Source: an uncultured Subdoligranulum sp. (GTDB taxonomy: Bacteria > Bacillota > Clostridia > Oscillospirales > Ruminococcaceae). Taken from it: DNA of 35,972 nucleotides. Every line of letters starts with the position of its first letter. The first letter of the stretch is position 1. Below, piece by piece: positions 1 to 35,972 of the stretch. Made by a program: the position numbers and the translations under genes. The notes below the pieces were generated by a model that did no database searches, was not told the origin of the DNA, and saw nothing but the letters and a program-made list of their open reading frames with translations. The stretch is from NCBI GenBank assembly GCA_904390925.1, contig CAJFMB010000092.1:1-35972 (forward strand), in the 5' to 3' direction.

Positions 1-27
1 GTGTATTTCCTTCGTGACATACGAACA

Positions 28-67
28 CCCCCTGTATAGGTTTATTGTCCTACACAGGGGGCGTTTT
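28..67 (+). terminator. Terminator-like hairpin at window edge
   Basis: Arms CCCCCTGTATAGG (28-40) and CCTACACAGGGGG (49-61) pair over 13 positions with one A.C mismatch and an 8-nt loop. CGTTTTGTC follows. It looks like an intrinsic terminator of a gene lying to the left. Because it sits immediately before an in-frame but headless reductase gene, it suggests that the sequence to its left and the reductase body were not originally contiguous. Confidence 0.5.
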
Positions 68-72
68 GTCTA

Positions 73-795
73 TTGTCCGTTTTTACTGGTTCGGTTCATC
101 GCCATCTGGGCTTTTCCTGCCACGGTGCCATTGACGTGCTCCGGCGTTTTCTGGATGCCTACGGGGAGTACATGGAATTCTGCCAGATTCAGCTGAACTA
201 TCTGGACTGGAATTTCCAGGATGCCAAGGCAAAGGTGGAGCTGCTCAACGAGCGGAAGATTCCCATCTGGGTGATGGAACCGGTTCGTGGCGGCCGTCTG
301 GCCAACCTGCCTGAAGAAGCTGAAAAGCAACTGCGGGAGCTTCGCCCGGACGAAAAGACCCCTGCCTGGGCATTCCGATTCCTGCAATCTGTGCCCGGCG
401 TGACCATGGTTCTGTCCGGCATGACCAGTCTGCAGCAGGTGAAGGACAATATTGACACATTTGCCGAGGAACGTCCTCTGAGTCAGCAGGAGTTTGATAC
501 CATCGTTTCCATTGCTGACGGAATGGTAAAAGGCGGCGTTTTGCCCTGCACAGCCTGCCATTACTGTACCAGTCACTGTCCCATGCATCTGGATATTCCC
601 AGACTGCTGGCACTTTACAATGAGCATATTTTCACCGGCGGCGGCTTTATTGCGCCCATGGCGATTGACGCACTGCCGGACAACAAAAAGCCGTCTGCCT
701 GTATTGCCTGCCGCAGCTGTGAGGCAGTCTGTCCCCAGCAGATCAAGATTTCGCAGGCCATGGCAGACTTCTCCCACAAACTCGGCCTGAAGTGA
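73..795 (+). CDS. 4Fe-4S aldo/keto reductase, 5'-truncated
   Basis: This is the C-terminal two thirds of a ferredoxin-fused aldo/keto reductase. The frame enters the family at HLGFSCHGA, a mid-barrel strand, and continues through IQLNYLDW, WVMEPVRGG and the VLSGM nucleotide-site region. Two Cys clusters follow, CTACHYCTSHCP and CIACRSCEAVCP, expected to hold two [4Fe-4S] clusters. Family members are usually about 370-390 residues; only about 240 are present. The first 130-150 residues, which carry the catalytic Tyr/Lys of the barrel, are missing. The only start is a TTG at 73 with no ribosome binding site, and the frame has a TAG at 37-39. The gene is therefore either a pseudogene created by a deletion or junction near 65-85, or an assembly artefact at a contig end. 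The family is confident; a functional product is unlikely. Confidence 0.75.
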   Translation: MSVFTGSVHRHLGFSCHGAIDVLRRFLDAYGEYMEFCQIQLNYLDWNFQDAKAKVELLNERKIPIWVMEPVRGGRLANLPEEAEKQLRELRPDEKTPAWAFRFLQSVPGVTMVLSGMTSLQQVKDNIDTFAEERPLSQQEFDTIVSIADGMVKGGVLPCTACHYCTSHCPMHLDIPRLLALYNEHIFTGGGFIAPMAIDALPDNKKPSACIACRSCEAVCPQQIKISQAMADFSHKLGLK

Positions 796-830
796 CAGGT
801 CTAACGATAAACAGCACAATAATGAAAGAA

Positions 831-860
831 CCGCCCCGCTGCGTTGACGCAGCGGGGCGG
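831..860. terminator. Strong bidirectional terminator
   Basis: A perfect 13-bp stem CCGCCCCGCTGCG with a 4-nt TTGA loop lies between the reductase (+) and the tRNA (-). Read on the minus strand it is followed by TTCTTTCATT, so it probably ends the tRNA transcript. Read on the plus strand it is followed by TCTTCG. Confidence 0.85.
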
Positions 861-868
861 TCTTCGTA

Positions 869-950
869 TGCGGGTAACAGGGGTCGAACCTGCACATCAT
901 CAGATACCAGATCCTAAGTCTGGCGCGTCTGCCAATTCCGCCATACCCGC
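869..950 (-). tRNA. tRNA-Leu (anticodon UAG)
   Basis: The minus strand gives an 82-nt class II tRNA. The acceptor stem is GCGGGTA/TACCCGC with discriminator A. The anticodon arm is CCAGA-CTTAGGA-TCTGG with anticodon TAG, which reads CUA/CUG leucine codons. A long variable arm is present, and the T arm carries GGTTCGACCCC. CCA is not encoded: TAC follows the discriminator base. A consensus promoter lies upstream and a GC-rich terminator 8 nt downstream, so this is a single-gene transcription unit. Confidence 0.95.
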
Positions 951-969
951 ACAATGCAATTTCTAAATT

Positions 970-998
970 AGTTTAGCAAGCAACAGCCGATTTGTCAA
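970..998 (-). promoter_or_regulatory. Sigma-A promoter of tRNA-Leu
   Basis: On the minus strand, TTGACA (993-998) is followed after exactly 17 bp by TAAACT (970-975). This places the transcription start near 963, about 12 nt before the tRNA 5' end. Confidence 0.8.
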
Positions 999-1040
999 AT
1001 GCCCTTTGTAAAATGCAGTATTTGCCACAATCCAGAATCC

Positions 1041-1071
1041 ACAATAAATCGCGGCTCCCTTGCACATACTG
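1041..1071 (+). promoter_or_regulatory. Candidate sigma-G/sigma-F promoter of spoIVB
   Basis: ACAATA (1041-1046) and CATACTG (1065-1071) are separated by 18 bp. The B. subtilis sigma-G pattern is TGAATA-N17/18-CATACTA, so the match is 4/6 and 6/7. In B. subtilis spoIVB is made in the forespore under sigma-F/sigma-G. The predicted leader is only about 15 nt but contains the ribosome binding site. The call is tentative. Confidence 0.35.
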
Positions 1072-1092
1072 TATGACAGGGAGATGATAGGT

Positions 1093-2301
1093 ATGCGCAA
1101 ACTCTGCCGGCGAATGGCTGCGGCGGCTTTGGGGCTTCTGTTGCTTGGAGCCGCGGGCTTGTATCTGCTGAACCGTGCATTGCCGGACACATTTACAATC
1201 CAGCCAAACCAGCAATTGTCCATTGCCTCCATGCCTTGGCTGACAGCGGACAGTCCCCGGCAGGCAACAGAGGCACCGGTGAATGCCTCGGCCAGGGATA
1301 CTGGCGGCAGCCAGACACTTCGCCTTTTTGGCCTGATTCCGGTCAAAACCGTGCAGACAGTAACAGAGGCACAGCGGTACGTGACAGTCTGCGGAACGCC
1401 CTTTGGCGTCAAAATGTTTTCAAACGGAGCGCTTGTGGTTGCGTTTTCGGATCTGTATACCGATTTGGGCAGTGAAAACCCTGCAAAGGAGGCAGGACTT
1501 CGTCTGGGAGATCTGATTGTCTCGGCCGGGGGGCATACCGTTCGGAACAATGAAGAACTCAGCTCGGCCATTGCAACGGCGGGCGGAAACGCGATGGAAG
1601 TGGTTTATCTCCGGGATGGCAACCGGTGTACCTGCACGCTGACGCCGGTACAGGATCAGGATGGCAGTTATAAGGCTGGTGTCTGGGTGCGGGATTCCTC
1701 GGCTGGTATTGGAACCCTCACCTTTGCAGATACGGAAAATGGAACATTCGCCGGACTGGGGCATGCCATCAGTGATACGGATACCGGGGCCTCTATTTCT
1801 TTGCTCTCCGGAGAAATTGTCCCGGTCACCATTACCGACTGCATTGCGGGGACCGCAGGGGCTCCGGGAGAGCTTCGAGGGGAGTTCTCCGGTGATGAAG
1901 TACTTGGCACTGTACTGGCCAATCAGGATACCGGCGTGTATGGCAGATTGTCGGGACAGGTCTCCGGAACGGAGTACCCTGTGGCAAACATGCAGGAGGT
2001 CAGAACCGGCGCCGCACAAATTCTGACAACGGTGGACGGAGCCGGTCCAAAACTGTACGATGTGCGCATCGAATCCGTGAATCTGAATGCCAGCGACCCC
2101 AATCGCAATATGCTGATCCGGGTGACAGACCGTGATCTGCTGCAAAAGACCGGAGGAATTGTGCAGGGCATGAGCGGCAGCCCCCTGATACAGGACGGAA
2201 TGCTGGTGGGAGCAGTCACCCATGTGCTGGTCAATGATTCAGCCAGGGGATACGCCATCTTTGCCCAGACCATGTTGCAGGCGGCGGACAGGGTGGTTTA
2301 G
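1093..2301 (+). CDS. spoIVB: SpoIVB sporulation signalling peptidase (S55)
   Basis: In B. subtilis this serine peptidase is secreted from the forespore into the intermembrane space, where it cleaves SpoIVFA to trigger pro-sigma-K processing. The 402-residue product has a membrane anchor at residues 8-26, a PDZ domain at about 100-185 (AGLRLGDLIVSAGG) and the S55 peptidase domain from about 195. The catalytic His is in GLGHAISD (H224) and the catalytic Ser in GMSGSP (S363). B. subtilis SpoIVB is 426 aa. The ATG at 1093 was chosen because AGGGAG at 1078-1083 is 9 nt upstream; the in-frame ATG at 1084 touches that site. The genes spoIVB and spo0A are also neighbours in B. subtilis, but here a regulator on the opposite strand separates them, and recN is not upstream. 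Confidence 0.95.
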   Translation: MRKLCRRMAAAALGLLLLGAAGLYLLNRALPDTFTIQPNQQLSIASMPWLTADSPRQATEAPVNASARDTGGSQTLRLFGLIPVKTVQTVTEAQRYVTVCGTPFGVKMFSNGALVVAFSDLYTDLGSENPAKEAGLRLGDLIVSAGGHTVRNNEELSSAIATAGGNAMEVVYLRDGNRCTCTLTPVQDQDGSYKAGVWVRDSSAGIGTLTFADTENGTFAGLGHAISDTDTGASISLLSGEIVPVTITDCIAGTAGAPGELRGEFSGDEVLGTVLANQDTGVYGRLSGQVSGTEYPVANMQEVRTGAAQILTTVDGAGPKLYDVRIESVNLNASDPNRNMLIRVTDRDLLQKTGGIVQGMSGSPLIQDGMLVGAVTHVLVNDSARGYAIFAQTMLQAADRVV

Positions 2302-2303
2302 AT

Positions 2304-2394
2304 GGCAAACACGGAACAGGCAACCTCTTATAGGGCTGCCTGTTCTGTGCGTATTAGGAGGAAGACTGTGCCTCGACGGAATGTTTGCCTTTTT
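2304..2394 (+). terminator. Possible nested terminator after spoIVB
   Basis: An outer stem GGCAAACA (2304-2311) / TGTTTGCC (2382-2389) is followed by TTTTTCTCT. It encloses a second stem, GAACAGGCA (2314-2322) / TGCCTGTTC (2337-2345). The large loop makes this weaker than a classic intrinsic terminator. It could act as alternative structures controlling read-through toward the convergent regulator gene. Confidence 0.4.
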
Positions 2395-2406
2395 CTCTGG
2401 TTATGA
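2368..2406 (+). other. Candidate 12-residue micropeptide ORF
   Basis: A GTG at 2368 lies 6 nt after a perfect AGGAGG (2356-2361). It opens a 12-codon frame giving MPRRNVCLFLWL and a TGA. The peptide has a basic start and a hydrophobic tail, a pattern seen in short hydrophobic signalling peptides. It overlaps the 3' arm of the putative terminator and faces the 3' end of the HTH-TPR gene. The ribosome binding site is real in the sequence; the function is speculative, and the frame could be chance. Confidence 0.2.
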
Positions 2407-2435
2407 AAAGAAGAATTATCTGGAATCATCCCTTG

Positions 2436-3479
2436 TTAAGGGCACCCTGCACTTTTCTGCTGGAGTCGTGAGATTTCCTTGTGAACGCGCTCCACCTCAC
2501 AACCTTCCGTGAGGTTCCATTCCTGTTTCAGCATCTCCAGTTGTTCATTTAAACTGTCGATGGCGTCATCGTATTTTCCCTGAATTTCGTAGATCATCGC
2601 TGTGGTAATCTGAGCGTCTGTATATTTTGGGGAGGGCTGCAACTCCTGTGCCTTCCTGTAATAGAAAACGGCGTCATCGTATCGGCAAAGGTGTGCCATG
2701 GCGTCGGCCATACAGGCAAAGGTCAGCCAGTCATCACGGTGATCCTCCAGCATCTGATGCCAGGTGTCTTCTGCCTCTTGATGTCGGCCACGCTTCCAGC
2801 AGATCCGCCCAAGGTAAAATGCGACACGACAACTGTGATCCACTTTGGCAAGTGCGCGGCATGTGTTTTCGGCCTCATCCAGACGATTGTCGGCAAGCAA
2901 TTCCTCCAACAGCCACAGATATCCCCCGGGATAGGCCGGGTTCTCTTTCACAAACTCCTGATAATATGCGATCCGTTTGCTGTGATTTGCAAAATCCCAG
3001 TCCGGAACGGTTCCTTCCTGTGCGCGTTGCAGATTACAGTGGTTTTCTTTTACTTGCGGCGACAGCTTCAATGCCTCCTTGGCGTAGAATTCAGCGGATT
3101 TACGAAGACTGTCTGCCCGGTGATTGAACAGACTGGCCAAAAGTCGGAGTGCATCATTCTTGTAAATGCTCTCGTTGAGGTTGCGTTTTAATAGCGCCTC
3201 AGCCTGTCGGTATTCTTCTTCTGTCAATGTATCCTGCATTTCAAGCATGTTTTCAATGCGGGCAAACTGGGCTTGCTCCGAAAAATCGAACAGGTCATCA
3301 ATGCGGCATCCAAAATAAATGGCGATTTCCGGAAGCAGTTGGATGTCTGGCATGGAAGTTTCATTCTCCCATTTGCTTACCGTTTGGAAGGACACATTCA
3401 ATGCTTTGGCCAGCGTGTTCTGGGTGATCCCCTTTTGCAGGCGCAGATATTTTATTTTAGTTCCTAACGTCAATTTCAT
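2436..3479 (-). CDS. XRE-family HTH regulator with TPR repeats
   Basis: The 347-residue product begins with a Cro/C1-type helix-turn-helix at about residues 5-62 (ITQNTLAKALNVSFQTVSKW). It continues as an alpha-helical array with several TPR-like units (residues about 95-330, for example the YDDAVFYYRKAQEL and YDDAIDSLNEQLEML segments). This layout matches peptide-sensing or ligand-sensing regulators related to RRNPP proteins, but the family is broad and the ligand unknown. The ATG at 3479 was chosen because AAAGGAG precedes it by 5 nt. It sits in reverse orientation between spoIVB and spo0A and is divergent from spo0A, with a recognisable promoter at 3553-3581. The position suggests, but does not prove, a link to sporulation control. 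Confidence 0.85.
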   Translation of the reverse strand: MKLTLGTKIKYLRLQKGITQNTLAKALNVSFQTVSKWENETSMPDIQLLPEIAIYFGCRIDDLFDFSEQAQFARIENMLEMQDTLTEEEYRQAEALLKRNLNESIYKNDALRLLASLFNHRADSLRKSAEFYAKEALKLSPQVKENHCNLQRAQEGTVPDWDFANHSKRIAYYQEFVKENPAYPGGYLWLLEELLADNRLDEAENTCRALAKVDHSCRVAFYLGRICWKRGRHQEAEDTWHQMLEDHRDDWLTFACMADAMAHLCRYDDAVFYYRKAQELQPSPKYTDAQITTAMIYEIQGKYDDAIDSLNEQLEMLKQEWNLTEGCEVERVHKEISRLQQKSAGCP

Positions 3480-3552
3480 AGTTACTCCTTTGGCGCTATG
3501 CATGTATAAATGGATTGGTCTGGACATCAGGCGGCCGCTGCATCCTGAAATT

Positions 3553-3581
3553 ATTATAGAAAGCTGTGGATGCAAAAACAA
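3553..3581 (-). promoter_or_regulatory. Promoter of the HTH-TPR gene
   Basis: On the minus strand TTGTTT (3576-3581) is followed after 17 bp by a perfect TATAAT (3553-3558). The predicted start near 3546 leaves a leader of about 65 nt before the ATG at 3479. Confidence 0.6.
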
Positions 3582-3821
3582 TTGCGGGAAAGGAGAATCT
3601 GTTTTTTGAAACGGAGAAAAACCATAGAAAGACTTATTGCTTGTGTATCCTGGATTTTCGCATCAGGAGGGGAGTGCGTGTGCGGCAAAACTATTTGACA
3701 GTCTGCGCCCGGGATTGCCATGAATGGAAAAAAACGTAAATCAATAATTCCCCTAAAAACCGGATGTTTCCCTCAGATGCGGTGCGAAGGTTTTGTTTTT
3801 GTGTGGGAATGTCAGATGCGC

Positions 3822-3838
3822 TGTCGAATTGTGTCGAA
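3822..3838 (+). promoter_or_regulatory. Tandem Spo0A-binding sites (0A boxes) upstream of spo0A
   Basis: Two copies of TGTCGAA, the core of the B. subtilis 0A box, lie at 3822-3828 and 3832-3838. Their starts are exactly 10 bp apart, one helical turn, as expected for side-by-side binding of a Spo0A dimer. They sit about 80-90 bp before the predicted spo0A start point, a position compatible with autoregulation. Confidence 0.65.
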
Positions 3839-3879
3839 CGAAACTTGGAAATTAGCTGGAATAATTTGGAAGAATCCCC

Positions 3880-3914
3880 TTGAAGAACATGGTAAATTAT
3901 GGTAATATTACCAT
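3880..3914 (+). promoter_or_regulatory. spo0A promoter overlapped by a palindrome
   Basis: TTGAAG (3880-3885) and TAATAT (3903-3908) are 17 bp apart, a good sigma-A-type promoter. The -10 hexamer lies inside a perfect 16-bp palindrome, ATGGTAATATTACCAT (3899-3914). A further half-site, ATGGTAA, lies 10 bp upstream at 3889-3895. The arrangement looks like an operator for a dimeric repressor blocking the promoter. The HTH-TPR neighbour is one candidate binder. A convincing sigma-H promoter with correct spacing was not found. Confidence 0.55.
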
Positions 3915-3957
3915 TGTCACGAGAACACAGACATTCACATAAAGGAGACTGCGTGCT

Positions 3958-4719
3958 ATGGAGAAAATCAAGTTTGTGATGACGGACACCGGGGCGGACG
4001 TTTCGGCGCTTTGCAAGGCAGAGCTGGAGGGACGGGGCATTGATGTGACAGTGTGTGAGCGCAACGGAGCCAAAGCACTGGAGACCCTTCTTGCGCAGCA
4101 TCCTCAGGTTGCAATGCTGGACGCATTCATGCCGGACCTTGACGCCATTGCAGTAAAACAGCGGTATGAAGCCCAGGTTGGACACAGCTCCGCCAAAACA
4201 ACGTTCTTTGTGACAGGCGCTTTCCAGAACGAAGCGGTAGAGCAGGAACTGCTGGACAACGGGTTTGCGTTTTTCTTTGTCAAACCATTTGACGAGACGG
4301 TTCTTGCATCCCGGGTGCTGAAAGCGGCCGGTACCCCGGCGCCGCATATTACCCTTCCACAGGACAGCGATGAGCTGGTCGTCACGGAGATTCTTCACCA
4401 GATCGGCGTTCCCGCCCATATCAAGGGATATCAGTTCCTCCGCGATGCCATTTTGCTGACCATTGATGACCACGAATATATCAATGCGGTCACCAAACGG
4501 CTGTATCCGGAGATCGCCAAACGCAACGGAACTACGGCAAGCAGGGTGGAACGCGCCATCCGCCACGCCATCGAAGTGGCCTGGGACCGCGGTGATGTGG
4601 ATACCCTCAACAGTTATTTTGGGTACACCATTCACAATCTGCGCGGCAAACCGACAAATTCGGAATTCATAGCGATGATTGCTGACAAGATCCGCCTGGA
4701 CAAAAAACGCCGTGCATGA
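3958..4719 (+). CDS. spo0A: Spo0A, master regulator of sporulation
   Basis: This is a response regulator that, when phosphorylated, activates and represses early sporulation genes. The 253-residue product has a receiver domain (about 1-120) and the highly conserved Spo0A DNA-binding domain (about 140-250), with [35 protein letters not shown] and [17 protein letters not shown]. The phosphoacceptor Asp is D55 (VAMLDAFMP), with switch T86 and K109 in VKPF. The acidic pocket is incomplete: aligned to B. subtilis D10-D11, this protein has D10 but T11. The linker is short. AAGGAG lies 10 nt before the ATG. Tandem 0A boxes and a palindrome over the promoter suggest autoregulation plus a second regulator. 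Confidence 0.97.
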
Positions 4720-4758
4720 GTGCATCATGTTACATTTCGCTATCTTGAACTTCGGGGA

Positions 4759-4796
4759 AAATACCTCCTGCCGGACTGTGTCCGCAGGGGGTATTT
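4759..4796 (+). terminator. Terminator after spo0A
   Basis: AAATACCTCCTGC (4759-4771) pairs with GCAGGGGGTATTT (4784-4796) with one wobble, closed by an inner GGAC/GTCC stem. GTGTAT follows. It separates spo0A from ispDF, about 40 nt after the spo0A stop codon. Confidence 0.75.
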
Positions 4797-4851
4797 GTGT
4801 ATACACCGGCAAATGTCGGATTTCTGCACCGCATTTGTAATACTGTGGCGG

Positions 4852-4911
4852 TGGATTTTTTGTCGAAATGCCTGTATAATGATACAAACAGAGACCAATT
4901 TTCAAATTGGT
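4852..4911 (+). promoter_or_regulatory. ispDF promoter with internal 0A box and leader dyad
   Basis: A consensus TATAAT lies at 4875-4880, with a weak TGGATT -35 at 4852-4857 (17-bp spacer). TTTTGTCGAAAT, an excellent 0A box (core TGTCGAA at 4861-4867), occupies the spacer between them, a position usually associated with repression. Just after the predicted start is a dyad ACCAATTT-TC-AAATTGGT (4894-4911), a second possible operator or small hairpin. Confidence 0.55.
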
Positions 4912-4943
4912 ATGGACAGAACAACAGGTTGGAGGGCTGAACA

Positions 4944-6080
4944 ATGGGGACAACAGATGGCAGGACAGTAACGGCCATTCTGGTGGCGGCAGGCGCATCC
5001 CGCCGGATGGGATTTGATAAACTGGGGTTCCATCTTCCGGATGGCCGCACGGTTTTGGAAACCAGTCTGGCCGCTTTTGACAGGCATCCTGCTGTTACGC
5101 AGATCGTCCTGGTGGCAGGCGGCAATTTTGATGTCTGCCAGGCATTGGCTGCCCGCTGCGCAAAACCGACGGTGGTGGTGCACGGAGGCGCAACCCGTGC
5201 AGACAGTGTCCGTGCAGGACTGGCGGAAGCGGAAGGCAAACTGGTTGCCATCCATGATGCGGCAAGACCCTTTGTCAGCGGTGAAGTCATTACCAGAACC
5301 CTGGAGGCTGCCTGGGAGTGTGGAGCCGCCGCACCGGCAGTGGCGGTCAAGGATACCATTAAAATTGCCTCCCGTGGGGTGGTGCTGAACACCCCGGACA
5401 GAAATACGCTGTATGCAGTGCAGACCCCTCAGTGCTTCTGGCGCGAGCGGTATCTGGAAGCGCTGGACCGTGTGCAGGGGGAGACGGCATCCGCTGTCAC
5501 CGATGACTGCAGCCTGTTTGAGCTGGCGGGATTTCCTGTTCACCTGGTGGAAGGAGAATATGCCAACACAAAAATTACCACAAAAGAGGATCTGAAAGGG
5601 GAAACCAGCATGAGAATTGGCCACGGATATGATGTGCATCGCCTGGTGGAAGGCCGCAAGCTGATTCTGGGCGGTGTGGAAATTCCTTATGAGAAGGGGC
5701 TGCTCGGACATTCTGATGCGGATGTGCTGCTGCATGCCATTTCCGATGCGCTGCTGGGGGCGGCGGCGCTGGGGGACATCGGCAAACATTTCCCGGATAC
5801 CGACCCCCGCTATAAAGGGGCCGATTCCCTTGAACTACTGCGGCAGGTTGGGGTCATGCTCAGGGAGGCGGGTTATACGGTGGGAAATATTGATTCCACC
5901 ATTCTGTGCCAGGCCCCAAAGCTGGCTTCCCACATTCCTGCCATGCGGCAAAATATAGCCAGTGCGCTGGGGATCGATGCTGGTGCGGTGAGTGTCAAGG
6001 CGACTACCGAGGAAAAACTGGGCTTTACCGGTTCCGGGGAAGGAATTGCGGCTCATGCCGTGGCATTGATCCTGGCGTAA
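4944..6080 (+). CDS. ispDF: Bifunctional IspD-IspF fusion (MEP pathway)
   Basis: Residues 1-222 form IspD, which couples CTP to 2-C-methyl-D-erythritol 4-phosphate. It shows AAGASRRMG (15-23) and K26 for CTP binding, HDAARP (104-109), VKDTIK (135-140) and TPQ (161-163). Residues 223-378 form IspF, which makes the 2,4-cyclodiphosphate. It starts [12 protein letters not shown], with metal ligands D230, H232 and H264, and ends with the family signature [20 protein letters not shown]. The enzymes catalyse non-consecutive steps of isoprenoid precursor synthesis, with IspE between them. Most Firmicutes encode them separately; the fusion is best known from alpha- and epsilon-proteobacteria. The junction is continuous with no stop codon. 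GGAGGG lies 7 nt before the ATG. Confidence 0.95.
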
Positions 6081-6107
6081 AAACGGTGTGAAATACGCCA
6101 AAAAGCT

Positions 6108-6191
6108 TTGCGCAGATTCGATTCTATGTTATACTTATTTTATATCTGGCAAAACGGCTTTGGGAGAAGAGTTCCTGTAATCTGTTTTGCC
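6108..6191 (+). promoter_or_regulatory. Promoter and structured leader of cdaA
   Basis: TTGCGC (6108-6113) and TATACT (6130-6135), spaced by 16 bp, form a likely sigma-A promoter. The leader then contains GGCAAAAC (6148-6155) pairing perfectly with GTTTTGCC (6184-6191) across a 28-nt loop. No T-run follows, so this is a leader stem and not a terminator. I recognise no known riboswitch. Confidence 0.5.
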
Positions 6192-6271
6192 AAAATGGAT
6201 TCGCCGGCAGTACGACAGGTTGAATGATCGGAGATACCGCCGACGGCAGGGGGAGAGGAGGACATACGCTG

Positions 6272-7165
6272 ATGAATAATGAGTTGTTCAATGTCATCAG
6301 CAATTTCCGTTCCTTTGACTGGACGCGAGACCTGCTGGATGTTATTATCATCACCATCGCGTTCTATGAGCTGATTCTGTTTGCACGCAAATCCCGCGCC
6401 GGGCAGCTTGTCAAGGGTTTGATGCTGCTGCTTGCCTTCTACGCGCTGGCTTATTATTTCCGGCTTCGGACGGTCCGCTGGGTGCTTAGCAATGTGATGC
6501 AGATCGGCTTTATTGCTGCAGTGGTATTGTTCCAGCCGGAACTGCGCCGTACGCTGGAACGCCTGGGACAAAGTACCAGTTGGGCAAGCAAGATCTTTTT
6601 TACCCGGAAAATGGAACCGACCCTGCGCAGCCAATGGCAAAGTGCCATTGTTGCAATCTGCGATGCGGCGGAGCAGCTTTCCGATACGCGTACCGGCGCA
6701 CTGATGGTACTGGAACGGAAGAATAATCTGGAAGAGATCATTCATACAGGAACCCAGTTTCATGCCAACGTGATACCGGAAGTGCTGGGAACCATCTTTT
6801 ATGAAGGAACGCCGCTGCACGATGGCGCGGTTGTGATTCGTGATGGCCAGATTGTGGCGGCAGGTTGTGTGCTGCCTCTTTCCAACAACCTGGAAATGGG
6901 CAAGGATATGGGAACCCGCCATCGTGCCGGCCTGGGCATGAGTGAAAATTCTGATGCCATTGTAGTAGTGGTCAGTGAGGAAACCGGTATTATTTCGCTG
7001 GCCAAAAATGGCGTTCTGATCCGACGCCTTGACCGCCAGAACCTGTTCAGCCTGCTTCAGGAGGAAATCATTCCACCTGAAACCGGGCAGGACAAGGATG
7101 CCGGCATCCTCAAACAGCTGTTTGGCAAAGGGGGAAACTCTGCCGATGATCCGCAAAAAAAGTAA
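6272..7165 (+). CDS. cdaA: CdaA diadenylate cyclase
   Basis: CdaA condenses two ATP to cyclic di-AMP, the essential messenger that controls potassium and osmolyte homeostasis. The 297-residue membrane protein has three N-terminal transmembrane segments (about 20-38, 46-63, 73-89) and a DAC domain (about 100-260). The catalytic motifs are DGA (184-186, in PLHDGAVVIRDG) and RHR (216-218, in MGTRHRAGLG). The ATG at 6272 was chosen because GAGGAGG lies about 9 nt upstream. It overlaps the next gene, cdaR, by 20 nt, the usual coupling of cyclase and regulator. The third gene of the common Firmicute operon, glmM, is not adjacent here. Confidence 0.96.
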   Translation: MNNELFNVISNFRSFDWTRDLLDVIIITIAFYELILFARKSRAGQLVKGLMLLLAFYALAYYFRLRTVRWVLSNVMQIGFIAAVVLFQPELRRTLERLGQSTSWASKIFFTRKMEPTLRSQWQSAIVAICDAAEQLSDTRTGALMVLERKNNLEEIIHTGTQFHANVIPEVLGTIFYEGTPLHDGAVVIRDGQIVAAGCVLPLSNNLEMGKDMGTRHRAGLGMSENSDAIVVVVSEETGIISLAKNGVLIRRLDRQNLFSLLQEEIIPPETGQDKDAGILKQLFGKGGNSADDPQKK

Positions 7166-8456
7166 TCCGCCGGAGCCTGATCAGGTTGTCAAAAAGCACT
7201 TCCTGATGGATAATAAACTGTTGCTTTTGGCTATCTCGGTTCTGTGCGCCATCATCTCCTGGAGCATTGTCACACTGACATTTGATCAGGAAGGTGACCG
7301 GGATTTTACGGTTTCGGAAATCAACTACAGTTACAATTCCAACCTTTATACATCCATGGGACTGGACATTGTGGATACGCCGGACATCGGCAGCGTTCAG
7401 GTCAAGGTGGAAGGCAGCGGCACAATCATTGGCCAATTGGAAGCCAGTGATCTGATGGTGTATCCCAACTATTCCACAGTCAGCGGCTCCGGGGAACAGA
7501 CTCTGACTTTGCAGGCCCGTATTGCCAACAGCCAGTACACCAGCAACAGCGGCAATATAGAATTGACTGTGATTTCGCCGACGCAGATCACGGTTGTGTT
7601 TGACCGCGTAGGTGAAAAGACATTGCCCATCACCATTGAGACGGTCAATCTCCGGGTTGCGGACGGATTTATGCTGTATCGTTCCAGTACGGTTCCTGCG
7701 GAGGTTACCATCACTGGTCCCCAGTCGGAGCTGGATGCCGTTTCCACGGTTGTGGCGCCTGTCACCATGGACAGTGAGTTGTCGGACAGCACCAGCATTA
7801 CAACTGCACTGGAACTGCGTGATGAAAGCGGTAATGTGGTTTCCCCGCAGTACGCGACCTTGGACAATGAAAGCGCCAATGTCACGCTGACGGTATATCA
7901 GGTCCGCGAATTGCCGCTGGCCATTGACTTTATCAATGTGCCCACAGGATTTGACACCAGCAGTCTTAAATATTCCCTCAGCCACGAATATATGACGGTG
8001 GCGGGACCAACCCGCACAGTCAGCGAGCTGAATGAACTGAGTGTGGTCAGCTTTGATCTGGGGCAGCAATTTGCTTTTGATCGGGATTATCAGCTGCCGG
8101 TGGAATTGCCAAGCGGTCTGGTGGCGCTGGATGATACAACCAGTGTCACGCTGAGTTTTGATACTTCGGACATGGCGTCCACGGTCATCAATGTCCCGAA
8201 TATCAAGCCCATCAATATGCCCAGCAATTATGATATAACGGTACAGTCGGAGCGGGTCAGCAATGTCACGCTGTATGGTCCGGCCGATGAGATCGCCGAG
8301 CTTTCGCCGGAAAGTGTGGTCGCACAGCTGGACTGCCAGAATCTTCAGATTACGGCTGGCCAGCAGACATTGCCGGTTTCCATCATTGTCCCGTCCTCCA
8401 CACGCATCTTTGCGGTAGGCAGCTATACAGTTTCCTGTCAGATCGATGCACGATGA
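7146..8456 (+). CDS. cdaR: CdaR, YbbR-repeat regulator of CdaA
   Basis: This is the extracytoplasmic partner of CdaA, thought to modulate diadenylate cyclase activity. The 436-residue product has a short cytoplasmic N-terminus, one transmembrane segment (about 24-45) and four YbbR-like beta domains outside the membrane, recognisable from repeated patterns such as VTITGPQSELDAVSTVVAPV, MTVAGPTRTVSELN and VTLYGPADEIAELSPESVVA. The ATG at 7146 lies inside the 3' end of cdaA, with GGGGGA upstream. Strong in-frame composition and the family order cdaA-cdaR support the call. Confidence 0.92.
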   Translation: MIRKKSNPPEPDQVVKKHFLMDNKLLLLAISVLCAIISWSIVTLTFDQEGDRDFTVSEINYSYNSNLYTSMGLDIVDTPDIGSVQVKVEGSGTIIGQLEASDLMVYPNYSTVSGSGEQTLTLQARIANSQYTSNSGNIELTVISPTQITVVFDRVGEKTLPITIETVNLRVADGFMLYRSSTVPAEVTITGPQSELDAVSTVVAPVTMDSELSDSTSITTALELRDESGNVVSPQYATLDNESANVTLTVYQVRELPLAIDFINVPTGFDTSSLKYSLSHEYMTVAGPTRTVSELNELSVVSFDLGQQFAFDRDYQLPVELPSGLVALDDTTSVTLSFDTSDMASTVINVPNIKPINMPSNYDITVQSERVSNVTLYGPADEIAELSPESVVAQLDCQNLQITAGQQTLPVSIIVPSSTRIFAVGSYTVSCQIDAR

Positions 8457-8521
8457 CTTCCGGGGACACAGTTTCGAAATCCGCCAATCCGTTTTCATGA
8501 AAGGAGCCGTACAGGCGAAGC

Positions 8522-10114
8522 ATGATTCTTGTCCGAAATATCCGCCTGCCGCTTTCCTGTGGGGAGGCAGAGGCCATTCACCAGGCATTCAAAATTCTGC
8601 ATTTGTCGGCAGACCGCGCAAGCGGCTGCGGGATCCACAAACTTTCGGTGGATGCCCGGCACGGTACGCCAGTGCTGGTTTACGCGATTGCAGTCACACT
8701 CAAGGACGAGGGTGAGGAATCGGCTTATGCCGGGGCCTCGCCCTGCGTCGCTATATCCCAAAAACCTGAATTTGTTTTTCCGGTAGGCAGCATGCCCTTG
8801 CGCAATCCTCCCGTGGTTTGCGGACTTGGACCTGCCGGCCTGTTTGCCGCACTGCTTTTGGCCAAAAAGGGCTATCGCCCTGTGGTCCTGGAACGGGGAC
8901 CCGAACTGGAGGCCCGTGTCGCGGCTGTCGAACGGTTTGAAAAAACCGGGGAATTGGATGTCAGCGCCAATCTTCAATTTGGGGAGGGTGGCGCCGGTAC
9001 CTTTTCAGACGGCAAGCTGACAACCCGTGTGGGGGACCCGCTGTGTGCATTTGTGACCCAGGCATTGCTGGATCACGGTGCACCGGCAGATATTGCTTGG
9101 CGCCAAAAGCCGCATGTGGGTACAGACCTTCTGCGTGGGGTTATTACTTCTATTCGCCAGGAAATTCAGCGTTTGGGCGGTACAGTCAAATTTCAGACAC
9201 CGCTTACCGGACTCCGTGCTGTAAATGGGCATTTGACCGCAGCGGTTACGCCGGATGGGGAAATCCCCTGTGAACGACTGATTCTGGCAGTGGGGCACAG
9301 TGCCCGGGATACCTTTTCCATGCTTTATCAGATGGGGCTGCCGATGGAATGCAAGCCCTTTTCTGTCGGCGTTCGCGCAGAACATCTGCAGGCTGAAATC
9401 GATCAAAGCCTTTATCATGCGGCAGCGGGTCATCCGGCGCTTCCCAAGGGGGAATACCAGCTCAGCCAGCACGTGGGGGACCGTTGTGTTTACACTTTCT
9501 GCATGTGCCCGGGCGGCAGAGTTATGGCCGCTGCCAGCGAGGAAGGGGGCGTTGTCACCAACGGCATGAGCTACCATGCTCGCGATGGGAAAAACGCCAA
9601 TGCCGCAGTGGTCGTCAGTGTGGACGGCCGTGATTTCAACAATGATCCTGCCCGGGCGGTGGCATTTCAACGCAGCCTGGAACAGGTGGCCTATCGGGCA
9701 GGCATCAGTGGTTCACCTTATGCAGCTCCTGCTGAAACGGTCGGCAGCTTTTTGGAAGGCCGTGGAAGGTTGGAACTGGGACGGGTTCAGCCCACATATC
9801 CGCGGGGCGTGGTGCCTTTTGATCTGGGAAGCCTGCTGCCCGGTGATTTGGCGGATACCATGCGGACAGGACTGCGGGCATTTGGCCGCAAGCTGGCGGC
9901 TTACCGTTCGCCGGATGCGGTTCTGACCGGGTTGGAAACCCGAACCTCCAGCCCGGTCCGGCTGTTGCGGAATGAGATGCTGCAATGCCAGGCGCTTGAA
10001 GGGCTATATCCCTGTGGAGAGGGAGCCGGCTATGCAGGGGGAATCATGACAGCTGCTGTGGATGGCGTTCGCTGTGCCGCAGCATTGATGGAACAAAATG
10101 CCCCTTCACAGTAA
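8522..10114 (+). CDS. FAD-dependent dehydrogenase (COG2509-like)
   Basis: This is a 530-residue flavoprotein. A leader domain of about 95 residues (MILVRNIRLPLS start) precedes a dinucleotide-binding fold at about 98-125 with GLGPAGLFAALLLAKKG and a downstream ERG acidic end. A second conserved block, FGEGGAGTFSDGKLTTR, lies at about 155-171. The C-terminal FAD signature is PCGEGAGYAGGIMTAAVDG. Members of this family are usually annotated as uncharacterised NAD(P)/FAD-dependent oxidoreductases; the substrate is unknown. It lies 65 nt after cdaR in the same direction and may be co-transcribed. AAAGGAG lies 15 nt upstream of the ATG, rather far, so a nearby alternative start cannot be excluded, but the N-terminus matches the family pattern. 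Confidence 0.85.
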   Translation: MILVRNIRLPLSCGEAEAIHQAFKILHLSADRASGCGIHKLSVDARHGTPVLVYAIAVTLKDEGEESAYAGASPCVAISQKPEFVFPVGSMPLRNPPVVCGLGPAGLFAALLLAKKGYRPVVLERGPELEARVAAVERFEKTGELDVSANLQFGEGGAGTFSDGKLTTRVGDPLCAFVTQALLDHGAPADIAWRQKPHVGTDLLRGVITSIRQEIQRLGGTVKFQTPLTGLRAVNGHLTAAVTPDGEIPCERLILAVGHSARDTFSMLYQMGLPMECKPFSVGVRAEHLQAEIDQSLYHAAAGHPALPKGEYQLSQHVGDRCVYTFCMCPGGRVMAAASEEGGVVTNGMSYHARDGKNANAAVVVSVDGRDFNNDPARAVAFQRSLEQVAYRAGISGSPYAAPAETVGSFLEGRGRLELGRVQPTYPRGVVPFDLGSLLPGDLADTMRTGLRAFGRKLAAYRSPDAVLTGLETRTSSPVRLLRNEMLQCQALEGLYPCGEGAGYAGGIMTAAVDGVRCAAALMEQNAPSQ

Positions 10115-10123
10115 AAACTACGA

Positions 10124-10204
10124 CTGCAAAGCGTTCTTGCTTTACAGAAATGATTCGCGCAGGAAACCAAAATGAGCTGCTGTAAAGAATCTTGCTTTAC
10201 AGCA
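10124..10204 (+). repeat. Two copies of an inverted-repeat unit before xpaC-like gene
   Basis: The unit CTTGCTTTACAG occurs twice, 55 bp apart (10136-10147 and 10191-10202). Each copy is preceded by a complementary arm. In the second copy TGCTGTAAAG (10178-10187) pairs perfectly with CTTTACAGCA (10195-10204). In the first, CTGCAAAG (10124-10131) pairs imperfectly with CTTTACAG (10140-10147). No T-run follows, so they are not clear terminators. They could be a duplicated operator or a degraded repeat. Confidence 0.5.
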
Positions 10205-10233
10205 AAGAAAAGGCCTGCTCAGGAGTTCAGAAT

Positions 10234-11511
10234 ATGCCATATTCCCATCCCTACAAACCTAACAGTTCTGATAACGGGAATCCGCAGCAATCCCATGCGT
10301 CGGAGTCGGGTAACCCGAAATATGCACGCGATTTTCAGAATCGCGCGGAAGCATGGGCCCACCGAAAGGATCACAGGGCCAGCAATCTGAATGACCCGAT
10401 GGATCATTTCGTCGATCGTGTGGTGGATATTGGCACCAATGTGGGGGCCGGGGTGATGGACGTCCTGTCCGATGCCCTGTCGTCTGCCGGGGATGCCATT
10501 TCGCGCTGGGCGAACCGGGACCGGGAACTGACTTTTCCCGAATGGCGCGCGCGGATGGATCGTAAGATCCAGAATGGTGCACAAGGCAGTAACCTGGCAA
10601 TGGCGATTGTCGGTGGCTTTTTTGCCTGTTCTTTTGGCATTTCTGCGCTGGTCATGTTCATTCTTTCTGCCGTTGGACCCGGCGCGCTTCACTTGTCAGA
10701 CATGCAGTTTATGGTGTTCCCGATTCTGATGGCAGTGTTTACGCCTCTGACCGTTGGTTTTGCATTCATGACTGTATTCGGCATTCGGGGATACCGGTAT
10801 TATGGTCGTCTGCGCGCATATCTTCGGGCGGCTCACGACTGGGTATGTCGCCTGCCTGCCATTGCCCGTGCTACCGGGCACAGCGAAGCCCAGATTCGCA
10901 GGGAACTGACCAAAGCAATTGCGGATGGCAAATTGCCGGATACATTTCTCAGTGAGGACGGGCAGACCGTATTTTTTAAAGAGGAACTGTATCGCGCAGA
11001 GCATGCTCAAACGTCCCATGAGGAGGAGCAGAGCCGGCAGGAACAGGAGCCCCCGAAACCGCTTGGTCCGATGGAGGAATTCCTGAAAGAAGGACAGGAG
11101 TTTCTCCTGTACCTTAAAGATTGCAAGGGGCGCCTGGACCCGACTGTGGATGAAGAACTGGAGGAAATGGACAAAAATTGTGCTGTGATTTTGGGCTTTG
11201 TCCACAATCATCCGGAACAATTGAATCGGGTTCGCCGTTTTTCTGAGTATTATTTGCCCACAACCCGCAAGCTTCTGGATACCGCCCAGGGGCTGGGAAC
11301 GGTTGACGGGGAAAATGCACAAACCATTCGTCGGGACATTACCGGAATCCTGCACACACTGAACAGCGCTTATGCCAAGCTGTACGATACACTGCTGCAG
11401 GATGTTTCGCTGGATGTCTCCACTGAAATAGATACACTGGAAACCATGCTGCGTCAGGACGGCCTGACTGGCGGCTTTGCCAATGATTTTGGAGCATCCG
11501 TTTCCCGGTAA
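10234..11511 (+). CDS. XpaC-like membrane protein
   Basis: The 425-residue product resembles the family annotated as 5-bromo-4-chloroindolyl phosphate hydrolysis protein (XpaC); its true role is unclear. A hydrophilic N-terminus rich in Asn and Ser (1-45) and an amphipathic segment precede two transmembrane helices at about 125-150 and 160-185. A cytoplasmic, mostly helical C-terminal domain contains a charged Glu/Gln stretch and the helical FLKEGQEFLLYL and YYLPTTRKLLDTA regions typical of XpaC. XpaC is often next to the toxic-anion resistance gene telA; no telA is present here. The ATG at 10234 was chosen for AGGAG 8 nt upstream. Confidence 0.75.
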   Translation: MPYSHPYKPNSSDNGNPQQSHASESGNPKYARDFQNRAEAWAHRKDHRASNLNDPMDHFVDRVVDIGTNVGAGVMDVLSDALSSAGDAISRWANRDRELTFPEWRARMDRKIQNGAQGSNLAMAIVGGFFACSFGISALVMFILSAVGPGALHLSDMQFMVFPILMAVFTPLTVGFAFMTVFGIRGYRYYGRLRAYLRAAHDWVCRLPAIARATGHSEAQIRRELTKAIADGKLPDTFLSEDGQTVFFKEELYRAEHAQTSHEEEQSRQEQEPPKPLGPMEEFLKEGQEFLLYLKDCKGRLDPTVDEELEEMDKNCAVILGFVHNHPEQLNRVRRFSEYYLPTTRKLLDTAQGLGTVDGENAQTIRRDITGILHTLNSAYAKLYDTLLQDVSLDVSTEIDTLETMLRQDGLTGGFANDFGASVSR

Positions 11512-11577
11512 AGCAGAAGATTGCTGCCAGAGGGAACATTTCTGCATCCATCGATAAGGCACAGAGGGGGAGAAAAC

Positions 11578-13620
11578 ATGGCATATCGAATCTGGCAGCA
11601 TAAGCCGCTGGATGAGTCGGCGGCCGCTGCACTGGCACAAGACGGATACGGGCGTCTGCTTGCCCGTGTGCTGGCTGCGCGCGGTTGCCGGACCCGAGAA
11701 GAGGCAGCAGCTCTGCTGGACGGCGCAGCACCGCTGTCTGATCCATTTGCCATCAAGGATATGGACAAGGCAGTGGAACGGATACAGCGTGCACTGCAGG
11801 AAGAAGAACCGATTGTAATTTACGGGGATTACGATGTGGATGGCGTCACCGCCACAGCCATTTTATATGAGTATCTGTCCAACCTTGGGGCGCAGGTGCG
11901 CTGCAAGTTGCCTTTGCGCAACGAAGGCGGCTACGGTCTGAACCGCGAGGCACTGAGAAAGCTGGCGGACAAGGGATACACGCTGGTGGTCACGGTGGAT
12001 AACGGAATTTCTGCCGTGGAGGAGGCTGCCTACGCGAAAGAACTGGGCATTGATCTTGTCATTACGGACCACCATCTGCCGTCGGGAGCATTGCCGGATG
12101 CTGTTGCCGTCGTGGACCCCAACCGAGCAGACGACACCAGCAGTTTCAAATTTCTGTGCGGAGCTGGAGTTGCCTTCAAGCTCTGCGCCGCCATGGAAGG
12201 CTGTGATCCGGCCGAAATGCTGGATGTCTGCGGGGACCTGGCTGCCATTGGAACCGTTGCAGACGTGGTACCGCTGGTGGGAGAAAACCGCACACTGGTC
12301 CGGGAAGGCCTTGCAGTCTTACAGGATACCGTTCGTCCCGGACTGGCAGCTTTGCTGGAAGCGGCAGGCTGCGGCGGCAGACCGATTAGCTCAGAGACAA
12401 TCGGATACAGCATTGCCCCGCGGCTGAACGCAGCAGGAAGGATGGATACGGCTGCCACTGCCCTCAAACTTCTGCTCTGTGAAAACGAGGAACAGGCGGA
12501 CGGCATTGCCGCCCGTCTGACCGACATCAATACGCTGCGGCAGCACACGGAACAGGAAGTTCTTGCCGCCGCATTGTCTCAACTGGAGTCGGAACCTGCA
12601 CGTGCACATGACCGAGTTCTGGTAGTGGCAGGTGAAAACTGGCATCCCGGCGTGCTGGGCATTGTCGCCAGCCGGCTGACAGAACGATATGGACGTCCGT
12701 CGATCGTGATTTCGCTCGTTGACGGTGAGGGCCGCGGCAGCGGCCGGGCGCCCCGGAACTTTGATCTGCACGGTGCGCTGGAAGGCTGTTCCCAATTGCT
12801 GATCCGTTATGGCGGCCATGCCGCTGCGGCGGGACTGACGATTGATGAGGATCGTGTGCCGGCTTTTCGCCAGGCAGTCAACCAATGGGCGGCGGATCAT
12901 CAGCCGGAACCGGAACCGCCGGCTTTGGAATTGGACGCAACCGCTGCCATTGAGGACTTGACGGTGGAGGAAGTCTCCCAGCTGGAGCGACTGGCACCGT
13001 TCGGAGGCGGAAATTCTCAGCCGCTGTTTGAGATTGCCGATGTGGTGATTGACGGCGTATGGCCGATGGGCGCTGAAAAACGGCACAGCAGATTGCGGCT
13101 GCGCCAGGGACAGAATACCTGTTTTGCCTCACTTTTTGGTATTTCACCGGAAGATTTTCCTTACAGGGCAGGCACTGCCGTGGATGTGGCGGTGGAAGCC
13201 GGAATCTTCAATGGCCGCAATGGCCCGGGGGTATCTCTGCATATCCGCGCCATTCGTCCCGCCGGGATGGGGGATGGACCTTGCCGTCAGATAGCGTTGC
13301 TGGATGATTTTCTGGCAGGGTGCAGTCTTGACAGTGCACAGGCAGCGGCGCTGAATCCCACACGTTCCGATACAGTGGCGCTGTATCGGATGGTGCAGGC
13401 AGGCAATGTCTATGCGGCGGACCTTTTGCCGGTGTTTGCGACACTTGGGGCGGAAAATGCGGGCAAGGCCCTGGTCAGCCTGGAAGCACTGAAGGAGCTT
13501 GGCTTGATTGAACATCGCGGCGCCCGTTGGATGCCCGCTGCTGTCAGCGGAAAAAGAGATTTGTCCAGCGCGCCGATTCTGCAGCGGATGTCTGCACTGG
13601 CTGGCGCCGTGGAAAAATAA
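11578..13620 (+). CDS. recJ: RecJ single-stranded-DNA exonuclease
   Basis: RecJ is a 5'-3' single-strand exonuclease of recombination and mismatch/base repair. The 680-residue product carries the DHH phosphoesterase motifs: DYDVDG (84-89), DNG (141-143) and DHH (164-166). It also has the DHHA1 glycine motif GGHAAAAG (about 411-418). A C-terminal oligonucleotide-binding region and an extension of about 120 residues follow, seen in many Firmicute RecJ proteins. The ATG at 11578 follows AGAGGGGGAGAAAAC, a strong ribosome binding site. The stop lies 21 nt before rel, and the two genes are commonly adjacent in Clostridia. Confidence 0.95.
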   Translation: MAYRIWQHKPLDESAAAALAQDGYGRLLARVLAARGCRTREEAAALLDGAAPLSDPFAIKDMDKAVERIQRALQEEEPIVIYGDYDVDGVTATAILYEYLSNLGAQVRCKLPLRNEGGYGLNREALRKLADKGYTLVVTVDNGISAVEEAAYAKELGIDLVITDHHLPSGALPDAVAVVDPNRADDTSSFKFLCGAGVAFKLCAAMEGCDPAEMLDVCGDLAAIGTVADVVPLVGENRTLVREGLAVLQDTVRPGLAALLEAAGCGGRPISSETIGYSIAPRLNAAGRMDTAATALKLLLCENEEQADGIAARLTDINTLRQHTEQEVLAAALSQLESEPARAHDRVLVVAGENWHPGVLGIVASRLTERYGRPSIVISLVDGEGRGSGRAPRNFDLHGALEGCSQLLIRYGGHAAAAGLTIDEDRVPAFRQAVNQWAADHQPEPEPPALELDATAAIEDLTVEEVSQLERLAPFGGGNSQPLFEIADVVIDGVWPMGAEKRHSRLRLRQGQNTCFASLFGISPEDFPYRAGTAVDVAVEAGIFNGRNGPGVSLHIRAIRPAGMGDGPCRQIALLDDFLAGCSLDSAQAAALNPTRSDTVALYRMVQAGNVYAADLLPVFATLGAENAGKALVSLEALKELGLIEHRGARWMPAAVSGKRDLSSAPILQRMSALAGAVEK

Positions 13621-13641
13621 AAGATCCGGGGGGATGATTGT

Positions 13642-15849
13642 ATGGCTGAAGTTATGGATAAAGGGCAAGAATTGCAGGAGCAGACAAAAGTGGAAATGCC
13701 CATCACCTATGAGGAATTGCGCAAGGACCTTCAGGACAGTGGCCGTGCATACGATTTCGATATGATTGATCGTGCGTATGAGCTTGCGGCAAAAGCACAT
13801 TCCGGTCAGTTCCGCCGCAGTGGCGAGCCGTATATCTGCCATCCGCTCAGTGTGGCGCAAATTTTGATTGATCTGGGCATGGACAGCGAAAGCATTGCTG
13901 CTGCGCTGATGCACGACGTGGCGGAGGATACGGATGTTACCGTCGACGAAATCCGCGCCAAGTTCGGCCCGGAAGTGGCGCTGCTGGTGGATGGCGTCAC
14001 CAAACTGACCCAGATCAAGTTCTCCAATGTGGAGGACCGTCAGGCGGAAAACCTGCGCAAAATGCTGCTTGCCATGAGCCAGGATGTCCGGGTCATGATC
14101 ATAAAATTGTGCGACCGGTTGCATAATATGCGTACTGGTGATGCCTGGCCGGAGCAGAAGCGCCGGGACAAGGCAAAGGAAACCATGGAAGTTTATGCCC
14201 CCATCGCACACCGTCTGGGCATTTCCAACATCAAGGAGGAACTGGAGGACCGCAGCCTGCAGTACCTGGACCCGATTGGCTACGGGACCATTCAGGGACT
14301 GCTGGACGAACACGGCGATGATTTTCTCAATGATGTCTGCAATACCATTCAGGACCATCTGAAGGATAACGGCATTGTCAATGCCATGATCAAGCACCGC
14401 GTCAAGAGCGTCTACGGCATCTACCGCAAGATGTATATCCAGAACAAGGTGTTTGAGGAAATTTATGACGTCTACGCCGTACGGATTATTCTGGATACCG
14501 TGGCCGAGTGCTACACGGCACTGGGTCTGATCCATGACATGTATCATCCGTTGCCCAACCGGTTCAAGGATTACATTTCCACCCCCAAACCCAACGGCTA
14601 CCAGAGCCTGCATACCACCGTCATCGGACATGAAGCACTGCCTTTTGAAGTCCAGATCCGCACCCGGGACATGGACCGGCAGGCAGAGTATGGCATTGCC
14701 GCACACTGGAAATACAAGGCGGGGCTTACGTCCGGTTCCAGCGACAAACTGGATGAACGTCTGGCCTGGGTACGCCAGCTTTTGGAAAGTCAGCGTTCCA
14801 GCGCAGATGCCACAGACCTGCTCAGCGACATCAAGAGTGATCTTCTGCCGGAGGAAGTCTTTGCATTTACACCCCGCGGCGATGTGATCAATCTGCCGGC
14901 CGGCGCTACGGTAATTGACTTTGCTTACGCCATCCATTCTGCGGTTGGCAACCGCATGATCGGTGCCAAAGTCAACAACCGGATTGTCCCGATTGACCAT
15001 CAGGTGGTCACCGGCGAGATCATTGAGATCATTACAGGCCCGGAAAACCGTGGCCCCAGCCGTGACTGGCTGAATATTGTCAAGACCAGCGAGGCCAAGA
15101 ACAAGATCCGCAACTGGTTCAAGAAAGAACGGCGCGAGGAAAATATCGCCCAGGGCAAGGAAGCACTGGAACGGGAAATGCGCCGCAATCTGATGAACAT
15201 TCCTCCGGAGCAGTACGACGAGTTTATGGACAATCTGGCCCGGCGCAACCGTTGCAATTCGGTGGACGAATTGTATGCTGCACTGGGTTACGGCGGATTG
15301 CAGATGTCGCGGGTTCTGCCCAAGCTCAAGGATGAATATTCACGCCTCAAGCCGCCGGAGCCCAAACAGGTTCCGCTGGAACTCAAGCGGATTCATTCTT
15401 CGGACGGCGTCGTGGTGGAGGGCATCGACAACTGCCCCATCAAGTTTGCAAAATGCTGCTCTCCGCTGCCCGGCGATGCCATCATCGGTTTTGTCACCCG
15501 CGGATTCGGCGTTTCCATTCATAAAAGAGACTGCAAGAATGTGCGGGAAAGTATGCGTCATCCGGAAAATGCAGAGCGCTGGGTGCATGCATATTGGGAT
15601 ACTGGCTCCAAGGAACAGTACAGTGCCACGCTGGAGCTGGCCTGTATGGATCGTGCCAATCTGGTCTCCGATATTGCGCTGGCTTTGGGAGATATGCGGG
15701 TGCCTATCTATTCGCTTGTCGCCCGTTCTGCAGAGCAGGGACGCGCCAATATGAGCGTTACGGTGGGAATTGCCAACACCGAGCACCTGAACAGCGTTGT
15801 TGCCAAACTGAAAAAGGTAAAAGATGTGATCAGCGTTACCCGTACCTGA
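13642..15849 (+). CDS. rel: Rel bifunctional (p)ppGpp synthetase/hydrolase
   Basis: Rel makes and degrades the stringent-response alarmone (p)ppGpp. The 735-residue product has the HD hydrolase domain with H67, H91-D92 and E95-D96 (LMHDVAEDT) and D158 (KLCDRLHNMRT). The synthetase domain (about 250-350) has VKSVYGIYRK, IYDVYAVRI, NRFKDYISTPKPNGYQSLH and the catalytic Glu in FEVQIRT. The TGS domain is at about 405-465, a Cys pair KCCSPLPGD at 605-606 marks the zinc-finger/RIS region, and an ACT domain ends the protein. All key residues of both activities appear intact, so the enzyme should be bifunctional. GGGGGG precedes the ATG by about 8 nt. Confidence 0.97.
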   Translation: MAEVMDKGQELQEQTKVEMPITYEELRKDLQDSGRAYDFDMIDRAYELAAKAHSGQFRRSGEPYICHPLSVAQILIDLGMDSESIAAALMHDVAEDTDVTVDEIRAKFGPEVALLVDGVTKLTQIKFSNVEDRQAENLRKMLLAMSQDVRVMIIKLCDRLHNMRTGDAWPEQKRRDKAKETMEVYAPIAHRLGISNIKEELEDRSLQYLDPIGYGTIQGLLDEHGDDFLNDVCNTIQDHLKDNGIVNAMIKHRVKSVYGIYRKMYIQNKVFEEIYDVYAVRIILDTVAECYTALGLIHDMYHPLPNRFKDYISTPKPNGYQSLHTTVIGHEALPFEVQIRTRDMDRQAEYGIAAHWKYKAGLTSGSSDKLDERLAWVRQLLESQRSSADATDLLSDIKSDLLPEEVFAFTPRGDVINLPAGATVIDFAYAIHSAVGNRMIGAKVNNRIVPIDHQVVTGEIIEIITGPENRGPSRDWLNIVKTSEAKNKIRNWFKKERREENIAQGKEALEREMRRNLMNIPPEQYDEFMDNLARRNRCNSVDELYAALGYGGLQMSRVLPKLKDEYSRLKPPEPKQVPLELKRIHSSDGVVVEGIDNCPIKFAKCCSPLPGDAIIGFVTRGFGVSIHKRDCKNVRESMRHPENAERWVHAYWDTGSKEQYSATLELACMDRANLVSDIALALGDMRVPIYSLVARSAEQGRANMSVTVGIANTEHLNSVVAKLKKVKDVISVTRT

Positions 15850-15859
15850 TCCGAAACAA

Positions 15860-17599
15860 ATGGTTATGCAGAATTTGCGTCAAAACAATACCATGCGCAA
15901 GCTCACTGCGGCGTTGATCGGCGCCGCAGTGGGCATTGCCGTGTTTCTGTGGCTGTACGGTACCATGACCCTGGACGTTACCCGGGATGCCTGGATCATA
16001 AACGGTTATGACGAAACCGATATCATGCAGCATTATGCCGGTTGGGTGCTGTTTCGCAACTCCCACTGGGCATTTCCTCTGGGATACTGTGACATGCTTG
16101 CAAGCCCGGATGGAACCATGATTTCCTATACCGACAGCCTGCCCTGGGTCAGCATTTTTCTGAAGCTGTTCCGCGGAATCCTGCCGTCAACCTTTCAGTG
16201 GTTCGGCTGGTATATCCTTTTCTGCTTTGCCATGCAGGGGGCAGCCGGAGCGTTGCTCTGCACGCGCAACCGTTCGGTCAACGGTGCAGTATATGGGATT
16301 CAGGCTGCCCTGTGTGGGCTGCTGTTCTGCTGCCTGCCGATTTTGTGGGAGCGGGCATTTCGTCATGTGGCGCTGACCTCCCAGTACCTGATCCTTTTCT
16401 CCTTGTATTTTTATCTGGAATACAGGGCGGCACTTTCCCGGGGAAAAAGGCCGCGGTGGGCCTTTGTATTTGCACTGCTTCCTTTCGCGGCGGTTGGCAT
16501 CCATCCGTATTTCCTGCCGCCAGTGATGCTTTGCGTGCTGCTGGCCGGTGTGGAACTATGGCGGACTGCACATCGGCCCCTGGCGGGGGCGGGATTGTTT
16601 GCCACTGGGCTGCTGGCAGCATTGGCCGGTGGATTGATTACCGGTGCACTGGGGAGCGGCGTGGAGATTTCCCGCTACGGGTATGGAGAGATCTCCATGA
16701 ATCTGAACGCCCTGATCAATCCGTCTTCCCGCGGGGGATATACCTGGTCCCGGCTGCTTCCCCAACAGCCACAGGCAACCGGCCAGTACGATGGCTTTAA
16801 CTACCTGGGACTTGGGGTTCTGATTCTGGTGGCAGTGGCATTGCTATACAGTCTCTGGCATAGTGTACGCTGCCCGGCGACCGCAAAATCCTGGTGGAAA
16901 TGCAATGCACCGCTGTTTGCGGTGTGTGTGTTCCTCTCTTTGTTTGCTGTGACAAACAACATTACTTTGGGGAACTGGTCGGTGTCCATTCCCATTCCAC
17001 AGGCGCTTACAGATCTGTGCGGGATTTTCCGATCCAGCGGGCGAATGTTTTATCTGGTCACAGTCTGCATGGTGCTGTTTGGTGTATCAACCCTGCAGGA
17101 TGCCTGTGACAGGTTCCAAGATCATGTTGCCGGAAAGGCAGGATTCTGCCTTATGCTGGCGGTATTCTGCGGAATACAGATCTGGGACCTTTCGCTGGTT
17201 GCGGGGGAAAAACAGGCAATGTTTGAACGCCCGGACCCGGAACATACAGTTACCACCGACTATGAAACCCAACAGATCGGGATTGGAAACACAAAATTGA
17301 TGGCTGCCTGTCAGCTGCGGGAGGACCGTGTGCGGGAACTGGCCATTCTGGCCGGCAAACAGGGGCTTGCCACCAACATATCCATCGCGGTTTCCGGAAG
17401 CTATCCCCAGGCAGAGGCTTCCATGCAGGAGGCCGCCGATCTGCTGCAAGGCGGCAGCTATGATTCACAGACGGTTTATGTGACAACGGATGAGGCACAG
17501 TACCTGCTTTGGAAAGAACGGTTCGGGAATGACCCGACCGTGGGAATGTGCATTGTGAATTCCTGTTATTTCCTTGTGCCATTGCATACGGTTCCGTAA
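15860..17599 (+). CDS. DUF6311-like polytopic membrane protein
   Basis: The product is about 579 residues with roughly ten hydrophobic segments, starting with ALIGAAVGIAVFLWLYG. The early loop HYAGWVLFRNSHWAFPLG followed by ISYTDSLPW resembles the luminal/extracellular loop of GT-C-type glycosyltransferase-like proteins (DUF6311), which carry an N-terminal transport or transfer loop. A soluble region of about 120 residues closes the protein (YETQQIGIGNTKLMAAC onward). Substrate and role are unknown. The start is uncertain: ATGs at 15860, 15866 and 15893 are in frame, none with a good ribosome binding site, and translation may be coupled to rel, which ends 10 nt earlier. It interrupts the common clostridial rel-dtd order. 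Confidence 0.7.
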   Translation: MVMQNLRQNNTMRKLTAALIGAAVGIAVFLWLYGTMTLDVTRDAWIINGYDETDIMQHYAGWVLFRNSHWAFPLGYCDMLASPDGTMISYTDSLPWVSIFLKLFRGILPSTFQWFGWYILFCFAMQGAAGALLCTRNRSVNGAVYGIQAALCGLLFCCLPILWERAFRHVALTSQYLILFSLYFYLEYRAALSRGKRPRWAFVFALLPFAAVGIHPYFLPPVMLCVLLAGVELWRTAHRPLAGAGLFATGLLAALAGGLITGALGSGVEISRYGYGEISMNLNALINPSSRGGYTWSRLLPQQPQATGQYDGFNYLGLGVLILVAVALLYSLWHSVRCPATAKSWWKCNAPLFAVCVFLSLFAVTNNITLGNWSVSIPIPQALTDLCGIFRSSGRMFYLVTVCMVLFGVSTLQDACDRFQDHVAGKAGFCLMLAVFCGIQIWDLSLVAGEKQAMFERPDPEHTVTTDYETQQIGIGNTKLMAACQLREDRVRELAILAGKQGLATNISIAVSGSYPQAEASMQEAADLLQGGSYDSQTVYVTTDEAQYLLWKERFGNDPTVGMCIVNSCYFLVPLHTVP

Positions 17600-17615
17600 G
17601 GAAAGGATTGTAACT

Positions 17616-18074
17616 ATGAGAGCAGTGATTCAGCGTGTATCCCGGGCTTCGGTCACGGTGAACGGCGGAGAACCCCGTGCCATTGGACGCGGTATCGTGA
17701 TTCTGCTTGGGGTGGGAGAGCATGATACCCTTGCCATCGTGCCGAAACTGGCGGAAAAGTGCGCCCAGCTGCGAATCTTTGAGGACGAAAATGGAAAGCT
17801 CAACCTCAGTGCAGCAGAACTCGGCTATTCGGCGCTGGTTGTCAGCAATTTCACATTGTATGGAGACACGGCAAAGGGACGCCGTCCCAGTTTTATCCGC
17901 GCGGCAAAACCACCGCTTTCGGTGGATGCCTACGAGGCATTTCTTCATGCGATGGAACAGCAGGGACTCAGCGAGGTACAGCATGGAGAATTTGGTGCGG
18001 ACATGCAGGTGTCTTTGGTCAATGATGGCCCTGTTACCATCATGATTGATACCGATGAATGGGCAAAACATTGA
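17616..18074 (+). CDS. dtd: D-aminoacyl-tRNA deacylase (Dtd)
   Basis: Dtd hydrolyses D-amino acids (and glycine) wrongly attached to tRNA. The 152-residue product begins with the invariant MRAVIQRVSRASVTV. It carries the active-site block SNFTLYGDTAKGRRPSF (77-93) and the Gly-cisPro region NDGPVT (136-141). The usual SQFTLYAD motif here reads SNFTLYGD, so Gln78 is replaced by Asn. Length is normal for the family. The ATG at 17616 follows AAGGAAAGG. Its stop codon overlaps the -35 hexamer of the next transcription unit. Confidence 0.94.
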   Translation: MRAVIQRVSRASVTVNGGEPRAIGRGIVILLGVGEHDTLAIVPKLAEKCAQLRIFEDENGKLNLSAAELGYSALVVSNFTLYGDTAKGRRPSFIRAAKPPLSVDAYEAFLHAMEQQGLSEVQHGEFGADMQVSLVNDGPVTIMIDTDEWAKH

Positions 18075-18099
18075 CAAACCTTTCGGGAAGTGGTATTCT
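18071..18099 (+). promoter_or_regulatory. Sigma-A promoter of the MBL-hemZ-kinase unit
   Basis: A perfect TTGACA (18071-18076), whose TGA is also the dtd stop codon, is followed after 17 bp by TATTCT (18094-18099). The transcription start is predicted near 18106, about 44 nt before the MBL start codon. Confidence 0.75.
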
Positions 18100-18149
18100 G
18101 TCCCATCTCGTAATCCAACACACCGCGCCAGGCGCGGGGAGGCAAATCC

Positions 18150-18749
18150 ATGAAACTGATCCATATTCTTGGTCCGGCCATGCTGTATACCAACACATTC
18201 CTGGTATTGACCGAGGCTGGCCATGCCATTGCCATTGATCCTGCGGCTGACCCGCAGGAATATCTGGATATGTTGGAAAAGCATCATGTTGTTCTGACAC
18301 ACATTCTGCTGACCCATGGCCATTATGACCATGTGGGAGCCGTGAAAGCATTGAAAGCAGCAACCGGGGCAAAAGTGTATCTGGAACCGGCGGACTGCAG
18401 AGGGGACCGGATGTACCCTCTGGCGGAGGCGGATGCCGCATATCCTGCTGATGGCAAACTCTCCATTGATGAACTGACATTTACCGTCTGGCGCACGCCT
18501 GGCCATACACCGGGCAGTGTCTGTCTGTATTGCAACGGCCTTTTGTTCAGCGGTGACACGCTGTTTGCAGGCAGCTGCGGCCGCACGGATCTGCCGGGCG
18601 GAAGTTCTGCCGACATGCGCCGCAGTCTGTCGCTGCTGGCAGGCCTTCCGCTGCCGGACCAGACGCAGGTCCTGCCCGGGCATGGGGGCGATTCAACGAT
18701 GGGAGAGGAAAAACGACAGAACCCGTATCTTCTGGGAGCGTGGTTGTGA
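18150..18749 (+). CDS. MBL-fold hydrolase, glyoxalase II-like
   Basis: This is a 199-residue metallo-beta-lactamase-fold hydrolase. The di-metal site motif THGHYDHVG lies at about 55-63, followed by GHTPGS (about 118-123), FSGDTLF (about 132-138) and PGHGG (about 176-180). These are the four metal-ligand blocks of the glyoxalase II/YcbL group, and the protein lacks the long C-terminal domain of true glyoxalase II. GGGGAGG precedes the ATG by 8 nt. It sits between dtd and hemZ as in many Clostridia, and its TGA overlaps the hemZ ATG by one base. The substrate, probably a thioester or similar, is unknown. Confidence 0.88.
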   Translation: MKLIHILGPAMLYTNTFLVLTEAGHAIAIDPAADPQEYLDMLEKHHVVLTHILLTHGHYDHVGAVKALKAATGAKVYLEPADCRGDRMYPLAEADAAYPADGKLSIDELTFTVWRTPGHTPGSVCLYCNGLLFSGDTLFAGSCGRTDLPGGSSADMRRSLSLLAGLPLPDQTQVLPGHGGDSTMGEEKRQNPYLLGAWL

Positions 18750-20251
18750 TGTCGGAGAAAAATACCATGGAACTGATACTTTGTGGTACGGCCGGATACG
18801 AGGCGGAGCATACCGCCCGGATGTTCTTTTCGGGACTGCTGCGTTCCGACCGTCTGCCGGAACAGGGGGACTATCTGCTGATTTCCGCAAAGCCCTTTGC
18901 CTCGTTTGTGCTTCTGCACCGGGATGGACTTTCGCTCTGGCAGGCACTTCCTGCCGACCCGGATGAAAAATTGCAGGACCGGGAATATTCTCTCTGTAAA
19001 ATGCTCTATCATTTTTTACAGAAACAGACAGGAATCCGTCCCCCCTGGGGCATGATGACCGGGGTGCGCCCGGTGCGGATAATCCATGATATGCGTGCCG
19101 CCGGCGCCACCGAACAGGAGATCGAGGACCGGTTTGTTCGTCATTTTGAGTGTACGCCCAAGCGGTTTGAAATGGCAAAGCGGATTGCAGACCTGCAGTG
19201 GCCTGTCCTGGAGGCAGCCCGCCCGATGGATTGCAGCTTGTATGCAGGCATTCCGTTCTGCCCTTCCCGGTGCAGCTATTGCAGCTTTGTTTCCCGCACA
19301 GTGGGTGACAAAGCGACCCGTGCTCTGGTTCAGCCCTACGTGGACTGTCTCTGCCAGGAACTGTCCGCCATGAAACAGCAGGTGGAGCAGTGCGGCCTGA
19401 ACGTCCGGACGCTGTACATCGGCGGCGGTACCCCCACCAGCCTTTCTGCGGATCAGCTGCGCCAGCTGATGGGGCATCTGGCAGAGTTGTTTGATTTGGA
19501 CAGCCTGCAGGAATATACCGTCGAGGCCGGGCGCCCTGACTGTACCGACTACGAAAAGCTCTGTGTACTGAAAGAATATGGCGCTACCCGGATTTCCATC
19601 AATCCGCAGACCTTCTCGGATCAGGTGCTGAAAAACATCGGACGACGGCATACGGCACAGGATATTCTGGACTGTTTCGCCGCGGCACGGAAGGCCGGAC
19701 ACCGCAATATCAATATGGATTTGATTGCCGGATTGCCCGGGGATACGGTGGAAGGATTCCGCCACAGTCTGGAAACTGCCATTTCGCTGGAGCCGGAAAA
19801 TATCACCGTCCATACCCTGACGCTGAAACGCGCCTCCAATCTGGTGGTGGAACATCGGGCTGCTGCATACGATGATGTGGCACGGATGCTGGAAAACTGT
19901 GTGCTGCTGGAAAAGGCAGGCTATCAGCCATATTACCTCTACCGGCAGAAGGGTACTTTGCAGAACCTGGAAAACATTGGATGGTGCAAGCCCGGGTTTG
20001 AGGGACTGTATAATATCTATATCATGGAGGAGGTTCATACCATCCTCTCGGCCGGTGCGGGTGGGTCCACCAAGCTGGTACAGCCCGGCGTGCGTCATGC
20101 CCGTATCGAGCGTATCTTCAATTACAAATATCCCACAGAATACATTGATCATTTCGACACCGTGCTTGCGCGCAAGGAAGGAGTGAAGGATTTCTATGCG
20201 GAATATGCCGACCAGAATTCCCAAACGGCTGGTGGGAAGGACTCTGATTGA
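18749..20251 (+). CDS. hemZ: HemZ-type radical SAM coproporphyrinogen dehydrogenase
   Basis: This 500-residue radical SAM protein belongs to the HemZ branch. A family-specific N-terminal region (about 1-160, with PPWGMMTGVRPVR) precedes the SAM domain with the iron-sulfur motif CPSRCSYC (C171, C175, C178). GGGTPTS binds SAM, and NMDLIAGLPGDT lies in the later barrel. The C-terminal part has LYRQKGTLQNLENIGW. HemZ is annotated as oxygen-independent coproporphyrinogen dehydrogenase, but many anaerobic Clostridia carrying it lack a full heme pathway, so the true reaction here is uncertain. The ATG at 18749 overlaps the previous stop; an ATG at 18767 is an alternative. Confidence 0.9.
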   Translation: MSEKNTMELILCGTAGYEAEHTARMFFSGLLRSDRLPEQGDYLLISAKPFASFVLLHRDGLSLWQALPADPDEKLQDREYSLCKMLYHFLQKQTGIRPPWGMMTGVRPVRIIHDMRAAGATEQEIEDRFVRHFECTPKRFEMAKRIADLQWPVLEAARPMDCSLYAGIPFCPSRCSYCSFVSRTVGDKATRALVQPYVDCLCQELSAMKQQVEQCGLNVRTLYIGGGTPTSLSADQLRQLMGHLAELFDLDSLQEYTVEAGRPDCTDYEKLCVLKEYGATRISINPQTFSDQVLKNIGRRHTAQDILDCFAAARKAGHRNINMDLIAGLPGDTVEGFRHSLETAISLEPENITVHTLTLKRASNLVVEHRAAAYDDVARMLENCVLLEKAGYQPYYLYRQKGTLQNLENIGWCKPGFEGLYNIYIMEEVHTILSAGAGGSTKLVQPGVRHARIERIFNYKYPTEYIDHFDTVLARKEGVKDFYAEYADQNSQTAGGKDSD

Positions 20252-21140
20252 TTTTGCTGCCGACCGTCCACGGGAATTTGTGGAACTGTGTGAGAAGGAA
20301 TATGATGCCCGTATTGCGAGAGTGACGGATGCGGTGCTGGACTCCGGCTGCGCTGTGGTTTTCCTGACAGGACCTTCCAGTTCCGGCAAAACGACCTCGG
20401 CACGTCGTCTGGCGGATTCCATTCGCAACGCAGGACGCCGCAGCGAGGTCATCAGCCTGGATGACTTTTTTGTGGGGGAAGGGCGTTATCCGAAACGGCC
20501 GGACGGGGCAGACGATTACGAATGCATTGAGGCACTGGATATTCCGGTACTGCAGGCATGTCTGCGGGATCTGGCCGAGACCGGCGAATGCGATATGCCG
20601 CTGTTTGATTTTCTCACCCAGCTGCCCAAGGCAGAGCGCCGGCATGTTGACTGCCGGGATGGTGTGGCAATCATCGAGGGGCTGCATGCCTTCAATCCCA
20701 TTCTGACCAATCATCTGCCGGCAAGTGTGGTTCTGCTGGTTTATGCCGGTATGCGGGAAGAATATTGCGATGCAGCCGGTGCCCGTGTGCTGGCTACAAG
20801 GGATCTGCGTCTTGCCAGGCGGATCACGCGGGACTCTCTGTTCCGGGGTCATGGTGCGGACTTCACCCTGGATCTCTGGCCGCATGTCTGCCAGTCGGAA
20901 AACAAATACATCAAGGCGTTTAAAAACCGTGCCGATCTGGTGCTGGACACCTCTCTCAGCTACGAACCGGGGCTTTGGGGCAATGTTTTGCTGCCCATGA
21001 TGGAGCAAATGGCACCGGACAGTCCGCATGCGGCACGGCTGGCATCGCTGTGCGCGCAGCTGCGCCCCTTTACCCCCATCCACCAGGATCTGGTGCCGGA
21101 AAGCAGCATCCTTCGGGAATTTATCGGCTGGAATAGCTGA
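20196..21140 (+). CDS. Uridine kinase-like nucleoside kinase
   Basis: The 314-residue product has a Walker A loop, GPSSSGKTT (59-67), then ISLDDFF, a Walker-B-like segment, and DGVAIIEGLHAFNP and YAGMREEY typical of the phosphoribulokinase/uridine kinase superfamily. It is longer than classical Udk (about 210 aa) and matches the group often found with an N-terminal extension in Clostridia. The nucleoside substrate cannot be fixed from sequence. Its ATG lies 56 nt inside hemZ, with AAGGA 5 nt upstream; ATG 20205 is an alternative. The overlap implies co-transcription and coupling with hemZ. Confidence 0.8.
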   Translation: MRNMPTRIPKRLVGRTLIDFAADRPREFVELCEKEYDARIARVTDAVLDSGCAVVFLTGPSSSGKTTSARRLADSIRNAGRRSEVISLDDFFVGEGRYPKRPDGADDYECIEALDIPVLQACLRDLAETGECDMPLFDFLTQLPKAERRHVDCRDGVAIIEGLHAFNPILTNHLPASVVLLVYAGMREEYCDAAGARVLATRDLRLARRITRDSLFRGHGADFTLDLWPHVCQSENKYIKAFKNRADLVLDTSLSYEPGLWGNVLLPMMEQMAPDSPHAARLASLCAQLRPFTPIHQDLVPESSILREFIGWNS

Positions 21141-21197
21141 AACGATCCAAGGTAGGAAGAATTAACGAAACGTACACATATTCTGCGCTGCGGGACG

Positions 21198-21253
21198 TTG
21201 CAAACCCTGACCGGATAGGCTATAATGCTGATAAATAGACCGCTGTTGCGGTC
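21198..21253 (+). promoter_or_regulatory. Promoter and leader hairpin before zinc-ribbon gene
   Basis: TTGCAA (21198-21203) and a perfect TATAAT (21221-21226) are 17 bp apart. Just after the predicted start is a compact hairpin GACCGC-TGTT-GCGGTC (21238-21253). This is likely the main promoter for the zinc-ribbon gene and mazG. Confidence 0.7.
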
Positions 21254-21283
21254 AATGCTTTTGCCAAGAAAGAGGTGTACTCT

Positions 21284-21763
21284 ATGTTTGAAGTGGACAT
21301 CGAAATGCTGAAAGAACAGGGACTTCAGCTTGTTGATACGGCCAAAAAGACGGCGCTGGATCTCGCCGACAAAGGCAAAAATCAGCTGGAACTGCTGAAT
21401 CAGCAGGCGCGTCTGTCCAAAGCACAGCGTCAGCTGGGCGCACTGGTTTACAGCCTGCACAAGGCCGGCGAGGAGAACCAGCCGCTGGTGGACAAGTATA
21501 TTGAGGCAATCTCCGGTATTGAAAAGAATATTGAGGAGATCAAGGCCCGCATGACACCGGCAGAACGTGCCGAAGCCGAGGCGGATGCTGCCGAAACGTC
21601 AGACGAATCTGATCCGGCAGAGCAGGAAAACCCGGATGAGGCGGAAGAAGAGATCGAGGAGGAGCCGGATCGGCCGCGCGGCGAAACCAAAATCTGCCCG
21701 GTCTGTCATTCTGAGGTGGATGCCGAGGCGCTGTTCTGCAATCACTGCGGGGCACAGCTGTGA
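21284..21763 (+). CDS. Coiled-coil zinc-ribbon protein
   Basis: The 159-residue product has a helical, coiled-coil-prone N-terminal half (residues 5-95). A very acidic linker (about 95-135, rich in Glu/Ala/Asp) follows. The C-terminal zinc ribbon has the spacing CPVC-X11-CNHCG (about 138-156). Such proteins are common and uncharacterised in Firmicutes. The ATG at 21284 follows AGAGGTG at a good distance. Its TGA overlaps the GTG start of mazG by 3 nt. Confidence 0.8.
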   Translation: MFEVDIEMLKEQGLQLVDTAKKTALDLADKGKNQLELLNQQARLSKAQRQLGALVYSLHKAGEENQPLVDKYIEAISGIEKNIEEIKARMTPAERAEAEADAAETSDESDPAEQENPDEAEEEIEEEPDRPRGETKICPVCHSEVDAEALFCNHCGAQL

Positions 21764-22455
21764 TCGACTTTCCACGCAAAGAACATTATACGGCAGAGGA
21801 TCTGGTTGCAATCATCCGGATTCTGCGTGACCCGGAAAACGGTTGCCCTTGGGATAAGGTTCAGACGCATTCCTCCATCCGCATGAATTTTCTGGAAGAA
21901 GCCTACGAGGCGGTGGATGCGCTGGATGCCAATGATGCTGAGCTTCTTTGTGAGGAGCTTGGCGATGTGATGATGCAAGTTGCCTTTCACGCTGAGATGG
22001 AGGAAGAAACCGGAACGTTTACCTGGCAGGATGTCTGCGATGGCGTCTGCCGGAAGTTGGTTTTGCGTCATCCGCATATTTTTGGTGCGGCTCCCGGTAT
22101 GGAAGGCATAAACGACTGGGATGCGCTCAAAAATAAGGAAAAGGGGCGCGTCACTCTGGCGCAGGACCTGCAAAGCGTTCCCAAGGCCATGCCGGCGCTG
22201 ATGCGGTCAGCCAAGCTGCAGAAAAGGGCGGAACGTTGCCTGGGTAAGCAGCCGGCGGACCTTTCGGTTCTGGCGGATGCTGCATCCCGTGTCGGGAGCT
22301 CTCCGGATCAGGCACAGGCAGAGCAGGCATTGGGTGAGCTGCTGTTTGAAGCGGTTCGTCTGGCACGTGACGCCGGACTGGACCCGGAACAGGCATTGCA
22401 GCGCTGTAATGAGAGATTTCTGCTTCAGAATACCGACAGCCGGAAAGAACTGTAA
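21760..22455 (+). CDS. mazG: MazG nucleoside triphosphate pyrophosphohydrolase
   Basis: MazG hydrolyses (d)NTPs to NMP and pyrophosphate, a housekeeping function and, in E. coli, a modulator of (p)ppGpp. The 231-residue product has GCPWD (28-32), the metal-binding EExxE (46-50, LEEAYE) and EELGD (65-69), and a later conserved block RHPHIFG. A second, degenerate MazG-like part follows. It starts at GTG 21760, overlapping the preceding stop as GTGA, so translation is probably coupled. In B. subtilis the homologue is the N-terminal partner of the YabN fusion, in the same neighbourhood of yabO-yabP-yabQ-divIC. Confidence 0.93.
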   Translation: MIDFPRKEHYTAEDLVAIIRILRDPENGCPWDKVQTHSSIRMNFLEEAYEAVDALDANDAELLCEELGDVMMQVAFHAEMEEETGTFTWQDVCDGVCRKLVLRHPHIFGAAPGMEGINDWDALKNKEKGRVTLAQDLQSVPKAMPALMRSAKLQKRAERCLGKQPADLSVLADAASRVGSSPDQAQAEQALGELLFEAVRLARDAGLDPEQALQRCNERFLLQNTDSRKEL

Positions 22456-22559
22456 ACCGTGATTTCTCAGTGAATCAAAGCCAGTCAAAAAGCAGCCTGT
22501 ACAGGTCCATTGCCTGACGCTGGATGCTTTTGGCAGATAAATTACTTGGAGGTATAAAC

Positions 22560-22832
22560 ATGACCAAAGTTGAACTGATTGCCGCTGTTGCCGCAGATGC
22601 GGGCCTGACCAAAAAGGACGCAGAAAAGGCAGTCAACAGTGTTGTCAACGCCATTACCGAGGCGCTGAAGCAGGGCGACAAGGTTTCGCTGGTCGGCTTC
22701 GGTACCTTTGAGGTGCGCGAGCGCCCCGAGCGTAAGGGCCGCAATCCGCAGACCAAGCAGGAGATTGTGATTCCTGCTTCCAAGCTGCCTGCTTTCAAGG
22801 CCGGCAAGGCTCTGAAGGATTCGGTGCAGTAA
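22560..22832 (+). CDS. hup: HU family DNA-binding protein
   Basis: This 90-residue histone-like protein bends and compacts DNA as a dimer. It begins [11 protein letters not shown] and contains the HU signature [20 protein letters not shown] (about 44-63), including the DNA-contacting arm with GRNPQT. Length is exactly family-typical. GGAGG lies 7 nt before the ATG. A strong terminator follows, so HU is probably expressed at higher level than its neighbours. HU between mazG and rqcP is a standard clostridial arrangement. Confidence 0.97.
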
Positions 22833-22864
22833 GCCAATGCATCACGGCCGTTTGGCCGTGGTAT

Positions 22865-22900
22865 GCCCGTCGCCCCATTCAAGGCGGCGGGCTGTTTTTT
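22865..22900 (+). terminator. Terminator after HU
   Basis: GCCCGTCGCC (22865-22874) pairs with GGCGGCGGGC (22883-22892) with one wobble, followed by TGTTTTTT. A second short stem, CACGGCC/GGCCGTG (22843-22860), precedes it. This probably limits read-through from the highly expressed HU gene into rqcP. Confidence 0.85.
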
Positions 22901-22928
22901 GTCAAACCAGGTCATAAGGAGAATTTCT

Positions 22929-23174
22929 ATGCGTTTGGATAAATATCTGAAAGTCAGCCGCCTGATCAAGCGGCGCACGCTTGCTAATGATGTGGCGGAT
23001 GCCGGCCGTGTCATCGTCAACGGTAAGCCTGCCAAGGCAAGCTATGCCGTCAAAAGCGGAGATGAAATCGAAATTACATTCGGCAACAAACCGGTCAAGG
23101 TCCGGGTACTCTCCACGGAAGAACCCCGTGGCAAGGATGTCGCCCGGGAACTGTATGAGGTTTTGCCGGACTGA
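22929..23174 (+). CDS. rqcP: RqcP, S4-domain ribosome quality-control factor
   Basis: This 81-residue, single S4 RNA-binding domain protein starts MRLDKYLKVSRLIKRRTLA. In B. subtilis RqcP (YabO) works with RqcH in C-terminal alanine tailing on obstructed 50S subunits. The basic helix RLIKRR and the GRVIVNGKPAK turn of the S4 fold are present. AAGGAG lies 6 nt before the ATG. It heads the yabP-yabQ-divIC-S1 string in the B. subtilis order. Confidence 0.93.
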   Translation: MRLDKYLKVSRLIKRRTLANDVADAGRVIVNGKPAKASYAVKSGDEIEITFGNKPVKVRVLSTEEPRGKDVARELYEVLPD

Positions 23175-23189
23175 TTTGTTCTTCGAAAG

Positions 23190-23218
23190 TCATATTCACA
23201 TGCCCTGACGCATATATA
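23190..23218 (+). promoter_or_regulatory. Sigma-E-like promoter of yabP-yabQ
   Basis: TCATATT (23190-23196) matches the B. subtilis sigma-E -35 pattern KMATATT perfectly. Exactly 14 bp later comes CATATATA (23211-23218), close to the -10 pattern CATACAMT. It lies right between rqcP and yabP, where mother-cell control is expected. Confidence 0.6.
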
Positions 23219-23280
23219 CTAGGGAAGACCGGATCTCTTTGCCGGCCTACCACCGTATGTGGAAGGGAGGATACCCGTAT

Positions 23281-23580
23281 ATGCCGGGCAAATCCAATGA
23301 AATCCTGCCGGTAGAAACTCCAGTGCAGCCCCACTCTCTGGTACTGGAAAATCGTCATTCCCTGACCGTTACCGGTGTGACACGGATCATCAGCTGTGAC
23401 GATACAGGCGCTGTACTGGATACTACACAGGGACGGCTGACAATTGGCGGTCAGGGCATTCAGGTGGGGGAACTTTCCATCCGTTCCGGAGAAGTACGAC
23501 TGACCGGCAAAATTGAATTTCTTCAGTATGCCGAAAACCGGGAAAGCTCAGGTGGCCTGTTCCGGCGGTTGTTAGGGTGA
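23281..23580 (+). CDS. yabP: YabP sporulation protein
   Basis: YabP is a mother-cell protein of the YabP/YqfC family, made during sporulation; its biochemical role is not established. The 99-residue product contains the family core HSLVLENRHSLTVTGVTRI and the repeated beta-strand pattern through VGELSIRSGEVRLTGKIEF, with basic residues at the end. GGGAGG lies 10 nt before the ATG at 23281. It is followed after 3 nt by yabQ, and a sigma-E-like promoter precedes it. Confidence 0.92.
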   Translation: MPGKSNEILPVETPVQPHSLVLENRHSLTVTGVTRIISCDDTGAVLDTTQGRLTIGGQGIQVGELSIRSGEVRLTGKIEFLQYAENRESSGGLFRRLLG

Positions 23581-23583
23581 AGC

Positions 23584-24063
23584 ATGACGGCCTCACCGAC
23601 GCTGTGGTCAGTCTGGACGGATGTGCTCTGGTGTATGGGAATCGGCCTGGCGGTGGCGTTGATGCGGGACTGGGCAGGGGTGATATTTGGCGCCAGCCGA
23701 CCGGTGCAGGTTGTGCTGGATTTGGCGGCCTTTGCATCTGCGGCAATACTGATCTGTGGTTTTGCGGCAGGGGCTTCTTCGATTGGAACGGTGCGCTGGT
23801 ATATGGCGGTGGCTGCTGTGCTGGGGGCAATGGGGTGGCGATATACCGGGTCCCAATTTCTGCATCATGCAGTGAAGAAAATACTGGCACTGCTGGTGTG
23901 GCCGTTCCGACTGTTCCGGCGATGGGTGACAGACCCGCTTGCGAGGTATATCCACCACATACATGCCGTGCAAAAATCGAAAAAAACTGCCCAAAAGCGG
24001 CAAAAACAGCAAAAAAAGAAGAAAAAAATCTTGCAAAAGCCGGGACGGATATTATATAATTAA
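23584..24063 (+). CDS. yabQ: YabQ, spore cortex membrane protein
   Basis: In B. subtilis YabQ is a sigma-E-dependent membrane protein needed for spore cortex formation. The 159-residue product shows about four hydrophobic segments in the first 105 residues (including VWTDVLWCMGIGLAVALMRD and VVLDLAAFASAAILICGF). A strongly basic C-terminal tail rich in Lys and Gln follows. It starts 3 nt after yabP, with AGGGTGA upstream. Sequence similarity in this family is low, so the call rests mainly on topology and on its place between yabP and divIC. Confidence 0.82.
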   Translation: MTASPTLWSVWTDVLWCMGIGLAVALMRDWAGVIFGASRPVQVVLDLAAFASAAILICGFAAGASSIGTVRWYMAVAAVLGAMGWRYTGSQFLHHAVKKILALLVWPFRLFRRWVTDPLARYIHHIHAVQKSKKTAQKRQKQQKKKKKILQKPGRILYN

Positions 24064-24123
24064 ACATACGCAGGCGTGGGTGCACGTCTGCCGCCGAATG
24101 TTGGAAGGAGGCTGAGCACAAGG

Positions 24124-24405
24124 ATGAAACATCACAAGGTTGTACCGAAATGGGTGGGACCGGCTTTGATCCTTGCCCTGTGCGGATACCTGTTCGTCAA
24201 TGTGCTTCGGTGCCAGATGACCATCGGATCAAAACGGCAGGAGTTGAGTTCCATTCAGACCGAGCTGTCCGAACAGCAGGCCCAGAATGAGGAGCTGTCC
24301 CGCTCTTTGTCCGACGGTGAGGATGCCATCATCGAGCGCATGGCCCGTGAAGAGGGGTATGCCCGCCCGAATGAGCGTGTCTTTTACGACATTGGCGGCA
24401 AGTAA
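24124..24405 (+). CDS. divIC: DivIC/FtsL-like septum formation protein
   Basis: This is a 93-residue bitopic division protein. A basic N-terminus is followed by one transmembrane helix (about 10-27), a coiled coil (about 33-62, with LSSIQTELSEQQAQNEELSR) and the conserved C-terminal AREEGYARPNERVFYDI. In B. subtilis DivIC complexes with FtsL and DivIB to position septal wall synthesis. The ATG at 24124 was chosen for GGAAGGAGG upstream. It lies downstream of yabQ and upstream of the S1 gene, as in B. subtilis. Confidence 0.9.
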   Translation: MKHHKVVPKWVGPALILALCGYLFVNVLRCQMTIGSKRQELSSIQTELSEQQAQNEELSRSLSDGEDAIIERMAREEGYARPNERVFYDIGGK

Positions 24406-24472
24406 CCGTCACTGGTCCGTTGCTGTTTGCGGGTAAGGACCAGGCAACACACAGAAAAAGGGGTATCACAGT

Positions 24473-24970
24473 TTGGCATTTCAGGTAGGGGACATCGTCG
24501 AAGGAAAAGTTACCGGCATTAAACCGTTTGGTGCGTTTGTTGCGCTGCCGGACCACAAGAATGGCCTTGTCCACATCTCGGAGGTTTCGTACGAGTTCGT
24601 TCAGGATCTGTCCACGGTTTTGTCTGAGGGACAGACTGTTCAGGTCAAGGTAATGAGCATTGCGCCGGACGGCAAGATTGCTTTGTCCATTAAGCGCACC
24701 CAGCCGGCACCTGAGCGCAGCGGTCGTCCGCCGCGTCAACAGCATGGCGGTCAGGGCCAGCATCAGGGCAGTGCACCTCGCGGTGGTGCACGTCCTCCCC
24801 GTAAGGAGCCGGCTCCTCGTGTCTGGCAGCCGAAGCCCGTGCAGCCCAAGGGCGACATGAGCTTTGAGGATATGATGTCTCGCTTCAAATCCCAGAGCGA
24901 GGAAAAAATCGCGGACCTCAAGCGCGTGACGGAAAATCATCGCGGTGGATATTCTCGGCGGCGCGGCTGA
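24473..24970 (+). CDS. yabR: S1-domain RNA-binding protein (YabR-like)
   Basis: The 165-residue product has one S1 OB-fold at residues 3-75 (VGDIVEGKVTGIKPFGAFVAL, HISEVS). A disordered linker rich in Arg, Pro, Gly and Gln follows, then a helical tail (SFEDMMSRFKSQSEEKIADL). It resembles B. subtilis YabR and general stress protein 13. The start is a TTG at 24473 with AAAAAGGGG upstream. It closes the mazG-to-divIC gene string; spoIIE, often next, is not present here. Confidence 0.88.
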   Translation: MAFQVGDIVEGKVTGIKPFGAFVALPDHKNGLVHISEVSYEFVQDLSTVLSEGQTVQVKVMSIAPDGKIALSIKRTQPAPERSGRPPRQQHGGQGQHQGSAPRGGARPPRKEPAPRVWQPKPVQPKGDMSFEDMMSRFKSQSEEKIADLKRVTENHRGGYSRRRG

Positions 24971-25011
24971 GTCCTGTTGGGGTCAGTCCTGAAAATTTCA
25001 GATAAGCAAGA

Positions 25012-25051
25012 AGGCTCTGTGATGGCCGCTGTGCCGGTGCAGGGTCTTTTT
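25012..25051 (+). terminator. Terminator after S1 gene
   Basis: A stem of about 10 bp (AGGCTCTGTG at 25012-25021 against the segment ending AGGGTCT), with several G.U pairs, is followed by TTTTTG. It separates the S1 gene from the methyltransferase. Confidence 0.6.
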
Positions 25052-25093
25052 GTATTCTAAAATTAGTTTCTCTCCATTCAGAAAGGACACAGT

Positions 25094-26275
25094 ATGTCTG
25101 AACAATATACACTGGTTGCACCCTGTTTTTTTGGAACCGAATCGACACTGTCTTTTGAAGTGCGGCGCCTGGGCGCGGAAAATGTGCAGGTCACCGATGG
25201 CCGGGTTACCTTTACAGGAGGCCCTTCCATGATTGCCGCCGCGAACCTGAACCTTCGTACAGCGGAGCGGGTGTTGCTTTTGCTGAAGACGGCGCGGACC
25301 ACCACTTTTGATGACCTGTTTGACGCCGTCTATGATATTGCCTGGGAGGATCTCCTTCCCCCGGATGCGGAATTTCCTGTCAAAGGGTCCAGCCTGTCCA
25401 GCCAGCTGTCCAGCGTACCCGCCTGCCAGAGCATTGTGAAAAAGGCAGTGGTCAAGCGTCTGATGGCGGGACACTATGTCTCGTCGCTACCCGAAACCGG
25501 GACGCTGTATAAAATTCGCTTTGCGCTGCGCAAGGATATCGTGGAGATTTATCTGGATACTTCCGGAGATGGTTTGCACAAGCGGGGATATCGCCGGAAT
25601 TCCACCCTGGCGCCCATCAAGGAGACACTTGCTGCGGCCATTGCAGATCTCGGTCATGTGCGGCGGGATACCATTGTTCAGGACCCGTTCTGCGGTTCGG
25701 GTACGTTGGTGATTGAGGCAGCCCAAAAGGCCTTGAATATTGCGCCCGGCTTGCGTCGCCGTTTTGCAGCGGAAGCATTTGATTTTCTGCCTTCCCAGAT
25801 CTGGAAGGAGGAACGTGCCAAGGCACTTGCTGCCGCACGCCCCGACGCTGCGTTTGAAGGCTATGGTTATGATATTGATCCGGCCGCTGTAGCGCTTGCC
25901 ACCGCCAATGCCAAACTGGCCGGCGTGGGGGATCGCTGTCATTTCGCCGTGGCGGATGTGCATGACTTTGTGCCTCGCCCGGATGCTGTTGTGCTGACAA
26001 ACCCCCCTTATGGCGAACGACTGGGCGACGCCCAGCAGGCCGCAGAATTGGCGGCGGCACTGGGAAAAAACTGGCAGTTACACAAGAGCACTGGTCTGTA
26101 TGTCATTACTGCGGATGCCGCGTTTGAAACACATTTTGGTCAGCGAGCAGTCAAACGACGCAAGATTTATAATGGAATGATTCCCTGTCAGCTTTACATG
26201 TATTTTCAGCAGCGTGGCGGCAAAACCAATGCACCGAAAAGTACAGACAATGGCAAAGCTCATGCACGTCGCTGA
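25094..26275 (+). CDS. THUMP-domain RNA methyltransferase (RlmL/YpsC-like)
   Basis: The 393-residue product has an N-terminal ferredoxin-like/THUMP region (1-160) followed by a Rossmann SAM methyltransferase. Motif I is DPFCGSGTLVIEAA (about 197-210), and the N2-guanine or N-type catalytic motif IV is NPPYGERL (about 303-310). This is the pattern of the N-terminal half of RlmL (23S rRNA G2445 N2-methylation) and B. subtilis YpsC. The exact RNA target is inferred, not proven. AAAGGA lies 6 nt before the ATG. Confidence 0.9.
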   Translation: MSEQYTLVAPCFFGTESTLSFEVRRLGAENVQVTDGRVTFTGGPSMIAAANLNLRTAERVLLLLKTARTTTFDDLFDAVYDIAWEDLLPPDAEFPVKGSSLSSQLSSVPACQSIVKKAVVKRLMAGHYVSSLPETGTLYKIRFALRKDIVEIYLDTSGDGLHKRGYRRNSTLAPIKETLAAAIADLGHVRRDTIVQDPFCGSGTLVIEAAQKALNIAPGLRRRFAAEAFDFLPSQIWKEERAKALAAARPDAAFEGYGYDIDPAAVALATANAKLAGVGDRCHFAVADVHDFVPRPDAVVLTNPPYGERLGDAQQAAELAAALGKNWQLHKSTGLYVITADAAFETHFGQRAVKRRKIYNGMIPCQLYMYFQQRGGKTNAPKSTDNGKAHARR

Positions 26276-26299
26276 TTTGCAAAGAAAAGGAGAGCGCCC

Positions 26300-27130
26300 A
26301 TGGAAGACCTGAAACTTGCGGTTTTGATTGATGCGGATAATATATCTCCGAAATATGTCAAGGTGATTCTGGATGAAGCGGCCTCTTTCGGTGTGGCAAC
26401 CTGCAAGCGCATTTATGGCGACTGGAGTGATGCCCGGCTGAAAAGCTGGAAGGATGCCCTTTTGAACAACTCCATCATTCCCATGCAGCAATACAGCTAT
26501 ACCAGCGGGAAAAATGCCACCGATTCGGCCATGATTATTGATGCAATGGATCTTTTGTATTCGGGCAATCTGGACGGATTCTGCATTGTGTCTTCGGACA
26601 GCGATTTCACCCGCCTGGCCGCCCGGTTGCGCGAGGCGGGAAAACTGGTCATTGGCATGGGGGAAAGCAAGGCGCTCGGTCCCTTTGTCAAGGCCTGTGA
26701 CCAGTTCAAGTATCTGGATCTGATTCTGAACAGCAATGTGGAACCGGAAACGGAAGAAAATCTTCCGGTCAGTGAAGCACAGCCTGCCGCCAATGATGAC
26801 ACGGCCACCAATCGGGAATCGATGGAGCGCCTGGTGCGTGGCATGATTGATGAAATGGATGACGGCACAGGGTGGGTGCGCACCAGCCGGATCGGAGATC
26901 AGCTGATCAAGCGATATCCGGATTTTGACGTGCGTAATTTTGGCAGCAAGAGTCTGAATAAATTCCTCGCTGCGCTTCCTGGTATGGAGGTGGAGGAACG
27001 GATGCTGGCGAACGGCAACCCCATTCAGTTTGTGCGGATTCGCCCTCAGCCTGTCCCGAAGAAGGCGGTACGCAAGGTGGCTGCCCGGAATGGCGGGAAA
27101 AAACGGATTTCCCGCAAAAAGCAGGGGTAA
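26300..27130 (+). CDS. NYN (PIN-like) nuclease with LOTUS domain
   Basis: The 276-residue product has a NYN/Lab-A-type PIN nuclease domain (1-150). Conserved acidic residues are D11 and D13 (LIDADN), D75 and D81 (TDSAMIIDAMDLLY), and D100 and D102 (SSDSDF). An OST-HTH/LOTUS RNA-binding domain (about 165-255) and a very basic tail follow. The bacterial NYN-LOTUS pair is widespread but its RNA substrate is not defined; nuclease activity is inferred from the acidic residues. AAAGGAG precedes the ATG by 9 nt. It follows the methyltransferase by 24 nt, possibly as one RNA-processing unit. Confidence 0.88.
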   Translation: MEDLKLAVLIDADNISPKYVKVILDEAASFGVATCKRIYGDWSDARLKSWKDALLNNSIIPMQQYSYTSGKNATDSAMIIDAMDLLYSGNLDGFCIVSSDSDFTRLAARLREAGKLVIGMGESKALGPFVKACDQFKYLDLILNSNVEPETEENLPVSEAQPAANDDTATNRESMERLVRGMIDEMDDGTGWVRTSRIGDQLIKRYPDFDVRNFGSKSLNKFLAALPGMEVEERMLANGNPIQFVRIRPQPVPKKAVRKVAARNGGKKRISRKKQG

Positions 27131-27163
27131 CGCAAAACACCATTCATCCCCATAACAAACCAT

Positions 27164-27192
27164 GAAAGGCGCGGCAGATTGCTGCGCCTTTC
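27164..27192 (+). terminator. Terminator hairpin after NYN gene
   Basis: GAAAGGCGC (27164-27172) pairs with GCGCCTTTC (27184-27192), continued inward by GCA/TGC. The T-rich part is within the 3' arm, so termination strength is moderate. Confidence 0.65.
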
Positions 27193-27272
27193 TCGTGCGT
27201 ATGTCCACAGGAAGTATTATGCCGTGTATGACGGCAACAGGCATCTTTCTTCCTGCACATGTTGCATAAATG

Positions 27273-27356
27273 CTGTATATAAATACAGGCATTCGTAACA
27301 TAAAACAGATAAAAACGCTTTTGCTACTTGCGAAACGATGCGGAGTATAGTAGTAT
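27273..27356 (+). promoter_or_regulatory. Promoter and dyad operator of the amino-acid ABC operon
   Basis: TTGCGA (27328-27333) and TAGTAT (27351-27356) are 17 bp apart. About 75 bp upstream of the predicted start is a dyad CTGTAT-ATAA-ATACAG (27273-27288). Its core TGTAT-N4-ATACA is close to the ArgR box (TGAAT-N4-ATTCA), differing symmetrically at one position per arm. ArgR control would suit a transporter of basic amino acids, but this is inference. No gene is present between 27131 and 27424. Confidence 0.5.
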
Positions 27357-27424
27357 TGTGTTGTGCTGGTTTAATGTGCGAAAGTGTATTCTGGAACCGG
27401 CATCGATAAGAGGAGGAGAATATT

Positions 27425-28276
27425 ATGAAACGTATGCTCAGTTTTGGTCTGGTGGCTGCATTGGCTCTCAGCCTGGTTGCCTGTGGCAGTCCTGCCAGTG
27501 AGTCCGGTTCGGAGGCTGGCACCACGGATTCCACTGCCGGCACTGCTGATACGGCTGATGTGGAAGAAACCGAAAGTGATCTGGCCTATGTCAAAGATAA
27601 GGGAAGCCTGGTCATTGGCTACACGGTCTATGCACCGATGAACTATACCGATGAGGATGGCAACTTTACCGGCTTTGACACTGAACTGGCAACCGCTGTC
27701 TGCGAGAAGCTGGGCGTGGAGCCGGAATTTGTCGAGATCAACTGGGACACCAAGATTGTTGAACTGGATGCCAAGAGCATTGATTGCATCTGGAACGGCA
27801 TGACGCTGACCGATGATATCATGGCCAATACCGCCTGCACGGAACCCTATGCCAAGAATGCTCAGGTTGTCGTCATGAAGAAGGATGCAGCGTACACCAG
27901 CACGGCTGATCTGGCTGGTGCCGTTGTCACTGCCGAGGCAGGATCTGCCGGTGAGACTACTGTTCAGGAAGATGAAAATCTGTCCCAGGCGGACTATGTC
28001 TCCAAGACGGTGCAGACCGATTGCCTGATGGAAGTTGAGGCCGGCACGGCGGATGCCGCTGTGCTGGATCTGACGCTGGCTAATGCCATGATCGGCGACG
28101 GCACCGACTATGCCGATCTGGAGATCAAGGATGAGCTGAATGTGGAAGAGTACGGTGTTGCTTTCCGCAAGGGCAGCGATATTGCTGCAGCTGTGAATGA
28201 TGCTTTTGCCGCACTGCGTGAAGATGGCACCATGCAGGCGCTGGCAGACAAGTACAATCTGGAACTGGCTGATTGA
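27425..28276 (+). CDS. Polar amino-acid ABC transporter, binding lipoprotein
   Basis: This is an extracellular solute receptor of family 3 (SBP_bac_3), 283 residues. A lipoprotein signal peptide ends with LSLVAC (Cys20). A Ser/Thr/Gly-rich linker follows to about residue 45, then the binding domain with LVIGYTVYAPMNYTDEDG, FTGFDTELATAVCEKLG and AVLDLTLANAMI. The exact amino acid cannot be read from the sequence. The ribosome binding site AGAGGAGGAG is strong. It is the first gene of a receptor-permease-ATPase operon and is followed by a hairpin that would favour higher receptor expression. Confidence 0.93.
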   Translation: MKRMLSFGLVAALALSLVACGSPASESGSEAGTTDSTAGTADTADVEETESDLAYVKDKGSLVIGYTVYAPMNYTDEDGNFTGFDTELATAVCEKLGVEPEFVEINWDTKIVELDAKSIDCIWNGMTLTDDIMANTACTEPYAKNAQVVVMKKDAAYTSTADLAGAVVTAEAGSAGETTVQEDENLSQADYVSKTVQTDCLMEVEAGTADAAVLDLTLANAMIGDGTDYADLEIKDELNVEEYGVAFRKGSDIAAAVNDAFAALREDGTMQALADKYNLELAD

Positions 28277-28296
28277 TCAATAAAAGTCTGAAGTTT

Positions 28297-28337
28297 GGCA
28301 GACCCGCGAGCCTTGAAGGACAGGCACGCGGGCTGCC
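28297..28337 (+). terminator. Hairpin between receptor and permease
   Basis: GGCAGACCCGCG (28297-28308) pairs with CGCGGGCTGCC (28327-28337) with one irregularity and an 18-nt loop. No long T-run follows. This is probably an mRNA-stabilising or attenuating stem that raises receptor mRNA relative to the downstream transporter genes. Confidence 0.55.
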
Positions 28338-28390
28338 TTATGTCGGAACAAAACCAAATGCCGGACAATCGGCGGGGAAGTGGGAAAATC

Positions 28391-29050
28391 ATGAGTGAAG
28401 CCTTGGTGATATGGGAGCGCCTGTCAGGAAGCTTCCTTTTGAATGTTGAGCTCTTTGCACTGACGCTGGTCTTTGCACTGCCGTTGGGACTGCTGGTGGC
28501 ATTTGGTTCTATGAGTCGGTTTGCACCGCTTCGTGGTGTGGTGCGTACTTTTGTCTGGGTGATTCGCGGCACCCCCCTGATGCTGCAGATCATTGTGATC
28601 TATCTTGGCCCTGGCCTGATGGATTGGGGAAATCCCTGGCCTTCCGGCAGTGGCGGACGCCTTACCGCATCGGTGGTTGCTTTCGTCATTAACTACGCCT
28701 GCTATTTTTCTGAAATTTACCGTGGCGGTATTGAGAGCGTTCCCCGTGGTCAGACGGAAGCGGGACAGGTTCTTGGTATGACAAAATCGCAGATCTTTTT
28801 CAAGGTTACGCTTTTGCAGGTTATCAAGAGAATCCTGCCACCTATGGGAAATGAAGTCATCACCCTGGTAAAGGATACCTCGCTGGCCAACATCATCTCC
28901 TGCAAGGAGATTATCATGATGGCAAAGGAGTACAGCGCCAAGGGCTTGATCTGGCCACTGTTCTCCACCGCTATCTTCTTCCTGATTTTTGTGGGCGTGC
29001 TGACCATTCTCTTTGGCGCCCTGGAAAAGAAAATGGATTACTTCAAGTAA
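28391..29050 (+). CDS. Amino-acid ABC transporter permease
   Basis: This is the inner-membrane subunit of the HisM/GlnP type. It has about five transmembrane segments and the EAA loop ETEAGQVLGMTKSQIFFKVTL (about 119-139; here QTEAGQVLGM), which contacts the ATPase. The start region FLLNVELFALTLVFALPLGLL and WVIRGTPLMLQIIV are family hallmarks. The ATG at 28391 (219 aa) is preferred because 28340 lies right against the hairpin; GGGGAAGTGGGA precedes 28391. It sits between the receptor and ATPase genes. Confidence 0.9.
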   Translation: MSEALVIWERLSGSFLLNVELFALTLVFALPLGLLVAFGSMSRFAPLRGVVRTFVWVIRGTPLMLQIIVIYLGPGLMDWGNPWPSGSGGRLTASVVAFVINYACYFSEIYRGGIESVPRGQTEAGQVLGMTKSQIFFKVTLLQVIKRILPPMGNEVITLVKDTSLANIISCKEIIMMAKEYSAKGLIWPLFSTAIFFLIFVGVLTILFGALEKKMDYFK

Positions 29051-29063
29051 GGGGGAAACTGCC

Positions 29064-29846
29064 ATGGCATTGTTGGAAGCAACCGGTATCAGCAAACGGT
29101 TTGGCAGCACCCGCGTGCTGGAAAACATCTCGCTTTCGCTGGAAAAAGGAGAGGCACTTGCCATTATCGGCTCCTCCGGGTCTGGAAAAACGACGCTGCT
29201 GCGCTGCCTGAATTTCCTGGAAACGCCTGATACCGGTCGAATTGTGGTGGATGGTGAAACCTTGTGGGATGCTGAGGACCCGGCAACGCATAAGGAAAGT
29301 GAAAAACGCAAGAAACGTCTGCATTTCGGTCTGGTATTTCAGAATTTTAATCTGTTTCCCCAGTATACAGCTTTGCAAAACATCATGCTGGCGGGGGAAC
29401 TTTTGTCCAAGGAACGTCCGGACTATAAGGCAAACCGCAAACAGATTCATGCAGATCTGGAAGCCCAGGCGCGCCGTCTTTTGGACCAGATGGGATTGAG
29501 TGACCGGGCAGACCATTATCCGCATCAGCTGTCCGGCGGTCAGCAGCAGCGTGTGGCGATTGCCCGTGCGTTGGCTCTGGAACCTGACATTCTCTGCTTC
29601 GACGAGCCGACCTCTGCCCTGGACCCGGAACTTACCGGCGAAGTGTTGCGCGTGTTGCGGGACCTTGCGGCGCATAAAACGACAATGATCATTGTGACAC
29701 ATGAGATGACGTTTGCCCGCGATGTGGCGGATCGGATCCTATTTATGGACAGAGGTGTTGTTGTGGAGGAAGGTCCTGCACACCAGGTGATTGAGCACCC
29801 GCAGGAAGAGCGTACCCGCCAATTCCTGGCCAATTATAATACCTGA
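29064..29846 (+). CDS. Amino-acid ABC transporter ATP-binding protein
   Basis: This 260-residue ATPase of the GlnQ/HisP type powers the transporter. It shows Walker A GSSGSGKTT (about 37-45), a Q-loop at VFQNFNLFPQ, the signature LSGGQQQR, Walker B ILCFDEPTSALDPE and the switch His in VTHE. All catalytic residues are intact. A longer than usual insertion rich in Lys/Asp sits between the Q-loop and signature. GGGGGA precedes the ATG. It ends about 85 nt before a strong terminator. Confidence 0.95.
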   Translation: MALLEATGISKRFGSTRVLENISLSLEKGEALAIIGSSGSGKTTLLRCLNFLETPDTGRIVVDGETLWDAEDPATHKESEKRKKRLHFGLVFQNFNLFPQYTALQNIMLAGELLSKERPDYKANRKQIHADLEAQARRLLDQMGLSDRADHYPHQLSGGQQQRVAIARALALEPDILCFDEPTSALDPELTGEVLRVLRDLAAHKTTMIIVTHEMTFARDVADRILFMDRGVVVEEGPAHQVIEHPQEERTRQFLANYNT

Positions 29847-29931
29847 ATTTCTAGATGTACCCCCCGGGTTTGGACCATAGAGGAGAAGTTCCTATAACTT
29901 CCATTCCCTTTGAAATTCCCATGAGCAGCCG

Positions 29932-29978
29932 AAAGGGCCTGCTGCCTGTTAAGCACAGACAGCGGGCCCTTTCTTTTT
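29932..29978. terminator. Strong terminator between ABC operon and pyrI
   Basis: AAAGGGCC (29932-29939) pairs with GGCCCTTT (29965-29972), continued by CTGCTG/CAGC-type pairs, and CTTTTTG follows on the plus strand. It ends the ABC operon and lies 35 nt beyond the convergent pyrI stop, so it may serve both. Confidence 0.85.
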
Positions 29979-30012
29979 GCGTGGCTTTTCCAAATGTTTG
30001 TTTTTCTCGGGT

Positions 30013-30438
30013 TTACTTCTTTACTGAAATTTCCTGATCACAGTACAGGCAGCGGTATTTCCCGGAAGGGGACAATTTGAAAATATGTTCGCAGTTGTCT
30101 TCTATGCTGGTAATGCAGCGCGGATTGGTGCATTTTACCACATTCCGGAGGAGCTTGGGGGTCTCCGGGCGAAACTTCTTTTCAATTTTTCCGTTGCGGA
30201 TGTAAATCAGTGTGATTTTACTGTCAAGATATCCGAGAATCTCCAACCGGGCGGGCAGTTCCGTCCCTTCTATCTTGATCAGGTCTTTGTGACCGTATTT
30301 TTTGCTGCGGACAGACTGCAGCAGTGCCACCGGTTGTTCATGATTTTCCAGGTGCAGAAGACGGTAAATCTCCATCCCGCGCCCCGCGGTGATATGGTCG
30401 ATTACAACCCCGTTCTGGATGGATTCCACATTCAGCAT
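30013..30438 (-). CDS. pyrI: Aspartate carbamoyltransferase regulatory subunit
   Basis: PyrI binds allosteric nucleotides (CTP/UTP inhibit, ATP activates in E. coli) and bridges PyrB trimers. The 141-residue product has the N-terminal allosteric domain (with [13 protein letters not shown]). The zinc domain has Cys103, Cys108, Cys130 and Cys133 (KCTNPRC and CLYC), the four ligands needed to contact PyrB. Its ATG overlaps the pyrB stop as ATGCTGA. It is the last gene of the argG-purA-pyrB-pyrI operon. Confidence 0.96.
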
Positions 30439-31379
30439 GTCAGCACCTTCTCTCCGGTTACTGGGTCAGCAAGCCCCAACAAAGTCATAATCAGCGCCAT
30501 GCGGATATACAAACCATTCTGGACCTGGGTAAAATAGGCTGCCCGGGGGTCCTGATCGATTTCCATGGCTATCTCATCCACCCGGGGCAGCGGATGCAAT
30601 ACCGGTGTATCCGGTTGAAGCAGTTTCATCTTCTCCGCATCCAGAGTGTAAATGCCTTTCAGCCGGAGATAGTCTTCCTCATTGAAGAAGCGCTCCTTCT
30701 GTACGCGGGTCATATAAAGAACATCCAGTTTGGGAAGGTTCTCTTCCAGATTGGTGACTTCCTCAAAGGTGGCACTAGATGGTACCAACGTATCTTCTAT
30801 CACATATCCGGGAACACGCAATTCCTCCGGAGAAATAAAGCAGAAATGATTGCCAGGATACCGCACAAGCCGGTTGACCAGCGAGTGCACTGTCCGCCCG
30901 AATTTCAGATCTCCGCAAAACCCTACCGTCAGATGGTCCAGGCGCCCCTTTCGCTGCCGGATGGTCATCAGGTCAATCAGCGTCTGGGAGGGATGATTAT
31001 GTCCTCCGTCACCGGCATTGATCACCGGGATGGCGGCATACCGGGAGGCCAGCAGCGGAGCGCCTTCCTTGGGATGACGCATAGCAATGATGTCCGCATA
31101 ACAGCTGACGACCCGTGCCGTGTCGGCAACGGTTTCGCCTTTTGTGGCGCTGGATTGCTCTGCTCCGGAAAAGCCCAGTGTCCTGCCGCCGAGGTGCAAC
31201 GTTGCGGATTCAAACGAAAGCCGGGTTCTGGTGCTTGGCTCATAAAACAGTGTGGCCAAAACCTTACCGTCGGCCACATGGGCGTATGCACTGGGGTTGA
31301 CCGAAATCCGGTCGGCCAGATTCAAGACTGCCAGAGTTTCCGCATCACTGAAATCTGCAGGTTCGATCAAGTGCCTCAT
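30432..31379 (-). CDS. pyrB: Aspartate carbamoyltransferase catalytic subunit
   Basis: PyrB joins carbamoyl phosphate and L-aspartate in the first committed step of pyrimidine synthesis. The 315-residue product has the carbamoyl-phosphate motif STRTR (49-53) and the aspartate-side motifs [12 protein letters not shown] and HPLPRVDEI. The ATG at 31379 was chosen because AAAGGAG lies 7 nt upstream; the TTG at 31385 is too close to it. The ATG overlaps the purA stop as ATGA. With PyrI it should form an allosteric E. coli-type holoenzyme. Other pyr genes are not next to it. Confidence 0.97.
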
Positions 31380-32677
31380 TCCCAAGCTCCTTTCGTCAGA
31401 AATGCGTCGCGCGTGGCACCGACAGAGATAAACTGAATCTCATGATCCAGCATGGCTTCCAGCGTGGTAATGTAAACTTTAGCTGTCTGCGGCAGAGCTT
31501 CCCAGGTGCGGCAAGCCGATATGTCTTCCTGCCAGCCTGCCAGGTACTGCACCACCGGTGTGCAGGCATCCAGGTTGATGGTGGGATCAAACCTGTCGAT
31601 TCGGCGCCCGTTGCTTTCGTAGGCTGTAATGACCGGAATCCGTTTCATACCGGTCAGTACGTTCAGCTTGGTCAGTGCAATTTTGTCAGCATTCTGGCAT
31701 CTCAGGCCGTACCGGCTGGCAACTGCGTCAAAGGGACCCACACGGCGCGGCCGCCCGGTTGCGGCCCCGTACTCACCACCGGCCTGGCGCAGTGCATTGG
31801 TCCAATCTTTCGGCATGGCACGCTCTGCGACGAAAGGACCTGCACCGACACAGGTCGAATAAGCTTTCAATACACCGACCACATGGTCCAGACGCCATCC
31901 GGGAATTCCGGCACCGATAGGACCATAGGCGGAGATGGTGGAGGAACTGGATGTGTAGGGAAAAATGCCGTAATCGATATCGCGCATGGCACCCAGCTGC
32001 GCTTCCAGAACCACACGTTTGCCCTCCTTCAGCGCCTGGTCCAGATAGTTTCCGGTGTCGCAAATATAAACGCCGAAATCTGCGGCCTTTGCCTTGCACC
32101 AGGCCATGAGGGCAGGGTAGGACATGGGTTCCTGGTGATAGCACCCGCCCAACTCAAGGTTTTTTGCCTCCAGCATGGTTTGCAGGCGTGCCTGTACGGA
32201 GGATTCGTTCAGGTGAAGCAGATCACCCAACCGCAGTGTCTTTTTGCGGTATTTGTCGCTGTAAGCATAGGCGATCCCTCGGCGGGTCGAACCAAATGCT
32301 GCACCGCTCTTGGACAGACGGTCCTCCTCCAGCTCGTCTTGGATTCGATGCCAGGGCATCGAGATGGTCGCCCGGGTGGAGAGCTTCAGATGCTCCGGGG
32401 TGACGGGGACACCCTTTTCCCGGATGTCATGAATTTCCCCGGACAGGTGGTCCAGATCCACAACCATGCCATCCCCCAGAACACAGGTGACATTCGGGTG
32501 CAGGATGCCGGAAGGCAGCAGGTTCAAAACAAACTTTCCCTGATCGGTCACAACCGTATGACCTGCATTGTTGCCGCCCTGATAGCGCACCACGATGTCG
32601 GCGTTTTCCGCCAGCAGATCGATCACACGACCCTTGCCCTCGTCGCCCCAGTTGATTCCCGTTACCGCGGTCAGCAT
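31376..32677 (-). CDS. purA: Adenylosuccinate synthetase
   Basis: PurA condenses IMP and L-aspartate using GTP, the first step from IMP to AMP. The 433-residue protein has the P-loop [10 protein letters not shown] (7-16, with catalytic D12), [13 protein letters not shown] with catalytic H40, [19 protein letters not shown] and [10 protein letters not shown]. It belongs to a divergent clostridial subtype: the usual GAQWGDEGKG, EGAQG and RRGIGPAY blocks read [15 protein letters not shown] and RRGIAYAY. The Asp excludes the phage PurZ type. GGAGG precedes the ATG by 7 nt. It overlaps argG (ATGCTGA) and pyrB (ATGA). Confidence 0.95.
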
Positions 32678-33903
32678 TCTTTTTCCTCCCCGTTTTTCTG
32701 AGCAACAGCGGCCTGGACCCGTGTGGGCAGGCCGTACAGTTTGATGAAGCCGGTGGCGTCGGACTGCTGATAGCTGCCGCCGGCATCAAAGGTGGCGATC
32801 TCCTCGCTGTACAGCGAATACGGCGACCACACGCCCGCGTTGATGATATTGCCTTTGTACAGCTTCAGGCGCACCTTGCCGGTGACGGTCTGCTGGGTTT
32901 CCGTCACAAAGGCCGACAGTGCCTTGCGCAGCGGCGAGAACCACTGGCCATCATACACCAGCTCGCCGAAGGTGATAGCCAGTTCCCGCTTTTTGTGTGC
33001 AGTCTGCTTGTCCAGGGTGAGCGTTTCCAGAACCTCGTGTGCCCGATACAGGATCGTGCCGCCGGGGGTCTCGTAGACGCCGCGGGATTTCATGCCCACC
33101 AGACGGTTCTCCACCACATCATACAGACCGATACCGTTGCGGCCGCCCAGTTCGTTCAACCCTGCAATGATCCGGGCGGGCTTCATGGCTACACCATTGA
33201 GGGCAACGGGCACGCCTTTTTCAAAGGCCAGCTCCATATACTCCGGCGCATCCGGTGCCTTCAACGGAGAGACGCCCAGCTCCAGGAAGCCATCTTTTTC
33301 ATACTGCGGTTCATTGCCGGGGTCCTCCAGGTCTAGGCCTTCATGGCTGAGATGCCAAAGGTTCTTGTCTTTGGAATAGTTGGTCTCGCGGCTGATTTTC
33401 AGCGGGATGTGATGTGCCTCAGCGTAGTCGATCTCCTCGTCCCGGCTCTGGATATCCCATTCCCGCCAGGGAGTGATGATTGTCATTTCCGGATCAAAGT
33501 GCATGATGGCCAGCTCAAAGCGGACCTGGTCGTTGCCTTTTCCGGTGCTGCCATGGCAGACGGCATCGGCACCCTCGGCCTTGGCAATCTCCACAACCCG
33601 CTTGGCAAGAACCGGTCGGGCAAAGCTGGTTCCCAGCAGATATCCTTCATAGTCGGCGCCTGCCTGCATGGTGGGGATCACGTACTCGTCCACGAACTCG
33701 TCGGTCAGGTCCTCCACATACAGCTTACTGGCGCCGGATGCTTTTGCCCGCTGCTCCAGATCATCCAACTCACCGGTCTGGCCGATATTGCCGCATACGG
33801 CAATGACCTCGCAGTTGTTGTAATGCTCCTTCAGCCAAGGAATGATAATGGAAGTGTCCAACCATCCGGAATAGGCAAGCACTACTTTTTTGATCTCTTT
33901 CAT
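32671..33903 (-). CDS. argG: Argininosuccinate synthase
   Basis: ArgG condenses citrulline and L-aspartate with ATP, the penultimate step of arginine synthesis. The 410-residue product is collinear with the family throughout ([36 protein letters not shown]). The ATP PP-loop is unusual: AYSGGLDTS reads AYSGWLDTS, with Trp14 in place of an otherwise near-invariant Gly. The ATG at 33903 fits the family start; a GTG at 33915 is an alternative, and neither has a strong ribosome binding site. It is the first gene of the operon. The other arginine genes (argH and so on) are not nearby. Confidence 0.94.
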
Positions 33904-33944
33904 AGAACAACGCACCCATTTTCTTGTATTTGGAACTGAAATTT

Positions 33945-33973
33945 AGTATACTGATTCTGTTGAAATATGTAAA
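33945..33973 (-). promoter_or_regulatory. Promoter of argG-purA-pyrB-pyrI operon
   Basis: On the minus strand TTTACA (33968-33973) and TATACT (33945-33950) are exactly 17 bp apart, each one mismatch from consensus. The predicted start is near 33938, leaving a leader of about 35 nt without an obvious attenuator or PyrR-type structure. Confidence 0.7.
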
Positions 33974-33975
33974 AG

Positions 33976-33993
33976 CTATTATTGATATAATAG
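33976..33993. promoter_or_regulatory. Dyad between argG and lysR promoters
   Basis: A perfect dyad CTATTAT-TGAT-ATAATAG (33976-33993) lies between the argG -35 hexamer and the lysR gene. It includes the T-N11-A form typical of LysR-regulator binding sites. It also contains a TATAAT (33986-33991) that may be the lysR -10. It is the best candidate operator for the adjacent LysR protein on both promoters. Confidence 0.55.
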
Positions 33994-34025
33994 AAATACA
34001 AAAATAATATGATAGGATCAGACCA

Positions 34026-34928
34026 ATGAATGTGAATTTTGAATACTACAAAATCTTTTACTATGTTGCCAAGTACAAAAACTTTACAAAAGCGGCAAAT
34101 GCACTGGGAAACAGTCAGCCGAATGTGACACGCACCATGAACTGCCTGGAACAGGAGCTCCACTGCAAACTGTTTATCCGTACCAACCGCGGGGTGCAGC
34201 TGACCCCGGAAGGAGAACAGTTGTACAGCCATGTGGCCGCTGCGATGACCCAGTTGCAGACCGCCGAATCGGAACTGGCAGCCAGTTCCGGCCTGGAACA
34301 CGGCAGTGTTTCGATTGGAGCCACAGAGACGGCTCTGAACATTTTTCTGCTGGAAAAGTTGAAGCCATTTCATATCCACTATCCGGGAATCCGATTAAAA
34401 ATCTACAACCATTCCACGCCGCAGGCCATTCGCTCTGTCAGGAATGGAGAGATTGATTTTGCTGTTGTCACTACCCCGACGCAGGTTGAACCACCCCTGA
34501 AGGAGGTGCGACTTAAAACTTTTCGGGAAATTCTTGTGGGGGGCCGGACTTTCACGGCCTTGGGCAGTCAGAACCTTAGTCTGGCCGAAGTGCAGAAGTA
34601 TCCTTTCATCTGCTTGGGCAAGGAGACGATGACTTATCAGTTTTATCACCAGTTTTTTCTGGAACATGGGCTGGAACTGCAGCCGGATACCGAGGCTGCA
34701 ACCACGGACCAGATCCTTCCGTTGGTCATGTGTGAACTGGGGCTGGCATTTTTGCCCGAGCCGATGGCGGTGGAGGCGATCCGGAACCGTCAGATCATCC
34801 AGATCCAGCTGCGGGAAGAAATTCCAGAACGGCAGATCTGTATGGTCTATGACCGGCAGCGCCCCATCGGTACGGCAGCCCAAACGCTGAGAAGGATCAT
34901 TACCGGCGAGGCAACCCTTCCTGTCTAG
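34026..34928 (+). CDS. LysR-family transcriptional regulator
   Basis: The 300-residue product has a winged helix-turn-helix (1-60, with FTKAANALGNSQPNVTRTM) and a periplasmic-binding-like effector domain (about 90-295, with GSVSIGATETALNIFLLEKL and LPLVMCELGLAFLPE). It is divergent from argG with 122 bp between start codons, the standard position for a LysR protein controlling its neighbour. The effector is unknown; aspartate or an arginine/nucleotide intermediate are guesses from context. AGGA precedes the ATG by 8 nt. Confidence 0.9.
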   Translation: MNVNFEYYKIFYYVAKYKNFTKAANALGNSQPNVTRTMNCLEQELHCKLFIRTNRGVQLTPEGEQLYSHVAAAMTQLQTAESELAASSGLEHGSVSIGATETALNIFLLEKLKPFHIHYPGIRLKIYNHSTPQAIRSVRNGEIDFAVVTTPTQVEPPLKEVRLKTFREILVGGRTFTALGSQNLSLAEVQKYPFICLGKETMTYQFYHQFFLEHGLELQPDTEAATTDQILPLVMCELGLAFLPEPMAVEAIRNRQIIQIQLREEIPERQICMVYDRQRPIGTAAQTLRRIITGEATLPV

Positions 34929-34980
34929 ATATGTCATACTGCATGCAAAGAACGAAAGCGGGAAGGTTTGAACTTTTGTC

Positions 34981-35010
34981 TTGAAGATGCAAAGGCGGGC
35001 AGGATATAAT
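34981..35010 (+). promoter_or_regulatory. Promoter of the terminal MBL gene
   Basis: TTGAAG (34981-34986) and a perfect TATAAT (35005-35010) are 18 bp apart. The promoter looks intact although the gene downstream is frameshifted. Confidence 0.65.
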
Positions 35011-35051
35011 GATTGAAATGGTGAACAAAATGAGAAAGGGTGGATTTGTAT

Positions 35052-35740
35052 ATGGTGCCCCAGAGATTACAGGAAGATTTGTACATGATGGACGATGGGC
35101 GGGTGAGGCAGTTCCTTATACTTGGCCGCAATACGGCTCTTCTGTTGGATACTGGTTTTACCGATAGTGATGTGCTGGCAGCAGTACGCACGATTACGGA
35201 TGCACCGCTGCAGGTATTGTTGACCCACGGGGACCTGGACCACGCGGGGGGGTGGGCAATTTTGAAGAGGCATGGCTGCACGAGAAGGATTGGAACCTGG
35301 TGCATGCTTCCACCAGGCTGCATCCGCTGCGGGAGGGGGACACGTTTTGCTGCGGGGACTGGAAACTTCAGGTCATCGAGATCCCGGGGCACACATATGG
35401 CAGTGTTGCTTTTGCAGATTTTGAGAAAAAGGTACTGTTTTCCGGCGATTCTGTGCAAAAGGGTGGACCAATTTACCTCTTCGGCAGTCACCGCAACCTG
35501 AACCTGTATATCCAAAGCCAGCGTAAACTGGAGGCCATGGCCTGCCGGTTTGAAACGATTTATCCCTGCCATCATTTCTGCCCGGTAACGCCGGATTACA
35601 TCGGCAAAAATCGGCAGGATGCCGAGGCATTGCAGGCGGGAATTTTGCCCAATGAACTTACCCCCGGCATGCCTTGTCGGACCTATCACGGCCGTTGGAC
35701 CGACTTCTACTGCACAGAGGAAGACCGCGTCCGTCTCTGA
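35052..35740 (+). pseudogene. MBL-fold hydrolase with G7-tract frameshift
   Basis: The N-terminal part (from the ATG at 35052, AAAGGGTGG upstream) runs in one frame to THGDLDHAGG at about 35246. The rest continues in the -1 frame from about 35252 to 35740: EIPGHTYGSVAF, LFSGDSVQ and the YPCHHFCPV metal-ligand blocks. The break coincides with a run of seven G at 35246-35252. Adding one G, or a -1 ribosomal slip on GGGGGGG, restores a continuous frame of about 230 residues. The metal motif reads HGDLDH, with Asp where HxHxDH has the second His, a variant known in some MBL groups. It could be a pseudogene, a homopolymer sequencing error, a phase-variable gene or programmed frameshifting. Confidence 0.8.
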
Positions 35741-35972
35741 TTGTTAGACCTGTTTTCAGGTGTACCACCTTCCGCATTAACATTTTTCAAACAATTTACA
35801 AACAATAAACAGATACAAATCCAATATAATTTTACTGTTCTGTGGCATTCCGGGATCCCATCCAGAAACGTTTGTGCATACGGCGCTGGCCGGCGGCAGT
35901 TGGTGCGGTACTGAACGGCAGCGGGGCGGCGGCAGCGGCAGCGTCTTGATGTAGCCCATGTATCCCTCATAA
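35741..35972. other. Terminal region with no convincing gene
   Basis: An AT-rich stretch (about 35760-35835) contains a small ACCTG-TTTT-CAGGT stem (35748-35761) and the direct repeat ACAAACAAT. A GC-rich stretch then reaches the window end. Minus-strand frames here are short, Ala/Pro/Arg-rich and lack ribosome binding sites. One frame ends at 35832 with a protein-like tail (MHKRFWMGSRNATEQ) and could be the C-terminus of a gene cut by the window edge, but it meets a TGA at 35968-35970. Confidence 0.4.

Follow-up and report, generated by a model that had tools for sequence, protein, structure and literature searches.

A recurrent operon of extra aspartate-consuming enzymes beside a divergent LysR-type gene in an uncultured Subdoligranulum sp.

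We analyzed a stretch of 35,972 nucleotides (here, the window) from the draft genome of an uncultured Subdoligranulum sp. This genome (G000) totals 2.14 Mb in 100 contigs and is 85% complete. Near one end of the window, four genes that encode enzymes or enzyme subunits from arginine, AMP, and pyrimidine synthesis lie on one strand beside a regulator gene on the other strand. The features of this locus are as follows:

34026..34928, plus strand: LysR-type regulator gene (Pfam domains HTH_1 and LysR_substrate), divergent from the operon
33976..33993, no strand assigned: perfect inverted repeat CTATTAT-N4-ATAATAG, found by eye, 2 bases upstream of the -35 element
33945..33973, minus strand: sigma-70-type promoter TTTACA-17-TATACT (10/12 matches), serving the operon
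33903-32671, minus strand: argG, with an ATG start; an alternative upstream GTG at 33915 is possible
32677-31376, minus strand: purA, identified by profile and Pfam searches
31379-30432, minus strand: pyrB, aspartate carbamoyltransferase catalytic chain of the extra type, identified by profile search
30438-30013, minus strand: pyrI, aspartate carbamoyltransferase regulatory chain, identified by Pfam domains

The gene order argG-purA-pyrB-pyrI, the shared strand, and the overlapping stop and start codons are as first noted, and profile searches agree on the identities of the genes. The argG/purA, purA/pyrB, and pyrB/pyrI junctions read ATGCTGA, ATGA, and ATGCTGA, giving overlaps of 7, 4, and 7 bases. 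The divergent LysR gene that had been described beside the operon is also present, with LysR Pfam domains. A scan of the operon strand detected no promoter-like sites within argG-purA-pyrB-pyrI and a single weak terminator-like site (31451-31432, at the end of purA); in the region, two terminator-like sites were found, compared with a mean of 4.7 in shuffled sequences. Farther along the window (35040-35740), a metallo-beta-lactamase-fold-like gene looks, by eye, as if it were broken between two reading frames close to a G run. This is a hint of sequence errors in this contig.

Checking the gene order in related genomes, as the original prediction had proposed, showed that argG-purA-pyrB-pyrI recurs at two further loci (L097 and L099). 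Searching more broadly for window-type PurA (71% or more), we detected it in one of 40 relatives searched besides G000 (G005), in three of 396 family genomes (G000, G263, and G1127), in four loci among the best 80 of 593 relatives (L097, L098, L099, and L101), and in two megaplasmid records of Lachnospira eligens. With L. eligens counted once, at least eight loci besides the window carry window-type purA; these counts are lower bounds from sampled genomes and from the best 80 of 593, and some genomes may repeat others. An assembly join or chance is excluded as the origin of the arrangement: the 7/4/7 overlaps recur in L097, and the extra copies compared (those of G263, G1127, and L. eligens were left out) differ at dS 0.95 or more, often with saturation. 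Because G1127 is a one-contig genome and the Faecalibacterium hattorii and L. eligens (ATCC 27750) carriers are isolates, the arrangement is not a binning artifact. The LysR gene (E up to 1e-80) was detected in 3 of 35 genus genomes. In the 17-kb stretch that surrounds the LysR gene of G006, there was no purA, pyrB, pyrI, or argG match; this lone window-type LysR (L180, 7087-11283) has ParA- and ParB-like genes, by eye, on its operon side.

Across the loci, the genes that accompany the LysR type (here, the cargo) are as follows:

Window, L097, and L099: argG-purA-pyrB-pyrI
G005: purA-pyrB-pyrI-Cytidylate_kin2-MATE
F. hattorii L098: broken argG, then purA-pyrB
G1127: purA-pyrB
G263: purA
L101: DUF4866-ThrE-purA
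L. eligens megaplasmid: DUF4866-ThrE-purA-pyrB
Roseburia sp. 831b plasmid: DUF4866-ThrE only

L097 is a 3.5-kb contig that ends inside argG and pyrI and shows no LysR gene, and its organism label may be wrong. In L099, as in G005, pyrI is followed by a cytidylate-kinase-like gene and then by a MATE pump. An exporter is therefore part of four sister loci that carry purA (MATE in G005 and L099, ThrE in L101 and L. eligens), and the stretches from the window, F. hattorii, G263, and G1127 matched neither MATE nor ThrE. We rejected the MATE pump as a member of the window's unit, given that nothing in G000 matched it at E up to 1e-90. Overlapping genes are found at other loci as well: 4 and 7 bases in G005, 4 in L098, and 4 in L. 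eligens. L099 has overlaps of 7 and 7 bases, its purA-pyrB junction being outside the count owing to a frameshift in purA. The spread is patchy, and the cargo behind the promoter, exporters included, is exchanged between loci; we read the operon as accessory and horizontally spread. Among plasmid records, matches at 60 to 80% led from PurA to L. eligens and from LysR to L. eligens and Roseburia. A phage or plasmid origin was rejected: the window LysR had no match in viral contigs with the patterns used, and all 18 PurA matches in phage records were below 60%.

The window LysR is 75% identical to the LysR of G005 and of L099, 67% to that of L. eligens, 66% to that of L101, and 63% to those of F. 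hattorii L098, G263, and G1127. We compared nine intergenic regions beside this LysR type (window, L099, G005, L098, G1127, G263, L101, L. eligens, and Roseburia sp. 831b; L097 was left out). All nine contain the promoter TTTAC(A/T)-N17-TATA(A/C)T, whichever gene comes first, and in the alignment it lies 49 to 62 bases away from the start codon of the LysR gene. This pattern occurred in 0 to 3 of 2000 dinucleotide shuffles per locus, which indicates compositional rarity rather than independent prediction because the pattern was defined after viewing eight of the nine loci. Among other relatives of this LysR, 20 of 28 loci had exactly TTTACA-17-TATAAT as the best site chosen per locus, and so did four of the nine MATE loci; these are raw counts. 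The inverted repeat in the window is a possible LysR site; at the aligned position, other loci carry similar, less perfect repeat letters. LysR domains, a divergent layout, and a repeat and promoter in the common intergenic region are all found in the window, as in known systems in which a LysR-type regulator faces its target operon; we infer that LysR probably controls the operon. The locus differs from those systems in that its cargo is swapped from one genome to another and contains duplicates of housekeeping enzymes. The view that the genes form a single operon holds for the architecture, with the LysR-side promoter at every locus compared and the same overlaps in relatives, although the argG part is unstable.

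Second copies were evident in several carrier genomes. G000 has another purA on contig C7 and another argG on contig C23, which are 58% and 68% identical to the window genes; both resemble the genus copies and fall among them in trees. In addition to its window-type operon, G005 has a main purA, argG, and pyrB (followed by pyrI), so that in this genome it is purA and pyrBI that are present both in the operon and as housekeeping copies. Two purA genes each were detected in G1127 and G263, and F. hattorii APC922/41-1 carries L098 as well as L107. The genus is the one to which Gemmiger formicilis belongs; within it, G017 has a PurA identical to that of G. formicilis MCC627. Overall, purA and argG in G000 and purA and pyrBI in G005 are accessory duplicates of housekeeping genes, and a reading of the operon as the aspartate-dividing set of the cell is not supported. 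In G000 itself, we did not find a main pyrBI in the 85% of the genome that is represented; the window pyrB is the only close copy found and could be the sole pyrB. The gene adjoining the main pyrBI in G005 and G008 (85% identical to each other) has a best match of only 41% in G000. Since this neighbor is missing too, an assembly gap is likely, and loss of the main pyrBI from G000 is not supported.

Profile searches place the products of the operon in their expected families, with some scores below cut-off. The window PurA scored 425.9 bits against NF002223 (cut-off 402), with a full-length Pfam match (4-425 of 433), and 368 bits against TIGR00184, under the cut-off of 395.55. It has the motifs EAQLG and AATGR, whereas the 4m0g, 3hid, and 6bs7 sequences have EGAQG and TTTGR, ATTGR, or AVTGR. 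Given that the EAQLG and AATGR forms are present in all 13 main PurA copies aligned, they mark a clostridial PurA subfamily and are not a lesion; we therefore rejected a neofunctionalized PurA on the basis of these motifs. The window PyrB scored 327 bits against TIGR00670 (cut-off 237). Both PyrI domains, PF01948 (allosteric) and PF02748 (metal-binding), scored above their gathering scores, and PyrI was under both NCBIfam cut-offs (161 versus 171 and 113 versus 149). Through PyrI, the window retains control by the end product, and this is hard to square with an operon that serves purely as a sink for aspartate. As an adjacent and overlapping pair, pyrB and pyrI are like the ordinary pyrBI main copies of relatives (L234 and L235); here, they differ in having purA, argG, and the LysR-side promoter ahead of them.

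The window ArgG passed its family profile (NF001770, 569 bits, cut-off 334), but its ATP loop reads SGWLDTS rather than SGGLDTS, the ATP-loop motif of ArgG. Of 33 ArgG sequences listed, it alone has W at this Gly position, and the other 32 have SGG. The Gly-to-Trp change may inactivate the enzyme, or it may be an assembly error. At L098, a stop codon and a deletion break argG, indicating that argG was formerly present in F. hattorii, and the gene is absent at G005, L101, G263, G1127, and L. eligens. In the tree, the three rows of extra ArgG cluster with ArgG of other families, which, together with the losses, indicates that argG was separate in origin and has often been lost. Lost or damaged at most loci, argG is decaying. 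In the window it may be failing, in which case the working part would be purA-pyrB-pyrI. The operon as such is real and recurrent; it is argG that is doubtful in the window itself.

The Gly-to-Trp change in the window argG and the broken argG of F. hattorii, together with a frameshift near the 3' end of the L099 extra purA (about 7041-7158, in a metagenome-assembled genome), raises the question of whether the window holds a horizontally acquired remnant that is decaying and has no present function. We consider this quite improbable. In the window, purA, pyrB, pyrI, and lysR are open, the overlaps and the promoter are conserved, and dN/dS among the extra copies ranges from 0.045 to 0.189 where computable (that is, where silent sites are unsaturated). 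The extra copies are under purifying selection. The extra PurA form one clade in a quick tree (7 rows, SH-aLRT 100), and the extra PyrB likewise form one clade (5 rows, support 100/100); with G1127 and L. eligens left out, both clades adjoin the family's main copies with moderate support.

We also read the neighbors of this LysR clade at 40 loci (the window and G005 included), mostly with 1.5 kb on each side, and the counts are raw, such that related genomes are not independent events. A divergent aspartate aminotransferase (PF12897) is present in 3 of the 40 (L197, L208, and L216), and the one of these run against NCBIfam was assigned to type Ic. In another bacterium, the type member of aminotransferase Ic is reported to control how nitrogen is distributed by way of aspartate (PMC7181641). 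A LysR relative adjoins argG in L209 and pyrBI in L206 and L207; in the latter two loci it lies, by eye, between pyrBI and an atpB-like gene that is divergent from it. A divergent MATE pump of one subfamily is present in 9 of the 40 loci, with 65 to 83% identity to the G005 MATE, although one of the nine matches is partial, at a contig end. Other neighbors, assigned mostly by eye, include DUF1275, a small membrane protein, and lactate dehydrogenase-like and ATP synthase genes. The small membrane protein (104 to 122 residues, alike by eye) is divergent from the LysR relative in L187, L190, L198, L199, L204, and L217; the L198 protein matched no Pfam family.

Neighbors without a plain aspartate link count against an aspartate reading. 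They fit an unlikely alternative in which the operon is a nucleotide and arginine dosage unit, its LysR reading some cue of growth or nutrient state that has nothing to do with aspartate, the common substrate being incidental. The clade's LysR genes that face unrelated ATP synthase and lactate dehydrogenase-like genes speak for this alternative, as does the feedback control retained by PyrI. However, the enzymes present are those of aspartate steps, no further purine, pyrimidine, or arginine biosynthesis gene came to notice inside the unit where loci were read, and the aminotransferase, argG, and pyrBI genes beside LysR relatives also argue against it. As for the proposal that the operon apportions aspartate among pathways, these last neighbors support it, while it is weakened by the finding that the genes are extra copies beside housekeeping ones and are carried by few relatives.

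The explanation we lean toward, tentatively, is a mobile, LysR-switched aspartate-handling operon of extra aspartate-consuming enzymes (PurA, PyrB with PyrI, and at some loci ArgG). The divergent LysR-type regulator would switch the operon from a single fixed promoter and may respond to aspartate or a close metabolite. When this compound is abundant or out of balance, LysR would turn on the operon. The resulting channel would draw aspartate into the synthesis of AMP, pyrimidines, and arginine while escaping the transcriptional control that governs the main copies. At the sister loci, exporters would give the same relief.

The ThrE and MATE exporters at those loci suggest amino-acid overflow or relief from a toxic analogue as much as apportioning. 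The main rival, which we regard as somewhat unlikely, is an island that confers tolerance to some toxic analogue of aspartate: LysR would sense the compound, MATE or ThrE would export it, and extra PurA, aspartate carbamoyltransferase, and ArgG would restore flux. Alanosine, hadacidin, and PALA are known analogues that act on such enzymes. In keeping with tolerance, the target copies span three pathways with aspartate as their common substrate, exporters lie inside the unit at four loci, LysR relatives are repeatedly paired with the same MATE subfamily, and the spread is patchy, with one location on a megaplasmid. On the other side, four stretches, the window among them, gave no exporter match, and the extra PurA have conserved blocks in common with the main copies (by eye), so a resistant-type change is not evident. 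An exporter of amino acids can both relieve overflow and give resistance to an antimetabolite, as is reported for LysO with lysine and thialysine (PMC8498466). Sequence alone leaves the aspartate channel and analogue tolerance unseparated, and the exporters fit both; we favor the channel.

Two known kinds of system resemble the locus in part. LysG-LysE type systems are amino-acid overflow pairs. The DUF4866-ThrE loci in L. eligens and in Roseburia sp. 831b, with LysR beside an amino-acid exporter-like gene, are similar to them; here, enzymes that consume aspartate accompany the exporter or take its place. Self-resistance by target duplication likewise involves extra copies of essential enzymes and, as at some loci here, a pump. 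The present case differs in having three targets in three pathways, and we noticed no biosynthetic cluster nearby. A broader and speculative reading, which we think unlikely, is that a mobile cassette of LysR and a fixed promoter moves between gut Clostridia, on a megaplasmid among other routes, and collects cargo that would protect against excess aspartate or toxic analogues, through export (ThrE, MATE) and multiplied aspartate-binding enzymes from three pathways. If it were true, an unrecognized aspartate-type antimetabolite or aspartate stress would exist in the gut.

To our knowledge, it is unusual for enzymes of three pathways with a common substrate to be placed under one separate switch. 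Being a portable second set, the operon is of more interest than the first account suggested. Should it sense aspartate or a mimic, the unit would represent a built-in way of redistributing a central carrier of nitrogen, or it would mark gut competition by antimetabolites. Within the part of the open-access literature that our search reached (most subscription papers lie outside it), we found no description of this operon. The operon could be tested in two carrier isolates, F. hattorii APC922/41-1 and L. eligens ATCC 27750.

Three further observations concern the surroundings of these loci. In the window, genes for a polar amino-acid ABC transporter (binding protein, permease, and ATPase; 27425-29846, plus strand) run toward the 3' end of the operon. 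The G1127 operon also has a polar amino-acid ABC transporter nearby, but it is a different one (L268, 30 to 50% identical). The L. eligens megaplasmid unit LysR-DUF4866-ThrE-purA-pyrB (L274, NC_012780 168269-187564) lies near rhamnose genes.
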